Shown: positions 1 to 64,000 of the stretch, one piece after another
Position numbering within the stretch: position 1 is the first letter of the stretch
Layout of the letters: every line of letters begins with the position of its first letter
Origin: Streptomyces hundungensis
GTDB taxonomy: Bacteria > Actinomycetota > Actinomycetes > Streptomycetales > Streptomycetaceae
Direction of reading: 5' to 3'
NCBI RefSeq assembly: GCF_003627815.1
Contig: NZ_CP032698.1
Coordinates: 3,410,001-3,474,000 of the forward strand
DNA: 64,000 bases
Translations under genes and position numbers: made by a program
Notes under the pieces: model-generated
Seen by the model: the letters and a program-made list of their open reading frames with translations, nothing else
Told to the model about the DNA's origin: nothing
Databases searched by the model: none

Positions 1-637
1 GGACCCGGGCGGGGTCGGTGCGGACGAGCGCGGTGCGGCCGAAGAAGCGGTGCTGGTGCCTGCGGAAACCCGCGGCGTCCATGGCGTAGGCGGCGCCGGT
101 CTCCAGGAAGTCCTGGGGGCGGTCCTGGCGGCGCGGCCGGAACGCCTTGTCGTGGCCCATGCCCTGGCCGCCGCCGAGTTCGTCCTCGCGCCACAGGAAG
201 CCGTGGAAGGGGGCGACGGTGACGGCGGTCTCGGCGCCGTCCTCGACGACCGCGGCCGCCACGCCCTCGACGTCCTCGCGGGTCAGGAAGGGGCTGGTGC
301 ACTGCACGAGCAGCACCACGTCGGCGTCCGGGTGCGCCTCCAGGGCGTGCAGCACGGCCGCCTCGCTCCCCGCGGTGTCGCCCGAGATGCCGGCCGGGCG
401 GTCCACCACGTCGGCGCCGGCCGAGCGGGCGGCGGCCGCGATCCCCGGGTCGTCGGTGGAGACGACCACATCGGTGACATGGCGGGCGGCGCGGCAGGCG
501 AGCACGGCCCGCACGACCAGCGGGACCCCGCCGACGGGAGCGAGGTTCTTGCCGGGCACCCCCTTGGAGCCGCCCCGTGCGGGGATGACGGCGAGGACTT
601 TGGGGTGGGTGCTCCCGGAGGCGTTCGGGGGTATCAC
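1..637 (-). CDS. Acylneuraminate cytidylyltransferase-like protein, 3' end cut by window edge
   Basis: This reading frame stays open to the left edge, so only about 212 N-terminal residues are present. The protein starts VIPPNASGSTHPKVLAVIPA and continues with the RGGSKGVPGKNL signature of CMP-sialic/Kdn/Kdo-type cytidylyltransferases, then VSTDDPGI and LLVQCTSPF, typical of the NeuA nucleotide-binding fold. The family activates nonulosonic or ulosonic acids with CTP for surface glycopolymers. The GTG start at 637 overlaps the stop of the upstream glycosyltransferase by four bases (GTGA), so the two are translationally coupled. In Streptomyces such genes sit in teichulosonic-acid-type wall polymer loci; the actual sugar here cannot be read from the sequence. 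Confidence 0.85.
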   Translation of the reverse strand, partial: MIPPNASGSTHPKVLAVIPARGGSKGVPGKNLAPVGGVPLVVRAVLACRAARHVTDVVVSTDDPGIAAAARSAGADVVDRPAGISGDTAGSEAAVLHALEAHPDADVVLLVQCTSPFLTREDVEGVAAAVVEDGAETAVTVAPFHGFLWREDELGGGQGMGHDKAFRPRRQDRPQDFLETGAAYAMDAAGFRRHQHRFFGRTALVRTDPARV

Positions 638-2019
638 AGTTCTCCCATCCGGCGGATGACGGGCGCGACCCGCTGCACACCGTGGCGGTAGGCGCCGCGC
701 GCCGCGTCGCGCACGGCGTCCCTGATGACCCGGCGCACCCCGGTCGGCTCGGCCGCCGGAGCCGCGCCCGGCAGGGGGGTGCCGTCGGGGGCGAGGTGGT
801 GGCGGGCGAGGATGCCGGGCAGATAGCCGGGCGCGGTGGTGGCGGTGTAGTAGGGAGCGATCGGCGGCAGGCTTTCCTTCGAAAGCAACTCGCTCATTCG
901 CTCGCGTACGTGATCGAAGGCGTGGTGGCACGCGTCTCCCGGGGCGACCCCCTGGGCGGCGAGCCACCCGGGGTCGGGCGTGGGCCGGTGTCCGGCGTCG
1001 AGCCGGTCCCAGGAGGTCAGACAGCCCGAGCCGAGGAAGTGGTGGTTGCCGAGGACCTCGCGCACGCCGAGGTCGGTGAGCACGGCCGTCGGGACCGATC
1101 GGTGCAGGGCCTCAAGGGCGGCGGTCGAGGAGACGGTCACCAGGAGGTCGGCGCGGTCCAGGACCTCGCCCATGTTCCCGTACGCGAGCGAGAAGTTGGG
1201 CGGCGGGTCCATGCCCCGGGCGAGCTTCTGGAAGGGGTGTTCCTCCAGGTGCGTGGTGTGCTCGCCGGGCTTGGAGCGGAGCTTGAGAACGACCTCGCGC
1301 CCGGGGTGACGGCGGGCGTGCCCGACCAGCCGCTCCAGCAGATAGCGGCGGTCGGCGCGGCTCTCGGGGACGGAGGGCTGGGCGGCGAAGACGACCGTGT
1401 CGCGGCCGTCCCTGGCCCGGTACGGGGCGCCGCCGAGGAAGGGCAGGGCGGCTTCGGTGACCGCTGCGGGGTCCGCGCCCACGCCCCGGTACACCGCGCG
1501 GAAGCGGTCCGCGTCGTGCCGGGAGTTGGCGAGCACGACGTCCGCGCCGTGGCGCAGGAGCAGGCCGTCGGCGAGCTTCTCGTAGACGACGCCCACGTAG
1601 CCGGTGGCGACCACGGGCCGCCGGGCTTGCCCTCGCCATCGGGCGGCGAGCCCGTGCAGCGCGGCCTGGACGGCCCCGCCGACGAGCGCGAGCACGATGA
1701 CGTCATAGCGGGGCCTGCCGTCACGGTCGGAGCCGCCCGGGGCCCCCAACGCGCCCATCAGGTGCAGGAATTGAGCCATCGTCACTTCCCGCGGGGCGGC
1801 GTCGGCGACCCCCACCTCGTCGAGCTGGCGAGGTGTGGGGGTGGCGCGGCCCCGGAGCAGGAAGCCGTCGAGTTCGGGGGCGGAGGGATCGGGCACGGCG
1901 CATTCGGCTCCGGAGGCCCGTTCGGCGAGGCGGCGCGCGGTGAGGGCGCCCCATTTCCACCGGGTGTCCGAATCCGCGAGAACCGCGATCCGCAGCCTTG
2001 AATCGGTACGTGATGGCAC
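634..2019 (-). CDS. DUF6716-like putative glycosyltransferase
   Basis: This is a predicted cytosolic glycosyltransferase of about 461 residues, resembling the actinobacterial DUF6716 family. The N-terminus RIAVLADSDTRWKWGALTA and a C-terminal half with LKLRSKPGEHTTH and LVTVSSTAALEALH look like a GT-B-type donor-binding domain. It overlaps the cytidylyltransferase by four bases and faces a GT2 gene across a short divergent promoter region, which places it in a wall-polymer locus. The start is uncertain. I chose GTG at 2019, 8 codons before the conserved RIAVLADSD; a TTG at 2058 is in frame, and neither has a convincing ribosome binding site. Acceptor and donor are unknown. Confidence 0.72.
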   Translation of the reverse strand: MPSRTDSRLRIAVLADSDTRWKWGALTARRLAERASGAECAVPDPSAPELDGFLLRGRATPTPRQLDEVGVADAAPREVTMAQFLHLMGALGAPGGSDRDGRPRYDVIVLALVGGAVQAALHGLAARWRGQARRPVVATGYVGVVYEKLADGLLLRHGADVVLANSRHDADRFRAVYRGVGADPAAVTEAALPFLGGAPYRARDGRDTVVFAAQPSVPESRADRRYLLERLVGHARRHPGREVVLKLRSKPGEHTTHLEEHPFQKLARGMDPPPNFSLAYGNMGEVLDRADLLVTVSSTAALEALHRSVPTAVLTDLGVREVLGNHHFLGSGCLTSWDRLDAGHRPTPDPGWLAAQGVAPGDACHHAFDHVRERMSELLSKESLPPIAPYYTATTAPGYLPGILARHHLAPDGTPLPGAAPAAEPTGVRRVIRDAVRDAARGAYRHGVQRVAPVIRRMGEL

Positions 2020-2193
2020 GCCGTAGAAACTAGGAAGCCGCGCGGATTCGCGGCCCAACTCGACTGCAACAACGGGTTAACAGCGTGACTATTCGCGGCG
2101 TGCGCGGCACCGGAACGGGCCGGTTGGCGTCCTTGCCATGCGTCGTTCATCCGGCATCTGTCTGCCGGACAGCACGCATGACGGGCGGCGCCC

Positions 2194-2199
2194 TAGCGT
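2194..2199 (+). promoter_or_regulatory. Leaderless-type -10 box (TAGCGT)
   Basis: TAGCGT ends 7 bases before the GTG at 2207, which would put transcription start at or next to the start codon. No Shine-Dalgarno sequence precedes that GTG. The same arrangement recurs at several genes in this window. Confidence 0.45.
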
Positions 2200-2206
2200 C
2201 ACCGCC

Positions 2207-3190
2207 GTGGTCAAGCTCTCCGTCATCGTGCCGTTCTACAACGTGCGCGCCTACGCACCCGACACCCTGCGAAGTCTGCGCGCCAACGCCCGCGACGACT
2301 TCGAGTTCCTGCTCGTCGACGACTGCTCGTCGGACGGCACGATCGAGCTGCTCGAACGCGCGGAGCGCGAGCTGCCGGGGGCGGTGCTGCTGAGACACGC
2401 CCGCAACGGGGGCCTCGCCACGGCGCGCAACACGGGCCTGGACGCGGCACGCGGCGAGTATCTGGCCTACCTGGACGGCGACGACTGGCTCGCCCCCGGC
2501 CACTTCAGTCAACTCCTGTCCTCCATAGAGGAGTTGGGGTGTGACTTCATACGCACCGACCACGTCCAGGTGACCGGCCAGGAGCGTACGGTGCACCGGG
2601 TGCCGCACGGCCGGCGCGGCGAGGTGCTGTCGCCCCGGGACGCGATCCTGCCCGCCACCCGCTCCACCTCGGTGGACTACGCGTTCGCCTGGGCCGGGAT
2701 CTACCACCGCAGGCTCGCCGACCGCGGCCTTCTGTACTTCACCGACGGGCTGCGCACGGCCGAGGACCGGCCGTGGATCTGGCGGCTGCACCGCGAGGCC
2801 GAGTCGTTCGCGGTGACCGGGCACCTCGGCGTCTTCTACCGGCGCGGCATCGCCTCCTCGCTGACCCAGATCGGCGATGCCCGTCAGCTCGATTTCATTC
2901 GCGCTTTCGACCAGGTAATAGAAGAAACGGCAAAGGACCGAGATGCGGCCGAATTGCTCCCGAAAGCCGTGCGGACGTACTGCGCGATCATTTCCCACCA
3001 TATGAGCGGCATCGAAAGGTTCGAACCCGCCGTGGCGAGAAAACTGCGGGCGCTGAGCGCGGGAGCATTGCGCCGCATGCCGCAGGACCACCTCAAGGAC
3101 GCCCTCAACTCGATGGACTCCCGCCGCGCCGCCCGGCTGCGCCGCCTGCGCCACCGTCCGGCCGCGTCCCCGGCGGGGGCTGCCGTCTGA
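2207..3190 (+). CDS. Family 2 glycosyltransferase
   Basis: The 327-residue protein is a GT-A-fold inverting glycosyltransferase. KLSVIVPFYNV at the start, VDDCSSDGT (about 37-45), the DGDDW metal/nucleotide motif (about 90-94) and AEDR (about 185-188, catalytic-base region) are all in the expected order. It probably transfers a sugar onto a wall teichoic or teichulosonic-type polymer, judged from the neighbours. I chose the GTG at 2207 because the GT2 core begins two residues later and a -10 box lies just upstream; an in-frame ATG at 2138 would add 23 residues unlike the family. The stop overlaps the next start by one base (TGATG), so the two genes are co-translated. Confidence 0.9.
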   Translation: MVKLSVIVPFYNVRAYAPDTLRSLRANARDDFEFLLVDDCSSDGTIELLERAERELPGAVLLRHARNGGLATARNTGLDAARGEYLAYLDGDDWLAPGHFSQLLSSIEELGCDFIRTDHVQVTGQERTVHRVPHGRRGEVLSPRDAILPATRSTSVDYAFAWAGIYHRRLADRGLLYFTDGLRTAEDRPWIWRLHREAESFAVTGHLGVFYRRGIASSLTQIGDARQLDFIRAFDQVIEETAKDRDAAELLPKAVRTYCAIISHHMSGIERFEPAVARKLRALSAGALRRMPQDHLKDALNSMDSRRAARLRRLRHRPAASPAGAAV

Positions 3191-4539
3191 TGCGTACGAC
3201 TCAGATCTTCGCGGCGTCCACACTATACGGGGTGGCCACCCTGGTCGCCGCGCTGGACAGCGACTGCTTCGCCCCGGCGGACCGGAGGTTGCTGCTGCTC
3301 AGCAACAACGCACCCGTTCCCGAGACGTCGGCTCCGCTGGACACCCTGCCAGGCTTCGCGGCGCTGCGGGGCCGCTTCGACGGGGTGCTGTCCTGGAACG
3401 ACACGATCGCCCCCTTCCATCCGGGCGGCTGGAGCCCCCGCCCCGACGACGTCCCCTTGTGGGAACGGCAGTTGAGGGCGGTGTGGGGCCTCGGGGACGA
3501 CCGGATCGAGCTCGCCCTGGAGTCCATCCAGGTGAACCCGGCCCAGGCGGTGGCCCAGCTGTTCCCCGACGCGCCGCTGACCGTGTACGCGGACGGTCTG
3601 ATGACGTACGGGCCCACCCGCAACAAACTGGACCCGCTGATCGGCTCACGGGTCCGGCGCGTGCTCCATCTGGATCTGGTCCCGGGCCTGCGTCCGCTGC
3701 TCCTCGGCGAGTTCGGGGTGCCGAGCGAGACGGTACCGACGGCGGCGTTCGTACGATCGGTGAGCGAACTCGCGGAAGTGGAAGAGGAGTTGAACGACCT
3801 CGTCCCGCCGAATCCGTCGGCGCACGACGAGCCGGTGGCGCTGCTCCTGGGCCAGTACCTCTCGGCGCTGGCCATCCTGACCGCCGCCGAGGAGGAGGAG
3901 CTGCATCTGCGCATGGTGCGGGGGGCGGCGGCGCGGGGTCACCGCAGGATCGTCTTCAAGCCGCACCCCTCGGCGCCCCCCGCCTCGGCGCACGCGCTGG
4001 CCGAGGCGGCGGCCGACCTGGGCGTCCAACTGACCGTCCTGGAGCGGCCGTTGCTGGCCGAGGTCCTGTACGAGCGGCTCGCCCCGGCGCTGGTCGTCGG
4101 CTGCTTCTCGACGGCGCTGCTGACCGCGTCGGCGTTCTACAAGATCCCGGTCGCCCGGGTCGGCACCGAGCTGCTCCTCGACCGGCTCGCCCCCTACCAG
4201 AACAGCAACCGGGTTCCGGTGACGATCGCGGACGCCCTGCTGCCGCCCCTGGAGCCGCCCTTGGAGGCCGACCCGTCCCCGGCGGGCGACCTGGCGGAGC
4301 TCCTCGACGCCGTGGGCTACGCGATGCAGCCGGAGCTGCGACCGGAGCTGCGGGGCGCGGCCGAGCGGTACCTCTCCACCTCCCTGGACGCCCGCACCTG
4401 GCGCTACTTCAAGCGGCGGCGCCTGACGGCGCTGGCGCTGCCGGGGGCGCTTCCCGCGCAGTTGGGCTTCATCCCGCGCAACGCGACGGTACGGCGCATG
4501 GCCCGCCGGGCCCGGTCCCTGACCCGCCGCACCCGATAG
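3190..4539 (+). CDS. Alpha-2,8-polysialyltransferase family-like protein
   Basis: The 449-residue protein resembles the POLYST family, which in other bacteria includes capsule polysialyltransferases. The start MRTTQIFAASTLYGVATLVA, a central LTVYADGLMTYGPTRN and a C-terminal RIVFKPHPSAP followed by VVGCFSTALLTASAFY match the layout of these enzymes, where the HP and S-rich motifs form the CMP-donor site. Together with the adjacent CMP-sugar cytidylyltransferase this points to polymerisation or capping of a nonulosonate-containing cell-surface polymer. The basic C-terminus (RRMARRARSLTRRTR) may associate with the membrane. The ATG overlaps the GT2 stop by one base. Confidence 0.75.
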   Translation: MRTTQIFAASTLYGVATLVAALDSDCFAPADRRLLLLSNNAPVPETSAPLDTLPGFAALRGRFDGVLSWNDTIAPFHPGGWSPRPDDVPLWERQLRAVWGLGDDRIELALESIQVNPAQAVAQLFPDAPLTVYADGLMTYGPTRNKLDPLIGSRVRRVLHLDLVPGLRPLLLGEFGVPSETVPTAAFVRSVSELAEVEEELNDLVPPNPSAHDEPVALLLGQYLSALAILTAAEEEELHLRMVRGAAARGHRRIVFKPHPSAPPASAHALAEAAADLGVQLTVLERPLLAEVLYERLAPALVVGCFSTALLTASAFYKIPVARVGTELLLDRLAPYQNSNRVPVTIADALLPPLEPPLEADPSPAGDLAELLDAVGYAMQPELRPELRGAAERYLSTSLDARTWRYFKRRRLTALALPGALPAQLGFIPRNATVRRMARRARSLTRRTR

Positions 4540-4567
4540 CGGGGGCGGGGCGAGAGGGCGGGGCTAC

Positions 4568-4605
4568 GGCGCCGGGGGCGCGGCGAGGGCGCCGGGGGCG
4601 CGGCG
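4568..4605. repeat. Two direct copies of an 18-bp GC-rich unit
   Basis: GGCGCCGGGGGCGCGGCG occurs twice, 2 bp apart, in the gap between two convergent genes. It may contribute to transcription termination, but no clean hairpin is evident. Confidence 0.5.
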
Positions 4606-4606
4606 G

Positions 4607-5254
4607 TCACTTCCGCAGCGCGTACGTCGCCTCGATGCCGGCGATCAGCACGTCGAGGCCCTCCTCGAACCGCTCGTCGTAGCTCCCGAACATCTCCGGC
4701 CCCGCCGCCGCGGCCAGCGGGAACGCGGCGAGCCGTTGGGCGCGCTCCGCCGTGTCCACCCCCGGGCCCGTCTCCCCCGGGCGGGCGTCCGTGCCCTGCT
4801 CCTCCGCGACGAAGCCCATGGTGTAGGCGTACGACGCCGTCGCGGCGCGGGTCGCGTCCCGCAGGTCGAACCCGGCCTCGATCAGGACCCCGAGGTAGAA
4901 CTCCAGGGACTCCGCGTGGTCGTTGCCGGTGAAGCGCGCGCCCCCGTACACCTTGGCGCCGTCGCGATGGCTGAGCAGCATCGAGCGCAGAGCGCGGTTG
5001 ACCGCGCGGAGCAGGCCCTGCCAGCTGTCCGCGTCCGCCCCGGGCAGGCCGTCCGCGATCATCCGCCGGTACATGACCGTCGCCATCTCGTCGAGCAGGG
5101 CTTCCTTGTTCTTGAAGTGCCAGTAGAGCGCGGGCGCCTGGACGCCGAGGTCCTTGGCGATGGCGCGCAGCGTGAGCCCTTCGAGGCCCGTGTCGTTCAG
5201 GAGCCGCAGCGCGGTGTCGGCGACCTGCCTCCGGTCGATCTTCGTCGTAGCCAC
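4607..5254 (-). CDS. TetR family repressor with TetR-type C-terminal domain
   Basis: The 215-residue protein has an N-terminal helix-turn-helix (about 8-50: TALRLLNDTGLEGLTLRAIA, then APALYWHFKNKEALLDEM). Its C-terminal part carries WQGLLRAVNRALRSMLL and LEFYLGVLIEAGFDLRDA, like the ligand-binding domain of tetracycline-repressor relatives. It starts at GTG 5254 and is divergent from a flavin monooxygenase with only 38 bp between start codons. Two perfect palindromes in that interval suit binding of a TetR dimer controlling both genes. The inducer is probably an aromatic or polycyclic compound acted on by the monooxygenase; that is inference from the pairing. Confidence 0.9.
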   Translation of the reverse strand: MATTKIDRRQVADTALRLLNDTGLEGLTLRAIAKDLGVQAPALYWHFKNKEALLDEMATVMYRRMIADGLPGADADSWQGLLRAVNRALRSMLLSHRDGAKVYGGARFTGNDHAESLEFYLGVLIEAGFDLRDATRAATASYAYTMGFVAEEQGTDARPGETGPGVDTAERAQRLAAFPLAAAAGPEMFGSYDERFEEGLDVLIAGIEATYALRK

Positions 5255-5263
5255 CTTGACAAT

Positions 5264-5276
5264 TTAACACTGTTAA
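5264..5276. promoter_or_regulatory. Palindromic operator 1 (TTAACA-C-TGTTAA)
   Basis: A perfect 6-bp inverted repeat around one base lies between the divergent tetR and monooxygenase genes. It overlaps sequence just after a TTGACA box (5256-5261), so binding should block promoters in both directions. TTAAC half-sites recur in operator 2. Confidence 0.7.
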
Positions 5277-5292
5277 GCGCACCCTTGCGAAC

Positions 5293-6783
5293 ATGGAACT
5301 TAACGACGTTAAGGAAGCTGCCCCTCCGGTCCTCCCGGTCCTTCCGGACACCACCGACGTCCTCGTCGTCGGCGCCGGCCCCACCGGCCTCGCACTCGCC
5401 ATCGACCTGGCGCGGCGCGGCGTCCCCACCCTGCTCGTGGAGAAGTCCGACCGCCTCTTCCCTGGCTCGCGCGGCAAGGGCGTCCAGCCCCGCACCCTGG
5501 AGGTCTTCGACGACCTCGGCCTCATCGACGCCGTGCGAGGGGCGGGCCGCGACTACCCGCGGATGCTGAGCTGGGAGGGGCCCGGCGGCACGGAGCGCGG
5601 CCAGGAGTGGGACATGATCGAGCGCTCCGAGCCCACCGAGCAGGAGCCCTACGCCAACGCACTGCTCATCGGCCAGTCCCGCCTCCAGGAGGTGCTCCAC
5701 ACCCATCTGCGCGCGCTCGGCGGCGAGGTCGCCTTCGGGCGCGAGGTGACCGGGCTCGTCCAGGACGACGAGGGCGTCACGGCCTCCTTCGCCGACGGCA
5801 GCGCCGTCCGGGCCCGCCACGTGGTCGCCGCGGACGGTGGCCGCTCCGGCATCCGGCGCGCGCTCGGCATCGCGATGGAGGGTGAGGACGTCGACCCCAA
5901 GCCGATGCTCGTCGCGGACCTCCTGCTCACACCGGACGCGATCGTCGACGACCGCAACTGGCATGTGTGGCGCGGCAGTTCGGAAGGCGGCGCGGTGCTC
6001 TGCCCGCTGCCCGGAGAGCCCGGCCTCTTCCAGCTCATCATCCAGTTCGCCGACGAGCACGCGGTCCCCGACATCAGCGAGGAGGGGGTCGTGGCCCACC
6101 TCACCGCGCTCACCCCGATCACCGCGCACCAGGTCACCAAGGTCGTCTGGGCCTCCGACTTCCGGCCCCGCGCCGCCCTGGCCACCCGCTACCGCGACGG
6201 CCGGGTCCTCCTCGCGGGCGACGCCGCGCACATCCACTCCCCGGCCGGCGGCCAGGGGCTCAACACGGGCGTGCAGGACGCCTACAACCTCGGCTGGAAG
6301 CTGGCTCAGGTGCTCCGCCACGGCGCCCCCGCCACGCTCCTCGACAGCTACGAACAGGAGCGGCGCCCGGTCGCTGCCGCGGTGCTCGGCCTGAGCACCC
6401 GGCTGCACCGCCACGCCATCCTCGCCAGGAACAGCCAGCGCGGCAGCGAGACCCGCCAGCTCGCCCTCGGCTACCGGGGCGGCCCGCTCGCCACCGGCCG
6501 GGCGGGCGCCCTGGAGGCCGGCGACCGCGCCCCGGACGGCCCGCTGCCCGAGGGCAGGATCTTCGACCTGCTGCGAGGCCCGCACTTCACCCTGCTCGCC
6601 GTCGACACCCCCGCCCCGCCGCTCGCCTCCGCGCAGGTCCACGTCCACGAGCTGGGCGCGTACGAGGCGTACGGGCGCGGCCTCTTCCTGATCCGCCCCG
6701 ACGGCTACGTGGGGTGGGCCGGCGAGGACACCGCCGGCCTCCACGCGTACCTGGCCTCACTCGGCTCCCTCCAACTCGACTGA
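5293..6783 (+). CDS. FAD-dependent aromatic monooxygenase
   Basis: This 496-residue class A flavoprotein hydroxylase has the FAD-binding GAGPTG (about 27-32), an ADGGRSGIR motif near 175-185 and the LLAGDAAHIHSPAGGQGLNT segment near 305, the three fingerprints of the p-hydroxybenzoate hydroxylase/RdmE group. The C-terminal thioredoxin-like tail is present and full length. Such enzymes hydroxylate phenols, polyketides or tetracycline-like drugs using NAD(P)H and O2. The start ATG lies inside operator 2, so the adjacent TetR should repress it directly. The substrate is unknown; detoxification of an aromatic compound is the simplest reading. Confidence 0.9.
   Translation: MELNDVKEAAPPVLPVLPDTTDVLVVGAGPTGLALAIDLARRGVPTLLVEKSDRLFPGSRGKGVQPRTLEVFDDLGLIDAVRGAGRDYPRMLSWEGPGGTERGQEWDMIERSEPTEQEPYANALLIGQSRLQEVLHTHLRALGGEVAFGREVTGLVQDDEGVTASFADGSAVRARHVVAADGGRSGIRRALGIAMEGEDVDPKPMLVADLLLTPDAIVDDRNWHVWRGSSEGGAVLCPLPGEPGLFQLIIQFADEHAVPDISEEGVVAHLTALTPITAHQVTKVVWASDFRPRAALATRYRDGRVLLAGDAAHIHSPAGGQGLNTGVQDAYNLGWKLAQVLRHGAPATLLDSYEQERRPVAAAVLGLSTRLHRHAILARNSQRGSETRQLALGYRGGPLATGRAGALEAGDRAPDGPLPEGRIFDLLRGPHFTLLAVDTPAPPLASAQVHVHELGAYEAYGRGLFLIRPDGYVGWAGEDTAGLHAYLASLGSLQLD
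5299..5313. promoter_or_regulatory. Palindromic operator 2 inside the first codons (CTTAACG-A-CGTTAAG)
   Basis: A perfect 7-bp inverted repeat around one base covers codons 3-7 of the monooxygenase. Its centre is 36 bp from the centre of operator 1, and the two share TTAAC half-sites. An operator inside coding sequence would act as a roadblock in addition to promoter occlusion. Confidence 0.65.
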
Positions 6784-7010
6784 TCTACAAGGCCGTTCAC
6801 GGCGCGCCGACGACCGGACCGCGCACCCCCACGGCTCCCGCGCCCCGGCGAAATCGACGTCCGGGCAAACCCGTTTCGGCGCGAGATGAACGCCCCGCGT
6901 CGGGCAGGGGAACTCCGGTGCCGGGGCCCGCTTTCCGGGGCGCGGCGGTCCTACGCTGTCGACGCCGAGGCCCGCCCGGGCCGCGGGGAACACCGGGTAA
7001 GAGGAGAGCC

Positions 7011-8159
7011 GTGACCAACACCCTGCCGCGGGTACGCGCCGACGGCGGCGGCCGGCCGGCGACCGAACACACCCCGGTGGTGGCCCCGGTCTCCCGGCTC
7101 CGCGCGCTCGACGGGCTGCGCCTGATCGCCGCCCTGATGGTGGCGCTCTACCACTACGGCGGCCGCTCGGGCGACATCAGCAAGGGCTGGGGCACCTCTC
7201 CCAAGAAGCTCTTCCCCGACGCCCACACGTGGTTCTCCTACGGCTGCCTCGGGGTGCAGATCTTCTTCGTGATCAGCGGGTTCGTCATCTGCATGAGCGG
7301 CTGGGGCCGCCCGCTGCGCTCGTTCTTCGCCTCCCGCGTCTCCCGGCTCTACCCGGCGTACTGGACGGCGGTCCTGCTCGTCACCGCGGTGTTCGCGCTG
7401 CCCTGGGTGATCTACCAGGCGGTCACGCCCAGCGCGTTCCTGGTGAACCTGACCATGCTCCAGATGCCGCTCGGGGTGCCCCGGGTGCTGGGGGTGTGCT
7501 GGACGCTCTGGGCCGAGCTCCGCTTCTACGCGCTGTTCGCCCTCTGCGTCGTCCTGCCCGGGGCGACACGGCGCCGGGTGGTGCTGTTCTGCGCGGGCTG
7601 GACCCTGGCCGCGGCCCTCGCCACGACGGCCCACCAGCCGTTCCTGGACGCTGTGTTCATGCCCGAGTACGCGCCCTTCTTCATCGGCGGCATGGGCCTG
7701 TACCTGCTGCACCGCGACCGGCGTGACATCACCGCCTGGGGCATCGTCGCCGTCAGCTGGGCCATCGGCCAGCACGAGGCGGTGGCCGGGCTGTGGCACA
7801 GGCCGAATCCGGCGGCCTTCTCCAACCGGCACGCCTGGGTGATCATCGCCATCATCACGCTGGGGTTCGCGCTGGTCGGTGCGATCGCGCTCGGACGCCT
7901 GCGGTGGGCGGACTGGCGTTGGCTCACGGTGGCGGGGGCCCTGACCTACCCGTTCTATCTGGTGCACGAGCACCTGGGCTGGGTCGTGGTCGGCGTCCTG
8001 CACCGCGGCCTCTGCGTGCCCGCCCCCGCCACCTTCGCCCTGACCCTCGCGGCGATGCTGGGGCTCGCCTGGCTGATGAACCGCTCCGTGGAGCGCTGGG
8101 CGACACCGATGCTGCGCGCGGCGCTGATCAGGCCCCCGGCGCCGTCCGGTCGGACCTGA
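7011..8159 (+). CDS. Membrane acyltransferase (acyltransferase_3 family)
   Basis: The 382-residue polytopic membrane protein starts with a short cytosolic tail, then LRALDGLRLIAALMVALYHY, the family signature with the conserved His. VQIFFVISGFVICMSGWGRP and SRLYPAYW follow, then about ten hydrophobic segments ending in TYPFYLVHEHLGWVVV. These proteins O-acylate sugars or lipids at the membrane using acyl-CoA. The GTG at 7011 follows a GAGGAGAG ribosome binding site. It is tail-to-tail with the Uma2 gene (4-bp gap), with no co-transcribed partner. The preceding 227 bp (6784-7010) hold only this gene's promoter region, with no clear motif. Confidence 0.85.
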   Translation: MTNTLPRVRADGGGRPATEHTPVVAPVSRLRALDGLRLIAALMVALYHYGGRSGDISKGWGTSPKKLFPDAHTWFSYGCLGVQIFFVISGFVICMSGWGRPLRSFFASRVSRLYPAYWTAVLLVTAVFALPWVIYQAVTPSAFLVNLTMLQMPLGVPRVLGVCWTLWAELRFYALFALCVVLPGATRRRVVLFCAGWTLAAALATTAHQPFLDAVFMPEYAPFFIGGMGLYLLHRDRRDITAWGIVAVSWAIGQHEAVAGLWHRPNPAAFSNRHAWVIIAIITLGFALVGAIALGRLRWADWRWLTVAGALTYPFYLVHEHLGWVVVGVLHRGLCVPAPATFALTLAAMLGLAWLMNRSVERWATPMLRAALIRPPAPSGRT

Positions 8160-8163
8160 ACGG

Positions 8164-8760
8164 TCAGTCGCCGTCCCCGTCGAGCAGAACGTCGACGGGA
8201 AGCTCCAGGGTGACGCCCACGGACGAGGGCAGGACCACGGTCGCACCCCGTTCGTAGCGGGAGCGGGTGCGGTAGGTGTCCCCCACCGGATCCGTGAGCA
8301 CCAGGACCTCGCCGTGCTTGCGGTCGGCGACGACGTACACCGGGATCCGCGCCTCCGCGTATGTCTCGGCCTTGGTGACCAGGTCGTTGCCCCAGTTGGA
8401 CGACGTCACCTCCAGGACGAGCCGGAAGACGTTCGCCGCGTAGCAGTTCTTCGTGACCAGGGCGTCCTTGTAGTCGGCGTCGACGATGGCCCAGTCCGGC
8501 TCGGCGTAGTCGTCGGGGCCGGTACCGAGCCAGACGCCGATGCCGGGGAGCGACTTGAGCCCGGACTCCCTGCCTCCGGCTTGCCGGAACTGATAGACCA
8601 GCTCAGCCACGGTCTCCTGGTGCGGGCCGTCAGGCGGTGGTGTCACGACGATGCTCCCCTTGAGGACCTCCACGCGATGTCCGGGCAGCGCCTCCGAGAG
8701 GCGGTCGGCGGCTTCGCCGATCGTCATCTCGCTCAGTATTACGGCCACGGCATCCTCCAT
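8164..8760 (-). CDS. Uma2 family protein (PD-(D/E)XK nuclease fold)
   Basis: The 198-residue protein belongs to the Uma2/DUF820 family. GSIVVTPPPDGPHQETVAEL, YAEPDWAIVDAD, FRLVLEVTSSN and KAETYAEARIPVYVVADRK give the D-x(n)-ExT-K arrangement of a restriction-endonuclease-like fold. The family is hugely expanded in Streptomyces and its role is unsettled. I chose the ATG at 8760 because GGAGAG lies 11 bp upstream; a GTG four codons earlier abuts that site. A second copy lies at 20.2 kb and shares much of the core sequence. Confidence 0.82.
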   Translation of the reverse strand: MEDAVAVILSEMTIGEAADRLSEALPGHRVEVLKGSIVVTPPPDGPHQETVAELVYQFRQAGGRESGLKSLPGIGVWLGTGPDDYAEPDWAIVDADYKDALVTKNCYAANVFRLVLEVTSSNWGNDLVTKAETYAEARIPVYVVADRKHGEVLVLTDPVGDTYRTRSRYERGATVVLPSSVGVTLELPVDVLLDGDGD

Positions 8761-8787
8761 TCGGGAGACCACTCTCCACCGAGAGTA

Positions 8788-8816
8788 ACCGGAGGCGTCC
8801 CGCTTCCGCCTCCGGT
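8788..8816 (-). terminator. Intrinsic terminator hairpin downstream of the mutase gene
   Basis: A perfect 10-bp stem, ACCGGAGGCG / CGCCTCCGGT, encloses a 9-nt loop 35 bp past the mutase stop. It has no U-tract, as is usual in streptomycetes. Confidence 0.7.
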
Positions 8817-8850
8817 CACTCGTAGGAGGGACGCGCCCTCGGGCCCCGGC

Positions 8851-10431
<1,581 letters not shown>

Positions 10432-10631
10432 GTGCTGTGCCTCCCGCTAGAGCTCTACTACTCACTGGTACCCAACCCTCGCGACGGACTGTAGCGGCGG
10501 GCGTGCGGCGGGTGGAGAGGCGCACGCTGGGAGCTTGCTCACAGCTTCCGCGATACGGCCCGCTGCTTTTGCAACCGTTCGGCGCGGGAAGTTGTCTCTG
10601 GGGACACAAGAGGAATCAAGGGGGGCGACCG

Positions 10632-11540
10632 ATGCGCCGGAACCACCGCACCACTCTCATAGCCACAACCCTCACGTCGACCGCCGTCATCGCGGCGGCG
10701 GCCGTCGGATGCGGCCCGCAGGCGGCCAAGGGCGGCGCGGGCGCGCCCTCGTCCCCCGGTTCGCCCTCGGCGTCGGCGTCGTCGCCGAGCTCGCCCTCCG
10801 CGCCGGCGTCCCCCGCCGCCTCGCCGACCTCCTCCGCCGACGACAAGCCGGCCGGTACGCCCGCCGCTCCCAGGGCGTCGGCCACCACCGCCGCCAAGCC
10901 GGCCCCCAAGGTGCTGATGTCGAACGGCTCCAAGGGCTCCCAGGTCAAGGAGCTCCAGGCCAGGCTCGCCCAGATCGGCTGGTTCGACGACACTCCGACG
11001 GGCACGTACGGCGCCGCCACCACCGCGGCCGTCAAGGGTTTCCAGGGCAAGCGCGGTCTTCCCGAGACGGGGGCCACGGACAGCGCGACCTGGGACAAGC
11101 TGCTCGGCATGACCACGGCGCCGACGGCCCAGGAGCTGGCGGGCCGGGCGGTGAACAAGCCGGTCGCCAAACTCGACGCGCGCTGTATGACGGGCCGCGC
11201 GCTGTGCATCAGCAAGACCAGCCGCACCCTGTCGTGGGTGATCGACGGCAAGGTGCAGTCGACGATGGACGTGCGCTTCGGCTCGCAGTACACGCCGACC
11301 CGCGAGGGCGTCTTCAAGGTCTTCGAGAAGAGCCGCAACCACGTCTCGACGATCTACCACACGGCCATGCCGTACGCGATGTTCTTCAGCGGCGGCCAGG
11401 CGGTGCACTACTCGTCGGACTTCGCGGCGCGCGGCTACAACGGCGCCTCGCACGGCTGCGTCAACGTCCGGGACAAGGCCAAGATCGCGGCGCTCTTCGA
11501 CCAGGTCCACACCGGCGACAAGGTCGTCGTGTACTGGTAG
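10632..11540 (+). CDS. Lipoprotein L,D-transpeptidase with peptidoglycan-binding domain
   Basis: The 302-residue envelope protein has a lipoprotein signal with Cys in AAAAVGCGPQ (about 24-28), then a Ser/Pro/Ala-rich linker to about residue 90. A PG_binding_1 domain follows (SKGSQVKELQARLAQIGWFD ... GLPETGATD), then a YkuD catalytic domain ending in SHGCVNVRD, whose Cys is the nucleophile and whose upstream HYSS His is conserved. Such enzymes form 3-3 crosslinks in peptidoglycan or attach proteins to it. The ATG at 10632 is preceded by AAGGGGGGCGACC. It is divergent from the mutase gene and stands alone before a strong terminator. Confidence 0.9.
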   Translation: MRRNHRTTLIATTLTSTAVIAAAAVGCGPQAAKGGAGAPSSPGSPSASASSPSSPSAPASPAASPTSSADDKPAGTPAAPRASATTAAKPAPKVLMSNGSKGSQVKELQARLAQIGWFDDTPTGTYGAATTAAVKGFQGKRGLPETGATDSATWDKLLGMTTAPTAQELAGRAVNKPVAKLDARCMTGRALCISKTSRTLSWVIDGKVQSTMDVRFGSQYTPTREGVFKVFEKSRNHVSTIYHTAMPYAMFFSGGQAVHYSSDFAARGYNGASHGCVNVRDKAKIAALFDQVHTGDKVVVYW

Positions 11541-11580
11541 TCGCCTGCGGGGGCAAGGCCCCGAGGAGGGAAAGAGGGAG

Positions 11581-11619
11581 GGCGCGGGCGGGACCGGGGG
11601 AACGTGTCCCGCCCGCGCC
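11581..11619 (+). terminator. Strong hairpin terminator between convergent genes
   Basis: A perfect 14-bp stem, GGCGCGGGCGGGAC / GTCCCGCCCGCGCC, with an 11-nt loop lies 40 bp after the L,D-transpeptidase stop. By symmetry it could also serve the convergent gene on the other strand. Confidence 0.8.
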
Positions 11620-11816
11620 ATTCGCGCGGAGCCATGGGTACGGGGGGAACCCCGGCTCATCTGCGCAGCCGATGACCAGTCGGCTCACTCTCTACTGCGC
11701 CGCCGGTTCGAAAAACGTTACTGCGGGTTCCCGCCCGCGTTTTCGGGCGCGCCGGGCGGGCCTGCGCCGAGGTCCCAGTGCACCCCGGGCGGCCCTCAAT
11801 GCGCGGCGGACGGGCC

Positions 11817-12809
11817 TCAGTGCGCGGCGGCCGGGCCGAGCGTCTGGCCGGTGAGCAGGTCGAGGAGCTTGCCGGGGTGGGGTGCGACGGAGCTGTGCTT
11901 GCCGCCGCCCCCGCCGCCGTTCTTGTTCCCGGAACCGTCGCCCTTGCCCCGGCCCTTGTCCCCGCCGGAGCCCTGACCGCCGCCGCCCCCGGAGTCGCCG
12001 GTGCCGCCGGTGGCGTCGGACTTGCCGTCGAGGAGCAGGTCGCAGAAGGCCTTGACCGCGCCCGCGCCGTGGGCCGCGGACTCCAGGTTGCGGCGCTTGT
12101 CCGTGTCGAGCTTGCCCGAGCGGTAGGCCCGGCAGTCGTCGGCGGTCCTGGCGAGCCACTGGCCGTCCTCGCCGTCATCGCTTCCGGGCCCGGTGCCGTC
12201 CTTGTCGCCGGGGTCGGCGCCGGGGCCCGAGGACGCGGCCCCCGGGCTCGCGGAGTGCGAGGGATCGCCGGGCGTGGGCGCGCCCGAGGACGTCCCCCGC
12301 CGCTCGGGCGTCGGGGAGGCGGAGGGCAGCGACGGTGAGGGGGAGTCGGCGGTGGGACCCGGACTCGCCGCGGCCGAGACGGAGGAGGCGGGCGTGGGGT
12401 CCCGCTCGTCGGAGGCGAAGGGCCCCGGCAGCACGCCGGTGCCCGCGGCGACCGCGACCCCGCCGAGCGCGCAGCAGGCCAGCGCCGCCGCGAGACCGAG
12501 GCGCACCGGCGCGAAGCGCCTGCGCCGAGGCGCCCGGGGTGAGGGGGCCACGCGTCCGACCCGTACGACACCGAGGGCTTCGCGGTCGCCGGGGGCGTGG
12601 TCGGGGCGGGCCTTGCGGAAGGCGGCCAGGGCGGCCTCCTCGCCGGGAAGTTCGGTGGTGGCCGGCTCGGCGGGGGCGAGGGAGGAGAGCAGGGCGGACA
12701 GTCGGGCGGCCTCGGCCCGGGCCCGCTCGTCGCCGGGCTTGATCCCTTCTCCGCGCAGCAGTCGCTCGGCGGCATCCCGGTCAAGCCACTCGTGCCGCTC
12801 GTCAGCCAT
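11817..12809 (-). CDS. Putative membrane anti-sigma-like protein with Gly/Ser-rich tail
   Basis: The 330-residue protein has a hydrophilic N-terminus (DERHEWLDRDAAERLLRGE), a single membrane segment near 98-125 (RLGLAAALACCALGGVAVAA), a long Pro/Ser/Thr-rich outer region, then a conserved-looking WLARTADDCRAYRSGKLD module with Cys and a Gly-rich end. Its ATG overlaps the stop of the upstream ECF sigma gene (TGATG), a coupling typical of sigma/regulator pairs. No zinc-binding HxxxCxxC anti-sigma motif is visible, so the regulatory role rests on position and topology only. The tail encoded around 11880-12010 is very repetitive (GGGGG, GKGDGSGNKNG). Confidence 0.6.
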   Translation of the reverse strand: MADERHEWLDRDAAERLLRGEGIKPGDERARAEAARLSALLSSLAPAEPATTELPGEEAALAAFRKARPDHAPGDREALGVVRVGRVAPSPRAPRRRRFAPVRLGLAAALACCALGGVAVAAGTGVLPGPFASDERDPTPASSVSAAASPGPTADSPSPSLPSASPTPERRGTSSGAPTPGDPSHSASPGAASSGPGADPGDKDGTGPGSDDGEDGQWLARTADDCRAYRSGKLDTDKRRNLESAAHGAGAVKAFCDLLLDGKSDATGGTGDSGGGGGQGSGGDKGRGKGDGSGNKNGGGGGGKHSSVAPHPGKLLDLLTGQTLGPAAAH

Positions 12810-13519
12810 CACATGTCCTTCTGCGTCCGGGCGCGCGATTGCGTCACACCGCGTTCCGGCGCACGCTGCGACGGCACGGCACCCAGCTCCTCCACATCCT
12901 GGGCCACGTCCCCCGCGGAGCCGTCCGCGCCGAGCAGTTCAGCCAGCCGCTTCAGACCCCGGTGTGCGGCGGTCCGCACCGCACCGGGCCGTTTGCCCAG
13001 GGTCTGCGCCGCACTCTTCGCGTCCAGACCGACCACCACGCGCAACACCACGGCCTCGGCCTGGTCCTGCGGGAGCTGGGCAATGAGCGCCATCGTACGT
13101 CCGGTACCGAGCGCCTCCATAGCCTCGTCCGCGGTGTCCGAGGCCCCGGCCCGCGCCGTCAGCTCGCTCTCGTCGCCGCCGACGGCGGGGCGGCGGCCAC
13201 GCATCCGGATGTGGTCCAGGGCCCGGTTGCGGGCGATGCGCGCGGCCCAGCCGCGGAAGCGGTCGGCGTCGCCCTCGAAGCGTTCGAGGTCACGGGCGAT
13301 CTGGAGCCAGGACTCGGAGGCCACGTCCTCGGCGTCCGGCTCGCCGACCAGGGTGCGGACATAGCCCAGCAGGCGCGGGTGGACAGCGCGATAGACAGCA
13401 CGGAAGGCCTCTTCGTCCCCGTCCTGCGCCCTGAGCACCGCGGCGGTCAGCTCCGCGTCGTCCCCCAGCAATCCCTGCACCCTGTCTTGACTGACTGTCT
13501 CGATGTCACCGCTGGTCAT
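12809..13519 (-). CDS. ECF-type RNA polymerase sigma factor
   Basis: The 236-residue protein has sigma-70 region 2 (FRAVYRAVHPRLLGYVRTLV ... DAEDVASESWLQIARD ... WAARIARNRALDHIRMRGRR) and region 4 (QAEAVVLRVVVGLDAKSAAQ ... GAVRTAAHRGLKRLAELL), with no region 1 or 3, as in ECF sigmas. A 40-residue C-terminal extension follows region 4. It is coupled to the membrane protein downstream, which probably senses an envelope signal and controls it. The start ATG at 13519 gives the usual family length. Confidence 0.9.
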   Translation of the reverse strand: MTSGDIETVSQDRVQGLLGDDAELTAAVLRAQDGDEEAFRAVYRAVHPRLLGYVRTLVGEPDAEDVASESWLQIARDLERFEGDADRFRGWAARIARNRALDHIRMRGRRPAVGGDESELTARAGASDTADEAMEALGTGRTMALIAQLPQDQAEAVVLRVVVGLDAKSAAQTLGKRPGAVRTAAHRGLKRLAELLGADGSAGDVAQDVEELGAVPSQRAPERGVTQSRARTQKDM

Positions 13520-13657
13520 CCCTGTTCGCGTCCCCGAACGCGAATCTGCACGCTACGGCCTCGGTGCCCCATAAGTCCACGGCTTGTACAACCTGCAACA
13601 ACTTGGCGACACAGCGGGGTGTGACACAAAACGCACGCGCGGCGCTGAAGAAGATAC

Positions 13658-13677
13658 GGGGTCGCCACAACGACCCC
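13658..13677 (-). terminator. Hairpin downstream of the hexosaminidase gene
   Basis: GGGGTCG / CGACCCC forms a perfect 7-bp stem with a 6-nt loop between the hexosaminidase stop and the sigma gene. The 283-bp gap (13520-13802) otherwise holds the sigma promoter region, without a recognisable motif. Confidence 0.5.
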
Positions 13678-13802
13678 GCCGGAAGACGGCCGGGGCCTCT
13701 CCTGTGGGGGGTGGCGGCCCCGGTCGTCCTCCGCACCCACCGCGTCCCCGCGGCTCGGGCCGGCCGAGCCGGTCGGCGCCCCGGGCCTCGCGGCGGACGG
13801 GC

Positions 13803-15554
13803 TCAACCCAGGCGGTCCGCAAGGGACTTGAACTCCTCCCAGTCCATCGCCGGGTTCCGCGCGTCCCACAGCTTCTGGGCCGTCGCGCGCAGCGGCAGCC
13901 TGATGCCGCGCGCCACCTGCTCCTCGGTCGCCGCGCCCGGGACGTCCGACCAGAGGGCGAACCGGCCGCCCAGGATCTGCCCGGCGTACTTGGCGTCCAC
14001 GGGCTTGGTCCCGCGCAGCACCAGCGGCGTCCACTCCTCGTAGATCCGCTTGCCCGTCGGGTACTTGAAGTCGTTCGGCTCGCCCAGGACGTAGTACAGG
14101 TACTCGTCGTTGAGGTTGACCAGATCGCGCCCCTCGGCCAGGAGCTCCTCGGGCGCCCGCTGACCGTTCTCCTTGCCGGTCCAGTACTCGACCTCGCGCC
14201 CCTGGTCGGCGGCCACCTTGCCGCCGGCGAAGAAGCCGTCGTTCCAGGCCTTCACGGTGCGCCCGGCGTTGACCGAACGGACCACCGCGGCACGGTCGTT
14301 GAGCCATCCCGTCGCCAGGTCCTCGATGTCCGCCTTGGGGCCGTACGCGGCGCGGGCAGCCGTCGCGAGCGCCGGATAGGCGGTTTCGGGGGTGGCCGGG
14401 GCCTTCACCACCAGGGCCTGGTACTCGTCGCCGCCCAGGTGCCAGTAGGCCCCCGGGAACAGGTCGGCGTACTCGCGCAGCAGGTCGTCGACGATGCGCC
14501 CGGACTCGGGGTTGGCGATGTCGATGGTGCCCTGGACCGCCTTGCCGTCCTTGTCGCGCAGCTGGAGGTCGGGGTGGGCGGCGATGACCGCGCCGAGGTG
14601 GCCCGGGGAGTCGATCTCGGGGACGACCGTGATGTGCAGCTTGGTGGCGAGCGCCACGATGCGCTGCACGTCGCGCTTGCTCAGGTGGTCGCGCGAGACG
14701 ATCTCGGGGTGGCTGGCCGACTCGACGCGAAAGCCCTGGTCGTCGGAGAAGTGCAGCCCGAGCTGGTTGAGCTTGAGGTCGGCCATCTGCCGGAGCTGGT
14801 CCTCGATCCACGCCTCGGTGTACGGCTTGCGCGCGATGTCGAGGTTGAGGCCGCGCTGCGGCTTGTCGGGGCGGTCCTCGACCACGCCCTCGGGCATCAC
14901 CCCGCCGCCCTTGAGGGCCTGCTTGAGGGTGCGGGTGCCGTAGAACACCCCGGCGTCGTCGGACCCGGAGATCCGCACCCGGCGATCGCGGGTGGTCAGC
15001 GTGTACGACTCGGGCACGGCCTTCTCGCCCGTGGGCGGCGGGGTCAGCGCCAGCTGGATGTCGCCCTCGCGCGGCTGCCCGCCGAGCGCGTAGTCGGCGC
15101 CGAGCTCCTGCGCGAGCAGCTTGCCCTCGTCGGCGAGGCTGCCGCTGCCGGCGTCCACGATCACCCGGGTCGAGTCGACCGGCCGGTAGCCGGGTCCGCG
15201 GGCGGGCCGGTGTTCCCGTACGGAGGGGATGGTGCGGGGCGGCGAGGAGATCGGGTAGATCGGCGACGGGGAGGGCAGCGCGGAGGAGGCGGCCTTGTTG
15301 TCGGCGGGTCCGCCGTGCCCGCCGTGGGTGTCGTCGTCGGGCCACACCGCGATGATCAGCGCCAGCACCGCGGCGCCCGCGAGGGCCACCTTCAGCATCA
15401 GCGCACGCCGGCCGCGGGGCCGGTGCAGCCAGGCGGGGCGGGGCCTCGGCGCGCGGGCCTGGGCGGCGCCCGCCCGGGACGACGGCGAGGGCGACCGCTT
15501 CGGGTCCCCGGATCGCGGCGTCCGGGCCCGTGACATCCTGAAACGCGACATCAC
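13803..15554 (-). CDS. Membrane-anchored GH20 beta-N-acetylhexosaminidase
   Basis: The 583-residue protein has a basic N-terminus, one membrane segment near 50-70 (ALMLKVALAGAAVLALIIAV), a Pro/Ser linker, a GH20b domain (VIVDAGSGSLADEGKLLAQE ... SGSDDAGVFYGTRTL) and a GH20 barrel. The barrel has the diagnostic HLGGDEY, whose Asp-Glu pair drives substrate-assisted hydrolysis, plus VPEIDSPGHLGA and FALWSDVPG. It likely removes terminal GlcNAc/GalNAc from chito-oligosaccharides or wall fragments outside the cell. No lipobox is present, so a signal anchor is likely. GGAGG lies 7 bp before the GTG (15554) and 10 bp before the next-codon ATG, so either could start translation. Confidence 0.88.
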   Translation of the reverse strand: MMSRFRMSRARTPRSGDPKRSPSPSSRAGAAQARAPRPRPAWLHRPRGRRALMLKVALAGAAVLALIIAVWPDDDTHGGHGGPADNKAASSALPSPSPIYPISSPPRTIPSVREHRPARGPGYRPVDSTRVIVDAGSGSLADEGKLLAQELGADYALGGQPREGDIQLALTPPPTGEKAVPESYTLTTRDRRVRISGSDDAGVFYGTRTLKQALKGGGVMPEGVVEDRPDKPQRGLNLDIARKPYTEAWIEDQLRQMADLKLNQLGLHFSDDQGFRVESASHPEIVSRDHLSKRDVQRIVALATKLHITVVPEIDSPGHLGAVIAAHPDLQLRDKDGKAVQGTIDIANPESGRIVDDLLREYADLFPGAYWHLGGDEYQALVVKAPATPETAYPALATAARAAYGPKADIEDLATGWLNDRAAVVRSVNAGRTVKAWNDGFFAGGKVAADQGREVEYWTGKENGQRAPEELLAEGRDLVNLNDEYLYYVLGEPNDFKYPTGKRIYEEWTPLVLRGTKPVDAKYAGQILGGRFALWSDVPGAATEEQVARGIRLPLRATAQKLWDARNPAMDWEEFKSLADRLG

Positions 15555-15814
15555 TCAGAAACCTCCCGTCCAACAACAGTATGGGCGGATCCGGTGACCC
15601 CGGATACCGGACGACAGCTGGGGCGAAGGTACGCCGAGGCGCCCGGGGGGCCGTCCACCGCGCGCGACCCGATGCGCACATCCGGGTGAAATTCGCGCAA
15701 CAGTCGGGCGCCTCCCCCTCCACGTGGATAGCGTGGCGGCACTCCCACCTCCCTTGCCACTCCAGTCTCCGTGCTCCGCAGCCCGTCCCGTTCCGTACGA
15801 CCGCGTCCCGCGCG

Positions 15815-16462
15815 GTGTTCGAGGAGCCCACGCTGTCCAGCGAATCCCACGCCGGCCCCCGGAAGCGACCGCCGACACTCCATCACACTCCTCGTGCCCA
15901 GGGGCGGGCGGCCATACCGAATCAGGTCCGGGGCACATCCGTTCCGCAGGGCCCGCCGACGCCCGACGGTCTCGACCTCTTCAACCGCGCCTCGAAGGAC
16001 GCGGCGGAAGCCGCCCTGCGCGCCTGCTGCGCCAGCCACCGCTGGGCGCTGCGGATCGCGGCCCACCGCCCCTATCCGGATCTGGAGGCGCTGCTCGCCG
16101 CCGCCGACGAGGCCAGCTACGACCTGAGCGCCGCCGACCTCACCGAGGCGCTGGCCCAGGAGCCGTCGCCGGGTCTGCACGAGAGCGCGCCGCAGGCGGC
16201 CCACATGGCGCTGGGCGCCGCGCACGCGCTGTACGAGAGCAGTTTCGGGCACGCCTTCGTGATCTGTCTCGACGGCTTCAGCCCGGGCGAGCGGCTCGAC
16301 CAGGTGCTGAGCGGGATCCGGCTGCGGATGAACAACGACTGGGACGAGGAGCGGTCGATCGCCGCCGACGAACTGCGCCGGATCGCCCGCGGCCGACTCG
16401 CCCAACTCGTGGCGAACCACCCCGAACCAGACATTTCCAGCGCCGGGCACCGCGTTCTCTAG
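15815..16462 (+). CDS. OHCU decarboxylase-like protein lacking catalytic residues
   Basis: The roughly 215-residue protein matches the 2-oxo-4-hydroxy-4-carboxy-5-ureidoimidazoline decarboxylase fold: DLFNRASKDAAEAALRACCA, RPYPDLEALLAAADEASYDL, YESSFGHAFVICLDG and RLRMNNDWDEERSIAADEL. True enzymes of the uric-acid pathway carry an HPRIG motif and a Glu in SxxEQ. Here these regions read GLHESAPQAAHM, so the catalytic His/Glu appear lost and another role is likely. No ureide or urate genes are nearby. The start is uncertain: GTG 15815 was chosen, and the conserved fold begins near residue 48. Confidence 0.65.
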   Translation: MFEEPTLSSESHAGPRKRPPTLHHTPRAQGRAAIPNQVRGTSVPQGPPTPDGLDLFNRASKDAAEAALRACCASHRWALRIAAHRPYPDLEALLAAADEASYDLSAADLTEALAQEPSPGLHESAPQAAHMALGAAHALYESSFGHAFVICLDGFSPGERLDQVLSGIRLRMNNDWDEERSIAADELRRIARGRLAQLVANHPEPDISSAGHRVL

Positions 16463-16535
16463 GCCGTACGAGGCTGTTTGATTGCCTGTTTGATCACACC
16501 TATGGACCCCGCGCGAGGGAACCGACATCACGTCG

Positions 16536-16541
16536 CTACGA
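16536..16541 (+). promoter_or_regulatory. Possible -10 box for the sdh operon (TACGAT)
   Basis: TACGAT lies about 88 bp before the sdhC start. A transcript from here would have a leader of about 80 nt ending in the GGAGGG ribosome binding site. Confidence 0.35.
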
Positions 16542-16628
16542 TGACCGGGGCCGGTGGACCGTACCCGGCCGGGTCAGACCGACACTGAAGCCGGCCGGCC
16601 CTACACACCGCTCCCGGAGGGTTCTTCC

Positions 16629-17009
16629 GTGCCGGCTGGAACGCTGTACCGCGGCCGGGAAGGAATGTGGTCCTGGGTGGCTCATCGAGTCACCGGCGTC
16701 CTCATCTTCTTCTTCCTGTTCGTCCACGTCCTCGACACCGCTCTCGTGCGTGTCTCCCCCGAGGCGTACGACAAAGTCGTGGCGACCTACAAGACGCCCA
16801 TCGTCGCGTGTCTGGAGTACGGCCTGGTGGCCGCCATCCTGTTCCACGCGCTCAACGGCCTGCGCATCATCGCGGTCGACTTCTGGGCCAAGGGCCCGCG
16901 CTACCAGAAGCAGATGCTCTGGACCGTCGTGGGCGTCTGGGTCGTGCTGATGGTGGGCGCGCTCTACCCGGTGCTCGGCCACGCCGTCCGTGAACTGTTC
17001 GGGAGCTGA
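16629..17009 (+). CDS. sdhC: Succinate dehydrogenase cytochrome b556 subunit
   Basis: The 126-residue inner-membrane subunit of complex II has three hydrophobic helices and the family motif GMWSWVAHRVTGVLIFFF. LFHALNGLR in helix 2 carries the candidate haem-ligand His. It anchors SdhAB and passes electrons to menaquinone. The GTG start has GGAGGG 7 bp upstream and begins PAGTLYRGREG; an in-frame ATG at 16554 lacks a site. It is first in a four-gene operon, with 8 bp to sdhD. Confidence 0.93.
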   Translation: MPAGTLYRGREGMWSWVAHRVTGVLIFFFLFVHVLDTALVRVSPEAYDKVVATYKTPIVACLEYGLVAAILFHALNGLRIIAVDFWAKGPRYQKQMLWTVVGVWVVLMVGALYPVLGHAVRELFGS

Positions 17010-17017
17010 GGACTGAG

Positions 17018-17500
17018 ATGTCTGCCGAAACCTCTTCCGCCGCCGGGATCGGGGAAGTCGAGGGCGCGAGCCTGTACGACACCGACCACCCGGCCCCGCT
17101 CATCGAGGCCCCGCGCAAGCGCACCAGGAAGACCCCCAAGTCGACCCGTACGAACTTCGAGCTGTACGGCTGGATGTTCATGCGGCTGTCCGGCATCGTG
17201 CTGGTCGTCCTGGTCCTCGGCCACCTGCTGATCCAGCTCGTCCTGGACGGCGGCGTCTCCAAGATCGGCTTCGCCTTCGTGGCGGGCCGCTGGGCGTCCC
17301 CGTTCTGGCAGGTCTGGGACCTGACCATGCTGTGGCTGGCTATGCTGCACGGCGCCAACGGCCTGCGCACCGTCATCAACGACTACGCGCAGCGGGACAA
17401 CACCCGCTTCTGGCTGAAGATGCTTCTCTACACCGCCACGGTGTTCACCGTCCTGCTGGGCACGCTGGTGATCTTCACCTTCGACCCGAACATGCGCTAG
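17018..17500 (+). CDS. sdhD: Succinate dehydrogenase hydrophobic membrane anchor subunit
   Basis: The 160-residue protein has a 50-residue hydrophilic N-terminus and three membrane helices (FMRLSGIVLVVLVLGHLLIQ; LTMLWLAMLHGANGLRTVI; YTATVFTVLLGTLVIFTF). The His residues in LGHLLIQ and MLHGANG are candidate haem/quinone-site ligands. It forms the membrane anchor with SdhC. It lies between sdhC and sdhA with 8-bp and 31-bp gaps, each with a plausible ribosome binding site. Confidence 0.93.
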   Translation: MSAETSSAAGIGEVEGASLYDTDHPAPLIEAPRKRTRKTPKSTRTNFELYGWMFMRLSGIVLVVLVLGHLLIQLVLDGGVSKIGFAFVAGRWASPFWQVWDLTMLWLAMLHGANGLRTVINDYAQRDNTRFWLKMLLYTATVFTVLLGTLVIFTFDPNMR

Positions 17501-17531
17501 GCCACGGGCTGAGGGACTGAGGAATTCAACG

Positions 17532-19286
17532 ATGAAGATCCACAAGTACGACACCGTCATCGTCGGCGCCGGCGGCGCCGGTATGCGCGCGGCCATCGAG
17601 TCGACCAAGCGCAGCCGCACCGCCGTGCTGACCAAGCTGTACCCCACCCGCTCCCACACCGGTGCGGCGCAGGGCGGCATGGCCGCCGCGCTCGCCAACG
17701 TGGAGGAGGACAACTGGGAGTGGCACACCTTCGACACGATCAAGGGCGGCGACTACCTGGTCGACCAGGACGCCGCCGAGATCCTGGCGAAGGAGGCCAT
17801 CGACGCCGTCCTCGACCTGGAGAAGATGGGCCTGCCGTTCGGCCGCACGCCCGCCGGTGAGATCGACCAGCGCCGCTTCGGCGGTCACTCCCGCAACCAC
17901 GGCGAGGCTCCGGTCCGCCGTGCCTGCTACTCGGGCGACCGCACCGGCCACATGATCCTCCAGACGCTCTACCAGAACTGCATCAAGGAGGGCGTGGAGT
18001 TCTTCAACGAGTTCTACGTCCTCGATCAGCTCCTGGTGGAGGAGGACGGCGTCAAGAAGTCCGCCGGCGTCGTCGCGTACGAGCTGGCGACCGGCGAGAT
18101 CCACGTCTTCCAGTCGAAGTCGGTCATCTACGCCTCCGGCGGCACCGGCAAGTTCTTCAAGGTGACGTCCAACGCGCACACCCTGACCGGTGACGGCCAG
18201 GCCGCGTGCTACCGCCGCGGGCTGCCCCTGGAGGACATGGAGTTCTTCCAGTTCCACCCGACGGGCATCTGGCGCATGGGCATCCTGCTCACGGAGGGCG
18301 CCCGCGGTGAGGGCGGCATCCTGCGCAACAAGGACGGCGAGCGCTTCATGGAGAAGTACGCGCCGGTCATGAAGGACCTCGCCTCCCGTGACGTCGTCTC
18401 GCGCTCCATCTACACGGAGATCCGCGAGGGCCGCGGCTGCGGTCCCGAGGGCGACCACGTCTACCTGGACCTGACGCACCTCCCGCCGGAGCAGCTCGAC
18501 GCCAAGCTCCCGGACATCACGGAGTTCGCCCGCACCTACCTGGGCATCGAGCCGTACACGGACCCGATCCCGATCCAGCCCACCGCGCACTACGCCATGG
18601 GCGGCATCCCCACCAACGTCCAGGGTGAGGTCCTCAGCGACAACACCACGGTCGTCCCGGGTCTGTACGCGGCCGGCGAGGTGGCCTGTGTGTCGGTGCA
18701 CGGCGCCAACCGCCTGGGCACCAACTCGCTCCTGGACATCAACGTGTTCGGCAAGCGCGCGGGCATCGCCGCCGCCGAGTACGCGCACACCACGGACTTC
18801 ACCGAGCTGCCCGAGAACCCGGCGGCGATGGTCGAGGCCCAGGTCGCGAACCTGCTGTCGGCGACCGGCACCGAGCGCGTCTCGGTCATCCGCAAGGAGC
18901 TCCAGGAGACCATGGACGCCAACGTCATGGTCTTCCGCACCGAGCAGACGATCAAGACGGCGGTCGAGAAGATCGCCGAGCTGCGCGAGCGGTACAAGAA
19001 CGTGTCCGTCCAGGACAAGGGCAAGCGGTTCAACACCGACCTCCTGGAGGCCATCGAGCTGGGCAACCTGCTCGACCTGGCCGAGGTCATGGCCGTCTCC
19101 GCCCTGGCGCGCAAGGAGTCCCGCGGCGGTCACTACCGCGAGGACTACCCCAACCGCGACGACGTCAACTTCATGCGCCACACCATGGCGTACCGCGAGG
19201 TCGCGGACGGCGGCAAGGACTCGATCCGACTCGACTACAAGCCCGTCGTCCAGACCCGCTACCAGCCGATGGAGCGTAAGTACTGA
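17532..19286 (+). CDS. sdhA: Succinate dehydrogenase flavoprotein subunit
   Basis: The 584-residue catalytic subunit oxidises succinate to fumarate. It has the N-terminal GAGGAGMRAA dinucleotide motif, the SHTGAAQGG segment whose His binds FAD covalently, QFHPTGIW, ERFMEKYAP followed by RDVVSRS, and HYAMGGIPTN. C-terminal ANRLGTNSLLDINVFGKRAG completes the FAD domain. Full length, it overlaps sdhB by one base (TGATG). It is the core of complex II and of the TCA cycle. Confidence 0.97.
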   Translation: MKIHKYDTVIVGAGGAGMRAAIESTKRSRTAVLTKLYPTRSHTGAAQGGMAAALANVEEDNWEWHTFDTIKGGDYLVDQDAAEILAKEAIDAVLDLEKMGLPFGRTPAGEIDQRRFGGHSRNHGEAPVRRACYSGDRTGHMILQTLYQNCIKEGVEFFNEFYVLDQLLVEEDGVKKSAGVVAYELATGEIHVFQSKSVIYASGGTGKFFKVTSNAHTLTGDGQAACYRRGLPLEDMEFFQFHPTGIWRMGILLTEGARGEGGILRNKDGERFMEKYAPVMKDLASRDVVSRSIYTEIREGRGCGPEGDHVYLDLTHLPPEQLDAKLPDITEFARTYLGIEPYTDPIPIQPTAHYAMGGIPTNVQGEVLSDNTTVVPGLYAAGEVACVSVHGANRLGTNSLLDINVFGKRAGIAAAEYAHTTDFTELPENPAAMVEAQVANLLSATGTERVSVIRKELQETMDANVMVFRTEQTIKTAVEKIAELRERYKNVSVQDKGKRFNTDLLEAIELGNLLDLAEVMAVSALARKESRGGHYREDYPNRDDVNFMRHTMAYREVADGGKDSIRLDYKPVVQTRYQPMERKY

Positions 19287-20062
19287 TGGCAACCCCGACC
19301 CTCAGCAAGGACGACAAGGCCGCCGCGCCGGAGCCCGGCTTCGCCGACTCGCCCTACATCACGGTCACCTTCCGCGTCCGCCGCTTCAACCCGGAGATCT
19401 CGGACGAGGCGACGTGGGAGGACTTCCAGTTCGAGATCGACCCGAAGGAGCGCGTGCTCGACGGTCTCCACAAGATCAAGTGGGACATCGACGGGTCGCT
19501 GACCTTCCGTCGTTCGTGCGCCCACGGCATCTGCGGCTCCGACGCCATGCGCATCAACGGCAAGAACCGTCTCGCCTGCAAGACGCTGATCAAGGACATC
19601 AACCCCTCCAAGCCCATCACCATCGAGGCCATCAAGGGCCTCACGGTCCAGAAGGACCTGGTCGTGGACATGGAGCCGTTCTTCCAGGCGTACCGCGACG
19701 TGATGCCCTTCCTCATCACCAAGGGCAACGAGCCGACGCGCGAGCGTCTCCAGTCGCCCGAGGACCGCGAGCGCTTCGACGACACGACCAAGTGCATCCT
19801 GTGCGCGGCGTGCACGTCCTCGTGCCCGGTCTTCTGGAACGACGGCCAGTACTTCGGCCCGGCCGCGATCGTGAACGCGCACCGCTTCATCTTCGACAGC
19901 CGTGACGAGGCGGGCGAGCAGCGCCTGGAGATCCTCAACGACAAGGACGGCGTGTGGCGTTGCCGCACCACGTTCAACTGCACCGACGCGTGCCCCCGTG
20001 GCATCGAGGTCACCAAGGCCATCCAGGAAGTGAAGCGCGCCCTGATCACCCGCCGCTTCTGA
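19286..20062 (+). CDS. sdhB: Succinate dehydrogenase iron-sulfur subunit
   Basis: The 258-residue protein carries the plant-type [2Fe-2S] ligands in RSCAHGICGSDAM ... RLAC and the [4Fe-4S]/[3Fe-4S] motifs CILCAACTSSCP and CTDACPRGIEVTK. It relays electrons from SdhA to the quinone site. It is the last gene of sdhCDAB and is followed by a strong hairpin. Confidence 0.97.
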   Translation: MATPTLSKDDKAAAPEPGFADSPYITVTFRVRRFNPEISDEATWEDFQFEIDPKERVLDGLHKIKWDIDGSLTFRRSCAHGICGSDAMRINGKNRLACKTLIKDINPSKPITIEAIKGLTVQKDLVVDMEPFFQAYRDVMPFLITKGNEPTRERLQSPEDRERFDDTTKCILCAACTSSCPVFWNDGQYFGPAAIVNAHRFIFDSRDEAGEQRLEILNDKDGVWRCRTTFNCTDACPRGIEVTKAIQEVKRALITRRF

Positions 20063-20079
20063 TCCTGTACGAGTCCGAC

Positions 20080-20123
20080 GAGGGCCCCGCACCTGGAACT
20101 TCGTTTCCGGGGGCGGGGCCCTC
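20080..20123 (+). terminator. sdh operon terminator
   Basis: An 11-bp perfect stem, GAGGGCCCCGC / GCGGGGCCCTC, with a 22-nt loop starts 17 bp after the sdhB stop. Confidence 0.8.
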
Positions 20124-20215
20124 TCGCACGTACGGGTGAACGCGCGGTGATCCCCACCGGGGGCACCGGCCGTCCTACGATGATGGCCTCGACCAGCAGC
20201 CACGGGAGGCACGTG

Positions 20216-20851
20216 ATGTCCGCAGCACCCGCCGAGCGTCCCCACAGCGCCGAGGACTCCGACCGCGAGGAGTCTCTGCTCGACGAGGCCAACCTGCTCA
20301 TGGAGCGCAACCCTGGCTATCGCATCGAGATCATCGAGGGGCAGATCCGAGTGACGCCACCAGCAGACGGTGCCCATGGGCGCGGGCTAACCGACCTCAT
20401 GCTGCCCTTCATCCTCGCGGGTCTCCACGGCGAGCAGGCCAACGTGGTCCAGGCCATCGGCATCTGGCTCCCGACGGGCCCCGAGGACTACGCGATCCCT
20501 GACCTCGCCCTCGTGGACGCCGACTTCGAGGACCACTACGTCGAGAACAACTGCTACGACCCCGTCGCCTTCCGTCTGGTCCTGGAAGTGACGTCCAGCA
20601 ACTACCAGAGTGATCTGCGCACCAAGGTCGGCGCCTACGCCCGGGCCGGCGTGCCGGTGTACGTGATCGTGGACCGCAAGCACAACCGCGTCCACGTCCT
20701 CACCGAACCGGCCGAGAACGAGTACGCCACCCACCGCGTCCACGCACCGGGCGAGCTCATCACCCTGCCCGACTCGCTCGGCGCCAAGGTCACCCTCGAC
20801 GTGACGGCCATCCTGACGGCCGCCCGGGCGAAGCCCCGCAAGAAGAGCTGA
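20216..20851 (+). CDS. Uma2 family protein (PD-(D/E)XK nuclease fold), second copy
   Basis: The 211-residue protein has the Uma2 core: YRIEIIEGQIRVTPPADGAH, YAIPDLALVDADF, FRLVLEVTSSNYQSDLRTK, and AGVPVYVIVDRKHNRVHVL. The Asp, Glu and Lys of the nuclease-like site are all present. It differs from the copy at 8.2 kb mainly in the N-terminal 30 and C-terminal 40 residues. The ATG at 20216 follows CACGGGAGGC; a GTG one codon earlier is possible. It appears monocistronic. Confidence 0.85.
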   Translation: MSAAPAERPHSAEDSDREESLLDEANLLMERNPGYRIEIIEGQIRVTPPADGAHGRGLTDLMLPFILAGLHGEQANVVQAIGIWLPTGPEDYAIPDLALVDADFEDHYVENNCYDPVAFRLVLEVTSSNYQSDLRTKVGAYARAGVPVYVIVDRKHNRVHVLTEPAENEYATHRVHAPGELITLPDSLGAKVTLDVTAILTAARAKPRKKS

Positions 20852-20904
20852 TCCGCTCCGTCGGCGGCCGGAACCCTCGCGCAGGCCGCTGCGGCCTGGC
20901 CGAT

Positions 20905-20910
20905 TAGGCT
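20905..20910 (+). promoter_or_regulatory. Leaderless-type -10 box (TAGGCT)
   Basis: TAGGCT ends 6 bp before the GTG of the TetR gene at 20917, with no Shine-Dalgarno sequence, so transcription likely starts at the start codon. Confidence 0.45.
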
Positions 20911-20916
20911 CTTGCC

Positions 20917-21672
20917 GTGCCAGCAGAGAACGCGCCTGAAGAGACAGACCCCGGTACGGCCGGGGCCCGCCCCGCCAAAGGGGAGCAGACCCGTTCGCTC
21001 ATCCTGGAGACCGCGATGCGGCTCTTCCAGGAGCGGGGGTACGACAAGACCACGATGCGGGCCATCGCGCAGGAGGCCGGGGTCTCGGTCGGGAACGCGT
21101 ACTACTACTTCGCCGGCAAGGAGCACCTGATCCAGGGCTTCTACGACCGGATCGCGGCCGAGCACCAGGCGGCGGTGCGGGAGGTGCTGGACACCGAGAC
21201 CGATCTGGAGGCGCGGCTCGCCGGGGTGCTGCGGGTCTGGCTCGACATCGCCTCGCCCTACCACGAGTTCGCCGCGCAGTTCTTCAAGAACGCGGCCGAT
21301 CCGGACAGTCCGCTCAGCCCGTTCTCCAAGGAGTCGGAGCACGCCCGCCAAGCCGCGATCTCGGTGCACCGTGAGGTGCTGGCCGGCACGAAGACCAAGG
21401 TGCCGGCCGAACTCGTCGACGTACTGCCCGAGTTGATGTGGCTCTCCCAGATGGGGCTCGTCCTGTACTGGGTGTTCGACCGTTCGCCCGACCGCGAGCG
21501 CAGCTACCGTCTCGCGGGCCGGGGGGCCAAGCTCACCACGCGGGGGGTGGCGCTGGCCCGGTTCCGGGTGCTGCGACCGCTCGTCCACGAGGTGCACGAG
21601 CTGTTCACCGACTTCCTGCCGGGGATGGCGCAGGCCGCGTCCTCGCGCAGGAAGCCGTCCGGGAAGGGCTAG
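20917..21672 (+). CDS. TetR/AcrR family transcriptional regulator
   Basis: The 251-residue protein has an N-terminal disordered 20 residues, then a helix-turn-helix (TRSLILETAMRLFQERGYDK, TTMRAIAQEAGVSVGNAYYY, FAGKEHLIQGFYDRI). A long all-alpha ligand domain follows, with DIASPYHEFAAQFFKNAADP and LMWLSQMGLVLYWVFDRSPD. The neighbour is convergent with a 1-bp gap, so no target is obvious from context. The ligand is unknown. Confidence 0.88.
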   Translation: MPAENAPEETDPGTAGARPAKGEQTRSLILETAMRLFQERGYDKTTMRAIAQEAGVSVGNAYYYFAGKEHLIQGFYDRIAAEHQAAVREVLDTETDLEARLAGVLRVWLDIASPYHEFAAQFFKNAADPDSPLSPFSKESEHARQAAISVHREVLAGTKTKVPAELVDVLPELMWLSQMGLVLYWVFDRSPDRERSYRLAGRGAKLTTRGVALARFRVLRPLVHEVHELFTDFLPGMAQAASSRRKPSGKG

Positions 21673-21673
21673 T

Positions 21674-23884
21674 TCACAGGCCGAGGGCCGCCCGCACTTC
21701 CCGTGCCACCTTCACGATGTCGCCCTTGGGTTCCGTCCGGTACACCGGATGCGTACGCACCCAGGTGTCCTCCAGGGCGTACCAGTCGACCGGGGCCGGG
21801 GGCCGGCCCGTGGTCAGGGCGGTCGTCAGGGTGGCGAAGCAGGTGCGCCAGCGCAGCGTGTAGAGGCCGCCCACCAGGCCCGACCACTCGCGGTTGGCGT
21901 AGTCGTGCAGGGTGCCGCCGTCGGCCGCCGCACGCGGGCCCCACACCGTGAGCAGCGAGAGCGCGTCCTGGGCGAGGCGGTCCCGCTCGGAGGCGGTCGC
22001 GCCCCAGGAGCGCGCGTCCGCGATCCAGCGGCCCAGGAGGTGGCGCCGGTCGGTGGCGACCACCCGCTCAAGGAGGGCCAGATCGCGCATCCACTCCCCC
22101 GTGAGCCGCGCGAACCCCTCCTCGTCCCGCGCCTCGAAGGCGGCCCGGATGCCCGGGAGCAGCCGCCGGGACTCGTTGGAGAGGGTCTGGCGGGTGACGT
22201 CCAGCAGGTCGTAGCGGTACGCGCTGCTCCTGCGCAGGGCCGGGGAGACGGCCAGGAGGGCGGGCAGCGCCCGGGCGAACTCAGCGGCGTCGTACCGCAG
22301 TTGGGGCGGTGACCAGAAGGCCGCATGGGTCGTCGACAGATCGGGGCGGGCACCGAAGAGACCGTCCGCGGCCTCGCTCCAGGAGTCGTCCCGGGTGGTG
22401 CCGTAGGCGGTGCGGCGCAGGATGTCCCACGCCTCGGCGGCCCCTTCGTCCGGGGCGCCGTAGCGGTGGACCGGCCACTGCTCGAACCACTCCTCCAGGT
22501 CGACGGCTTCGTCGGTCCAGGCAAGGTCCGAGAAGAGGGCGAAGGCGGCCGGGTTGTTGTCCGCGCCCTCCGGCATGAGCGCGATGCCGTCGAGCGCGCT
22601 GTCCGGCTTGGTGCGCCAACTGTCGTACAGGGACGCCCAGTCGGGGGCGTTGGCGCCCATCGCGGTGTGGCCGCCGAAGTTCCAGATGGAACCGAAGGCG
22701 TACGGCGTGCCCTGCCAGGACTCCTCGCGGTCGGTGACCGAGGGGTAGTGGTCGGAGAGGCCGTCGACGACGAACAGCCTGCTCTTGTCGACCGCTTCGA
22801 TGATCTCCCGGTGGGGGTTGTGCTGCCAGCCGAGCAGGGTCCAGATCGCCTCCGGGTGCGCGGTGCGCAGCGCCTTCTCGACGGCGCGTGCGGCCTCCCC
22901 GATCGGCACGTCGCCCGGGGTGCCGCCCTCGTGCAGCAGATCCATCTTGTACAGGGAGGTGGCGCCGAGCAGTTCGGCCTGTACGCGGTAGAAGGTGGCC
23001 GCGACCCGGGCGAAGTGGTCGGAGCGCGGGTCCAGCCAATCGGGGCGGGGAAAGCCTCCCCACACCCCCTGCGGCACCACGCGCGCTCCCGGGTTGCGGG
23101 CGGCGAAGCCGGGCGGCAGCGTACCGAAGTAGCCGGGGAGCACCGGTGTCATGCCGAGCTCCCGCAAACGGTCGACGACGCGGACCGCCAACTCGGCGCG
23201 CTGGTCGAGGAGTTGGGTGGAGACCGGGCCGCCGAAGCCGGACATGTTCTGGAGCAGCCACCAGGGCTGGTGCGCCGGGCCCGGGATCCAGGTGCGCAAC
23301 TCGGCGTCGCGGTAGCCGTGGTGGAGGAAGGTGCGGTGGTAGACGGTGTCGGCGCCGAGGTAGACGAGGACCTCGTTGTAGCCGTGCAGCGCCAGGACGT
23401 CGAGCTCGCGCTCCCAGTAGGACCAGTCGTGGTAGGGCCCGGTGTAGCCGTCGTTGGTGTCGTTGAAGGCGAACCGGTGGGTGACGTTGGCGGTCCGCCC
23501 GATGGGCGAGGGCACCCCGGGGAGCAGGCGTGGCAGCCGGGTCTGTTCGCCGGCCCAAGAGATGTGGGCGTGCGCGACCTGCCTCAAGTACTGGTGGAAT
23601 CCGGTGAGTTGGACGGCCGGGCTGGTGCCCTCGACGAGGATCTCGCCGGGGTCGCCCGAGACGCGGAAGCGGTCGTGGCCACCGTCGCGCGCCACCGTGC
23701 GGAAGGTGACCTGATCGCGATGGTCGGGCAGCAGCCGGGCCAGTGCCCGCGCGGCGGGCCCCCGGGCGGTCAGGGCCGCCGCCCCGGCGGCGGGTCCGGC
23801 GGCGTGTCCGGCCTCGGGGCCCGCGCCGACGGCGAGGGCCGATCCGGCGAGCGAGCTCAGGAGCGTACGACGGGAGAGGCGCAT
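21674..23884 (-). CDS. GH89 alpha-N-acetylglucosaminidase
   Basis: The 736-residue secreted enzyme starts with a twin-arginine-like signal (MRLSRRTLLSSLAGSALAVG). It follows the NAGLU layout: an N-terminal small domain to about 130, a TIM barrel (YTGPYHDWSYWERELDVLAL, LPGYFGTLPPGFAARNPG, GWQHNPHREI, FGGHTAMGAN) and a C-terminal helical domain. Family members hydrolyse terminal alpha-linked GlcNAc from glycans. It is tail-to-tail with the TetR gene (1-bp gap). Upstream in the same direction lies a solute-binding protein gene about 120 bp away, with a hairpin between, so they are probably separate units. Confidence 0.88.
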   Translation of the reverse strand: MRLSRRTLLSSLAGSALAVGAGPEAGHAAGPAAGAAALTARGPAARALARLLPDHRDQVTFRTVARDGGHDRFRVSGDPGEILVEGTSPAVQLTGFHQYLRQVAHAHISWAGEQTRLPRLLPGVPSPIGRTANVTHRFAFNDTNDGYTGPYHDWSYWERELDVLALHGYNEVLVYLGADTVYHRTFLHHGYRDAELRTWIPGPAHQPWWLLQNMSGFGGPVSTQLLDQRAELAVRVVDRLRELGMTPVLPGYFGTLPPGFAARNPGARVVPQGVWGGFPRPDWLDPRSDHFARVAATFYRVQAELLGATSLYKMDLLHEGGTPGDVPIGEAARAVEKALRTAHPEAIWTLLGWQHNPHREIIEAVDKSRLFVVDGLSDHYPSVTDREESWQGTPYAFGSIWNFGGHTAMGANAPDWASLYDSWRTKPDSALDGIALMPEGADNNPAAFALFSDLAWTDEAVDLEEWFEQWPVHRYGAPDEGAAEAWDILRRTAYGTTRDDSWSEAADGLFGARPDLSTTHAAFWSPPQLRYDAAEFARALPALLAVSPALRRSSAYRYDLLDVTRQTLSNESRRLLPGIRAAFEARDEEGFARLTGEWMRDLALLERVVATDRRHLLGRWIADARSWGATASERDRLAQDALSLLTVWGPRAAADGGTLHDYANREWSGLVGGLYTLRWRTCFATLTTALTTGRPPAPVDWYALEDTWVRTHPVYRTEPKGDIVKVAREVRAALGL

Positions 23885-23973
23885 CCCTCGACGGAAGCAG
23901 CGTGCCCGGGCGCGGTCAATGGAGCAGAACCGGTGGCCCCCCGGACAGAAGCCCTTTGGGTCAACGTCATCCC

Positions 23974-24005
23974 GCCCCGGCGGCCGTCCCGGGCCCGGCC
24001 GGGGC
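23974..24005 (-). terminator. Hairpin after the solute-binding protein gene
   Basis: GCCCCGGC / GCCGGGGC, an 8-bp stem with a 16-nt loop, sits directly after the stop at 24006. Confidence 0.55.
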
Positions 24006-25574
24006 TCAGATCCAGCCCAGCTCCCAGAGGCGCCACACGCCCGTGCCGTCCGACAGGTACTGCGAGCCGCTGACGTCCTTGTTGCCGAGGACGTAGTTCT
24101 TGCCCTGCCACAGCGGGATCAGCGGGACGTCCTGGGCGACCTTCTCCTGGAGCGACTTGAAGTCGTCGGCGGCCCGGCCGCGGTCGGTGAACTCCTGGGT
24201 GCGCCGGATGATGTCGTCGGTCTCCTTGTCGGAGTAGCCGTTGTGGAGACTGTTGCCGGTGCCGACGAGCGGCTGGGCGAAGTTGTCCGGGTCGGGGAAG
24301 TCGGCGAGCCAGCCGGCGGTGTACGCGTCGTACTTGCCCTCGGCGTAGTTCTGCTGCATCTTCGGCCAGTCCGGCTCGGCGATCAGGGTCACCTTGAAGA
24401 GGCCGTCGCGCTCCAGCTGCTGCTTGAGCTGATCGGCCTCCGCGCCGTTCGCGCCGAGCTTGCGGTAGGCCAGGTCGAAGCGGACCGGGAGCTGCTCGCC
24501 CGCGGCCTTCAAAAGCCCCTTCGCCTTGACCGGGTCGGGCTTGGGGTAGGCGTCGAAGAACGCGGTGCTGTGGCCGGTGAAGCCCTGCGGGATCACCGAG
24601 AAGAGCGGGTCGACGGTGCCGCTGTAGACGGCGGAGGCGAGCGCCGCGCGGTCGACGAGGGCGGCCGCGGCCTCGCGGACCTTGGTCTTGGAGACCGGGC
24701 TCGACGACTTCAGGTTGAAGTTGAGCTGGCGGGTGTCGTAGCCGGGCGAGGTGGAGATCCGCAGGTCCGGGCTGGGCGAGAGCTTGGCGAGCACCTCCGG
24801 CGGCATCTCGCGGTGGGCCACGTCGACCTGCTTGGCCTGCCAGGCGGCGCTGAGCTGGTCGGCCTCGGCGAAGTACCGGACCGTGATGGGCAGGCCCCGC
24901 TTGGTCACCGCGCCCTTGTAGTCGGGGTTGGGCTCCAGGCTGGCGCTGACCGGCCGCCCCGAGGAGTCCTTCTTGTACTCCTTGAGCAGATACGGGCCCG
25001 AGCCGACCACCGAGTTCTCGGTGCGCAGCGCGCCCGCCGGGTACTGGTCGCGGTCGACGATCGCGCCCGCGCCGGTGGCGAGCTTGGAGGGGAAGGTGGC
25101 GTCCTTGCTCTTCAGGTTGAAGGTGACCGTGTCGCCCTCGGCCTGGACCGAGCCGAGCATGGAGAACAGCGGGGCGGGGCCCAGCTTGTCGGAGATCTTC
25201 AGCATCCGGTCGAAGGAGTACTTCACGTCCTCGGCGGTCATCTTGCGTCCGCTGGAGAACGTGATGCCCTCGCGCATCACACACTGGTACGTCTGGAGCT
25301 TCTGCCCGACGAAGGTGCAGCTCTTGGCGGCGTCCGGGACCGGAGTGGTGCTGCCCTGACGGAAGGTCAGCAGCGACTGGTAGACGTTGTTGTAGATCGC
25401 CCAGGAACCGGCGTCGTAGGCGCCCGCCGGGTCGAGCGCGGTGATCACGTCGGTGGTGCCGACGACGATCGGGTCCTTCTTCGCCTGGTCCGACGGCAGC
25501 AGCTGCCAACCGGCGACTCCGGCGACCACCACTGCCGTGCCTATCCCCACCATGCGCATACGGATCGACCGCAT
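24006..25574 (-). CDS. Peptide/nickel-type ABC transporter solute-binding protein (family 5)
   Basis: The 522-residue extracytoplasmic protein has one N-terminal hydrophobic segment (MVGIGTAVVVAGVAGWQL) and a SBP_bac_5 domain: VGTTDVITALDPAGAYDAGS, VMREGITFSSGRKMTAEDVK, YSFDRM, and VPLIPLWQGKNYVLGNKDVS. There is no lipobox Cys, so it may be tethered by the uncleaved segment rather than lipidated, which is unusual for Gram-positive binding proteins. No permease or ATPase genes are adjacent. The ATG at 25574 follows GAGGAGAG. The substrate is likely a short peptide or similar, by family only. Confidence 0.87.
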   Translation of the reverse strand: MRSIRMRMVGIGTAVVVAGVAGWQLLPSDQAKKDPIVVGTTDVITALDPAGAYDAGSWAIYNNVYQSLLTFRQGSTTPVPDAAKSCTFVGQKLQTYQCVMREGITFSSGRKMTAEDVKYSFDRMLKISDKLGPAPLFSMLGSVQAEGDTVTFNLKSKDATFPSKLATGAGAIVDRDQYPAGALRTENSVVGSGPYLLKEYKKDSSGRPVSASLEPNPDYKGAVTKRGLPITVRYFAEADQLSAAWQAKQVDVAHREMPPEVLAKLSPSPDLRISTSPGYDTRQLNFNLKSSSPVSKTKVREAAAALVDRAALASAVYSGTVDPLFSVIPQGFTGHSTAFFDAYPKPDPVKAKGLLKAAGEQLPVRFDLAYRKLGANGAEADQLKQQLERDGLFKVTLIAEPDWPKMQQNYAEGKYDAYTAGWLADFPDPDNFAQPLVGTGNSLHNGYSDKETDDIIRRTQEFTDRGRAADDFKSLQEKVAQDVPLIPLWQGKNYVLGNKDVSGSQYLSDGTGVWRLWELGWI

Positions 25575-25706
25575 TGCCGTGCTCTCCTCGGAACGCCCCA
25601 CCCAGCCCCGGCGCGCGGAGTCCCCACGCTGCGCCTGTGATGACGCTCACCCAATCACACGACCTTCACATTGTGGAAGGGTCAACCTTCCACTCACAGC
25701 TACTCG

Positions 25707-25979
25707 TTAGCCGAGCGTGACGGAGCTCTCCGTAGCCGCTTGTTCACGCCGCAGATGGCGCAGCGAACGGAACCCGATGGCCCCCACGCCCGTCCCCAGA
25801 AGAAACGAGGTGACGGCGAGCAGCAGATGGACCCAGAAGTAGGCGGTCGGGTCCCCGGCGGCGTCGAAGGCGAGCCCGCTGCCGTCCTTCCACAGGTTCT
25901 TCACGAAAGTGGTCCAGATGACCCAGCTCCACGCGCCGAAGGCGAGCAGGAACCAGGAGAGGGGGCGGCTGAGTTTCAT
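25707..25979 (-). CDS. SCO4848 family small membrane protein
   Basis: The 90-residue protein has two hydrophobic segments (WFLLAFGAWSWVIWTTFV and FWVHLLLAVTSFLLGTGVGA) separated by a KNLWKDGSGLAFD loop that matches the conserved actinobacterial SCO4848 family. Function is unknown. It is divergent from the DD-carboxypeptidase gene, the same neighbour as in S. coelicolor from memory. Confidence 0.82.
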   Translation of the reverse strand: MKLSRPLSWFLLAFGAWSWVIWTTFVKNLWKDGSGLAFDAAGDPTAYFWVHLLLAVTSFLLGTGVGAIGFRSLRHLRREQAATESSVTLG

Positions 25980-26045
25980 GCGTCCAGTATCGGACGCGGC
26001 CGGCCGACACCTCCGCCCGGGTGGGAGCTCCCGGCGGGTCATCCA

Positions 26046-26051
26046 TACGAT
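26046..26051 (+). promoter_or_regulatory. Possible -10 box (TACGAT) for the carboxypeptidase gene
   Basis: TACGAT ends 10 bp before the ATG at 26062 and would give a leaderless or near-leaderless transcript. Confidence 0.35.
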
Positions 26052-26061
26052 GATCGGTTCG

Positions 26062-27390
26062 ATGGTCGCAGCCTGTACGTTCTCGAACGTGTCTGCCCTG
26101 AACGTGAAGAAGAGCGCCGCCCCCCGGCGCGCCCCGCGTCCGCGCCGCCCCGCCCGGCTCGCCCTGTCCGTCGCCTTGGCCGCCGCGGCCGTGCTGCCCG
26201 CACTCGCCCCGGCCGCCGCCGTGGCGCTGCCCCGGGACGACAAGCCGGCCGCCTCCGCCACGCCCGGCGCGCCGGGCAAGCGCAATGACGCGCCTCCCCC
26301 CGGCATGTCGACGGTCGGCGGCGCCCCGCTGGGCGAGGCCGGCACCCAGGTGCGGCTCGGCGCCGGCGCGCCCGTGCTGCCCCAGCAGGTGACGGGCCGG
26401 TCGTGGATCGTCGCGGACGCCGAGAGCGGCCAGGTGCTGGCCGCGCACAACGCGCACTGGCGGCTGCCGCCCGCCTCCACCCTCAAGATGCTCTTCGCCG
26501 ACACCGTGCTGCCCAAGTTCCCCCGGGACCAGCAGCACACGGTCCTCGCCCAGGACCTGGCCGGGCTCGGCGCGGGCAGCAGCATGGTCGGGGTCAAGGA
26601 GAACCTGGCGTACTCGGTGCACGACCTGTGGCTCGGGGTCTTCCTGCGCTCGGGCAACGACGCCGTGCACGTGCTGTCCTCGATGAACGGCGGCGTGGCG
26701 AAGACGGTCCAGGACATGCAGGCCCGGGCCGATGAGCTCCAGGCCCTCGACACCCGGGTGGTCTCGCCGGACGGCTACGACATGCCGGGCCAGGTCTCCA
26801 GCGCCTACGACCTGACGCTGTTCGCCCGCTCGGGGCTCCAGAACAAGGACTTCCGCGAGTACTGCGCGACGGCGACCGCGAAGTTCCCCGGCGCCGAGGG
26901 CAAGGACAAGAAGCGGGAGATGTCCGAGATCCAGAACACCAACCGGCTGCTCACCGGCGATGTCGGGCTCAATCCGTACAAGGGCATCGCGGGCGTCAAG
27001 AACGGCAACACCACCAACGCGGGCGCCACCTTCACGGGCGTCGCCGAGCGGGGCGGCAAGGTGCTCCTTGTCACGGTGATGAACCCGGAGTCGACGGAGA
27101 GCCAGGCCGTCTACAAGGAGGCGGCCCGGCTGCTGGACTGGGGGTTCGCCGCCAGCGGCAAGGTCACCCCGGTCGGCGAGCTGGTACCGCCGAAGTCCGC
27201 GACGACCGGCAAAGGAACCGCCACGGGCGGCGCGCAGGAGGTGGTGAAGAAGCGTCTCGACAGCGCGGCCGCCGCCCAGGGCGAGAGCGGCGGCGTCGGG
27301 ATCGCACTGGGCGTCGCGGGTGGGGCGTTGATCGTCGTGGCGGGCGCGGTCTTCCTGATCAATCGGCGCTGGCCTCTTCGGAGGCGATGA
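26062..27390 (+). CDS. D-alanyl-D-alanine carboxypeptidase (S11 family), C-terminally anchored
   Basis: The protein is about 442 residues. It has a basic N-terminus with a signal segment (about 31-55), the serine active-site motif S139-T-L-K142, SGN at about 197-199, and K313-N-G where the family usually has KTG. A Pro/Ala linker leads to a C-terminal membrane segment (GIALGVAGGALIVVAGAVFL) and RRWPLRRR tail. It trims the terminal D-Ala of peptidoglycan stem peptides outside the membrane. The start is uncertain: ATG 26062 was chosen because of the -10 box; GTG 26089 also fits. The 3' end overlaps the convergent YihY gene by 32 bp. Confidence 0.85.
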   Translation: MVAACTFSNVSALNVKKSAAPRRAPRPRRPARLALSVALAAAAVLPALAPAAAVALPRDDKPAASATPGAPGKRNDAPPPGMSTVGGAPLGEAGTQVRLGAGAPVLPQQVTGRSWIVADAESGQVLAAHNAHWRLPPASTLKMLFADTVLPKFPRDQQHTVLAQDLAGLGAGSSMVGVKENLAYSVHDLWLGVFLRSGNDAVHVLSSMNGGVAKTVQDMQARADELQALDTRVVSPDGYDMPGQVSSAYDLTLFARSGLQNKDFREYCATATAKFPGAEGKDKKREMSEIQNTNRLLTGDVGLNPYKGIAGVKNGNTTNAGATFTGVAERGGKVLLVTVMNPESTESQAVYKEAARLLDWGFAASGKVTPVGELVPPKSATTGKGTATGGAQEVVKKRLDSAAAAQGESGGVGIALGVAGGALIVVAGAVFLINRRWPLRRR

Positions 27391-28258
27391 GGTCGGGGTC
27401 GTCCTCCTTGGACGGGGTGGCCGTCCAAGCGGCGCAGAACAGGAGCAGCTTCGCGGTGAAGTTGATCCACAACAGCAGCGCGATGGGCACCCCGAACGCG
27501 CCGTACATGCTCTTGGCGGCTACGCCCTTCATATAGCCGCCGAGCAGCATCTTCAGGAGTTCGAAGCCGACCGCGCCGAGCAGGGCGGCCACCATCAGGC
27601 GGCGGCGCTGCGGGCTCACGCCGGGCAGCAGCGTCAGGACGTACAGCAGGAGCAGGAAGTCGGCGAGGACGGCGACGGCGATCGCGGCGACGCGAAGGAG
27701 CACCCCGCCCGCGCCGCCCTCGTCGATGCCGAGCCGCTCGGCGGTCCAGCCGACCGCGGTGGAGCCGATGGAGGACGCGGCCCACGAGGCGAGCCCGGCG
27801 CCGCCGAGGCCGAGGAGCACCCCGCCGTCCTTGAGCTTGCGCAGGATCGGGTTCTCGCCCTCGTCGGCCTCCTCCATGTCCCACACCACCCGCAGACAGC
27901 CCCGCATCTGGCCGACCCAGCCGATGCCGGTGAACAGCAGCAGCGCTCCGGCGACGACGCCGACGGTACCCGCGTTGTCGATCAGCGCCTGGAGGTCGAG
28001 CTGGTCGGAGATGCCGGGGACCTGCTCGGCCAGGGTGTTCTGGAGCTTGTGCACCTGGTCGGTGGAGAGCAGCGCGGCCGCGACGGCGGCGCCGACGGTG
28101 AGCAGCGGGAAGAGCGCGAGGAAGCTGACGAAGGTGATGGCCGCGGCCAGCCTGGACCAGTAGACGCGGTCGAGCCGCTCGTACGAACGCCAGGCGTGGG
28201 TCCGCATGAGCCGGGTGATCCAGGGCCCGACGACGGGAAGTTTCTTCAGCCAGTCCAT
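27359..28258 (-). CDS. YihY/BrkB family inner membrane protein
   Basis: The 299-residue protein has about six membrane helices and the family segments LAAAITFVSFLALFPLLTVG, GIGWVGQMRGCLRVVWDM, LLPGVSPQRRRLMVAALLGA and MYGAFGVPIALLLWINFTAK. The role of this family (once called ribonuclease BN) is unknown; a transport or envelope function is suspected. Its first 13 bases overlap the end of the gtrA-like gene, so it probably belongs to the same transcript as the PAP2-ubiA-gtrA genes. Confidence 0.88.
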   Translation of the reverse strand: MDWLKKLPVVGPWITRLMRTHAWRSYERLDRVYWSRLAAAITFVSFLALFPLLTVGAAVAAALLSTDQVHKLQNTLAEQVPGISDQLDLQALIDNAGTVGVVAGALLLFTGIGWVGQMRGCLRVVWDMEEADEGENPILRKLKDGGVLLGLGGAGLASWAASSIGSTAVGWTAERLGIDEGGAGGVLLRVAAIAVAVLADFLLLLYVLTLLPGVSPQRRRLMVAALLGAVGFELLKMLLGGYMKGVAAKSMYGAFGVPIALLLWINFTAKLLLFCAAWTATPSKEDDPDLIASEEASAD

Positions 28259-28710
28259 GACGTACGACTACCCTCTCCAGCTTGGCTGTGTCGGTCCTGG
28301 TGCGGGCCTCGCGGCGCGGGGCCGAAGACCAGTGTTCTCGTGCCCCAGAATCGCAGGCAGGTGGCGAGCGCCATGCCGAAGACGGCTCCGGACAGGGTGT
28401 CGGCGCGCGGCGAGGTGAAGCCGAGGCCGTAGTGCGAGAGGGCGATGCACAGCAACTGGACGAGCGCGCCCGCGATGTTGACGGCGAAGAAGACGGCGTA
28501 CTCGCGCCGCCCGGCCCGGCGTCCGCGGTAGGTGCCGAAGGCGTTGCCGAGGTAGGCGACCGTACAACCGGCCACGAAGGAGAGGGACTTGGCGGCGATC
28601 GGATCCCAGTGAAGGCCCGAGCGCAGCCCCACGAACAGGACCAGATCGGCGGCGTACGCGCAGCTCCCGGCCAGCGCGAACCCGATGAGCTCGGCTTTGG
28701 CGACGCTCAC
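28246..28710 (-). CDS. GtrA family membrane protein
   Basis: The 154-residue protein has four hydrophobic helices: LIGFALAGSCAYAADLVLFV, AAKSLSFVAGCTVAYLGNAF, EYAVFFAVNIAGALVQLLCI and GAVFGMALATCLRFWGTRTL, the GtrA/DPMS pattern. In mycobacteria a GtrA protein (Rv3789) sits with the arabinogalactan precursor genes and is proposed to flip or organise decaprenylphosphoryl-arabinose. Here it overlaps the ubiA-like gene by four bases (GTGA), in the same pathway context. Confidence 0.85.
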   Translation of the reverse strand: MSVAKAELIGFALAGSCAYAADLVLFVGLRSGLHWDPIAAKSLSFVAGCTVAYLGNAFGTYRGRRAGRREYAVFFAVNIAGALVQLLCIALSHYGLGFTSPRADTLSGAVFGMALATCLRFWGTRTLVFGPAPRGPHQDRHSQAGEGSRTSWTG

Positions 28711-29648
28711 AGGTCGGCCACCGCGAGCGCGTACAGCGCGACCCAGACGGCTCCGATGACAGCGAGCGCGCGGTCGTGCAGGACGACGTCCTCGGGCGCC
28801 CCCGCGCTCCCCCGGTCGGCGAAGACGGCGTACCGCAGGATCGCCCCGATGAACGGGACCATCGACAGCTGCCGCCAGGGCAGCAGCGATCCCCGCGCCA
28901 CCCCGCCGGCCTCCAGCGCCCACAGGCAGTAGGCGAGGACCGCGACACCGGCGGCGAGTTGCCACACGAAGCGCAGATAGCCGGTGGTGTACGCGTCCAG
29001 GAGCGAGCGGGTGGCGGCCCCGCTCCCCTCCATGCGCAGGGCCTCCGAGTAGCGCTTGGCGGCGACCATGAACAGCGCGCCGAACCCGGCGGTGATCAGG
29101 AACCAGCGCGACAGCGGGATCCCGAGCGCGACCCCGCCGATCATCGCCCGCATGAGGAATCCGGTGGTGACCACCACCAGGTCGACGACGAGGACGTGCT
29201 TGAGCTTGACGCAGTAGGCCAGTTGCATCAGGACGTACGCGGTCAGCAGCGTGGCCGTCATCGCGTTGCAGGTCAGCGCGGCAAGGGGCGGGGTGAGGAC
29301 GGCGAGGGCGGCGCCGGTCGCGTACGCGGCGCCCACCGGGACCCGCCCGGCGGCGACCGGCCGGTGCCGCTTGTCGGGGTGGGCGCGGTCGGCCTCGGCG
29401 TCCTGGGCGTCGTTGATGAGGTACACGGCCGCGGCCGAGGCCGTGAACAGGCAGAAGACCAGGGCGAGTTGGCCGATGTCGTGCGGGCTCAGCAGCCGGC
29501 CGGCGGCGGCGGGCGCGGCCAGCACGAGCACGTTCTTGATCCACTGGCGGGGGCGTGCGGTGCGCAGCAGGCCGCCGGGCAGGGCGAGCAGACGGTGGAG
29601 CGCCGGGGTTCTGGCTTCGTCGAGGAGTACCGTGCCGGGCTCGGTCAT
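28707..29648 (-). CDS. UbiA-type prenyltransferase, probable polyprenyl-phosphate phosphoribosyltransferase
   Basis: The 313-residue protein has about nine helices. It contains RPRQWIKNVLVLAAP, the first Asp-rich motif NDAQDAEADRAHPDKRHRP and a second region near KRYSEAL, as in mycobacterial UbiA (Rv3806c), which makes decaprenylphosphoryl-5-phosphoribose from PRPP. The KRHRP continuation favours the phosphoribosyl subgroup over quinone-forming UbiA. It overlaps the upstream PAP2 gene (ATGA) and the downstream gtrA gene (GTGA), forming a tightly coupled operon. The lipid carrier length is unknown. Confidence 0.85.
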   Translation of the reverse strand: MTEPGTVLLDEARTPALHRLLALPGGLLRTARPRQWIKNVLVLAAPAAAGRLLSPHDIGQLALVFCLFTASAAAVYLINDAQDAEADRAHPDKRHRPVAAGRVPVGAAYATGAALAVLTPPLAALTCNAMTATLLTAYVLMQLAYCVKLKHVLVVDLVVVTTGFLMRAMIGGVALGIPLSRWFLITAGFGALFMVAAKRYSEALRMEGSGAATRSLLDAYTTGYLRFVWQLAAGVAVLAYCLWALEAGGVARGSLLPWRQLSMVPFIGAILRYAVFADRGSAGAPEDVVLHDRALAVIGAVWVALYALAVADL

Positions 29649-30184
29649 CGGCGCCCCGCTTCCAGCGGTTTGCGCATCCAGGCCGCCCCCGCCCGCGCGG
29701 TGACACCGCCGAGCAGCGCGCCCGCCGCGATGTCGCTCGGATAGTGCACCCCCGCCACCACGCGGGACACGCACACCGCGGCGGCCAGCGGCCCCACCAG
29801 GTGCGCCCCGGCCGGCCGCAGCGCGCCGTACGCCACGGCGGCGGCCGCCGCGGAGCTGGCGTGCGAGCTGGGGAAGGAGTGCCGCCCGGCGGTCCGCACC
29901 AGCGGCTCGGCCGCCGGGAGGTGCGGCCGGGGTCGGCGCACCACCCGCTTGACGCCCATGCTGGCCAGGTGGGCGGCGGCGACCAGGGCGGTGGCGCGCA
30001 GCCAGGCCCCGCGCCGGTCCCGGTCGGCGACGGCCCCGGCAAGACCGGCCGCGAGCCACAGCGCGCCGTGCTCACCGGCGAAGGACAGCGCCCGGGCGGC
30101 GGCGGCCACCCGTGGCTCGTTCGCGCAGTCGCGCAGTGCGGCCAGGAGCCGCTGGTCGGCGTCGGTGCATGACGGCTTCTGCAT
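29645..30184 (-). CDS. PAP2 superfamily phosphatase, probable phosphoribosyl-lipid phosphatase
   Basis: The 179-residue membrane protein has all three PAP2 motifs: KRVVRRPRP, RHSFPSSHASS and SRVVAGVHYPSDIAAG. In the arabinogalactan pathway a PAP2 protein (Rv3807c) removes the 5-phosphate of decaprenylphosphoryl-phosphoribose; position next to ubiA suggests the same step. The ATG at 30184 follows GAGGGG by 8 bp; an in-frame upstream start would add 38 unrelated residues. It is first in the minus-strand operon and divergent from the dprE1-like gene. Confidence 0.85.
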   Translation of the reverse strand: MQKPSCTDADQRLLAALRDCANEPRVAAAARALSFAGEHGALWLAAGLAGAVADRDRRGAWLRATALVAAAHLASMGVKRVVRRPRPHLPAAEPLVRTAGRHSFPSSHASSAAAAAVAYGALRPAGAHLVGPLAAAVCVSRVVAGVHYPSDIAAGALLGGVTARAGAAWMRKPLEAGRR

Positions 30185-30358
30185 CTGCCACCCCTCTTCC
30201 GTGACGTCGGCCCGCCAACTGGCCGTAGGCCACGGGCGACTCTCCTGCGCGCGGGAAGACGAATACGGGACAAATGAGACTGACACCCATGTAATCACCC
30301 ATTTCGGTGAGTGGTTTATCAGGGCGGGTGGCTAAGGGGAAGGGGACGAGATAGGCGA

Positions 30359-30364
30359 TACCGT
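30359..30364 (+). promoter_or_regulatory. Leaderless-type -10 box (TACCGT)
   Basis: TACCGT ends 7 bp before the ATG at 30372, and no ribosome binding site lies close to that ATG. Confidence 0.4.
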
Positions 30365-30371
30365 CGCATTC

Positions 30372-31757
30372 ATGTCTGCCGAGACGACACCCGACGCCGC
30401 GCTAGCGCCCCTGGGCCCGCCGACGTCCGTGAGCGGCTGGGGCCGCACCGCCCCCAGCGCCGCCCGCCTGCTGCGCCCGCGAAGCTACGAGGAGGCGGCG
30501 GCCGCCGTCCTGGCGTGCGGGGCGCGCGGCACGATCGCCCGGGGTCTTGGCCGGGCCTACGGGGACGCCGCGCAGAACGCGGGCGGCGCGGTCCTCGACA
30601 TGACCGGCCTCGACCGCATCCGCAGCGTCGACGCCGACGCGGGCGTCGTCGTCTGCGACGCGGGCGTCAGCCTGCACCGCCTGATGGAAGTCCTGCTGCC
30701 GCTCGGCTGGTTCGTACCGGTCACGCCCGGCACCCGCCAGGTCACCGTCGGCGGGGCGATCGGCGCCGACATCCACGGCAAGAACCACCACGTGTCCGGC
30801 TCCTTCGCCCGCCATGTGCGCGAGCTCGACCTGCTGACCGCCGACGGCACGGTCCGCACCCTCACCCCGGACAGCGAACTCTTCGACGCCACGACCGGCG
30901 GCATGGGCCTGACCGGCGTGATCCTGAGCGCCACCCTCCAACTCCTGCCCGTACGCACCTCGTTGATGACGGTCGACACCGAACGGGCCCTGGATCTGGA
31001 CGACTTGATGACCCGGCTCGAATCCGGCGACCACCGCTACCGGTACTCGGTGGCGTGGGTCGACCTCCTCGCGCGGGGCGCGAAGACCGGCCGGTCGGTG
31101 CTGACCCGCGGAGAGCACGCGCCGCTGGACATGCTGCCGCCGCGCGCCCGCCGCGCCCCGCTCGACTTCCGGCCCCGCAGCCTGCCGGCCGCCCCCGCGT
31201 TCCTGCCCGAGGGGCTGCTGGGGCGCGGCTCCGTCTCGGCGTTCAACGCGCTCTGGTACCGCAGGGCGCCGCACCACCGCACGGGCGAGCTCCAGCGCAT
31301 CTCGACGTTCTTCCACCCCCTCGACGGGGTGCCGCACTGGAACCGCGTCTACGGCAGGGGCGGCTTCGTGCAGTACCAGTTCGTCGTCGGGTACGGGCAG
31401 GAGGACACCCTGCGCGCCATCGTGCACCGCCTCTCCCGGCACCGCTGCCCCTCCTTCCTCGCCGTCCTGAAGCGTTTCGGCGACGCGGACGCGGGCTGGC
31501 TCTCCTTCCCGCTCCCCGGCTGGACCCTCGCCCTGGACATCCCCGCCCGGCTGCCCGGCCTCGCCGCGCTCCTCGACGAACTCGACGAGCGGGTGGCGGG
31601 CGCGGGCGGCCGCGTCTACCTCGCCAAGGACGCGCGGATGCGGCCGGAACTGGTGGAGCACATGTACCCGTGGCTGCCTCGATTCCGGGCGCTGCGCCGG
31701 GAGTTGGACCCGCGGGGCGTCTTCCGGTCGGACATGAGCAGACGCCTGGGCCTGTGA
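30372..31757 (+). CDS. DprE1-like FAD-dependent oxidoreductase (decaprenylphosphoryl-ribose 2'-oxidase type)
   Basis: The 461-residue protein is a VAO-type flavoprotein. ARGLGRAYGDAAQNAGG and GGAIGADIHGKNHHVSGSF form the FAD site, AVLKRFG keeps Lys367, YLAKDARM keeps the active-site Lys (about 419), and RSDMSRRLGL matches the C-terminus of mycobacterial DprE1. The benzothiazinone-target Cys387 of M. tuberculosis is Ala387 here (GWTLALD), and Asn385 is Thr. The family oxidises the ribose 2'-OH of the polyprenyl-phosphoryl-ribose lipid as the first half of epimerisation to arabinose. The second half is encoded 116 bp downstream. Confidence 0.87.
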   Translation: MSAETTPDAALAPLGPPTSVSGWGRTAPSAARLLRPRSYEEAAAAVLACGARGTIARGLGRAYGDAAQNAGGAVLDMTGLDRIRSVDADAGVVVCDAGVSLHRLMEVLLPLGWFVPVTPGTRQVTVGGAIGADIHGKNHHVSGSFARHVRELDLLTADGTVRTLTPDSELFDATTGGMGLTGVILSATLQLLPVRTSLMTVDTERALDLDDLMTRLESGDHRYRYSVAWVDLLARGAKTGRSVLTRGEHAPLDMLPPRARRAPLDFRPRSLPAAPAFLPEGLLGRGSVSAFNALWYRRAPHHRTGELQRISTFFHPLDGVPHWNRVYGRGGFVQYQFVVGYGQEDTLRAIVHRLSRHRCPSFLAVLKRFGDADAGWLSFPLPGWTLALDIPARLPGLAALLDELDERVAGAGGRVYLAKDARMRPELVEHMYPWLPRFRALRRELDPRGVFRSDMSRRLGL

Positions 31758-31873
31758 GCCGGCCGACCCCGCACAGCCGCCCGCCTCCCCCCGAGGCTGC
31801 CTCCCCCGAGGCTGCCTCCCCCGGGGCTGCCCGCCTCCCCCACCTCCTCACGCCCCCTCTTCAAGGAGCCCTG

Positions 31874-32629
31874 ATGAAGGACGCATTCGGCATGCCGCAG
31901 TCGCTGCTCGTGCTCGGCGGCACCTCCGAGATCGGCCTCGCCACCGCCCGCCGTCTGGTGGCCCGCCGCACCCGCACGGTGTGGCTCGCGGGCCGGCCAT
32001 CGGCCGCCCTGGACGCGGCGGCGGCCGAACTGAGGGCGCTGGGCCCCGACGTCCACACCGTCGCCTTCGACGCGCTCGACCCCGCCGCGCACGAGGTCGC
32101 GCTCGGCAAGGTGTTCGCGGAGGGCGACATCGACCTGGTGCTGCTCGCGTTCGGGGTGCTCGGCGACCAGGTCCACGACGAGAAGGAGCCGCTCGCGGCG
32201 GTACGGGTCGCGGGCACCAACTACACCGGCGCGGTCTCGGCGGGCCTGATCTGCGCGAAGGCCCTCCAGACCCAGGGCCACGGCTCGCTCGTCGTGCTGT
32301 CCTCGGTGGCCGGCGAACGCGCCCGCCGGGGCAACTTCATCTACGGGTCCAGCAAGGCCGGCCTCGACGCCTTCGCGCAGGGCCTCGGGGACGCGCTGCA
32401 CGGCACTGGGGTGCACGTCATGGTCGTACGCCCCGGCTTCGTCCGGACGAGGATGACGGCCGGACTCCCCGAGGCACCGCTCGCCACCACCCCCGAGGCG
32501 GTGGCCCTCGCCATCGAGGCGGGGCTGCGGCGGCGGGCGGAGCTGGTGTGGGTGCCGGGGGCGCTGCGGATGGTGATGTCGGCGCTGCGGCACGTGCCGC
32601 GCGCCGTCTTCCGGCGACTCCCGGTGTAG
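31874..32629 (+). CDS. DprE2-like short-chain reductase
   Basis: The 251-residue SDR has LLVLGGTSEIGLATARRL for NAD(P) binding, VLSSVAGERARRGNFIYGSS with the catalytic Ser, and YGSSKAG with the Tyr-x3-Lys. In mycobacteria DprE2 reduces the 2'-keto intermediate made by DprE1 to decaprenylphosphoryl-arabinose. RBS AAGGAGCC precedes the ATG. The 116-bp gap from dprE1 holds three imperfect copies of a GAGGCTGCCTCCCCC unit, so translation may be uncoupled, but the two are very likely co-transcribed. Confidence 0.88.
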   Translation: MKDAFGMPQSLLVLGGTSEIGLATARRLVARRTRTVWLAGRPSAALDAAAAELRALGPDVHTVAFDALDPAAHEVALGKVFAEGDIDLVLLAFGVLGDQVHDEKEPLAAVRVAGTNYTGAVSAGLICAKALQTQGHGSLVVLSSVAGERARRGNFIYGSSKAGLDAFAQGLGDALHGTGVHVMVVRPGFVRTRMTAGLPEAPLATTPEAVALAIEAGLRRRAELVWVPGALRMVMSALRHVPRAVFRRLPV

Positions 32630-32658
32630 CCGGCGCGGCCCGGCGACTCCCGGTGTGG

Positions 32659-33237
32659 CTAGCGCAGGGAGGGGTGGTCCAGGGACGCGCCCTGGGCGGG
32701 CACGCCGAGCGCGCCCACGCCGAAGGGGTACTCGCGCAGCTTGCGCCACACCCCGTCGGCGCCCTGCTCGTAGAGGGCGAACCCGCCGCACGTCCAGGAC
32801 GCCGAGAACTGGGCGAGTGACTCGTGGGCCAGGTCCATCGCCTCCTCGGAGATGCCGTGCGCCACGGTGACGTGCGGGTGGTAGGGGAACTGGAGCTCGC
32901 GCACCAGCGGGCCCGCCTCGTCCCGCACCCGCTGCTGGAGCCAGGCGCAGTCGCCCGCGCCCCGGCGCACCTTGACGAAGACGACCGGGGACAGCGGACG
33001 GAAGGTGCCCGTGCCCTCCAGGCGCAGCTCGAACGCGCGGCCCGCCGCCGCGACCGAGGCCAGGTGCGCCTCGATCTCGGGCAGGCACTCGCGCTGGACC
33101 TCGTGCGGCGGCAGCAGGGTGATGTGCGTGGGGATGCCGTGCGCGGCGGGGTCACCGAAGCCCGCGCGCCGCTCCTGGAGCAGGCTGCCGTAGGGCTCCG
33201 GGACCGCGATCGAAACGCCGAGCGTTACGGTCCCCAC
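32659..33237 (-). CDS. 2'-5' RNA ligase/cyclic phosphodiesterase superfamily protein
   Basis: The 192-residue protein has two HxT motifs, PTHITLLPPHE (about 37-47) and YHPHVTVAHG (about 118-127), which define the 2H phosphoesterase fold. These enzymes act on 2',3'-cyclic phosphates or join 2'-5' RNA ends; the biological substrate is unclear. The start is GTG 33237 with GGAGGAGAAGAC upstream. It converges on the dprE2-like gene. Confidence 0.87.
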   Translation of the reverse strand: MGTVTLGVSIAVPEPYGSLLQERRAGFGDPAAHGIPTHITLLPPHEVQRECLPEIEAHLASVAAAGRAFELRLEGTGTFRPLSPVVFVKVRRGAGDCAWLQQRVRDEAGPLVRELQFPYHPHVTVAHGISEEAMDLAHESLAQFSASWTCGGFALYEQGADGVWRKLREYPFGVGALGVPAQGASLDHPSLR

Positions 33238-33374
33238 GTCTTCTCCTCCGTGCTGTGGTGTCGATGGTGTGCGTCGTTGGTGTGCGTCGCTGGTGTGCAG
33301 TGTGACGGGCTTACCGGCGGCTGACCAGAGGCCGAGGTCGTGCTCCGGCCGCGCGGGGGCGGCCGGAAACCCGG

Positions 33375-34611
<1,237 letters not shown>

Positions 34612-34754
34612 GGGCCGCAGGTGGCTGGTCGCGCAGTTCCCCGCGCCCCTTAAGTGCTCGGTGCTGGCCCACATCGGCCACCTCAGCCCGTCCGGCGATT
34701 GAGGACGAGCGCCCTTAAGGCGCGACACGGGGTCTGGGGCGGAGCCCCAGGGGG
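34612..34754. repeat. Intergenic repeat copy A (REP-like, ends in a hairpin)
   Basis: This segment contains GCGCAGTTCCCCGCGCCCCT, then TCCGGCGATTGAGGACGAGC, a CGCCCTTAAGGCG inverted repeat, and GGGGTCTGGGGCGGAGCCCC. Two further copies at 57.1-57.4 kb share the same modules in the same order. It lies downstream of glyA, and its 3' hairpin is glyA's likely terminator. It is a dispersed non-coding repeat, not a transposon with genes. Confidence 0.75.
34734..34750 (-). terminator. glyA terminator hairpin within repeat A
   Basis: CTGGGGC-GGA-GCCCCAG is a perfect 7-bp stem with a 3-nt loop, 4 bp beyond the glyA stop. Confidence 0.6.
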
Positions 34755-36026
34755 TCAGCTCTGGGGGAGGCCCGGGGCGGGGTGGGTGGTGAGGAGGGCC
34801 ATGACCTCCTGGCGGATCGCGGAGAGGGCACCCTCGTCCCCGGCCCCCGCAGCCGCAACTCCCCGATCGATCCACTCCGCGACCATCGCCACGTGCTCGA
34901 CCCCCAGCCCCCGAGACGTCAGCGCCGGCGTACCGATCCGAATCCCGGAGGGATCGAAAGGCTTGCGGGGGTCGTACGGCACGGTGTTGTAGTTGACGAC
35001 GACCCCCGCCCGGTCGAGCCCCTTCGCCGCGACCTTGCCGGAGACGCCCCGCGAGGTGAGGTCCATCAGGATCAGGTGGTTGTCCGTGCCGCCGGACACC
35101 AGATCGAAGCCCCGCGCGAGCAGCGCCTCCGCCAGCGCCTTCGCGTTGGCCACCACCTGGTGCGCGTACGCGCAGAACGCCGGCTGCGCCGCCTCGTGCA
35201 GCGCGACCGCGATCGCCGCGGTGGTCTGGTTGTGCGGGCCGCCCTGGAGCCCGGGGAAGACCGCCTTGTCGATGGCCTTCGCATGCGACGCGCGGGACAT
35301 CAGCATGGCCCCGCGCGGACCCCGCAGGGTCTTGTGCGTGGTGGTGGAGATGACGTCCGCGTACGGGGCGGGGGACGGGTGCGCACCGCCCGCGATGAGC
35401 CCCGCGATGTGCGCGACGTCCGCGACGAGCACCGCGTCCACCTCCCGCGCGATCTCCGCGAACGCCGCGAAGTCGATCGTGCGGGGCAGCGCCGTGCCGC
35501 CGCAGAAGATCAGCTTGGGGCGCTCCTTGAGGGCGAGGTCGCGCACCTCGTCGAGGTCGACCCGGCCCGTGTCGGCGCGTACGCCGTACTGCACGCCCCG
35601 GAACCACTTGCCGGTGGCCGAGACGCCCCAGCCGTGCGTGAGGTGCCCGCCCATCGGCAGCGCCATGCCCATCACGGTGTCGCCGGGCTCGGCGAAGGCG
35701 AGGTAGACGGCGAGGTTGGCGGGCGAGCCCGAGTAGGGCTGGACGTTGGCGTGCTCGACGCCGAACAGGGCCTTGGCGCGGTCGACGGCGAGCGCCTCGA
35801 CCTTGTCGATGTTCTGCTGGCCCTCGTAGTAGCGCCGGCCCGGGTAGCCCTCGCTGTACTTGTTCTGGAGCACCGTCCCCGAGGCCTCCAGTACGGCCGT
35901 CGAGACGTAGTTCTCGCTGGGGATCAGGCGCAGGGTGTCCGACTGGAGCCGCTCTTCGGCGGCGACGAGCGCGGCCAGCTCGGGGTCGGCGGCCAGCAGG
36001 GCGGGGTGGGAAAGGGGAAGGCTCAT
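34755..36026 (-). CDS. glyA: Serine hydroxymethyltransferase
   Basis: The 423-residue PLP enzyme interconverts serine and glycine with transfer of a one-carbon unit to tetrahydrofolate. LRLIPSENYVS, KYSEGYPGRRYYEGQ, VADVAHIAGL and STTTHKTLRGPRGA (with the PLP Lys) are all intact. The 5' leader carries a ZTP-type riboswitch, which ties expression to purine/folate status. GGAGG lies 5 bp before the ATG. It is divergent from rocD. Confidence 0.96.
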   Translation of the reverse strand: MSLPLSHPALLAADPELAALVAAEERLQSDTLRLIPSENYVSTAVLEASGTVLQNKYSEGYPGRRYYEGQQNIDKVEALAVDRAKALFGVEHANVQPYSGSPANLAVYLAFAEPGDTVMGMALPMGGHLTHGWGVSATGKWFRGVQYGVRADTGRVDLDEVRDLALKERPKLIFCGGTALPRTIDFAAFAEIAREVDAVLVADVAHIAGLIAGGAHPSPAPYADVISTTTHKTLRGPRGAMLMSRASHAKAIDKAVFPGLQGGPHNQTTAAIAVALHEAAQPAFCAYAHQVVANAKALAEALLARGFDLVSGGTDNHLILMDLTSRGVSGKVAAKGLDRAGVVVNYNTVPYDPRKPFDPSGIRIGTPALTSRGLGVEHVAMVAEWIDRGVAAAGAGDEGALSAIRQEVMALLTTHPAPGLPQS

Positions 36027-36057
36027 GGCGTCCTCCGGGTCCGTTGACGGGTTCCCG

Positions 36058-36140
36058 GGGTGCCCAGGCGGGCGGCACCTCGTGCGGCAGGCCGCGCACG
36101 GCTCCCCCGGGGTCGTTTCCCCGCTCGCCAGTCGCCGCGC
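36058..36140 (-). promoter_or_regulatory. ZTP (pfl-type) riboswitch in the glyA leader
   Basis: On the minus strand the leader reads GCGACTGGCG (36135-36126), then GGGGAAACGACCCCGGGGGA, a GC-rich arm and finally GCCCGCCTGGGCA ending at 36061. The CGACTGGCG, GGGGAGC and CCGCCTGGGCA blocks in this order and spacing are the conserved elements of the pfl motif, which senses ZMP/ZTP and commonly precedes glyA, folD or purH in actinobacteria. It ends about 30 nt before the GGAGG ribosome binding site, so control of translation or early termination is plausible. Confidence 0.75.
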
Positions 36141-36254
36141 GTACCGAACACCCTACCGGTGACCCCGTACGGCAAGGTTTCCGCGTCCGGCATACGAGCG
36201 ACGATAGAAAAGGGCACCACCGACGCCCCATGCCGCATGACGATCGGAGAACCC

Positions 36255-37475
36255 GTGTCGACACACGCAGCGACCGAAGACGCCATCCGTTCCGCCGAGG
36301 CCCACAGTGCGCACAACTACCATCCTCTGCCCGTCGTGGTCGCCTCCGCCGAGGGTGCCTGGATGACGGACGTCGAGGGCCGACGCTATCTCGACATGCT
36401 GGCCGGCTACTCGGCGTTGAACTTCGGCCACGGCAACCGCCGTCTCATCGACGCCGCCAAGGCCCAGTTGGAGCGGGTGACGCTGACGTCGCGGGCGTTC
36501 CACCACGACCGCTTCGCCGAATTCTGTACGCGGCTCGCCGAGTTGTGCGGCAAGGACATGGTGTTGCCCATGAACACCGGGGCGGAGGCGGTGGAGACCG
36601 CCGTGAAGACCGCCCGCAAGTGGGGGTACCGCGTCAAGGGCGTCCCGGACGGCACGGCGAAGATCGTCGTCGCCCGGGACAACTTCCACGGCCGTACGAC
36701 CACGATCGTCAGCTTCTCCACCGACCCGGAGGCCCGCGCGGACTACGGCCCGTACACCCCGGGCTTCGAGATCGTGCCGTACGGCGACCTCGAAGCGATG
36801 CGCGCCGCGGTCACCGACAACACGGTGGCGGTGCTGCTCGAACCCATCCAGGGCGAGGCGGGTGTCCTGGTCCCACCGCCCGGATACCTCGCGGGCGTAC
36901 GGGAGTTGACGCGCGAGCGGAACGTGCTGTTCATGGCGGACGAGATCCAGTCGGGGCTCGGCCGGACCGGGAAGACCTTCGCGTGCGAGCACGAGGGCGT
37001 GGTGCCGGACGTCTACATCCTGGGCAAGGCGCTGGGCGGCGGCGTGGTCCCGGTGTCGGCGGTCGCCGCCTCCTCCGAGGTGCTCGGCGTGTTCCGGCCG
37101 GGCGAGCACGGCTCGACGTTCGGCGGGAATCCGCTGGCCTGCGCGGTCGCCCTCGAAGTGATCGCGATGCTGCGCACCGGCGAGTACCAGCAGCGCGCCA
37201 CCGAGCTCGGCGACCATCTGCACCGCGAGCTCGGCCTGCTGACCGGTACGGGCGCGGTCGAGGCGGTCCGCGGGCGCGGCCTGTGGGCGGGCGTCGACAT
37301 CGACCCGTCGCACGGCACGGGCCGGCAGATCTCCGAACGGCTGATGGAGCGCGGGGTCCTGGTCAAGGACACCCACGGCTCGACGATCCGGATCGCCCCG
37401 CCCCTGGTGATCAGCAAGGAGGACCTGGACTGGGGCCTCGACCAGCTCCGCGCGGTCCTCGCCCAGGGCGCGTAA
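36255..37475 (+). CDS. rocD: Ornithine aminotransferase
   Basis: The 406-residue class III PLP aminotransferase has NYHPLPVVVASAEGAWMTDV, MNTGAEAVETAVKTARKWGY, LLEPIQGEAGVLVPP, ADEIQSGLGRTGK and YILGKALGGGVVPVSA with the PLP Lys. These are strong ornithine-delta-aminotransferase signatures. It converts ornithine and 2-oxoglutarate to glutamate semialdehyde and glutamate. GTG 36255 with CGGAGA 6 bp upstream was chosen; ATG 36237 is in frame. Confidence 0.93.
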   Translation: MSTHAATEDAIRSAEAHSAHNYHPLPVVVASAEGAWMTDVEGRRYLDMLAGYSALNFGHGNRRLIDAAKAQLERVTLTSRAFHHDRFAEFCTRLAELCGKDMVLPMNTGAEAVETAVKTARKWGYRVKGVPDGTAKIVVARDNFHGRTTTIVSFSTDPEARADYGPYTPGFEIVPYGDLEAMRAAVTDNTVAVLLEPIQGEAGVLVPPPGYLAGVRELTRERNVLFMADEIQSGLGRTGKTFACEHEGVVPDVYILGKALGGGVVPVSAVAASSEVLGVFRPGEHGSTFGGNPLACAVALEVIAMLRTGEYQQRATELGDHLHRELGLLTGTGAVEAVRGRGLWAGVDIDPSHGTGRQISERLMERGVLVKDTHGSTIRIAPPLVISKEDLDWGLDQLRAVLAQGA

Positions 37476-37481
37476 TCCTCG

Positions 37482-38621
37482 TCAACCGGCCGACGGCGAG
37501 GGGCAGTCGGAGCCCTCGCAGAACCCGCTGAGCGCGGCCCTCAGGGTCTGCTCCTGCTCGGGCCACGCCGTCGCGGGGGCCGCGGACAGAACGGCGTAGT
37601 GCCGGCCGCCGGGCGTCAGGAACGCGTAGTCCACCACCTGGCGCCGGTGGCCGAGCGTCGTGTGGTCGTAGGCGTACACCAGCCGTGCGCCCTGGGTGGC
37701 CCCGGCGGGCACGGTGGCGTCGCGGCCCAGGCTGATCTCCCGGTACCCGGTGTGCGTGGTGGCCAGCGTGCCCGAGGTTCCCTTCAGCGCGTCATAGGGG
37801 CTCAGGCCCGCCTCGGAGACCAGGTACACCTGGATGAGCCGGGCGCCGTCCGGGGAGTTGTAGAAGACGCCCTTGTCGCCCTGGTCCTGACGGGTCCAGC
37901 CCTGGGGCACATAGAGCCTGAACCCCCTTGGATCCTGGGCGAGTTGGAACCCGGCGGGCACGGTGGCACTCGGCGAGGGGGAGGCGGAGGACGGCGAGGC
38001 GCTCGCGCCGCCCCTGCCGTCGCCCGTCCGCTCCGGGGCACCGGAGCGCGGGGTGGCGGCGGGCGAGGACACCGTGGCCGCCGGACGGTCCGGCCCGCCG
38101 CGGGCCAGCAGCCAGCCGCCGCCCGCACCGGCCGCGGCGACGACGAAGACCAGGCCCACCACGACGGCCACCGGCACCCGCCGGGACGGCGACGCCGGCG
38201 GCTCGGCGAGTTCGGGGGCCTGCGGGAAGCGCGGGAAGGGGCCACCGGTCCGGTACGGATCCTCGGGCCCGCCGGTCCGGTACGGATCCTCGGGCCCGCC
38301 GGTCCGGTACGGATCCTCGGGCCCGCCGGTCCGGTACGGATCCTCGGGCCCGCCGGTCCGGTACGGATCCTCCCCGCCGGTGTCGTACGGGTCGTACGGG
38401 TCGAGGGCGTCGAACCCCGGCGCGAGGGGCGGCACTCGCGGGCCCGGCGCGGGTGGCGCGGGTGGCGGGGGCGTGGTCGGCGCCGGGGGTACGGGGCCCG
38501 CGTCGGGCGTCTCGGGGGCCGGAGGTCCCGGGGGTGTGGGGGGCCGCGTGGAGCCACCCCGTACCGTCTCCCACTTCTGGGTCGCCGCGTTCCAGCGGAC
38601 CTCGTCCGCACCGCCGGTCAC
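37482..38621 (-). CDS. Single-pass membrane protein with five EDPYRTGGP repeats
   Basis: The 379-residue protein begins VTGGADEVRWNAATQKWETV, then has a Pro-rich stretch, five tandem EDPYRTGGP units, a membrane helix (VPVAVVVGLVFVVAAAGAGG), a Ser/Pro linker and an external domain (GFRLYVPQGWTRQDQGDKGV ... HYAVLSAAPA) like those of Streptomyces Ser/Thr-kinase-linked or serine-protease-like membrane proteins. A C-terminal pair of Cys (FCEGSDCPS) may form a disulfide. It is the last of a three-gene operon, 7 bp after the preceding stop. Function is unknown. Confidence 0.72.
   Translation of the reverse strand: MTGGADEVRWNAATQKWETVRGGSTRPPTPPGPPAPETPDAGPVPPAPTTPPPPAPPAPGPRVPPLAPGFDALDPYDPYDTGGEDPYRTGGPEDPYRTGGPEDPYRTGGPEDPYRTGGPEDPYRTGGPFPRFPQAPELAEPPASPSRRVPVAVVVGLVFVVAAAGAGGGWLLARGGPDRPAATVSSPAATPRSGAPERTGDGRGGASASPSSASPSPSATVPAGFQLAQDPRGFRLYVPQGWTRQDQGDKGVFYNSPDGARLIQVYLVSEAGLSPYDALKGTSGTLATTHTGYREISLGRDATVPAGATQGARLVYAYDHTTLGHRRQVVDYAFLTPGGRHYAVLSAAPATAWPEQEQTLRAALSGFCEGSDCPSPSAG
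38245..38376. repeat. Five tandem copies of a 27-bp coding repeat
   Basis: Each 27-bp unit contains GGATCCTCGGGCCC and CCGGTCCGGTAC and encodes EDPYRTGGP on the minus strand. Four copies are essentially identical and the fifth is partial, which suggests recent slippage expansion and variable copy number between strains. Confidence 0.9.
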
Positions 38622-38628
38622 CGCGGCC

Positions 38629-39033
38629 TCACATCCCGACCAGTTCGGTGACCCGCTCGACCAGGCCCTGGCCGGAGGCGAGCAGCCCGGTGAGGGCGGT
38701 CGCGCCCGCGAGCAGCTCGCCGAGGCGGGCAAGCCGGCCCGGGGTGGCCCGGCCCTGGTCACGGATCTCCTCCTCGGTGTCGGCGAGTTCGGCGTCCAGG
38801 GCGCGGGTCTGGTCGTTGCGTACGAGCTGGGCCAGGCCGGCCCTGAACTCCACGATGGATTGCAGGAGTTGACGGTGGGCCTCGTCGCCGGCGGCGCCCG
38901 CGCGGTAGACGCTGTGCACGGTGTTGTGGTCGCCGACCGAGACGGAGCCGGTGACCCCGCTGATGTGCACGGAGCGCTCCCCGGTGTCCCGCGGGGGGCG
39001 CGGCGGTGCGCTGTCGTCGCCCGGCATGGTCAT
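38629..39033 (-). CDS. DUF5955-like protein with GDHNTV motif
   Basis: The 134-residue soluble protein starts MTMPGDDSAPP. It carries SVHISGVTGSVSVGDHNTVH (about 21-40), then a helical domain (RQLLQSIVEFRAGLAQLVRN, ALDAELADTEEEIRDQGR, LGELLAGATALTGLL) that looks like a coiled coil. The S-V-x-V-G-D-H-N-T-V core resembles short beta motifs that drive amyloid-like homotypic assembly (RHIM-like). The upstream gene's C-terminus has nearly the same motif. There is 1 bp between the upstream stop and this ATG. Confidence 0.7.
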   Translation of the reverse strand: MTMPGDDSAPPRPPRDTGERSVHISGVTGSVSVGDHNTVHSVYRAGAAGDEAHRQLLQSIVEFRAGLAQLVRNDQTRALDAELADTEEEIRDQGRATPGRLARLGELLAGATALTGLLASGQGLVERVTELVGM

Positions 39034-39034
39034 C

Positions 39035-40810
39035 TCAGCCCTCGTTCCTGACGGTGTTGTGGTCGCCGACGCTGATCGCTCCTCGGGCGTTCTCGATCAT
39101 GACGCCGCCCTGGGTGACATTGATGATCTTCTGCTCGAACTGCCCGGTGTCGTACCCGGCTTCGTACAGCGCGCTGCGCACGCCGCTGGTCACCCGGTCC
39201 TCGATGGACTTCACATAGCGCCGGTAGTCCATGGCCTGGAAGAGGGAGGCGTCGGGCGCGGCGGCCAGTTCGCGTATCGAGCGGGCCGGGCCGTCCGGCA
39301 GCGCCCGGGCGTATCCGCCGGTGAGGCGGTGCCAGAGGGAGACGAGCGCCCGGCCCACGACGACCAGGGCGCCGACCGGCGATCGCGGCGTCCGCGCCAG
39401 CGCCCAGGCGGCCTTGCCGAGCGGAGTGCGGCAGGCGAAGTTCTGGGCGGTCCGGTCGGCGCGCAGGAAGTCCTCGCGCAGCGGGGACAGGACGTGCGGG
39501 GCGATCTCCAGGACCAGCATGCCGCCCTGGGTGTGGACCCGTACGAACACGGTGGTGACGAGGTGTTCCTCCCAGCCGCCCACCCGGATCCGCAGGAAGT
39601 GCCTGCGGGCCTCGCCGCCCTCCTCCAGGGCGGCCGCGCGGTGCTGCTCCACGTCGCCCCCGCCGTAGGGCGCGTGCGTGCGCGAGGGAAGCCCGTCGAC
39701 CGGCAGGAAGAGGTACTCGGTCACTTCGAGCTGGCGCAGCCGGTCGCGCACGGCGTGCGCCTCGGCGGGCGCGGCCGGCGCGGGGACGCGGAGCCGGGTG
39801 ACGAGGGGTTCGACGATGCGCAGGATCTCGGCGTTGCTGACCCGCGCCGGACTCTTCTCGCCCAGCGAGGCGCGCGGCCGCAGCTGGATGGAGACCGACC
39901 AGGGCTCGAAGGCCTCGCCCGCGCCGCGGAAGGGGGCGTCCGAGCGGTAGACGGCGAGCGGGGCGTGCTGCTCGGCGCGGATCAGGGCCGCGAGCCGGTG
40001 GAGCCTGCCGTTGTCGACCCGTTGCGCGGGGTCGGCGGCGACGTCCTGGAAGCCCTGCGGAGACAGTTCGTTGGCCATGATCCGGGCGAACTGCACCCGC
40101 TGGAGGCAGACGCAGAGGGCGATCACGGCGAAGCACGCGACGATGCCCCAGGCGAGGCCAGGACCGAAGCCCCGGTCGGCCGCGTCGAAGGCGGCGCCGC
40201 CGAGCAGTCGGGCGGGACCGGCGACGAAACCGGGCACGGTGTTCCCGCCCTCGGAGAAACCCCCGAAGGCATCCACGCCGTCACCGTAACTCCCGTGTCT
40301 GGACGGTGAGTTGGTGACGCTCGGGTCCGAGCCCTGGAGGAGCGAGAGCAGCACCACGACGGCGAACATCGCCAGCAGCACGCGGGCCCACCAACGCAGC
40401 AGGAACGCGGGGATGGTGCGGTACCAGGGGGCGGTCGCGGCGCCGCCCCGGACGAAGCGGGCGATGCCGAGTTGCAGGCACGGCCCCAGGACCAGCAGGA
40501 AGGCGGAGCGGGTGACGACGGCGCCCAGCACCCAGAGGAACAGGATGCCGAGCGACCAGGCGAGTTCGAGGGTGCGGGCGCGCAGGGCGTGCGCGAGTAC
40601 GCGGGCGGCGTCGAAGCCGAGCGAGGGCGCCACGACGCGCTCCTCGTGGACGTAGAGCTCGTCGATGACGGCGTCGCGGTACTCGGCGTCGAGATAGGTG
40701 CCCGCCGCCATCAGACGGGTCGCCTCGCTGCGCGAGGGGTGCACGGGCGGGAGCCCGCCCGGCTCCGGGCCCGGCGGCTGGGCCTGCTGCGGCACCTGCG
40801 CCTGTGTCAT
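39035..40810 (-). CDS. Multi-domain membrane protein ending in a GDHNTV motif
   Basis: The 591-residue protein has two hydrophobic clusters near 83-125 (LELAWSLGILFLWVLGAVVT) and 138-158 (LLRWWARVLLAMFAVVVLLS), another near 222-240 (WGIVACFAVIALCVCLQRVQ), then a large soluble region. The C-terminal 30 residues read IINVTQGGVMIENARGAISV then GDHNTVRNEG, a duplicated Gly/Asn beta motif. The start ATG is at 40810. It is first of the three-gene operon 40810-37482. I recognise no enzymatic motif; a signalling or assembly scaffold is one possibility. Confidence 0.7.
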   Translation of the reverse strand: MTQAQVPQQAQPPGPEPGGLPPVHPSRSEATRLMAAGTYLDAEYRDAVIDELYVHEERVVAPSLGFDAARVLAHALRARTLELAWSLGILFLWVLGAVVTRSAFLLVLGPCLQLGIARFVRGGAATAPWYRTIPAFLLRWWARVLLAMFAVVVLLSLLQGSDPSVTNSPSRHGSYGDGVDAFGGFSEGGNTVPGFVAGPARLLGGAAFDAADRGFGPGLAWGIVACFAVIALCVCLQRVQFARIMANELSPQGFQDVAADPAQRVDNGRLHRLAALIRAEQHAPLAVYRSDAPFRGAGEAFEPWSVSIQLRPRASLGEKSPARVSNAEILRIVEPLVTRLRVPAPAAPAEAHAVRDRLRQLEVTEYLFLPVDGLPSRTHAPYGGGDVEQHRAAALEEGGEARRHFLRIRVGGWEEHLVTTVFVRVHTQGGMLVLEIAPHVLSPLREDFLRADRTAQNFACRTPLGKAAWALARTPRSPVGALVVVGRALVSLWHRLTGGYARALPDGPARSIRELAAAPDASLFQAMDYRRYVKSIEDRVTSGVRSALYEAGYDTGQFEQKIINVTQGGVMIENARGAISVGDHNTVRNEG

Positions 40811-41030
40811 GACCAGCTCCCCCGCGACGGTGGGGCGTACGCCGGGCCCCTCAACTCGGCCGAGGGGAAGGGAAGTTCGAGGGCGTCGCCAGGGTGGCCC
40901 ATGCTAGCGGCGCGCCGCCCGGATGACCGCCCTGTTCACACCCTCCCCACGGGTACGTCCGTGGCGCCGGGGAGGGGCACGGGGGCGTGAGGGGGCGCAT
41001 GGCGCACCGTCCGGGGGCGGCCGGGCCCCG

Positions 41031-42215
41031 TCACCGGATCACATGCGGCAGGAACCGCGCGTACCCGTCCGTGACGAGCCCCGCCGACTCCCGGATGCCG
41101 AGGCCCGCCGCCTCGTCCTCCACCACCCACGCACCCAGCACCACCCGGTTCCCCTCGAAGTCGGGCAGCGGGGCCAACTCCTGGTAGCAGCACGCCTCTT
41201 CGGGCCGCTGGGCGGGCGCGGAGCCCGGCGGGTGCAGGGTGACGCCGGCGCCTTCGCGGCCGAGCAGGGGCTTGGCCACGTAGCCCGGCCCGTCCACCAG
41301 GTCGCGCGGCCCGTCCAGGTAGGCGGGGAGCAGGTTGGGGTGGCCCGGATACAGCTCCCACAGGACCGCGAGCAGCGCCTTGTTGGAGAGCAGCATCTTC
41401 CAGGCGGGCTCGATCCAGCACGTCGTGCCGGTGCCGCCCCCGTTGTCGAGGGTGTCGAGGACCTGCGGCCCGAACGCGTCGGAGGCCAGCCACTCCCACG
41501 GGTACAGCTTGAAGCAGGACCGTATGAAGCGGAGCTTCTCGTCGACGAAGCGGCCGGTGATGCTGTCCCAGCCGATGGACTCGACCGACAGGGCCTCGGT
41601 GTCGAGCCCCGCCTGCTCGGCGGTCTCGCGCAGATAGGCCACCGTCATGAGGTCCTCGCCCAGCTCGTCGCCGTCGGAGTGCGCGAAGTGCACGGGGCCG
41701 GGCGGCAGCATCCGGGCCTGGCGCCGCCAGGCCGCGACGAGCCGCTCGTGCAGGGAGTTCCACTGGTCGGCGCCGGGGAAGCGCTCCTCCATCCAGAACC
41801 ACTGGGCGCTCGCCGCCTCGACGAGCGAGGTCGGGGTGTCGGCGTTGTACTCCAGCAGCTTGGCGGGGCCCGTACCGTCGTACCGCAGGTCGAACCGGCC
41901 GTACAGGGACGGGAGTTCGGCCCGTCGGCGCCAGGACTCCGCGACCAGGTCGGCGAGGCGGCCGTCCATGATGCCGAGGTCCGCGAAGCGCCCGCGTTCG
42001 ACGATGTGGGCCGCCGCGGCCAGACACATGGCGTGCAGCTCCTCGACGGTCTCCTCCAGCGCCTCGACCTCGGGCAGCGTGAAGGAGTAGTACGCGCTCT
42101 CCTCCCAGTAGGGGCGCAGCGAGTCGTCGGGGTAGCGCGTGAGCGGATAGATCACGCCCTGTTCCTCGACGGTCCGCTGCCAGTCGGGGCGCGGCTGTAT
42201 GTGATGGCGTTCCAT
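41031..42215 (-). CDS. Glutathionylspermidine synthase family ATP-grasp protein
   Basis: The 394-residue protein matches the C-terminal synthetase domain of Gsp and E. coli YgiC/YjfC: LRYDGTGPAKLLEYNADTPT, SLVEAASAQWFW, DDEL-type HFAHSDGDELGED, KLYPWEWL, GYVAKPLLGREGAGVTLH and GAWVVEDEAAGLGIRES. The ATP-grasp Lys and metal ligands appear intact, but the amidase domain of true Gsp is absent. These proteins ligate an amine to a peptide carboxylate of unknown identity. It is paired with a small lipoprotein gene just upstream, as ygiC is with ygiB. The 220-bp gap 40811-41030 holds no visible gene. Confidence 0.88.
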   Translation of the reverse strand: MERHHIQPRPDWQRTVEEQGVIYPLTRYPDDSLRPYWEESAYYSFTLPEVEALEETVEELHAMCLAAAAHIVERGRFADLGIMDGRLADLVAESWRRRAELPSLYGRFDLRYDGTGPAKLLEYNADTPTSLVEAASAQWFWMEERFPGADQWNSLHERLVAAWRRQARMLPPGPVHFAHSDGDELGEDLMTVAYLRETAEQAGLDTEALSVESIGWDSITGRFVDEKLRFIRSCFKLYPWEWLASDAFGPQVLDTLDNGGGTGTTCWIEPAWKMLLSNKALLAVLWELYPGHPNLLPAYLDGPRDLVDGPGYVAKPLLGREGAGVTLHPPGSAPAQRPEEACCYQELAPLPDFEGNRVVLGAWVVEDEAAGLGIRESAGLVTDGYARFLPHVIR

Positions 42216-42269
42216 GGTCGTGCCCTACGTCGTCTTCCTCGCGTTTCCTGCCGGCCCGAGCGGTGCGGC

Positions 42270-42536
42270 TCAGCCGCCGCCGCTCCCCTCGTGGCCGAAT
42301 CCGCCGCGCGAGACGCCCGACTTGTCGAAGGAGCCGCCGGAGACCTTGCCGCCCCGGCTGGACCCGCCGTAGTAGTACTGACCGCTGCCGCCGCTCTTGC
42401 ACTCGTACTTCGGCAGTTCCTTGTAGGTGACCGGGTTGACGCACCGCCGGTCCGGTTCGTCGCTGCACGCGGTGAGCGTCGCGGCCAGCACTCCCATGCC
42501 GCCGAGCACCACCGTCGTGGACCTGAACCTGCGCAT
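42270..42536 (-). CDS. Small Gly/Ser-rich lipoprotein paired with the ATP-grasp gene
   Basis: The 88-residue protein has signal MRRFRSTTVVLGGMGVLAAT with lipobox LTAC, then CVNPVTYKELPKYEC, probably a disulfide loop, and a tail rich in Gly/Ser/Tyr (GQYYYGGSSRGGKVSGGSF). GGGAGG precedes the ATG. Its position immediately upstream of the YgiC-like ligase mirrors ygiB-ygiC of enterobacteria, where YgiB is also a small Cys lipoprotein, so it may be the ligase's substrate or partner. Confidence 0.75.
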   Translation of the reverse strand: MRRFRSTTVVLGGMGVLAATLTACSDEPDRRCVNPVTYKELPKYECKSGGSGQYYYGGSSRGGKVSGGSFDKSGVSRGGFGHEGSGGG

Positions 42537-42652
42537 CGTGGACCTCCCCCGTTCCCCTACTGGCTTCGCTGTGGGACGCGTTTCGGCCACACCCTAGTTC
42601 CCACCTCGCGGCGGCCCGCTCCCGGGCTTTCCCCCGGCCGCTCGGCCTGCGA

Positions 42653-42658
42653 CTACAG
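42653..42658 (+). promoter_or_regulatory. Leaderless-type -10 box (TACAGT)
   Basis: TACAGT ends 7 bp before the GTG at 42666, with no ribosome binding site. Confidence 0.45.
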
Positions 42659-42665
42659 TCCCCCT

Positions 42666-43541
42666 GTGTTCTTCGGGATGATCTGCGCGCTCGCCTCCGC
42701 GGTCTGCTTCGGTACGGCCACCGTCCTCCAGGCCGCCGCGACGCGCGCCGCCGAGCCGGGTTCGGGGGCGGGCGCCGGATCGGGTGTCGACGCGGCACTG
42801 CTGCTGCGGGCCGTGCGCCAGTGGCGCTATGTCGTGGGCCTAGCGCTCGACGGGCTCGGCTTCGTCTTCCAGGTCCTCGCCCTGCGCTCGGTGCCGATCT
42901 ACGCGGTGGGCGCGGCGCTCGCCGCCTCGCTCGCGGTGACGGCGGTCGTCGCGGCCCGCGTCCTGAAGGTCAGGCTCTCCGGTACGGAGTGGGCGGCGGT
43001 CGCCGTGGTCTGCGCGGGCCTGGCCCTGCTCGCCCTGTCCTCCGGCGCCGAGGGCGACGACCGGGGCCCGGCCTCGCTGCCCTGGTGGCTGCTCGGGGTG
43101 GCCGGCGCGGTGCTGGCCGCGGGCGCGGCCGGCGGACGCCTGCCGGACCGCGCGCGGGCGCTGGTCCTGGGCCTCGGCGCGGGGTGCGGCTTCGGCGTGG
43201 TGGAGGTCGCGGTCCGCCTCATCGACGACCCCTTCGACCTGACGAACCCCGCCCTGTACGCCCTGCTGCTCGGCGGCGGCGCCGCGTTCCTGCTGCTGAC
43301 CTCCGCCCTGTCGCGCGGCTCGGTCACCACGGCCACGGCGGGCATGGTCATCGGCGAGACCATCGGCCCGGCCCTGGTCGGGGTGGCCTGGCTCGGCGAC
43401 CGCACCCGGGACGGCCTCGGCTGGCTGACGGTGACGGGCTTCGCGGTCGCGGTGGCGGGGGCGCTGGCCCTGGCCCGCTTCGGCGAGGCCCCGGCGGCGG
43501 CCGGGGCCGAACCCCCGCGCCAGGACGCCGAGGAGCACTGA
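42666..43541 (+). CDS. DMT superfamily permease
   Basis: The 291-residue protein has about nine hydrophobic helices and EamA-like features: FFGMICALASAVCFGTATVL, GLGFVFQVLALRSVPIYAVG, and GMVIGETIGPALVGVAWLGD. It likely exports or imports a small metabolite; the substrate is unknown. The GTG start is supported by the leaderless promoter and by the first helix starting immediately. A strong terminator follows about 210 bp later, marking the edge of the core region. The intervening 43542-43750 includes a 43-codon open frame I did not accept as a gene. Confidence 0.82.
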   Translation: MFFGMICALASAVCFGTATVLQAAATRAAEPGSGAGAGSGVDAALLLRAVRQWRYVVGLALDGLGFVFQVLALRSVPIYAVGAALAASLAVTAVVAARVLKVRLSGTEWAAVAVVCAGLALLALSSGAEGDDRGPASLPWWLLGVAGAVLAAGAAGGRLPDRARALVLGLGAGCGFGVVEVAVRLIDDPFDLTNPALYALLLGGGAAFLLLTSALSRGSVTTATAGMVIGETIGPALVGVAWLGDRTRDGLGWLTVTGFAVAVAGALALARFGEAPAAAGAEPPRQDAEEH

Positions 43542-43750
43542 CCGGCCGCCGGGTGGCCCGGGACGCCCTAAATCCCGCCGCTCCGAAGGTGGTTGGGGTG
43601 GCGGGGCGTCCCATGCCGGTCAGCGTTCACACGGTGCCCGGGGTGCCGTGGCTGGGGGTCTACGTCACCGATCGCGCACACGAGTTGGGCCCCTCGAACA
43701 CCTGGGCCCGCGCCGTGCTCGTGCCCTGCGGGCTCGCTGCCTGACAGCAG

Positions 43751-43791
43751 GAAGCCCCGCCGCTTCGGAGGGAGTGAAGGGGCGGGGCTTC
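43751..43791 (+). terminator. Strong bidirectional hairpin at the left border of the accessory island
   Basis: GAAGCCCCGCC / GGCGGGGCTTC is a perfect 11-bp stem with a 19-nt loop. It ends 8 bp before the stop of the convergent gene at 43800. Confidence 0.8.
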
Positions 43792-43799
43792 GTGGGTGG

Positions 43800-44159
43800 T
43801 TACTGAGTTCGCTCAATCGCTTCAAAAATATCTGCGTCTGTCTGCTGCTGCCATTCCGGGAGTTCCGGCCAGTCTGCGACGTAGCTTGGTTTCGGGTCTT
43901 CAAAGTGCTTATGGATTTGAGCAATCCAACAGAGAGCGACGAACCTCCCCTTCTGCTCACGGGACAGCTTGGATGTGTTTCGGTGGCTCACTCCGACGAA
44001 GTTCGATACCTGGGCGGACACCGCAGCGGCTGCCTCCCGTTCCCACTCGGGGGTTTCTTCCCAGGGTGTAATGTACCCGGGCTTGGGCTCTCCGGGGTAA
44101 TGCTTCTTTACGCCAGAGATCCACGCTTCACGGAAGATTCGTCCGTTCTCGTGCTGCAA
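43800..44159 (-). CDS. Small protein with duplicated P-W-x-x-x-P-E-W motif (RyR-domain-like)
   Basis: The 119-residue protein has two related modules: HYPGEPKPGYITPWEETPEW followed by EREAAAAV (about 19-46), and HFEDPKPSYVADWPELPEWQ followed by QQTDADIFEAI (about 84-114). Between them lies SREQKGRFVALCWIAQIHK. The pattern resembles phage and actinobacterial proteins related to RyR-type domains, but I am not certain of the family. The TTG at 44159 has GGGAG 5 bp upstream; a TTG four codons earlier lacks a site. GC content and codon use are clearly lower than in the flanking core genes, which suggests acquisition. Confidence 0.6.
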   Translation of the reverse strand: MQHENGRIFREAWISGVKKHYPGEPKPGYITPWEETPEWEREAAAAVSAQVSNFVGVSHRNTSKLSREQKGRFVALCWIAQIHKHFEDPKPSYVADWPELPEWQQQTDADIFEAIERTQ

Positions 44160-44220
44160 GACAACTCCCAAACTTGTTAGGCGGTCACGGAGAGTGCGGC
44201 AATTTGGTCATCAAGTGCTG

Positions 44221-44412
44221 TCACGCGCCCATCGGACAGCAAGGCCATCCGCCGTTCTGGATTGGCCCGCTGAGTTCGCGCACTTCCTCGGCCCGATCCA
44301 GGGCGCGCTTACATGCGCACGCCCGGGCTGGGCAAGCCGGATGCGTGGGCCCGCAGTGTTCACGTCTGAACTCGTCACGGCGTGACGCAGGGGAGCCCTC
44401 GCGCAATGGCAC
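44221..44412 (-). CDS. Possible small Cys-rich protein
   Basis: A 63-codon frame begins at GTG 44412, 14 bp after the regulator's stop, and encodes REHCGPTHPACPARACACK, then RALDRAEEVRELSGP and GGWPCCPMGA. Seven Cys in a short peptide, plus the helix ALDRAEEVREL, hint at a zinc-binding or redox protein like the CxxC proteins further right. The ribosome binding site is weak (GGAAG), and two other frames are also open here. One of them, MALLSDGRVTALDDQIAALS, looks like a possible continuation after a frameshift. I treat the gene as tentative and perhaps broken. Confidence 0.35.
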   Translation of the reverse strand: MPLREGSPASRRDEFRREHCGPTHPACPARACACKRALDRAEEVRELSGPIQNGGWPCCPMGA

Positions 44413-44426
44413 AGGCAGGGCTTCCG

Positions 44427-45773
44427 TTACGCCGGAACCAGCTCGGGGCGTACGACTTCTCTGGCACGTTCGTAGAGGTTCTGCGCCGCATGGTTTCGCG
44501 TATGAGGGCGAACGAGGTGGAACATCTCGGCCATCCTCTTTTCGATGCGCCCCGAGTTGACCAATGGGTAGTCGTCCAACGCGAGACCCCACGTCTGACA
44601 AGCCGCTTCCAGATGCCCCACGGCCAATTGCCGCTCGGCGAGGATCATCCGTTCTTTGACTCGCGTACGCCGGTAGACGCTGGACCGGAGACGGTCCGAT
44701 TCCTGCATAGCGGCTACGGCTCCATGTACGTCGCCCATCTCGAACCGCACCTGACTTGCGTGGTAGTTCAGCGCTGCCGGATCGTACGATCCGAACACCC
44801 TTCCCCGGGACTCTGCCTTGTCCATGGCCACTTCGGCTTCGTGCAAGTACGTGAGTGCGGATCGACGGTCTCCGACTTGCGCGGCTGCATGGGCCTGCTG
44901 GCCGGCGAGAAAAGCGCGCATTCGTGGTCCGGCCTGCGGGGAGGATGCCGCCGCAGCATCGGCGAGACGCTTGGCCATCTGACCTTGGTTGAGGTCTACC
45001 GCTTGGACGCTCATACCGCGGAGCGTGGTGCAGTACGTCAGGTGGTCCTCAGAAGCACCCGCAAGCTCCAGTGCCTTGAGGTAGTAGCGCTGGGCGAGGC
45101 CGTGCAGACCCTCGTCCACGGCCATGTACCCGGTGAGGTAACAGAGGTCAGACGCGGCAGACATCATCGCTTTACGCACGTCGTCGGGGCCGTCTGTCCG
45201 AAGAAATGGGGACACCGTATTGACCAGGAAAGCTGCGGCGAGGGGCCGAGCAGTGCGCCCGCCGAACTGATCGTCCATGGACGAAAGCTGTTCCGTCATG
45301 GCCGACACCGTGTGCACGTCGGACATGCCGAGGCGGGTCCGTGTCCCGGTCTGGGCGGCTTCTATGCGGCCCACCACGTCGGGCCAGTCGGGGACGGTCA
45401 GGGCGACAGAGAACAAGGCGGCGCTCAGTACGCCACGGCGGGAAGGGTCCATGTCCGTCCTTCCAAGATCAATGATCCCGTCAACTGTGGTGCACGGCGT
45501 CCCCTCAGTTCGGTTCTCAGGGCGTGGGAACCCGGCATCCGCCCACGTGATGGGTCGCCCAAGTCGCCGCGCGAATGCCTCCAAGATCAGCGGTTGTACG
45601 TCTGTGCGCGGCAGGCTCCCGCTCAACCATTGGTGAACGGAAGGTGGGCGGTACCTCTTTGGAGTACCGCGCTCGGTCCCCAACCTATTGATGGCCTGAG
45701 CACACTGCCGCAGCGTCCATCCGGCCTCTCGGAGCAGTCGTGTCAACGCTGTGTTCGGCTCGCTGGTGCCCAC
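44427..45773 (-). CDS. XRE-family regulator with tetratricopeptide-like C-terminal domain
   Basis: The 448-residue protein has an N-terminal helix-turn-helix (about 8-65: LTRLLREAGWTLRQCAQAIN ... SVHQWLSGSLPR), a linker with DPSRRGVLSAALFSVALTVP, and a long TPR-like helical region (about 130-430: YYLKALELAGASEDHLTYCT, AYLHEAEVA-type repeats). Such Streptomyces regulators often accompany small-peptide or specialised loci and sense a ligand through the TPR domain. The start is GTG 45773 with GGGGAG 11 bp upstream. It is divergent from the first small CxxC gene pair. Confidence 0.82.
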   Translation of the reverse strand: MGTSEPNTALTRLLREAGWTLRQCAQAINRLGTERGTPKRYRPPSVHQWLSGSLPRTDVQPLILEAFARRLGRPITWADAGFPRPENRTEGTPCTTVDGIIDLGRTDMDPSRRGVLSAALFSVALTVPDWPDVVGRIEAAQTGTRTRLGMSDVHTVSAMTEQLSSMDDQFGGRTARPLAAAFLVNTVSPFLRTDGPDDVRKAMMSAASDLCYLTGYMAVDEGLHGLAQRYYLKALELAGASEDHLTYCTTLRGMSVQAVDLNQGQMAKRLADAAAASSPQAGPRMRAFLAGQQAHAAAQVGDRRSALTYLHEAEVAMDKAESRGRVFGSYDPAALNYHASQVRFEMGDVHGAVAAMQESDRLRSSVYRRTRVKERMILAERQLAVGHLEAACQTWGLALDDYPLVNSGRIEKRMAEMFHLVRPHTRNHAAQNLYERAREVVRPELVPA

Positions 45774-46000
45774 GGTCGTTCAACTCCCCATGCGCGGCGC
45801 TTAACGCTCTTAATCCTGGCGTGCTTCTCAACGGTACCGCCGTGCGTGGTCGTGCGGTTGCGTAGAGGCAGGAGAGGTCACCAAGGGAGGGAGCCGAGCC
45901 GTGGACTGCAACGGCGTCGCTTGCCGGGGCCTACCGGGCCGAGGTGTCCGCCGAGGGGCCGGCGAACGGCCAGACCGTTCGCATAGCGCTGGGATGGGAA

Positions 46001-46207
46001 ATGACTGACGCACAACAACCGCTCCAGGGCGCCGCGTTGGGCCCGGGCTGTGTCATCTGTGCAGCCGCGAGGAAAGCACGGGCGCGGGCCCATGGGACGG
46101 GCGATCCCATGGGGGTCCGACAGGCAACAGAGATCATCCGCGAACACCTGTCGGGACACGGGCACGGGCACGGGCACGGGCAAGACGCAAGGAGCGCCGA
46201 CGTATGA
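46001..46207 (+). CDS. Small CxxC protein with His-Gly-rich tail, copy 1
   Basis: The 68-residue protein reads MTDAQQPLQGAALGPGCVIC, then AAARKARARAHGTGDPMGVR and a tail SGHGHGHGHGQDARSADV. CVIC may bind metal, and the HG dipeptide run is encoded by a GGGCAC tandem hexamer. I do not recognise the family. GGGATGGGAA precedes the ATG. It overlaps the next gene by four bases (ATGA). A second copy starts at 49707. An upstream in-frame extension (from GTG 45944) is not conserved in copy 2, so I reject it. The preceding 227 bp is the divergent promoter region. Confidence 0.62.
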   Translation: MTDAQQPLQGAALGPGCVICAAARKARARAHGTGDPMGVRQATEIIREHLSGHGHGHGHGQDARSADV

Positions 46208-46452
46208 CGCTGTGTCTCGCTGATCTCCAAGCCATGGACTTCCGTGCTCGCCGGCCCGGCAACGTGGACCCGGGGACGTGTCCCGCCTGCGCCATGGTCG
46301 TCGAGGTGCTGTACGCGGCGGTGGACGAGCACGACCCGCACCTCGTCGACTTCGCCGTGGAACTCGGGGCGCTGCACGCGCTGTTGGGCCACCCCGGGGA
46401 CCACCGACCGGAGCGAAAGAACTTCCTCTCTCAGACTCTGGGGCATACCTAG
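46204..46452 (+). CDS. Small CPAC-motif protein, copy 1
   Basis: The 82-residue protein starts MTLCLADLQAMDF, has DPGTCPACAMVVEVLYAAVD (CxxC), then HDPHLVDFAVELGALHALLG and HPGDHRPERKNFLSQTLG. It is predicted helical and soluble; the family is not recognised. The ATG lies inside the upstream stop (ATGA), so the two small proteins are made together and may form a complex. Over the first 80 codons it is almost identical to copy 2 at 49940; most differences fall in codons 14-20 (RARRPGN versus STRRSDN). It stops 23 codons earlier than copy 2 because CCTGG became CCTAG. Confidence 0.65.
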   Translation: MTLCLADLQAMDFRARRPGNVDPGTCPACAMVVEVLYAAVDEHDPHLVDFAVELGALHALLGHPGDHRPERKNFLSQTLGHT

Positions 46453-46544
46453 CCGAGAGTGAACAACACCCCCGCGCGGCGTCACGATGGCGCGCGGCAT
46501 GGCCGCTCATGATCCGGGGCGCCCCCGGTAGGCGGTACCAGCGG

Positions 46545-46590
46545 CAGGTACCCGGGACCGGCCCGGGTCGGGATCGCTCCCGGGTACCTG
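46545..46590 (+). terminator. Long hairpin terminator after the first small-gene pair
   Basis: CAGGTACCCGGGA / TCCCGGGTACCTG is a perfect 13-bp stem with a 20-nt loop that itself can pair. It separates the small pair from the truncated gene at 46749. The 296-bp gap 46453-46748 also shows a stretch near 46651-46675 resembling sequence after copy 2 (GGCTCGAACTCGGCAGGGG). Confidence 0.75.
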
Positions 46591-46748
46591 CTGTGACCCA
46601 GACTCCGCCCTTGCCGAGGAACCCACTCACCACGCACTCCCCCCGTAGTGGCTCGAACTCGGCAGGGGCGGACGCCACCCCGCTTCAGTGATGGAGCTGA
46701 AGTCGGCCGCAAGCGTAGTGGCCACCCCAACGAGGAGGTACCGCACCA

Positions 46749-47041
46749 TGACAGCAGTACTGCCCGACCTGAAGACGGGCCGCACGCTCGTCTCAGACGA
46801 GCTGTTCGACAGCATCGTGCACTTCACCGTGACGCACTTCGGTCAGGACCGGGAGAGGGCCGAGCAGCAGACGGACCAGGCGCTTGCGTTTGCTGCTACC
46901 GGTTACACAGCAGAGCGCACCCCACGAACAAGCAGGGTTCCGATGCGGCGCCTACCTACCGCCGGAGCGTCCACCACTTCTGCGGTCACGTCCTCGAATC
47001 CGTACTCCTTGAGCATTGCGGCCCAAGTCTCTGGGGGGTAG
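46749..47041 (+). pseudogene. Truncated GRDP-like gene (5' part only)
   Basis: A strong site (ACGAGGAGGTACCGCACC) and ATG start MTAVLPDLKTGRTLVSDELF, then DSIVHFTVTHFGQDRERAEQ and QTDQALAFAATGY. This matches the N-terminal 50 residues of glycine-rich-domain-like proteins such as the one encoded at 47658-48119. After about codon 53 (near 46908) the similarity stops, and the frame runs on antisense through the 3' end of the methyltransferase gene as nonsense sequence (ERTPRTSRVPMRR...). The WHxF and HHVP motifs are missing. It looks like a deletion or recombination remnant that could still be translated as a 97-residue product. Confidence 0.55.
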
Positions 47042-47586
47042 TCCCACCGCTTCACGACAGCAGGGTCTTCCTCGGCTCCTCGGGGGATGTACGACGCCTG
47101 ACAGCCGTAGCAGCCTTCAACGGCCGGATGCTGCGACATGGCGAACACCCCGCCAGGGGCGAGCCGACCGTGAACGGCGGGGAGCATCAGCCCGGGATCG
47201 GTGAAGTAGGCGGCCCCAAAAACGGAGTAGATGGCATCGAAGGTCACGGGTGAGTCTGCGAGGAAGGCCAGGGCCTCGCCCTGGTACAGCTCCATCCCGC
47301 CCACGTCGTGCCAGCGCTCCCGCGCTTTGCCGAGCTGCGCGGGCGACAAGTCCACCCCTACCGCGTGCATCCCCAGAGTTGCCACGTGGGCCAGGTTTCC
47401 GCCCGATCCGCACCCCAGGTCGAGCACGCGGCTACCAGGCTCCACGTCAAGCACCTCGGCGCCCGGCCCGTGGTCGGCATGCTGAGTCCAGTTGAACCAC
47501 GTGGTCTCGCCCCTGGCGTTCGTCGTGCGCCGTTGGGGCTTGCTCTGCGAGTAGGTGTCCCACGCAGCACTACGGGTGTCTGACAC
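46903..47586 (-). CDS. Class I SAM-dependent methyltransferase
   Basis: The 227-residue protein has VLDVEPGSRVLDLGCGSGGN (motif I), AVGVDLSPAQLGKARERW, FDAIYSVFGAAYFTDP (motif IV region) and MSQHPAVEGCYGCQASYIPR. Its architecture is that of small-molecule or peptide methyltransferases. The GTG at 47586 follows GGAGAGAG; an upstream in-frame ATG would add a Cys/Arg-rich extension without support. It lies 71 bp downstream of the Cys-tailed protein gene on the same strand, so that protein may be its substrate. Target and methylated atom are unknown. Confidence 0.8.
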   Translation of the reverse strand: MSDTRSAAWDTYSQSKPQRRTTNARGETTWFNWTQHADHGPGAEVLDVEPGSRVLDLGCGSGGNLAHVATLGMHAVGVDLSPAQLGKARERWHDVGGMELYQGEALAFLADSPVTFDAIYSVFGAAYFTDPGLMLPAVHGRLAPGGVFAMSQHPAVEGCYGCQASYIPRGAEEDPAVVKRWDYPPETWAAMLKEYGFEDVTAEVVDAPAVGRRRIGTLLVRGVRSAV

Positions 47587-47657
47587 TTTGTGCTCTCTCC
47601 GGTCTCGTTCACGGCGACAGCCGCCCGACACGTTCGCCGGGCGGCTGGCTCAGGGTG

Positions 47658-48119
47658 TTACTTGTTCACGGGGCTGTCGGTGCACCCAGCGTGGCACTGC
47701 GAGCAGTCCGCCGCGCCCATGCCGGGCCAGAACTCCGCGTCGACCTCGAAGCCGGCGGCTGTGATCGCGGCCGTCGTCGCCTCCATCGCGGCCCTGCCCG
47801 CCTCGGGGTCGGCGCCTCCCTCGGTGTCGTCCGGGACGTGGTGGATGTAGTCGACGCCGAGCGCCCGGGAGAACGCGAGGTACGGAACGCTCCGCTTGAG
47901 AAAGCGGTGCCAGAACCGATCCACGCGCAGCGAGGGCGTCATCGGCTGGCCGGTGACCGTGCTGGTGGCGAGGAAGGCCACCATCTGGTTCACGCCGCGC
48001 TCGCCCATGTCGTCGGTGAGGTCGGGCCAGTCCTTCCGGACGTCCTTGATGAGCAGCGCCCGGAGCTGAGGGCTGATGAGGTTCTGAACTTCGGCCGGGC
48101 GTTCGTGGGTGATCGTCAC
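47658..48119 (-). CDS. GRDP-like protein with Cys-rich C-terminal tail
   Basis: The 153-residue protein reads MTITHERPAEVQNLISPQLR ... GVNQMVAFLATS ... RVDRFWHRFLKRSVPY ... YIHHVPDDTE, the WHxF/HHVP pattern of glycine-rich-domain-like (DUF1399-like) proteins. It ends in FWPGMGAADCSQCHAGCTDS and PVNK, a detachable-looking CxxCxxxC tail. The GTG at 48119 has AGGAAG 9 bp upstream. It is first in an operon with a SAM methyltransferase and divergent from an XRE regulator. The tail could bind metal or be a peptide-like modification site; neither is shown by the sequence. Confidence 0.72.
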   Translation of the reverse strand: MTITHERPAEVQNLISPQLRALLIKDVRKDWPDLTDDMGERGVNQMVAFLATSTVTGQPMTPSLRVDRFWHRFLKRSVPYLAFSRALGVDYIHHVPDDTEGGADPEAGRAAMEATTAAITAAGFEVDAEFWPGMGAADCSQCHAGCTDSPVNK

Positions 48120-48190
48120 GTCTGTGCCTTCCTGGTCAAGGGACGACCGTGGCCGGTCCCTGCGGATGGTGCGTGATCGTTTCGAGGGCC

Positions 48191-48211
48191 ACCCCTTAAC
48201 GGTTAAGGGGT
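48191..48211. promoter_or_regulatory. Palindrome ACCCCTTAA-CGG-TTAAGGGGT
   Basis: Perfect 9-bp arms around a CGG spacer lie 72 bp upstream of the Cys-tailed protein start. The AT-containing centre and position suggest an operator for a dimeric regulator rather than a terminator. Confidence 0.6.
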
Positions 48212-48416
48212 GGGGTCTGTGGGTCAGGGACCGACGTGTTCGACAAGGGCCACGTCCTCCTACGGGCACCGGTTCGAGAGTCACCCGCATCGGCAGCTCT
48301 ACCCGCGCCGCCTGGTAGTCGGTCGGACTTGTCATGCTTGCTCGCCGTCCCCTCGCCGTGCTCCCTGTTGTGCGCCGATGTTCCCTCCCTGGGGCGCGTC
48401 GGAGCGACGACGGAAC

Positions 48417-48482
48417 GGGCGTCACCCGGGCGTCACTCGGAGGGGCGTCAATGACGCCTCCAAGGGCGTCAATTGGGTGTCA
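48417..48482. promoter_or_regulatory. Five direct GGGYGTCA repeats upstream of the XRE gene
   Basis: GGGCGTCA occurs at 48417, 48428, 48443 and 48464, and GGGTGTCA at 48475, with spacings of 11, 15, 21 and 11 bp. The third copy is half of a perfect inverted repeat, GGCGTCA-A-TGACGCC. The array overlaps the expected promoter of the regulator gene at 48514, as an autoregulatory or cooperative binding array would. Confidence 0.6.
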
Positions 48483-48500
48483 TTGGGTGGCACTTCGGTC

Positions 48501-48506
48501 TAGCTT
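48501..48506 (+). promoter_or_regulatory. Leaderless-type -10 box (TAGCTT)
   Basis: TAGCTT ends 7 bp before the ATG at 48514, and no ribosome binding site precedes that ATG. Confidence 0.4.
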
Positions 48507-48513
48507 TGACGTC

Positions 48514-49293
48514 ATGACGACGACCGCCGTGGTGCCGAATGATGTGCTGCGGGCCGTGCGTATCGGCCTGCGTATGAGCCAAGACGACTTTGCCAAGGCC
48601 ATCCGCCGGGCAGGGCAAGAACTGGGAGAGCCCAACGAGGCTTCGAAGCGTCTGGTACAGCGCTGGGAGTCGGGGACGAGTAAGACGCCCCGGGGTGTGT
48701 ACTCCAGGGCGTTAGAGCGGGTCACGGGCCGTCCGGTGGAGGCCCTGGGTTTCACGCTGCCGGTACCGATGGCCAGAGTCCACACAGACGGCAAAGGAGG
48801 GCATGACATGGACGCAGGAACGGGCGGGGTCACCTCCGCCGCTGTAGCCGCGCAGACGGCCGTACAGGCGGCTGACGAGACGTTCTCGGGGGTGTGGTTC
48901 AGCCGGTACGAGTTCTACTCGTCCAGCCGGGGCGAGACGTACGAGGGCAGGCACTACATCGTGATCGTCCAGCACGGGAACCGGCTGACCGCTCAGAGCC
49001 TGCCCGGGGCGAGCAGCAACCCGGACAGCCCGCTCACGCTGGATCTGACCGTTGACCGCAACGTGGTCACGGGGTCGTGGGTCGAGCAGACCGCGTCGGA
49101 TGGCTACTACAACGGCGCCCGGTACCACGGAGCCATTCAGCTCCTGGTCGAGCCGACCGGCCGACGGATGGCCGGGAAGTGGGTCGGGTTCGGGAAGGAT
49201 TTCGACGTGAACACCGGGCCGTGGGAACTGCGGCTTGTCGACCGGTCCACGAGCAAGGCGACGTTGGAGCGGTACAGCAGCCCGCCTGAGTGA
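48514..49293 (+). CDS. XRE-family regulator with C-terminal beta-rich sensor-like domain
   Basis: The 259-residue protein has an N-terminal helix-turn-helix (about 8-75: LRAVRIGLRMSQDDFAKAIR, KRLVQRWESGTSKTPRGVYS), a linker of about 40 residues and a beta-rich domain (TFSGVWFSRYEFYSSSRGET, RHYIVIVQHGNRLTAQSLPG, NVVTGSWVEQTASDGYYNGA, GKWVGFGKDFDVNTGPWEL). The C-terminal domain looks like a lipocalin-like or ligand-binding barrel. It probably binds the GGGYGTCA array just upstream and controls itself and the divergent Cys-tail/methyltransferase operon. Confidence 0.8.
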   Translation: MTTTAVVPNDVLRAVRIGLRMSQDDFAKAIRRAGQELGEPNEASKRLVQRWESGTSKTPRGVYSRALERVTGRPVEALGFTLPVPMARVHTDGKGGHDMDAGTGGVTSAAVAAQTAVQAADETFSGVWFSRYEFYSSSRGETYEGRHYIVIVQHGNRLTAQSLPGASSNPDSPLTLDLTVDRNVVTGSWVEQTASDGYYNGARYHGAIQLLVEPTGRRMAGKWVGFGKDFDVNTGPWELRLVDRSTSKATLERYSSPPE

Positions 49294-49706
49294 GGCGCCG
49301 CCTGCCCCTGCCCCGTCCGTGCGTTTCCGCGGCGCATGGGCGGGGCTTCCTACTGCTCTGAACTGGGCACTTTCCAAGGTGCCAGGGTGTAGGGTCCACC
49401 GGCTGGCGGTCGTAGTGGAACTCGCCGTCGTAGTCGTCCTCCAGGATCAGCCCGCCCGTGGCGCGCGCCCAGTCGACGGCCGCCGCGCGCCGGCCGGGCA
49501 GCAGCGGGAGCCCGATCGGGAACTGGGGCGCGGGCGTCATGAGCACCGCCCCCACCCCCTTGTCGCTCCCCAACTCGTCGGCGCGGGTGCCCTGTTCGTC
49601 GAAGGAGAGCGGCGTGGTGCGCAGCCCCGCGAACCCCGGGAGAGGAGTGGTCGTGCCCGGTGAGAATAGGACCGCCGAGGGCCCACGACGGCATAGGCGG
49701 GGAAGA
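49294..49706. other. Intergenic stretch between the XRE gene and small-pair copy 2
   Basis: The only recognisable content is the 234-bp mocR fragment described next, plus about 75 bp containing the ribosome binding site of the gene at 49707. No other gene is visible. Confidence 0.6.
49398..49631 (-). pseudogene. 234-bp fragment of the mocR gene
   Basis: This segment aligns without gaps to 52287-52520 of the intact mocR gene, with about 12 mismatches by eye (roughly 95% identity). It encodes LRTTPLSFDEQGTRADELGS through AVDWARATGGLILEDDYDGE and FHYDRQPV, the middle of the aminotransferase-like domain, without start, PLP Lys or stop. It has the same orientation as the intact gene, 2.9 kb away. 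It is a relic of duplication or recombination. Confidence 0.9.
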
Positions 49707-49943
49707 ATGACTAGCGCACAACCGCCGCTCCAGGGCGCGGTGTTGGGCCCGGACTGTGCCATCTGTGCAGCCGCGAGGAGTGCACGAGCTCGGGCTCATG
49801 GGACGGGCGATCCCGTGGGGGTGCAACAGGCAACAGAGATCATCCCTGAACACCTGTCAAGACATGGGCAGGGGCACGGGCACGGGCAGGGACGCGGGCA
49901 CGGGCAGGGACGTGGACAAGGCGCAAGGAGCGCCGACGTATGA
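49707..49943 (+). CDS. Small CxxC protein with His-Gly-rich tail, copy 2
   Basis: The 78-residue protein reads MTSAQPPLQGAVLGPDCAIC, then AAARSARARAHGTGDPVGVQ, QATEIIPEHLS and a longer HGQGHGHGQGRGHGQGRGQG tail ending ARSADV as in copy 1. The start is supported by GGGGAAGA just before the ATG and by the lack of any homology upstream of it. It overlaps the next gene by four bases. The differing number of tail repeats shows slippage since duplication. Function is unknown. Confidence 0.65.
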   Translation: MTSAQPPLQGAVLGPDCAICAAARSARARAHGTGDPVGVQQATEIIPEHLSRHGQGHGHGQGRGHGQGRGQGARSADV

Positions 49944-50257
49944 CGCTGTGTCTCGCTGATCTCCAAGCCATGGACTTCAGTACTCGACGGTCCGACAACG
50001 TGGACCCGGGGACGTGTCCCGCCTGCGCCATGGTCGTCGAGGTGCTGTACGCGGCGGTGGACGAGCACGACCCGCACCTCGTCGACTTCGCCGTGGAACT
50101 CGGGGCGCTGCACGCGCTGTTGGGCCACCCCGGGGACCACCGACCGGAGCGAAAGAACTTCCTCTCTCAGACCCTGGGGCGCACCTGGTCGAGAGAGCAC
50201 CACCCCCGCGACCCATCGTCCCGCGCGGCGGCTCGGACTCGACAGGGGTGGGCATAA
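49940..50257 (+). CDS. Small CPAC-motif protein, copy 2
   Basis: The 105-residue protein shares its first 80 residues with the protein encoded at 46204 (MTLCLADLQAMDF, DPGTCPACAMVVEVLYAAVD, ERKNFLSQTLG) and extends by TWSREHHPRDPSSRAAARTR plus QGWA. The DNA is nearly identical from about codon 21 onward. It is followed by a 50-bp gap and the small Asp/Gly-rich peptide gene, so it may act in processing, transport or binding of that peptide or its product. Confidence 0.68.
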   Translation: MTLCLADLQAMDFSTRRSDNVDPGTCPACAMVVEVLYAAVDEHDPHLVDFAVELGALHALLGHPGDHRPERKNFLSQTLGRTWSREHHPRDPSSRAAARTRQGWA

Positions 50258-50307
50258 CCGCCGACATGTAATCGCGTGTCGGTTCGCTGATAAGTGGAGG
50301 TACGGAA

Positions 50308-50442
50308 ATGCGCGCATGGTGGCTCACGATGATGGACGGCAACCCCCAGGACGACAGCGACAGCGGTAACAAGCACGGCGGGGGCGGCTCCGAGGAGGGC
50401 GGCAACACGAACGACGGCCAGCGTCCGGCTGACGGTAAGTGA
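50308..50442 (+). CDS. Candidate RiPP precursor peptide, 44 residues, Asp/Gly/Asn-rich
   Basis: The peptide reads MRAWWLTMMDGNPQDDSDSG, then NKHGGGGSEEGGNTNDGQRP and ADGK. It begins with a Trp pair (W4-W5) and has six Asp, three of them in DG pairs (D10, D36, D42), plus NP, NT and ND steps. It has no Cys, so it is not a lanthipeptide. GGAGG lies 7 bp before the ATG, one of the best sites in the island. The stop is 10 bp before a protein-isoaspartate-methyltransferase-like gene, and an Asp methylated in a DG context is the known route to aspartimide in imiditides and related RiPPs. The precursor role is inference. Confidence 0.62.
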   Translation: MRAWWLTMMDGNPQDDSDSGNKHGGGGSEEGGNTNDGQRPADGK

Positions 50443-50452
50443 GTCCGCGCCG

Positions 50453-51631
50453 ATGATTGACCGCGTAGAGGAGGCGGGCCCTTCGGGGCTCGCCTCTGCG
50501 CTCATGAAAAAGGGAGCACTCACAAGCGATTGGTTGCCCGCATTCCATGCGGTGCCCCGGCATCTGTTCCTCCCGGATGCGATCTGGCCCGGCCGCGCCG
50601 GCATGAATCGCCAGACCGACCGCGTGCTCCGCAGCGAGGAACCCGAGGTTTGGTGGTCGGCGGTTTACCGCGATGCGCCGATCACGACGCAATGGGATGA
50701 CGGCGCGCACACCGGCCCCGGAAAGGGCAAGGTTCCGTCTTCCTCCAACTCGATGCCGACCATGGTCTTCTCGATGCTCGATGCACTGAACGTCGGGACA
50801 GGACACAAGGTGTTGGAGATCGGCACCGGCACCGGCTGGAATGCCGCGCTGCTCTCCCATCGGGTCGGCGCTGAGAACGTCGTCACGGTGGAAGTGGACG
50901 AAGCCAGCGCGAGAGATGCGCGGGGTCGTCTGAAAGCGGCCGGATTCGAGCCGCTCACCGTCGTCGGCGACGGGGCCGATGGATACGCCGAGGGTGCCCC
51001 GTACGACCGCGTGATCGCCACCTGCTCCATCGGCAGCGTGCCCCGGCAATGGGTCGCGCAGACGAAACCGGGCGGGCTCATCGTTGCACCCTGGGGGCCG
51101 ACCTACGGCGGGGAAGCGGTGGCGCGTCTCGCTGTGGCCGAGGACGGGACGGCTACCGGGTGGTTCCTCGGGTCGTCTGCGTTCATGCGGCTACGCGCAC
51201 AGCGCACCGAACGGAAGCACGTCCGCGCATACCTCAAGGGCCGGAAGTGGCCGGCGGACGGACGGCAGAGCATGACCAGCGTCTCCCCGGATTCGGTGGG
51301 GGACTGGCCGGTCATGTTCGCCATCGGGGTGCAGGTGCCCGACGCATTCCCGTGGGCCGAGACGTACGACGACGGCTCTTACACGCTGTGGCTGCGGGAC
51401 ACGGCTGTTACGTCGTGGGCAACAGTCGACTTCGTGCCCCGCCGCAAGGAATTCGAGGTCTACCAGTCGGGGCCTCGTGATCTCTGGGACGAGGTGGTCG
51501 CGGCGTACCTCTGGTGGGACGAGCAGGGACGGCCCGGGTTCGAGCGGTTCGGCCTGACCGTGGACGGCGACGGCGAGCGGGCGTGGCTCGACCGTCCGGA
51601 CAACCCCGTCCCGGTCGTCGCGGAACCCTGA
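50453..51631 (+). CDS. PIMT-like O-methyltransferase with extra C-terminal domain
   Basis: The 392-residue protein has the protein-L-isoaspartate methyltransferase core: FHAVPRHLFLPDAIW (about 31-45), PSSSNSMPTMVFSMLDAL (about 96-112), motif I VLEIGTGTGWNAALL (120-134), VTVEVDE (144-150) and PYDRVIATCSIGSVPRQW. About 180 further residues form a C-terminal domain not found in housekeeping PIMTs but typical of RiPP-associated ones. In graspetide, lasso, lanthipeptide and imiditide systems such enzymes methylate a specific Asp, which then closes to aspartimide. The 10-bp gap after the small peptide gene indicates co-expression. No ATP-grasp, lanthionine or lasso enzyme is adjacent. Confidence 0.85.
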   Translation: MIDRVEEAGPSGLASALMKKGALTSDWLPAFHAVPRHLFLPDAIWPGRAGMNRQTDRVLRSEEPEVWWSAVYRDAPITTQWDDGAHTGPGKGKVPSSSNSMPTMVFSMLDALNVGTGHKVLEIGTGTGWNAALLSHRVGAENVVTVEVDEASARDARGRLKAAGFEPLTVVGDGADGYAEGAPYDRVIATCSIGSVPRQWVAQTKPGGLIVAPWGPTYGGEAVARLAVAEDGTATGWFLGSSAFMRLRAQRTERKHVRAYLKGRKWPADGRQSMTSVSPDSVGDWPVMFAIGVQVPDAFPWAETYDDGSYTLWLRDTAVTSWATVDFVPRRKEFEVYQSGPRDLWDEVVAAYLWWDEQGRPGFERFGLTVDGDGERAWLDRPDNPVPVVAEP

Positions 51632-51748
51632 CAGCCTCTCGCCGGCCCCAAGGGCGGGCCCGGAACGACGACCCTCTACGCCTGCCCGGGCCTGCTCATA
51701 GCTCCCCTACAGGGAAGCCCCCTTCGCGAGCCCCCGGTCCGGGCTTCC

Positions 51749-53173
51749 TCACGCCCCCACCGCCGCCAGCACCCGCAGCAACGCGTCCAGCGTGCCCGGC
51801 CACGCCGAGTCGGAGGGTGTGCCGTAGCCGACGACGAGGCCGTTCCACTCCGCGGCGTTCGCGTCGGGGTGGCGGAACGCCCCGAGGCCCTGGATGGCGA
51901 GGCCCTGCCACGCGGCTGCTTGGACCACTCTGCGTTCATCGACACCCGGCGGCAGACTCAGCACGACGTGAAGTCCCGCCGCGAGCCCGGTCACTCCGAT
52001 GTCGGGCGCGTGCTCGGCCAGCGCCGCGACCAGTTCGTCCCGCCGGCGCCGGTAGTGCAGCCGCATGCCGCGAACATGGCGGTCGTAGGCGCCGGAGTCG
52101 ATGAACTCGGCGAGCGTGAGCTGGTCCAGCACCCCGCACGAGTCGCCGTGGCCCTTCGCCTCCGCCACGCTTCCGACGAGCGATTCGGGCAACACCATCC
52201 AGCCCAGCCGTAGACCGGGCGCCAGCGACTTGCTGGCCGTACCCATGTAGACGACCCGATCGGGGTCGAGTCCTTGCAGCGCGCCGACCGGCTGGCGGTC
52301 GTAGCGGAACTCGCCGTCGTAGTCGTCCTCCAGGATCAGTCCGCCGGTGGCGCGCGCCCAGTCGACGGCCGCCGCGCGCCGGTCGGGCAGCAGCGGGAGC
52401 CCGATCGGGAACTGGTGCGCCGGTGTCATGAGCACCGCCCCCACCCCTCTGTCGTTCCCCAACTCGTCGGCGCGGGTGCCCTGTTCGTCGATCGAGAGCG
52501 GCGTGGTGCGCAGCCCCGCGTCGCTGAGCAGCTTCCAGTGGAAGTCGAGTCCGTACGCCTCGACCGCCACCTGCCGGGCCCGGCGCGCCCGCAGCACCTG
52601 GCCCATCAGCATCAGGCCGTGCACGAAGCCGGAGCAGACGACGATGCGCTCCGGTGAGGCGTACACGCCGCGTGAGCGGGCCAGATAGTCCGCGAGGACC
52701 GTGCGCAGTTCGACGCGGCCGCGCGGATCGCCGAAGCCGAACGCCTCATGCGGGGCCGCCGCGAGCGCCCGGCGGGCCGCCTTGAGCCACTCGGCGCGCG
52801 GGAAGCGGGCGAGGTCGGGCGAGCCCGCCATCAGGCTGTAGGTGGGCTTGCGGCGGGTCGGCAGCCGGTGGACGCGGCCCCGGTCGGGGCGGGCCGCGGC
52901 GCGCTGGGCCACCCGCGTCCCCGACCCCTGGCGGGCGGTGAGCCAGCCTTCCGCGACCAGCTCGGCGTAGGCGTCGGCGACGGTGTTGCGGGCGATGCCG
53001 AGGTCCGCGGCGAGGGTGCGCGAGGAGGGCAGCCGGGTGCCGGGGGTGAGCCGTCCCCCGCGCACGGCCTCGCGCAGCGCGTCCATGAGCCCGGAGCGCA
53101 GGCCCGCGCCCTTCAGGTCGAGATGGAGATCGACACCGAGCGTTTCCGCCGAAGTGGCCCAGGATTTCACCAT
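51749..53173 (-). CDS. MocR/PdxR-type GntR regulator with aminotransferase-like domain
   Basis: The 474-residue protein has a winged helix domain (about 20-85: GLMDALREAVRGGRLTPGTR, LPSSRTLAADLGIARNTVAD), then a class I aminotransferase-like domain with EAYGLDFHW, TPAHQFPIGLPLLP, EDDYDGEFRY and MGTASKSLAPGLRLGWM, whose Lys would bind PLP. Such regulators sense PLP or amino compounds. The ATG at 53173 is divergent from the AhpD-like gene (47 bp apart) and probably controls it. A 234-bp copy of part of this gene lies at 49398-49631. Confidence 0.9.
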   Translation of the reverse strand: MVKSWATSAETLGVDLHLDLKGAGLRSGLMDALREAVRGGRLTPGTRLPSSRTLAADLGIARNTVADAYAELVAEGWLTARQGSGTRVAQRAAARPDRGRVHRLPTRRKPTYSLMAGSPDLARFPRAEWLKAARRALAAAPHEAFGFGDPRGRVELRTVLADYLARSRGVYASPERIVVCSGFVHGLMLMGQVLRARRARQVAVEAYGLDFHWKLLSDAGLRTTPLSIDEQGTRADELGNDRGVGAVLMTPAHQFPIGLPLLPDRRAAAVDWARATGGLILEDDYDGEFRYDRQPVGALQGLDPDRVVYMGTASKSLAPGLRLGWMVLPESLVGSVAEAKGHGDSCGVLDQLTLAEFIDSGAYDRHVRGMRLHYRRRRDELVAALAEHAPDIGVTGLAAGLHVVLSLPPGVDERRVVQAAAWQGLAIQGLGAFRHPDANAAEWNGLVVGYGTPSDSAWPGTLDALLRVLAAVGA

Positions 53174-53207
53174 GGGAATGGACCATACCCGGGTGCCACA
53201 CGAACCG

Positions 53208-53213
53208 TACGGT
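53208..53213 (+). promoter_or_regulatory. Leaderless-type -10 box (TACGGT)
   Basis: TACGGT ends 6 bp before the ATG at 53220. It lies inside the 46-bp region shared with the divergent mocR gene, where MocR would be expected to bind. Confidence 0.45.
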
Positions 53214-53219
53214 CGTCCC

Positions 53220-53717
53220 ATGACCACCAACGAGAGCAAGACCTACGCACCCGAGCACGCCCCCCGCCTCCCCTGGGCCAAGGCCGCGCCCGAGGTCTAC
53301 AAGGCCATGATCAAGCTGAACGCCGCCGCCGAGCAGGGCATCGATCCGGTGATCGCCGAGCTGGTCAAGATCCGCGCCTCCCAGCTCAACCACTGCGCCC
53401 TCTGCCTCGACATGCACACCAAGGACGCGCTCGCGGCCGGCGAGTCGGTGGAGCGAATCATCCAGCTCAGTGCCTGGGAGGAGTCGGCGCACTTCTACAC
53501 CGAGAAGGAGCTCGCGGCGCTCGAACTGACCGAGGCGGTCACGGTGTTGACCGACGGCTTCGTCCCGGACGAGGTGTACGAGCGCGCCGCCAAGCACTTC
53601 GACGAGGCCGAGCTGGCCCACCTCATCGCGGCCATCACCGTCATCAACGCCTGGAACCGCTTCGGCGTGACCACCCGTGGGGTGCCGGGCCACTACACCC
53701 CCGGCATGTACAAGTGA
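53220..53717 (+). CDS. Carboxymuconolactone decarboxylase/AhpD-like protein
   Basis: The 165-residue protein has the AhpD signature LNHCALCLDMHTKDALAAGE with the CxxC and His of the peroxidase-like site. RIIQLSAWEESAHFYTEKE and LIAAITVINAWNRFGVTTR follow. Members detoxify peroxides or act on small lactones; the CxxC form favours alkylhydroperoxidase activity. It is divergent from mocR, which likely regulates it. Confidence 0.9.
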   Translation: MTTNESKTYAPEHAPRLPWAKAAPEVYKAMIKLNAAAEQGIDPVIAELVKIRASQLNHCALCLDMHTKDALAAGESVERIIQLSAWEESAHFYTEKELAALELTEAVTVLTDGFVPDEVYERAAKHFDEAELAHLIAAITVINAWNRFGVTTRGVPGHYTPGMYK

Positions 53718-53797
53718 CCCTGCCGTCAGGGGAGTTACCGTTCGCAGGGCCGCCTCACGCGAGTCCTGCGGCACCGCACAGCACCAGGAGAGACACC

Positions 53798-54526
53798 ATG
53801 GCACAGCCGAGTCCCGCCGCCGCCTTCCGCGCCCTGCACCAGGGGCGCGCATCGGGCGACCCGCTGGTCCTGCCGGGACCCTGGGACGCGGCCAGCGCCC
53901 GGGTCTTCGAGGATGCGGGGTTCCCCGCCCTGGCGACGCCGAGCGCGGGGGTCTCGGCGTCGTTGGGGTACGAGGACGGCTCGACCCCGGCGGAGGAGAT
54001 GTTCGCCGCCGTCGCCCGGATCGTACGGTCCGTCTCGATCCCGGTCTCCGCGGACGTCGAGGGCGGCTACGGCCTCGCTCCCAAGGAGTTGGTGGCCCGC
54101 CTCCTGGAGACGGGCGCGGTCGGCTGCAACCTGGAGGACTCCGCCGAGGGCGTCCTCAAGGACCCGGCCCGGCACGCCGACTGGCTGGCCGAGGTGCGGG
54201 CGGAGGCGGGCGACGCGCTGTTCATCAACGCCCGGGTCGACACCTATCTGCGCGGCGTGCCCGAGCTCGACGCGGCGATCGCGCGGGCCCGGGCCTATGT
54301 GGCGGCGGGCGCGGACGGCGTGTACCCGTTCGGCGCGCCCCCGGAGCACCTGCCGAAGATCGCGGCGGCCGTCCCGGTGCCGGTCAACATGGCGGTCCTG
54401 CCGGACGCCCCCGGGCCGCGCCGGCTTGGCGAGTTGGGCGCGGGCCGCATCACCTTCGGGCCCGGCCTCCAGATCCGCGCGACGCAGGCGGTGCGGGACA
54501 TCGCCCGCCAGGTGCGCGAGCTGTAG
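53798..54526 (+). CDS. Isocitrate lyase/PEP mutase superfamily protein
   Basis: The 242-residue TIM-barrel protein has LVLPGPWDAASARVFEDAGF, GVSASLGYEDG, the metal-binding SADVEGGYG and GCNLEDSAEG, and NARVDTYLRG. The KKCGH loop of isocitrate lyase is absent, so it belongs to the PEP mutase-like/oxaloacetate-hydrolase-like group. RBS CAGGAGAG precedes the ATG. It is 80 bp downstream of the AhpD-like gene and may share its transcript. The reaction is unknown. Confidence 0.87.
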   Translation: MAQPSPAAAFRALHQGRASGDPLVLPGPWDAASARVFEDAGFPALATPSAGVSASLGYEDGSTPAEEMFAAVARIVRSVSIPVSADVEGGYGLAPKELVARLLETGAVGCNLEDSAEGVLKDPARHADWLAEVRAEAGDALFINARVDTYLRGVPELDAAIARARAYVAAGADGVYPFGAPPEHLPKIAAAVPVPVNMAVLPDAPGPRRLGELGAGRITFGPGLQIRATQAVRDIARQVREL

Positions 54527-54546
54527 CGATGCATACGTGAACGAGG

Positions 54547-54573
54547 GTGCCCCGGCCGAAGCGGCCGGGGCAC
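54547..54573. terminator. Bidirectional terminator hairpin
   Basis: GTGCCCCGGCCG-AAG-CGGCCGGGGCAC is a perfect 12-bp stem with a 3-nt loop between two convergent genes. Confidence 0.85.
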
Positions 54574-54592
54574 GCGCGCGTTCGCGTATCCG

Positions 54593-55075
54593 CTACTCGT
54601 CGTCCGGCTCGTCCTGGGCGCGCAGGCCCGCCACCCACATCGGCATCAGCCAGTGCGCGACCAGGGCGCCGAGCAGCACCGGAAGGACCACGCCCGTCAG
54701 GTCCCCGCCCGCCATCGCGTATCCCCCGACACCGAGCACGGTGACGAGCAGCAGCCCCGTGGTGAGGCGGTGGGCGCGGGCCAGCACCTCGCTGCGCTCG
54801 GCGCGCTGACGCTCGTCCAGGGCCCGGCGGCGCAGTTCGAGCAGGCCCCGGGTGGCGGCGTTGATGGCGCCGGTGGCCACGCACCACGGCAGCAGCAGGG
54901 CGAGCAGAACGAACGGGTGGCGCCCCCAGCTCGCCACGGACGCGGCGGTCAGCAGGACGTGGACCGCGACCACGGTCCGGCGCCGCGCCGCGGTCGCGTA
55001 CAGCGGCGCCGCCTCCCGCCGGTTCATGATCGCCTGCATCCGGCGGTCGTAGCGCGTCAGTTGGGCGTTGCTCAC
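54593..55075 (-). CDS. Small membrane protein coupled to an XRE regulator
   Basis: The 160-residue protein has four hydrophobic helices: TVVAVHVLLTAASVASW, FVLLALLLPWCVATGAINAA, GLLLVTVLGVGGYAMAG and GVVLPVLLGALVAHWLMPMW. An Arg-rich linker (RRRALDERQRAERSEVL) lies between them. The family is not recognised. The GTG start overlaps the upstream XRE stop by four bases (GTGA), so the two form a regulator/membrane pair of the kind seen with small transcription factors like YozG/YgzD. Confidence 0.75.
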   Translation of the reverse strand: MSNAQLTRYDRRMQAIMNRREAAPLYATAARRRTVVAVHVLLTAASVASWGRHPFVLLALLLPWCVATGAINAATRGLLELRRRALDERQRAERSEVLARAHRLTTGLLLVTVLGVGGYAMAGGDLTGVVLPVLLGALVAHWLMPMWVAGLRAQDEPDDE

Positions 55076-55317
55076 TGGTTCCTCCCGTAGGCCTCGTCGG
55101 TGAGCGGGCGGAACGGTTCGAGGGAGAACAGCGCCTCGACCGGCAGGCCGAAGTACCGCGCGATCTTCAACGCCAGGTCGAGGCTCGGGTTGTACTGCCC
55201 GCGCTCGATGTAGCCGATGGTCTGGTAGTGGGCACCCACCGCCTCGGCCAGGCTCTGGCGCGACACCTTCCGTTCGGCACGCACCATCGCCAACCTGTTG
55301 TGCACCTGCTCGCTCAT
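55072..55317 (-). CDS. Small XRE-family transcriptional regulator
   Basis: The 81-residue protein consists of one Cro/CI helix-turn-helix: NRLAMVRAERKVSRQSLAEA, VGAHYQTIGYIERGQYNPSL and DLALKIARYFGLPVEALFSL. It lacks a ligand domain. It is translationally coupled to the membrane protein downstream and divergent from a short gene at 55369. Confidence 0.9.
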   Translation of the reverse strand: MSEQVHNRLAMVRAERKVSRQSLAEAVGAHYQTIGYIERGQYNPSLDLALKIARYFGLPVEALFSLEPFRPLTDEAYGRNQ

Positions 55318-55368
55318 GTATAAGAAGTACTACATCGAGGAGCAGGAACACAACGAACGGGGAGTCCC

Positions 55369-55686
55369 ATGTGGGGTCGCAAGGAGATGTCGGTCCTGGT
55401 GCTGCGGGACGCGGACGAGATCGCGGGGGCGCTGCGCGAGGCGCTGACGGACGCGGGTGAGGCCGAGCGGCCCGGCTTGGAGGCGGCCCTGGCCATCGTC
55501 GAGCGGGCGGCCGAGCGGCCGGAGCGCGAGCTGCGCGGGCGCTGGGTGCGCGAGCAGCGGGCCTCGGTCGGCTACGCGGGCCCCGACGACGAGTCGGTAC
55601 GGGCCGTCAAGGCGCTGCGCCAGGCGCGGCCGGAGCTCAGCCTGCTCGCCGCCGTCCAGCTGACCCGGGACGCGGCGCGGGAGTAG
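55369..55686 (+). CDS. Small hypothetical alpha-helical protein
   Basis: The 105-residue acidic/basic helical protein reads MWGRKEMSVLVLRDADEIAG, ALREALTDAGEAERPGLEAA and AVKALRQARPELSLLAAVQL. It has no membrane segment or Cys. CGGGGAGTCCC precedes the ATG. Its C-terminal third (KALRQARPELSLLAAVQLTR) resembles ribosomal L7/L12 C-terminal-domain-like actinobacterial proteins, but this is uncertain. It is followed by a strong hairpin. Confidence 0.7.
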   Translation: MWGRKEMSVLVLRDADEIAGALREALTDAGEAERPGLEAALAIVERAAERPERELRGRWVREQRASVGYAGPDDESVRAVKALRQARPELSLLAAVQLTRDAARE

Positions 55687-55697
55687 GCGGGAACGGG

Positions 55698-55728
55698 CGA
55701 AGCCCCGGCAGTGGCTGCCGGGGCTTCG
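55698..55728. terminator. Strong bidirectional terminator
   Basis: CGAAGCCCCGGCAG-TGG-CTGCCGGGGCTTCG has a perfect 14-bp stem and a 3-nt loop, 11 bp after the stop of the preceding gene. Confidence 0.85.
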
Positions 55729-55774
55729 TCACGGGTGCTTCAACGGGCGTACCGCCGGGCCCGGTTGGGGCTGG

Positions 55775-55843
55775 GCGCCGGGCCCGGTTGCGGCCGGGCG
55801 CCGGGCCCGGTTGCGGCCGGGCGCCGGGCCCGGTTGCGGCCGG
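55775..55843. repeat. Three perfect tandem copies of a 23-bp unit downstream of mdh
   Basis: Each unit contains GCGCCGGGCCCGG then TTGCGGCCGG; a fourth, imperfect copy precedes at about 55749-55774. Units are 23 bp head-to-tail with no spacers, so this is a minisatellite-like array. It ends 2 bp before the mdh stop codon. Confidence 0.85.
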
Positions 55844-55845
55844 GC

Positions 55846-57110
<1,265 letters not shown>

Positions 57111-57240
57111 TGGGCTGGTCGCGCAGTTCCCCGCGCCCCTAGCGGGATCGGTGCCGGCCCGCATCGGCCACCTCAGCCCGTCCGGCGATTGAGGACGAGC
57201 GCCCTTAAGGCGCGAACGGGGTCTGGGGTGGAGCCCCAGG
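57111..57240. repeat. Intergenic repeat copy B
   Basis: Contains GCGCAGTTCCCCGCGCCCCT, TCCGGCGATTGAGGACGAGC, CGCCCTTAAGGCG and the terminal CTGGGGTGGAGCCCCAG hairpin, in the same order as copy A at 34.6 kb. Copies B and C are adjacent and in the same orientation. Confidence 0.8.
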
Positions 57241-57402
57241 AAACCCCGGTTTCGGCTGCGGACCGTGCGTGGCTGGGCGCGCAGTTCCCCGCGCCCCCAG
57301 CGGGGTCGGTGCTGGCCAGCACAGGCATACCCAGCCTGTCCGGCGATTGAGGACGAGCGCCGTTCAGGCGCGAACGGGGTCTGGGGCGAAGCCCCAGGGG
57401 GG
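57241..57402. repeat. Intergenic repeat copy C with terminator hairpin
   Basis: Contains GCGCAGTTCCCCGCGCCCCC, TCCGGCGATTGAGGACGAGC, a changed palindrome (GCCGTTCAGGCG) and CTGGGGC-GAA-GCCCCAG at 57381-57397. The hairpin sits just beyond the DUF3017 stop and likely ends the folD-DUF3017 transcript. Confidence 0.8.
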
Positions 57403-57415
57403 CGGCTGGGGGTCG

Positions 57416-57913
57416 TCAGCGGACCGTGAAGTGGACCGCGTCCTCCAGGAACGGGATGTTCAGCCAGGGCCGGGGCTGAGCCATGAGGGCGAGCAGCACG
57501 ATGACCACGCCGAGCACCCCGTACGTGGTGATGTCGGTGAAGCGGGACCTGACGGCGAGCATGCCGACCGACGGCAGGGTCCAGCGCAGGGCCGCGCCCG
57601 CCATCAGGGCGGCGCCGATGATGACGAGCCCGACCCGGAAGGCCTGCCCGAACGGCTCGGTCGCCACCGTCAACAGGCCGAAGCCCACCGCGATCAGCAC
57701 GGTGAGCAGCGGCCACTGACGGGCGGGTGCGGGCGCGTCACCGGGCGCGGCACGACCGCCGCCCTCGGGGCGCGCGGTGTCCCGTGTGACGGAGGGGAAC
57801 CGGCGTGAGCCGCCCGCGCGGGCCCGCGCCGACGACGCGTCACCGGCGGGCTCGCCCCCGGCGGCCGACGGCTCCGCCTCCGTGGCCGGCTCATGACTCC
57901 TACCAGCACCCAT
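57416..57913 (-). CDS. DUF3017 family membrane protein
   Basis: The 165-residue protein has a disordered, charged N-terminal half and three hydrophobic helices (WPLLTVLIAVGFGLLTVATE, VGLVIIGAALMAGAALRWTL, TYGVLGVVIVLLALM). This matches the actinobacterial DUF3017 family, which is almost always next to folD. It starts at ATG 57913, 18 bp after the folD stop, so the two are co-transcribed. Function is unknown. Confidence 0.85.
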   Translation of the reverse strand: MGAGRSHEPATEAEPSAAGGEPAGDASSARARAGGSRRFPSVTRDTARPEGGGRAAPGDAPAPARQWPLLTVLIAVGFGLLTVATEPFGQAFRVGLVIIGAALMAGAALRWTLPSVGMLAVRSRFTDITTYGVLGVVIVLLALMAQPRPWLNIPFLEDAVHFTVR

Positions 57914-57931
57914 GGCGTCAGGCCTTTCCGG

Positions 57932-58792
57932 TCAGCCCGCTTGGGCGGCGAGCTCGGCCGCCTCGACGACGTTGACGAGCAACTGGGCGCGGGTCATCGG
58001 GCCCACCCCGCCGGGGTTGGGCGACAGCCAGCCGGCCACCTCGGCGACACCGGGGTGCACATCGCCGAGGATCTTGCCGCTCTCGTCGCGGCTGACGCCG
58101 ACGTCGAGGACGGCCGCTCCCGGCTTCACGTCCTCCGGCTTGATCAGGTGCGGGACACCGGCCGCGGCGATGATGATGTCCGCCTGCCGCAGGTGCGCCG
58201 ACAGATCACGCGTGCCGGTGTGGCACTGGGTGACCGTCGCGTTCTCGGAGCGCCGGGTGAGCAGCAGCGGCATGGAACGCCCGATGGTGACACCGCGTCC
58301 GACCACGACGACCTCGGCCCCGTTGATCTCCACGCCGTGCTTGCGGAGCAACTGGATGATGCCGTACGGGGTGCAGGGCAGCGGGCCGGGCTCGTTGAGG
58401 ACGAGCCGGCCCAGGCTCATCGGGTGCAGCCCGTCGGCGTCCTTCGCCGGGTCCATCAGCTCCAGGACGCGGTTCTCGTCGATGCCCTTGGGCAGCGGCA
58501 GCTGGACGATGTAGCCGGTGCACTCGGGGTTGTCGTTCAACTCCCGCACCACCGCCTCGATCTCCTCCTGCGTGGCGGTGGCGGGCAGCTCGCGCTGGAT
58601 GGAGGCGATGCCGACCTGGGCACAGTCGCGGTGCTTGCCCGCGACGTACTTCTGGCTGCCGGGGTCCTCCCCGACGAGGACGGTTCCCAGGCCGGGTGTG
58701 ATGCCCCGTTCCTTCAGGGCCGCCACGCGGACGGCCAGTTCGGACTTGATCGCTGCGGCGGTGGCCTTGCCATCGAGAATCTGGGCGGTCAT
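57932..58792 (-). CDS. folD: Bifunctional methylene-THF dehydrogenase/methenyl-THF cyclohydrolase
   Basis: The 286-residue protein has [13 protein letters not shown] with the catalytic Tyr/Lys, [24 protein letters not shown] with the conserved Asp, and [17 protein letters not shown] for NADP binding. It interconverts one-carbon folates for purine synthesis. ATG 58792 gives the family length and has GGGAAA upstream. No ZTP riboswitch is visible in its leader, unlike glyA. Confidence 0.96.
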
Positions 58793-58997
58793 GTTTCCCA
58801 TTCTTTCAGGGCGACGCATGATCGCCCAAGTTGCACTTGCACAACACATCCAGCAACCGGCTGGACAAACTTATGTCTCGTTTAGAACGATGATCCGCGC
58901 AGTGCCGCGGGCAGTGCCGGGGGGCGATCCGCTCATAACAGCTATTCCTCCGCTCGGGCCGCGTCGTCCCCGCAACACCAACGGAGGAACACCCGTC
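58793..58997. other. Divergent promoter region of folD and the RDD gene
   Basis: Includes a TTGCAC direct repeat (AAGTTGCACTTGCACAACAC near 58830) in the folD leader and the ACGGAGGAA site of the RDD gene. No gene is seen. Confidence 0.45.
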
Positions 58998-59753
58998 ATG
59001 AGCTTCGGCGACCCGAACAACCCCTACGGGCAGCAGCCCCAACAGCCGCCGCAGGGTGGCCCCTACGGTCAGCAGCAGGGCCAGCCCGGTTACGGCTACC
59101 CGCAGGGCCAGCAGGCCCCCCAGGGCGTCCCCCCGCAGCAGGGCTACGGCTACCCGCAGCAGCCCGGCCAGGCCCCCGGCCAGCCGCAGTACGGCGCCTA
59201 CCCGCAGGCTCCGGGCACCCTCCAGGCCAACAACGGCATGATCAACGTGCCGGTGCTCGGCACCGTCGAGGTCGCCTCGATGGGCCGCCGGCTCGGCGCC
59301 CGCCTGATCGACGGCGCCGCGATCGGCATCATCCTCGGCATCCTCATGGCGGTCGGCCTGGCCGGCGCCGTCGGCATCGCCAAGGACTGCGACCCCAACT
59401 CGGTCGACTACACGTCCTGCATGAACGACGCCAGCGCCGGCTTCATCTCCGTGATGTTCACCTGGATCGCCGTCATCGGCGCGTTCACGCTGCTCTACGA
59501 GTGGCTGATGGTCTCCCTCGTCGGCGCGACCCTGGGCAAGATGGCCCTCGGCCTGCGCGTGGTGAAGGAGAACACGGGCCAGAACCCGGGTCTGGGCGCG
59601 GGCTTCATCCGCTACATCATCCCGATCGTCGGCGCGTTCCTGTGCTACATCGGCGCCATCCTGGTCTACCTGTCGCCGTTCTTCGACAACTCCGGCAAGC
59701 TCCAGGGCTGGCACGACCGTGCCGCCGGCACGCTGGTGATCAAGAAGCCGTAA
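58998..59753 (+). CDS. RDD family membrane protein with Gln/Gly/Pro/Tyr-rich N-terminus
   Basis: The 251-residue protein starts with about 85 residues of low complexity (GQQPQQPPQGGPYGQQQGQP, GYGYPQ repeats). An RDD domain follows: MGRRLGARLIDGAAIGIILG, LLYEWLMVSLVGATLGKMAL, GLRVVKENTG and KLQGWHDRAAGTLVIKK, with three to four membrane helices. The conserved Arg and two Asp that name the family are visible (R in RLGARLID; D in LID and WHD). Function is unsettled. ACGGAGGAA precedes the ATG. Confidence 0.9.
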   Translation: MSFGDPNNPYGQQPQQPPQGGPYGQQQGQPGYGYPQGQQAPQGVPPQQGYGYPQQPGQAPGQPQYGAYPQAPGTLQANNGMINVPVLGTVEVASMGRRLGARLIDGAAIGIILGILMAVGLAGAVGIAKDCDPNSVDYTSCMNDASAGFISVMFTWIAVIGAFTLLYEWLMVSLVGATLGKMALGLRVVKENTGQNPGLGAGFIRYIIPIVGAFLCYIGAILVYLSPFFDNSGKLQGWHDRAAGTLVIKKP

Positions 59754-59772
59754 CCGTCACCGTACGGTCGCC

Positions 59773-59800
59773 GGGCCGCGCTCCCCTGGGGGCGCGGCCC
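59773..59800. terminator. Terminator between convergent RDD and purH genes
   Basis: GGGCCGCGC / GCGCGGCCC is a perfect 9-bp stem with a 10-nt loop. Confidence 0.7.
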
Positions 59801-59815
59801 TTCGCGCGTCGGGGG

Positions 59816-61390
59816 TCAGTGGAAGAAGTGCCGGGTGCCGGTGAAGTACATCGTCACGCCCGCCTTCTTCGCGGCCTCAACCACCAGCTCGTCACGGACC
59901 GAACCGCCGGGCTGGACCACGGCCTTGACCCCGGCGTTCGCCAGGATTTCGAAGCCGTCGGGGAACGGGAAGAACGCGTCCGACGCGGCGTAGGAGCCAC
60001 GCGCCCGGTCCTCGCCGGCCCGCTCCACCGCGAGCTTCGCGGAGTCGACCCGGTTGACCTGGCCCATGCCGACGCCGACCGAGGCGCCGTCCTTGGCGAG
60101 CAGGATCGCGTTGGACTTGACGGCGCGACAGGCGATCCAGGCGAAGGCGAGTTCCTTCAACTCGGCCTCGGACAGGGCCTCTCCGCTCGCCAGCGTCCAG
60201 TTGGCGGGGTCGTCGCCCTCGGCCTGGAAGACGTCGGTGTGCTGGAGCACGGCGCCGCCGGAGACGGGCTTGAGGTCGCCGGGCTGGTGCGGGGTGCCGT
60301 CGACCTTGAGCACCCGGATGTTCTTCTTGCGGGCCAGCACCTCGACCGCGCCGTCCTCGTAGTCCGGGGCGGCGATGACCTCGGTGAAGATCTCGGCGAC
60401 CTGCTCGGCCATCGCCACCGTCACCGGCCGGTTGACGGCGATGACCCCGCCGAACGCGGAGAGCGGGTCGCACTCGTGCGCCTTGCGGTGCGCGGTGGCG
60501 AGGTCGTCGGCGATCGCGATGCCGCACGGGTTGGCGTGCTTGATGATCGCGACGCAGGGCTCGTCGTGGTCGTAGGCGGCGCGGCGCGCGGCCTCGGTGT
60601 CCACGTAGTTGTTGAAGGACATCTCCTTGCCGTGCAGTTGCTCGGCGTTGGCGATGCCGCCCGGCTGTCCGTCGGTGTAGAGGGCCGCGGCCTGGTGCGG
60701 GTTCTCGCCGTAGCGCAGCGTCGACTTGCGCTCCCAGGTGCCGCCGAGGAACTCGGGGAGCTGGGCGCCGCCCTCCTCGGGCGCGTACACATTGGTCATC
60801 CAGGACGCCACGGCCACGTCGTACGCGGCGGTGTGCTGGAACGCTTCTGCCGCCAGGCGCTTGCGGGCGGTCAGGTCGAAGCCGCCGTTCTTGACCGCGT
60901 CGAGCACGGCCGCGTACCGCTGCGGGCTGGTGACCACGGCGACCGACGGGTGGTTCTTGGCGGCGGCGCGGACCATCGAGGGGCCGCCGATGTCGATCTG
61001 CTCCACGCACTCGTCGGGGCTCGCGCCGGAGGCGACGGTCTCCTTGAACGGGTACAGGTTGACCACGACGAGCTCGAAGGGGCGTACGCCGAGCTCGTCG
61101 AGCTGCGCGCGGTGCGCGTCGAGGCGCAGGTCGGCGAGGATGCCCGCGTGCACCTTGGGGTGCAGCGTCTTGACCCGGCCGTCGAGACACTCGGGGAACC
61201 CGGTGAGCTCCTCGACCTTGGTCACCGGCACCCCGGCGGCGGCGATCTTCGCGGCGGTCGACCCGGTGGACACCAGCTCGACCCCGGCCGCGTGGAGCCC
61301 TTGCGCCAGCTCCTCAAGGCCCGTCTTGTCATAGACGCTGACCAGCGCCCGCCGGATGGGCTTGACGGTGTCCGTACTAACCGAGTTCAC
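59816..61390 (-). CDS. purH: Bifunctional AICAR formyltransferase/IMP cyclohydrolase
   Basis: The 524-residue enzyme carries out the last two steps of IMP synthesis. The N-terminal cyclohydrolase half has [24 protein letters not shown]-type [17 protein letters not shown] and NLYPFKETV. The C-terminal transformylase half has [24 protein letters not shown] and [20 protein letters not shown]. The start GTG 61390 overlaps the end of purN by 14 bp; the conserved part begins about 11 residues later. ZMP, its substrate, is the ligand of the riboswitch class found upstream of glyA in this window. Confidence 0.96.
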
Positions 61391-62057
61391 CGATCTGAAC
61401 CTTTCGTCCCTCAATGCGGTAGCCGTTACGGGCCAGGCGCCCCACGACATCGACGAGCAGCGCTCGCTCGACTTCCTTGATCCGCTCATGGAGAGCGGCT
61501 TCATCGTCCTCGTCCCGGATCTCGACCACGCCCTGGGCGATGATCGGGCCGGTGTCGACGCCGTCGTCGACGAAGTGGACGGTGCACCCGGTGACCCGCG
61601 CGCCGTACGCGAGCGCGTCGCGTACGCCGTGGGCTCCGGGGAAACTGGGCAGCAGCGCGGGGTGGGTGTTGACCACCCGGCCGCCGAACCGGGCGAGGAA
61701 CTCCTTGCCCACGATCTTCATGAACCCGGCGGAGACCACCAGGTCCGGCGCGTACGCCTCGGTGGCCGCGGCGAGCGCCGCGTCCCACTCCTCGCGCGAG
61801 CCGTGGTCCTTGACCCGGCAGACGAAGGTGGGGAGGCCGGCCCGCTCGGCGCGCTCCAGGCCCGCGATGGCGTCCCGGTCGGCGCCCACGGCCACGATCT
61901 CGGCGCCGTAACCGTCCGGATCGGCGGCGATGGCGTCGAGCAGGGCCTGAAGGTTCGTGCCGGACCCGGACACCAGCACCACGAGCCGGGCGGGCCGGGT
62001 CGTTCCGGGCGGGACGCGATCGGGGGAGGCGGACGCGGAGGTGGGCGGGGAGGCCAC
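61377..62057 (-). CDS. purN: Phosphoribosylglycinamide formyltransferase
   Basis: The 226-residue enzyme formylates GAR with 10-formyl-THF in purine synthesis. [60 protein letters not shown] with the catalytic Asn/His, and [15 protein letters not shown] with the catalytic Asp are intact. About 20 extra N-terminal residues precede the core; GTG 62057 may therefore be slightly too early. It overlaps purH and forms a purN-purH operon. Confidence 0.96.
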
Positions 62058-62176
62058 GGCGGGGCTCTTTCTCGCGGTCGTACGTCTTTGTGTGGTCGTA
62101 CGAACGAATCGTGCCCCTCGATACGGGGAACTCTACGAAAGCGCCGACCGTCAGCAACGATACCGGCACACCGGAC

Positions 62177-62197
62177 GGCCCCCACGGGACGGGGGCC
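62177..62197. promoter_or_regulatory. GC hairpin in the purN/62321 divergent region
   Basis: GGCCCCC / GGGGGCC forms a 7-bp stem with a 7-nt loop, 120 bp upstream of purN and close to a TAGCGT box (62209-62214) for the divergent gene. It might be an attenuator or protein-binding site. No ZTP-riboswitch blocks are present in this 263-bp gap. Confidence 0.35.
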
Positions 62198-62320
62198 GGA
62201 CCGCCAGGTAGCGTCTGGGAGGACGCCACGAGACGAGACCTGTCTCACTTACTTGTTTGCGAGATGTGACCCCCTGGCCCGACCGGCCGGCGGGGGTTCC
62301 GAGGGGAAGACGTTCACCAG

Positions 62321-63136
62321 ATGCAGGACCGACCCCACCAGCTGTTCGCAGCCCGCCAGTCCTCCACCCCTGGCTCCCCTCATTCGACGGACCCGGGGAA
62401 CGCGGGGCCCGAGGGCACGGGAAGCGGCACCGGAGCGGGCTCCGCCGACGACAACCCCTTCGCCCCGCCGCCCGAGGGCCGCCCCGACCAGCCGTGGCAG
62501 CCGCGCCGTCCGGCGGCGGGCGAGGACGAGGGGCAGAGCGGCCAGGGCGGCCAGGGCGGCCCGAACCAGGGTTCACCCTGGGGCAGCCAGTGGAGCGACC
62601 GCCAGCCGGGCCGCGCCCCCGGCGTCTTCGGCCGACGCCCCGAGCGTCCCGAGGACCGCCCGGGCCAGAACCCGCCGCCGCCCGGCGGCGGTCTGCGCTG
62701 GGACCCCACCGACCCGGCCCAGCGCCGCGCCCGCTACGCCCTGCTCTCCGGCATGTGGGCCTTCTTCTTCGCCCTGTTCGACATGCCGGAGATCGCACTG
62801 CTCCTGGGTGCGCTCGGCCTGTACTGGGCGATCAGCTCGCTGCGCGCCAAGCCGAAGCCGCCCTCCGCGCCGTCCGCGACCTCCCCCGCGCCCGCGCCCG
62901 CGGCCCAGCAGGCGCCGCAGCCCTCGTCCGCGGGCAAGCCGCAGGTGACGGCGGCGGTGACCGGCCTGGTCACGGCGGTCCTCGCGCTCACGGTGGTGGC
63001 GTCGAGCTTCACGATGCAGCTCGTCTACCGCGACTACTACACCTGCGTGGACGACGCGCTCACCAAGACGGGCCAGCTGGCCTGCAACGACCTGATCCCG
63101 GAGAAGCTGGTCCCGCTGTTCGGCGTCAAGGAGTAG
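62321..63136 (+). CDS. Hypothetical membrane protein with long Gly/Pro-rich N-terminus
   Basis: The 271-residue protein has about 125 disordered residues, then two hydrophobic segments (ALLSGMWAFFFALFDMPEIA, LLLGALGLYWAISSL), a Pro/Ala linker, a third helix (AAVTGLVTAVLALTVVASSF) and a short outer tail with two Cys (YTCVDDALTKTGQLACNDL), likely a disulfide. It is conserved next to purN in streptomycetes as far as I recall. Function is unknown. Confidence 0.78.
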   Translation: MQDRPHQLFAARQSSTPGSPHSTDPGNAGPEGTGSGTGAGSADDNPFAPPPEGRPDQPWQPRRPAAGEDEGQSGQGGQGGPNQGSPWGSQWSDRQPGRAPGVFGRRPERPEDRPGQNPPPPGGGLRWDPTDPAQRRARYALLSGMWAFFFALFDMPEIALLLGALGLYWAISSLRAKPKPPSAPSATSPAPAPAAQQAPQPSSAGKPQVTAAVTGLVTAVLALTVVASSFTMQLVYRDYYTCVDDALTKTGQLACNDLIPEKLVPLFGVKE

Positions 63137-63154
63137 CCCGGGGCCGCGTGGGTG

Positions 63155-64000
63155 TCAGTCGGCGCCCGGCCGCGCCCCGGGGGCGGGGGCGTCCGGGCCA
63201 GGCCGCGCCGCGTGGGCATCCGGGCCAGGGCCGGTCCCGGGCTCGGTCGTCGGAGCCGCCGGGGGCTCTTCGTCAGGCTGGGCCGCCGGGTCGAAGGCGG
63301 GCTCATGGGTCGGCCTGGGCGGGGAGCCCTGCGGCTGACTCAGGTGGGCCTGAGGTCCTGGACCGGGTGCGACCTCCCACCCAGGGCCGGATGCGGCCTC
63401 CGGTGCGCCCGGGCCCGCCGGTGTTGCCGGGTCCGCCCGGACGGCCGGGTCCGCCGATTCGCCCGGGCCCGCCCCCGCCCCCGGCATCGACTCCGGCCGC
63501 CCCGGCACGGGCCCCGGCACCGGCGGTGCGAGTGGTGCGCTCCCGGTCGGGGGGATGTCCGCCATGAGCCCGCCCGAGGCCTCCTTGAGCGCCGCCCAGC
63601 GGGCCTCCCGCGCGCCTTCCTCGTGCCAGAGGCCGGTCTCGCCGAGCGGCAGGAAGTCGTACGCCCCGTCGTCGGCCGGACCTCGCTCGACCACCGGCGC
63701 CGCGACCCCGCGGTTCCGCCGTGCGGGCCGCCACGCCAACGCCGCCGCCAGCCGGGCCCGCACCGGGCGCCGGGGCGCCGCCCGCCGCATCCGCCAGGCC
63801 CGCAGGACCAGGGCCCCCGGCATCCCGACCGCCGCCGCCCACCCCAGCGCCGCGCCCCCCGTACGCCACCACACCGGGCCGAGCGCGGCGAGGCTCCCGG
63901 TGCCGAGCGGGCCGCCGGCGACCGCCGCGAGGACCGCGAGGGCGCAGCCGCACAGGGCCGCCCCGAGCAGCGCGGCCCGCGCCGTCGCGCGCCGCCCCCA
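63155..64000 (-). CDS. DUF6350/PerM-like membrane protein, 5' end beyond the window
   Basis: The frame is open from the right edge to the stop at 63155, so only the last 281 residues are visible. They start with hydrophobic segments ([57 protein letters not shown]), then an Arg-rich stretch and about 150 residues of Pro/Gly/Ala-rich cytosolic tail. In Streptomyces the gene upstream of purN/purH is usually a DUF6350 (PerM-type) multi-pass protein, which fits. Function is unproven. Confidence 0.68.

Follow-up and report, generated by a model that had tools for sequence, protein, structure and literature searches.

The window, by which we mean the whole stretch of 64,000 nucleotides of Streptomyces hundungensis DNA that was analyzed, carries a short peptide gene followed immediately by a gene for a PIMT-like methyltransferase, together with the following features.

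50296..50301, + strand: GGAGGT, the ribosome binding site ahead of the peptide gene (6/6 match; position read off by eye)
50308..50442, + strand: putative precursor peptide gene, ATG start, 44 aa (evidence from alignment A1, pairing in 70/72 loci and dN/dS)
50413..50418, + strand: codons of D36-G37, the predicted methylation/aspartimide site (32/32 aligned homologues)
50453..51631, + strand: PIMT-like peptide/protein L-aspartyl O-methyltransferase (PAMT), 392 aa, with a PCMT domain, a SAM motif and WXXXGXP

A prior sequence-only reading had described a peptide with a strong ribosome binding site, six Asp residues, three DG steps, a DDSDS stretch and no Cys, and each of these attributes was borne out. 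The GGAGGT site lies 5' of the ATG, the Asp residues occupy positions 10, 15, 16, 18, 36 and 42, and the DG steps fall at 10-11, 36-37 and 42-43. Gly (22.7%) and Asp (13.6%) are abundant, Pro is sparse (4.5%), and the net charge is -4; the core of the peptide family reads NPQDDSDSGNKHGGGG. The peptide stop codon is separated by 10 nt (50443-50452) from the start of the PAMT, whose length of 392 residues and extra C-terminal part agree with the earlier description. Comparison of both proteins with known families, which had been suggested at that time, gave an answer for the enzyme, if below the NCBIfam cut-off, and none for the peptide, for which neither Pfam nor NCBIfam offered a match at E <= 1, and thus no graspetide precursor model either. 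A protein database search returned 20 relatives, those named by their source being hypothetical proteins, one of them additionally labeled BatC protein. AlphaFold2, run on alignment A1, predicted no structure for the peptide (mean pLDDT 58).

The Pfam PCMT domain occupies residues 97-218 of the PAMT (1.8e-27), encompassing the SAM motif EIGTGTG (residues 122-128) and leaving about 170 residues C-terminal to it. Within this extension lies WDEQGRP (residues 355-361), an instance of WXXXGXP, a motif reported from RiPP PIMTs (PMC13001092); when searched for anywhere in the protein, the motif was found in 64 of 70 distinct PAMTs of the clade defined below and also in 6 of 9 from outside it. The nearest NCBIfam model is TIGR04188 (ATP-grasp peptide maturase system methyltransferase), matched over the whole model length at 337.5 bits, under its cut-off of 380. 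A grouping with housekeeping repair enzymes, raised earlier as the outcome that would speak against a specialized role, was not what the models returned: repair PIMT profiles scored 77-109 bits against cut-offs of 159-359 (TIGR00080, 79.1/159; NF001453, 108.8/188; NF010549, 101.2/282; NF010550, 77.1/359). An AlphaFold2 model of the PAMT built from 36 aligned sequences (mean pLDDT 91) had as its top solved Foldseek match, and closest fold, the Thermotoga maritima PIMT 1dl5 (TMt 0.64), which likewise joins a methyltransferase core to a C-terminal extension (reported in PMC13001092). That protein differs in having been deposited as a protein-L-isoaspartate O-methyltransferase and in its 21-22% identity in the fold alignment; according to PMC10787088, it nevertheless shares a clade and the C-terminal domain with RiPP PAMTs.

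Pairing, distribution and conservation of the peptide

When loci were picked by PAMT similarity alone and scanned with an HMM of the peptide core (built from a seed of 11 cores that carries N[T/S][N/S]DG), the peptide was found directly upstream of the related PAMT in 70 of 72 loci (L009-L080, 54 from genome contigs and 18 from genus genomes, with some loci represented twice, e.g. L012/L063). The distance between the peptide stop codon and the alignment-estimated PAMT start in these 70 is -1 to 12 nt; L025, L065 and L066 showed no clear peptide start codon accompanied by a ribosome site. L046 and L080, in which the HMM missed the peptide, seem to represent one and the same locus, encoding a diverged peptide that still contains GHGGxGSDEG. 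The reverse search, beginning from the peptide, found a PAMT adjoining all 25 peptide loci, the window's own included, in a set that overlaps with the PAMT-selected one. The conservation of the small frame beside PIMT homologues, on which the sequence-only reading had staked its proposal, is therefore seen from both directions. The upstream pairing, together with the coding-type codon pattern (dN/dS 0.18), establishes that the small ORF represents a real gene family and not a chance reading frame.

Searches with the peptide matched 22 of 295 genomes of the genus, at 24 places, and 3 of 394 genomes in a sample of the class, every one of them in the window's genus, with one more place coming from the class search. 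Named PAMT matches belonged to Streptomyces, Kitasatospora, Streptacidiphilus and Streptantibioticus, and a threshold of E <= 1e-150 retrieved the PAMT from 15 of 150 genus genomes, the window's own among them. Within the samples searched, the peptide family does not extend beyond Streptomycetaceae, where its occurrence is patchy. A quick tree of 79 PAMTs places the peptide-paired enzymes and that of L080 on one side of a branch with an SH-aLRT of 92, which is a moderate value in a tree with flagged long branches.

Selection on the peptide was assessed over a 27-codon core. Setting aside by hand four variants (L016, L029, L066, L079) from 71 peptides left 67, representing 60 distinct cores, 59 of which accompany a near full-length PAMT and provide 1711 pairs; dN/dS was evaluated where dS lay between 0.1 and 3, which was the case for 1681 pairs. 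The median dN/dS of 0.18 over these indicates purifying selection, and the peptide core was more conserved than the PAMT in 1711/1711 pairs (median identity 88.9% versus 61.9%). Third codon positions were 2.4 to 3 times as variable as second and first positions in a motif-filtered set (57 distinct cores of 71), in which columns held invariant by the regular expression were not counted as invariance. Along the peptide, as seen in alignment A1 (32 peptides hand-picked from the 71, L066, L046 and L080 being absent), about the first ten residues vary and the C-terminal part, rich in Asp, Gly and Asn, is nearly fixed. To judge from this alignment, the pattern is the opposite of that expected from a conserved leader joined to a variable core, and a hypervariable core is absent; a variable product region is common in RiPPs.

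Seven other PAMT loci of the window's own genome showed no peptide of the 44-aa family when scanned with the core HMM. As a separate observation, six further PAMT-like genes in this genome (G000:C1) have a DG-containing small ORF upstream, at the following positions.

G000:C1 323875: L117
G000:C1 402929: L120/L008, matching in two pieces (402929-404085)
G000:C1 518718: L118/L006
G000:C1 3396009: L002
G000:C1 4510952: L004
G000:C1 5162916: L003

The strain carries, then, several pamtide-like units, in addition to a PAMT at 4.56 Mb that neighbors an ATP-grasp gene.

The candidate target residue and substrate recognition

The modification site had been sought at D10-G11 or at another DG step. Conservation favors the second part of that proposal and not the first: among the 32 sequences of alignment A1, Asp is kept at D10 in 12, D18 in 19, D42 in 24, D15 and D16 in 31 each, and D36 in 32, and the D36-G37 step itself is present in all 32. 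Natural variants also keep this DG, although each was seen only once: L016 is without QDD, L066 without the first half of the peptide and L029 without KHGGGGSDEGGN. This conservation and the deletion variants make D36-G37 the best and most likely candidate for the modification site. All 68 distinct peptide tails that the HMM retrieved, those of the three variants included, contain N[T/S][N/S]DG, a count biased towards the motif by a seed that carries it. The only lineage seen without it is L046/L080, whose diverged precursor (MRKPWIVAMGGQENDGQSGAGHGGKGSDEG...) has NDGQ instead and whose PAMT is nested inside the clade. The small ORFs ahead of the six further PAMT-like genes in the window's own genome all contain DG, and four of the six contain DGQ; this lends weak support to a DG target, D and G being abundant in peptides of this kind.

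Other residues were considered and set aside. D10-G11, D18 and D42-G43 were rejected as targets on their retention in 12, 19 and 24 of the 32 homologues, respectively, and D15/D16 were weakly excluded, since L016 and L066 lack QDD. The near invariance of D15 and D16 makes it possible, all the same, that they constitute a second, a different or a recognition site.

A strong positive charge is attributed to type I precursors, and the PAMT is reported to recognize them by charge, through a loop that is itself negatively charged (PMC13001092). The sequence-only reading had set the window's peptide apart from highly basic imiditide precursors, a distinction upheld by its net charge of -4 and by the absence of a conserved basic tail, the last residue of homologues being K, R, E, S, G, H or N, among others. 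Acidity is not unique to this peptide, as acidic small ORFs also precede PAMTs L117 and L118 of the same genome (the one before L117 has no scored ribosome site). The loop at residues 248-275 of the PAMT has a charge of +7 in the window and is positive in most close relatives, but ranges from -2 to +1 in numerous other PAMTs whose peptide has the same core, and the charge of the C-terminal part (216-380) is negative for the most part; comparison across relatives revealed no clear charge complement to the acidic peptide in PAMT loops. Given the net charge of -4 and the lack of a conserved basic tail, the published charge-based model would appear not to carry over to the acidic family. Recognition by the PAMT may instead involve the conserved stretch QDDS...HGGGGS(D/E)EGGN.

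Affiliation with known classes, alternatives and implications

The imiditide or type I pamtide class was described in 2023 (PMC10787088), and 1414 type I members have been counted (PMC13001092), among which the 44-aa subfamily may already be included. The claim of a "new" locus or subfamily must accordingly be narrowed: the class was already published, and what survives of the claim is an acidic, Pro-poor variant. In common with SpaA-SpaM of Streptomyces sparsogenes and NmaA-NmaM of Nonomuraea maritima, the pair combines a short (about 45 aa) Gly/Asp-rich, Cys-free peptide having a conserved Asp beside Gly with a PAMT that has a C-terminal extension of over 100 aa and WXXXGXP; Streptomyces hosts are also shared, and no further class-defining enzyme was found by the ATP-grasp scan and the count of neighboring ORF families described below. 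Type I precursors are reported to be about 45 aa in length and rich in Gly, Pro and Asp, with conserved acidic/basic termini that are typical and not strictly defining (PMC10787088, PMC13001092), and to average 16.8% Pro, 17.3% Gly and 10.2% Asp (PMC10787088). Set against these published averages, and not against individual sequences, the 44-aa peptide differs in its 4.5% Pro and net charge of -4; its family further differs in having no conserved basic C-terminal tail and in a C-terminal part that is nearly fixed across genera, with a variable N-terminus. Type II pamtides, or cysimiditides, share the two-gene architecture of peptide plus PAMT, but contain two CxxCxGxG zinc motifs, of which the 44-aa peptide has none.

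The reading that we favor, with a probability of about three in four, is by analogy that of a two-gene RiPP-type unit, of the imiditide or type I pamtide kind, which modifies one Asp. The 44-aa peptide would be translated just ahead of its PAMT, and the enzyme would use S-adenosylmethionine to place a methyl ester on a single Asp side chain, most likely D36, in the context N-(T/S)-(N/S)-D36-G37. The amide of G37 would then attack the D36 ester to yield an aspartimide, which may either stay or hydrolyze, mainly to isoaspartate. Asp-Gly is a favored aspartimide step, and for the reaction as a whole we infer the chemistry of characterized relatives. Among these, the stand-alone pairs SpaA/SpaM, NmaA/NmaM and FcaA/FcaM, and two more type II pairs, are reported to yield modified peptides (PMC10787088, PMC13001092). 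The absence of a hypervariable core suggests that the peptide would have a conserved cellular or signaling role, and would not be a fast-diversifying weapon.

The genomic surroundings bear most directly on the relation to graspetides equipped with a PIMT-like methyltransferase, whose family TIGR04188 is the nearest curated relative of the PAMT and shares the expected Asp-to-aspartimide chemistry. We take the methyltransferases of fuscimiditide, amycolimiditide and SsfA/SsfM to be TIGR04188 graspetide enzymes. Were the pair a graspetide in disguise, an ATP-grasp enzyme encoded elsewhere would first cyclize the peptide, which has many Asp/Glu residues as well as Ser/Thr/Lys, and the PAMT would add a secondary aspartimide. 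Of 15 pair-bearing genomes, 13 do have a match to the ATP-grasp model TIGR04187 somewhere, 12 of them over the cut-off, although 7 of 14 control genomes gave matches under the cut-off too, so that weak ones mean little. Against this, two pair-bearing genomes (G029, G039) have no match anywhere at E <= 0.001, and in none of the 15 does a match lie within 200 kb of the pair on the same contig. Several pairs sit on short draft contigs, where neighbors past the contig end would be invisible, but four genomes (G000, G031, G051, G105) are single contigs. The nearest match on a pair's contig was about 268 kb off (G051), other matches lying farther away or on another contig. The full-scoring ATP-grasp gene of the window's genome adjoins a PAMT of its own, at 4.56 Mb, and the PAMT of the pair falls under the TIGR04188 cut-off. 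Neither graspetide membership nor a trans-acting ATP-grasp enzyme is supported by the TIGR04187 profile across the 15 genomes, and we consider this reading quite unlikely. A rough count of neighboring ORFs (at least 80 aa, third-position GC at least 0.80; some flanks cut by contig ends) recovered the PAMT in 48 of 55 neighborhoods; the commonest family after it was present in 17 of the 55, and the next, which looks by eye like an HTH regulator, in 9. With no ATP-grasp gene found nearby and no widely shared third gene, the pair looks like a two-gene unit, as are imiditides and type I pamtides, in keeping with the stand-alone peptide and PAMT first proposed.

Further alternatives dispense with modification of the peptide altogether. 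The spacing of peptide stop and estimated PAMT start (-1 to 12 nt) is that of translational coupling, and the small ORF could be a translated leader (uORF) that tunes PAMT translation, the enzyme acting on another substrate; yet selection acts on the amino acids, as both dN/dS and the excess variability of third codon positions indicate, and variants without other parts still keep the DG step, so that this option seems to us quite improbable. Much the same low standing is accorded to the idea that the peptide remains unmodified and serves as a regulator, inhibitor or protein partner of the PAMT, with Asp chemistry occurring elsewhere. A core that is more conserved than the enzyme in every pair compared is what a binding partner would display, and the variable product region is absent; however, the step kept through the variants is precisely Asp-Gly, and the stand-alone pairs tested in PMC10787088 and PMC13001092 were modified. 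The PCMT domain could also belong to a housekeeping L-isoaspartate repair PIMT beside an unrelated small gene. That is very improbable, in view of repair models far under cut-off, the extra C-terminal part with WXXXGXP, the many paralogues in one genome, the patchy distribution (15/150 genus genomes at E <= 1e-150) and the strict pairing with one peptide family.

The family offers a useful test case even though the class itself is known: a sequence nearly fixed across genera, a single best-kept DG and an inversion of charge. The review by Zhu and Link lists both the function of aspartimide peptides and substrate recognition by their methyltransferases as open questions (PMC13001092). With one Asp-Gly kept in every sequence that the HMM finds, and three natural variants retaining it while lacking other parts, the 44-aa peptides constitute a clean test set, and a small, easily expressed pair without a basic tail would allow a direct test of charge-based recognition. 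From the pattern of conservation it can also be argued that at least some pamtides might have a fixed target instead of being variable weapons. A bolder proposal, which we regard as tentative and rather doubtful, is that these peptides constitute a separate acidic pamtide branch in Streptomycetaceae, with a C-terminal part fixed almost throughout across genera, one fixed Asp-Gly site and no hypervariable core, acting as a conserved regulator or as a ligand for a conserved partner and recognized by a code other than charge. If so, the Asp/aspartimide/isoAsp step of acidic pamtides would be a chemical timer or switch and not the making of a diversifying natural product, and the PAMT of this branch would read its substrate through a sequence code distinct from the published charge-pairing.

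Several observations concern the fate and setting of individual pairs. In one genome (G225), two PAMT genes stand side by side on opposite strands (L112/L116), one of which has the GHGGGG peptide; its neighbor, which shares about 47% identity with the PAMT of the window, does not show it. Another locus (L113, in G012) encodes a partial PAMT (about residues 83-362 of the query) with no peptide visible in the 330 nt upstream, and is perhaps a decaying PAMT copy. In the window itself, direct repeats of 88-95% identity lie upstream of the pair (46000-46452 versus 49706-50188) and bracket it (49398-49631 versus 52287-52520). The bracketing repeat is a fragment of a GntR/aminotransferase gene, presumably MocR-like, at 51749-53239 on the minus strand, and the region around the pair may reflect duplication or insertion.
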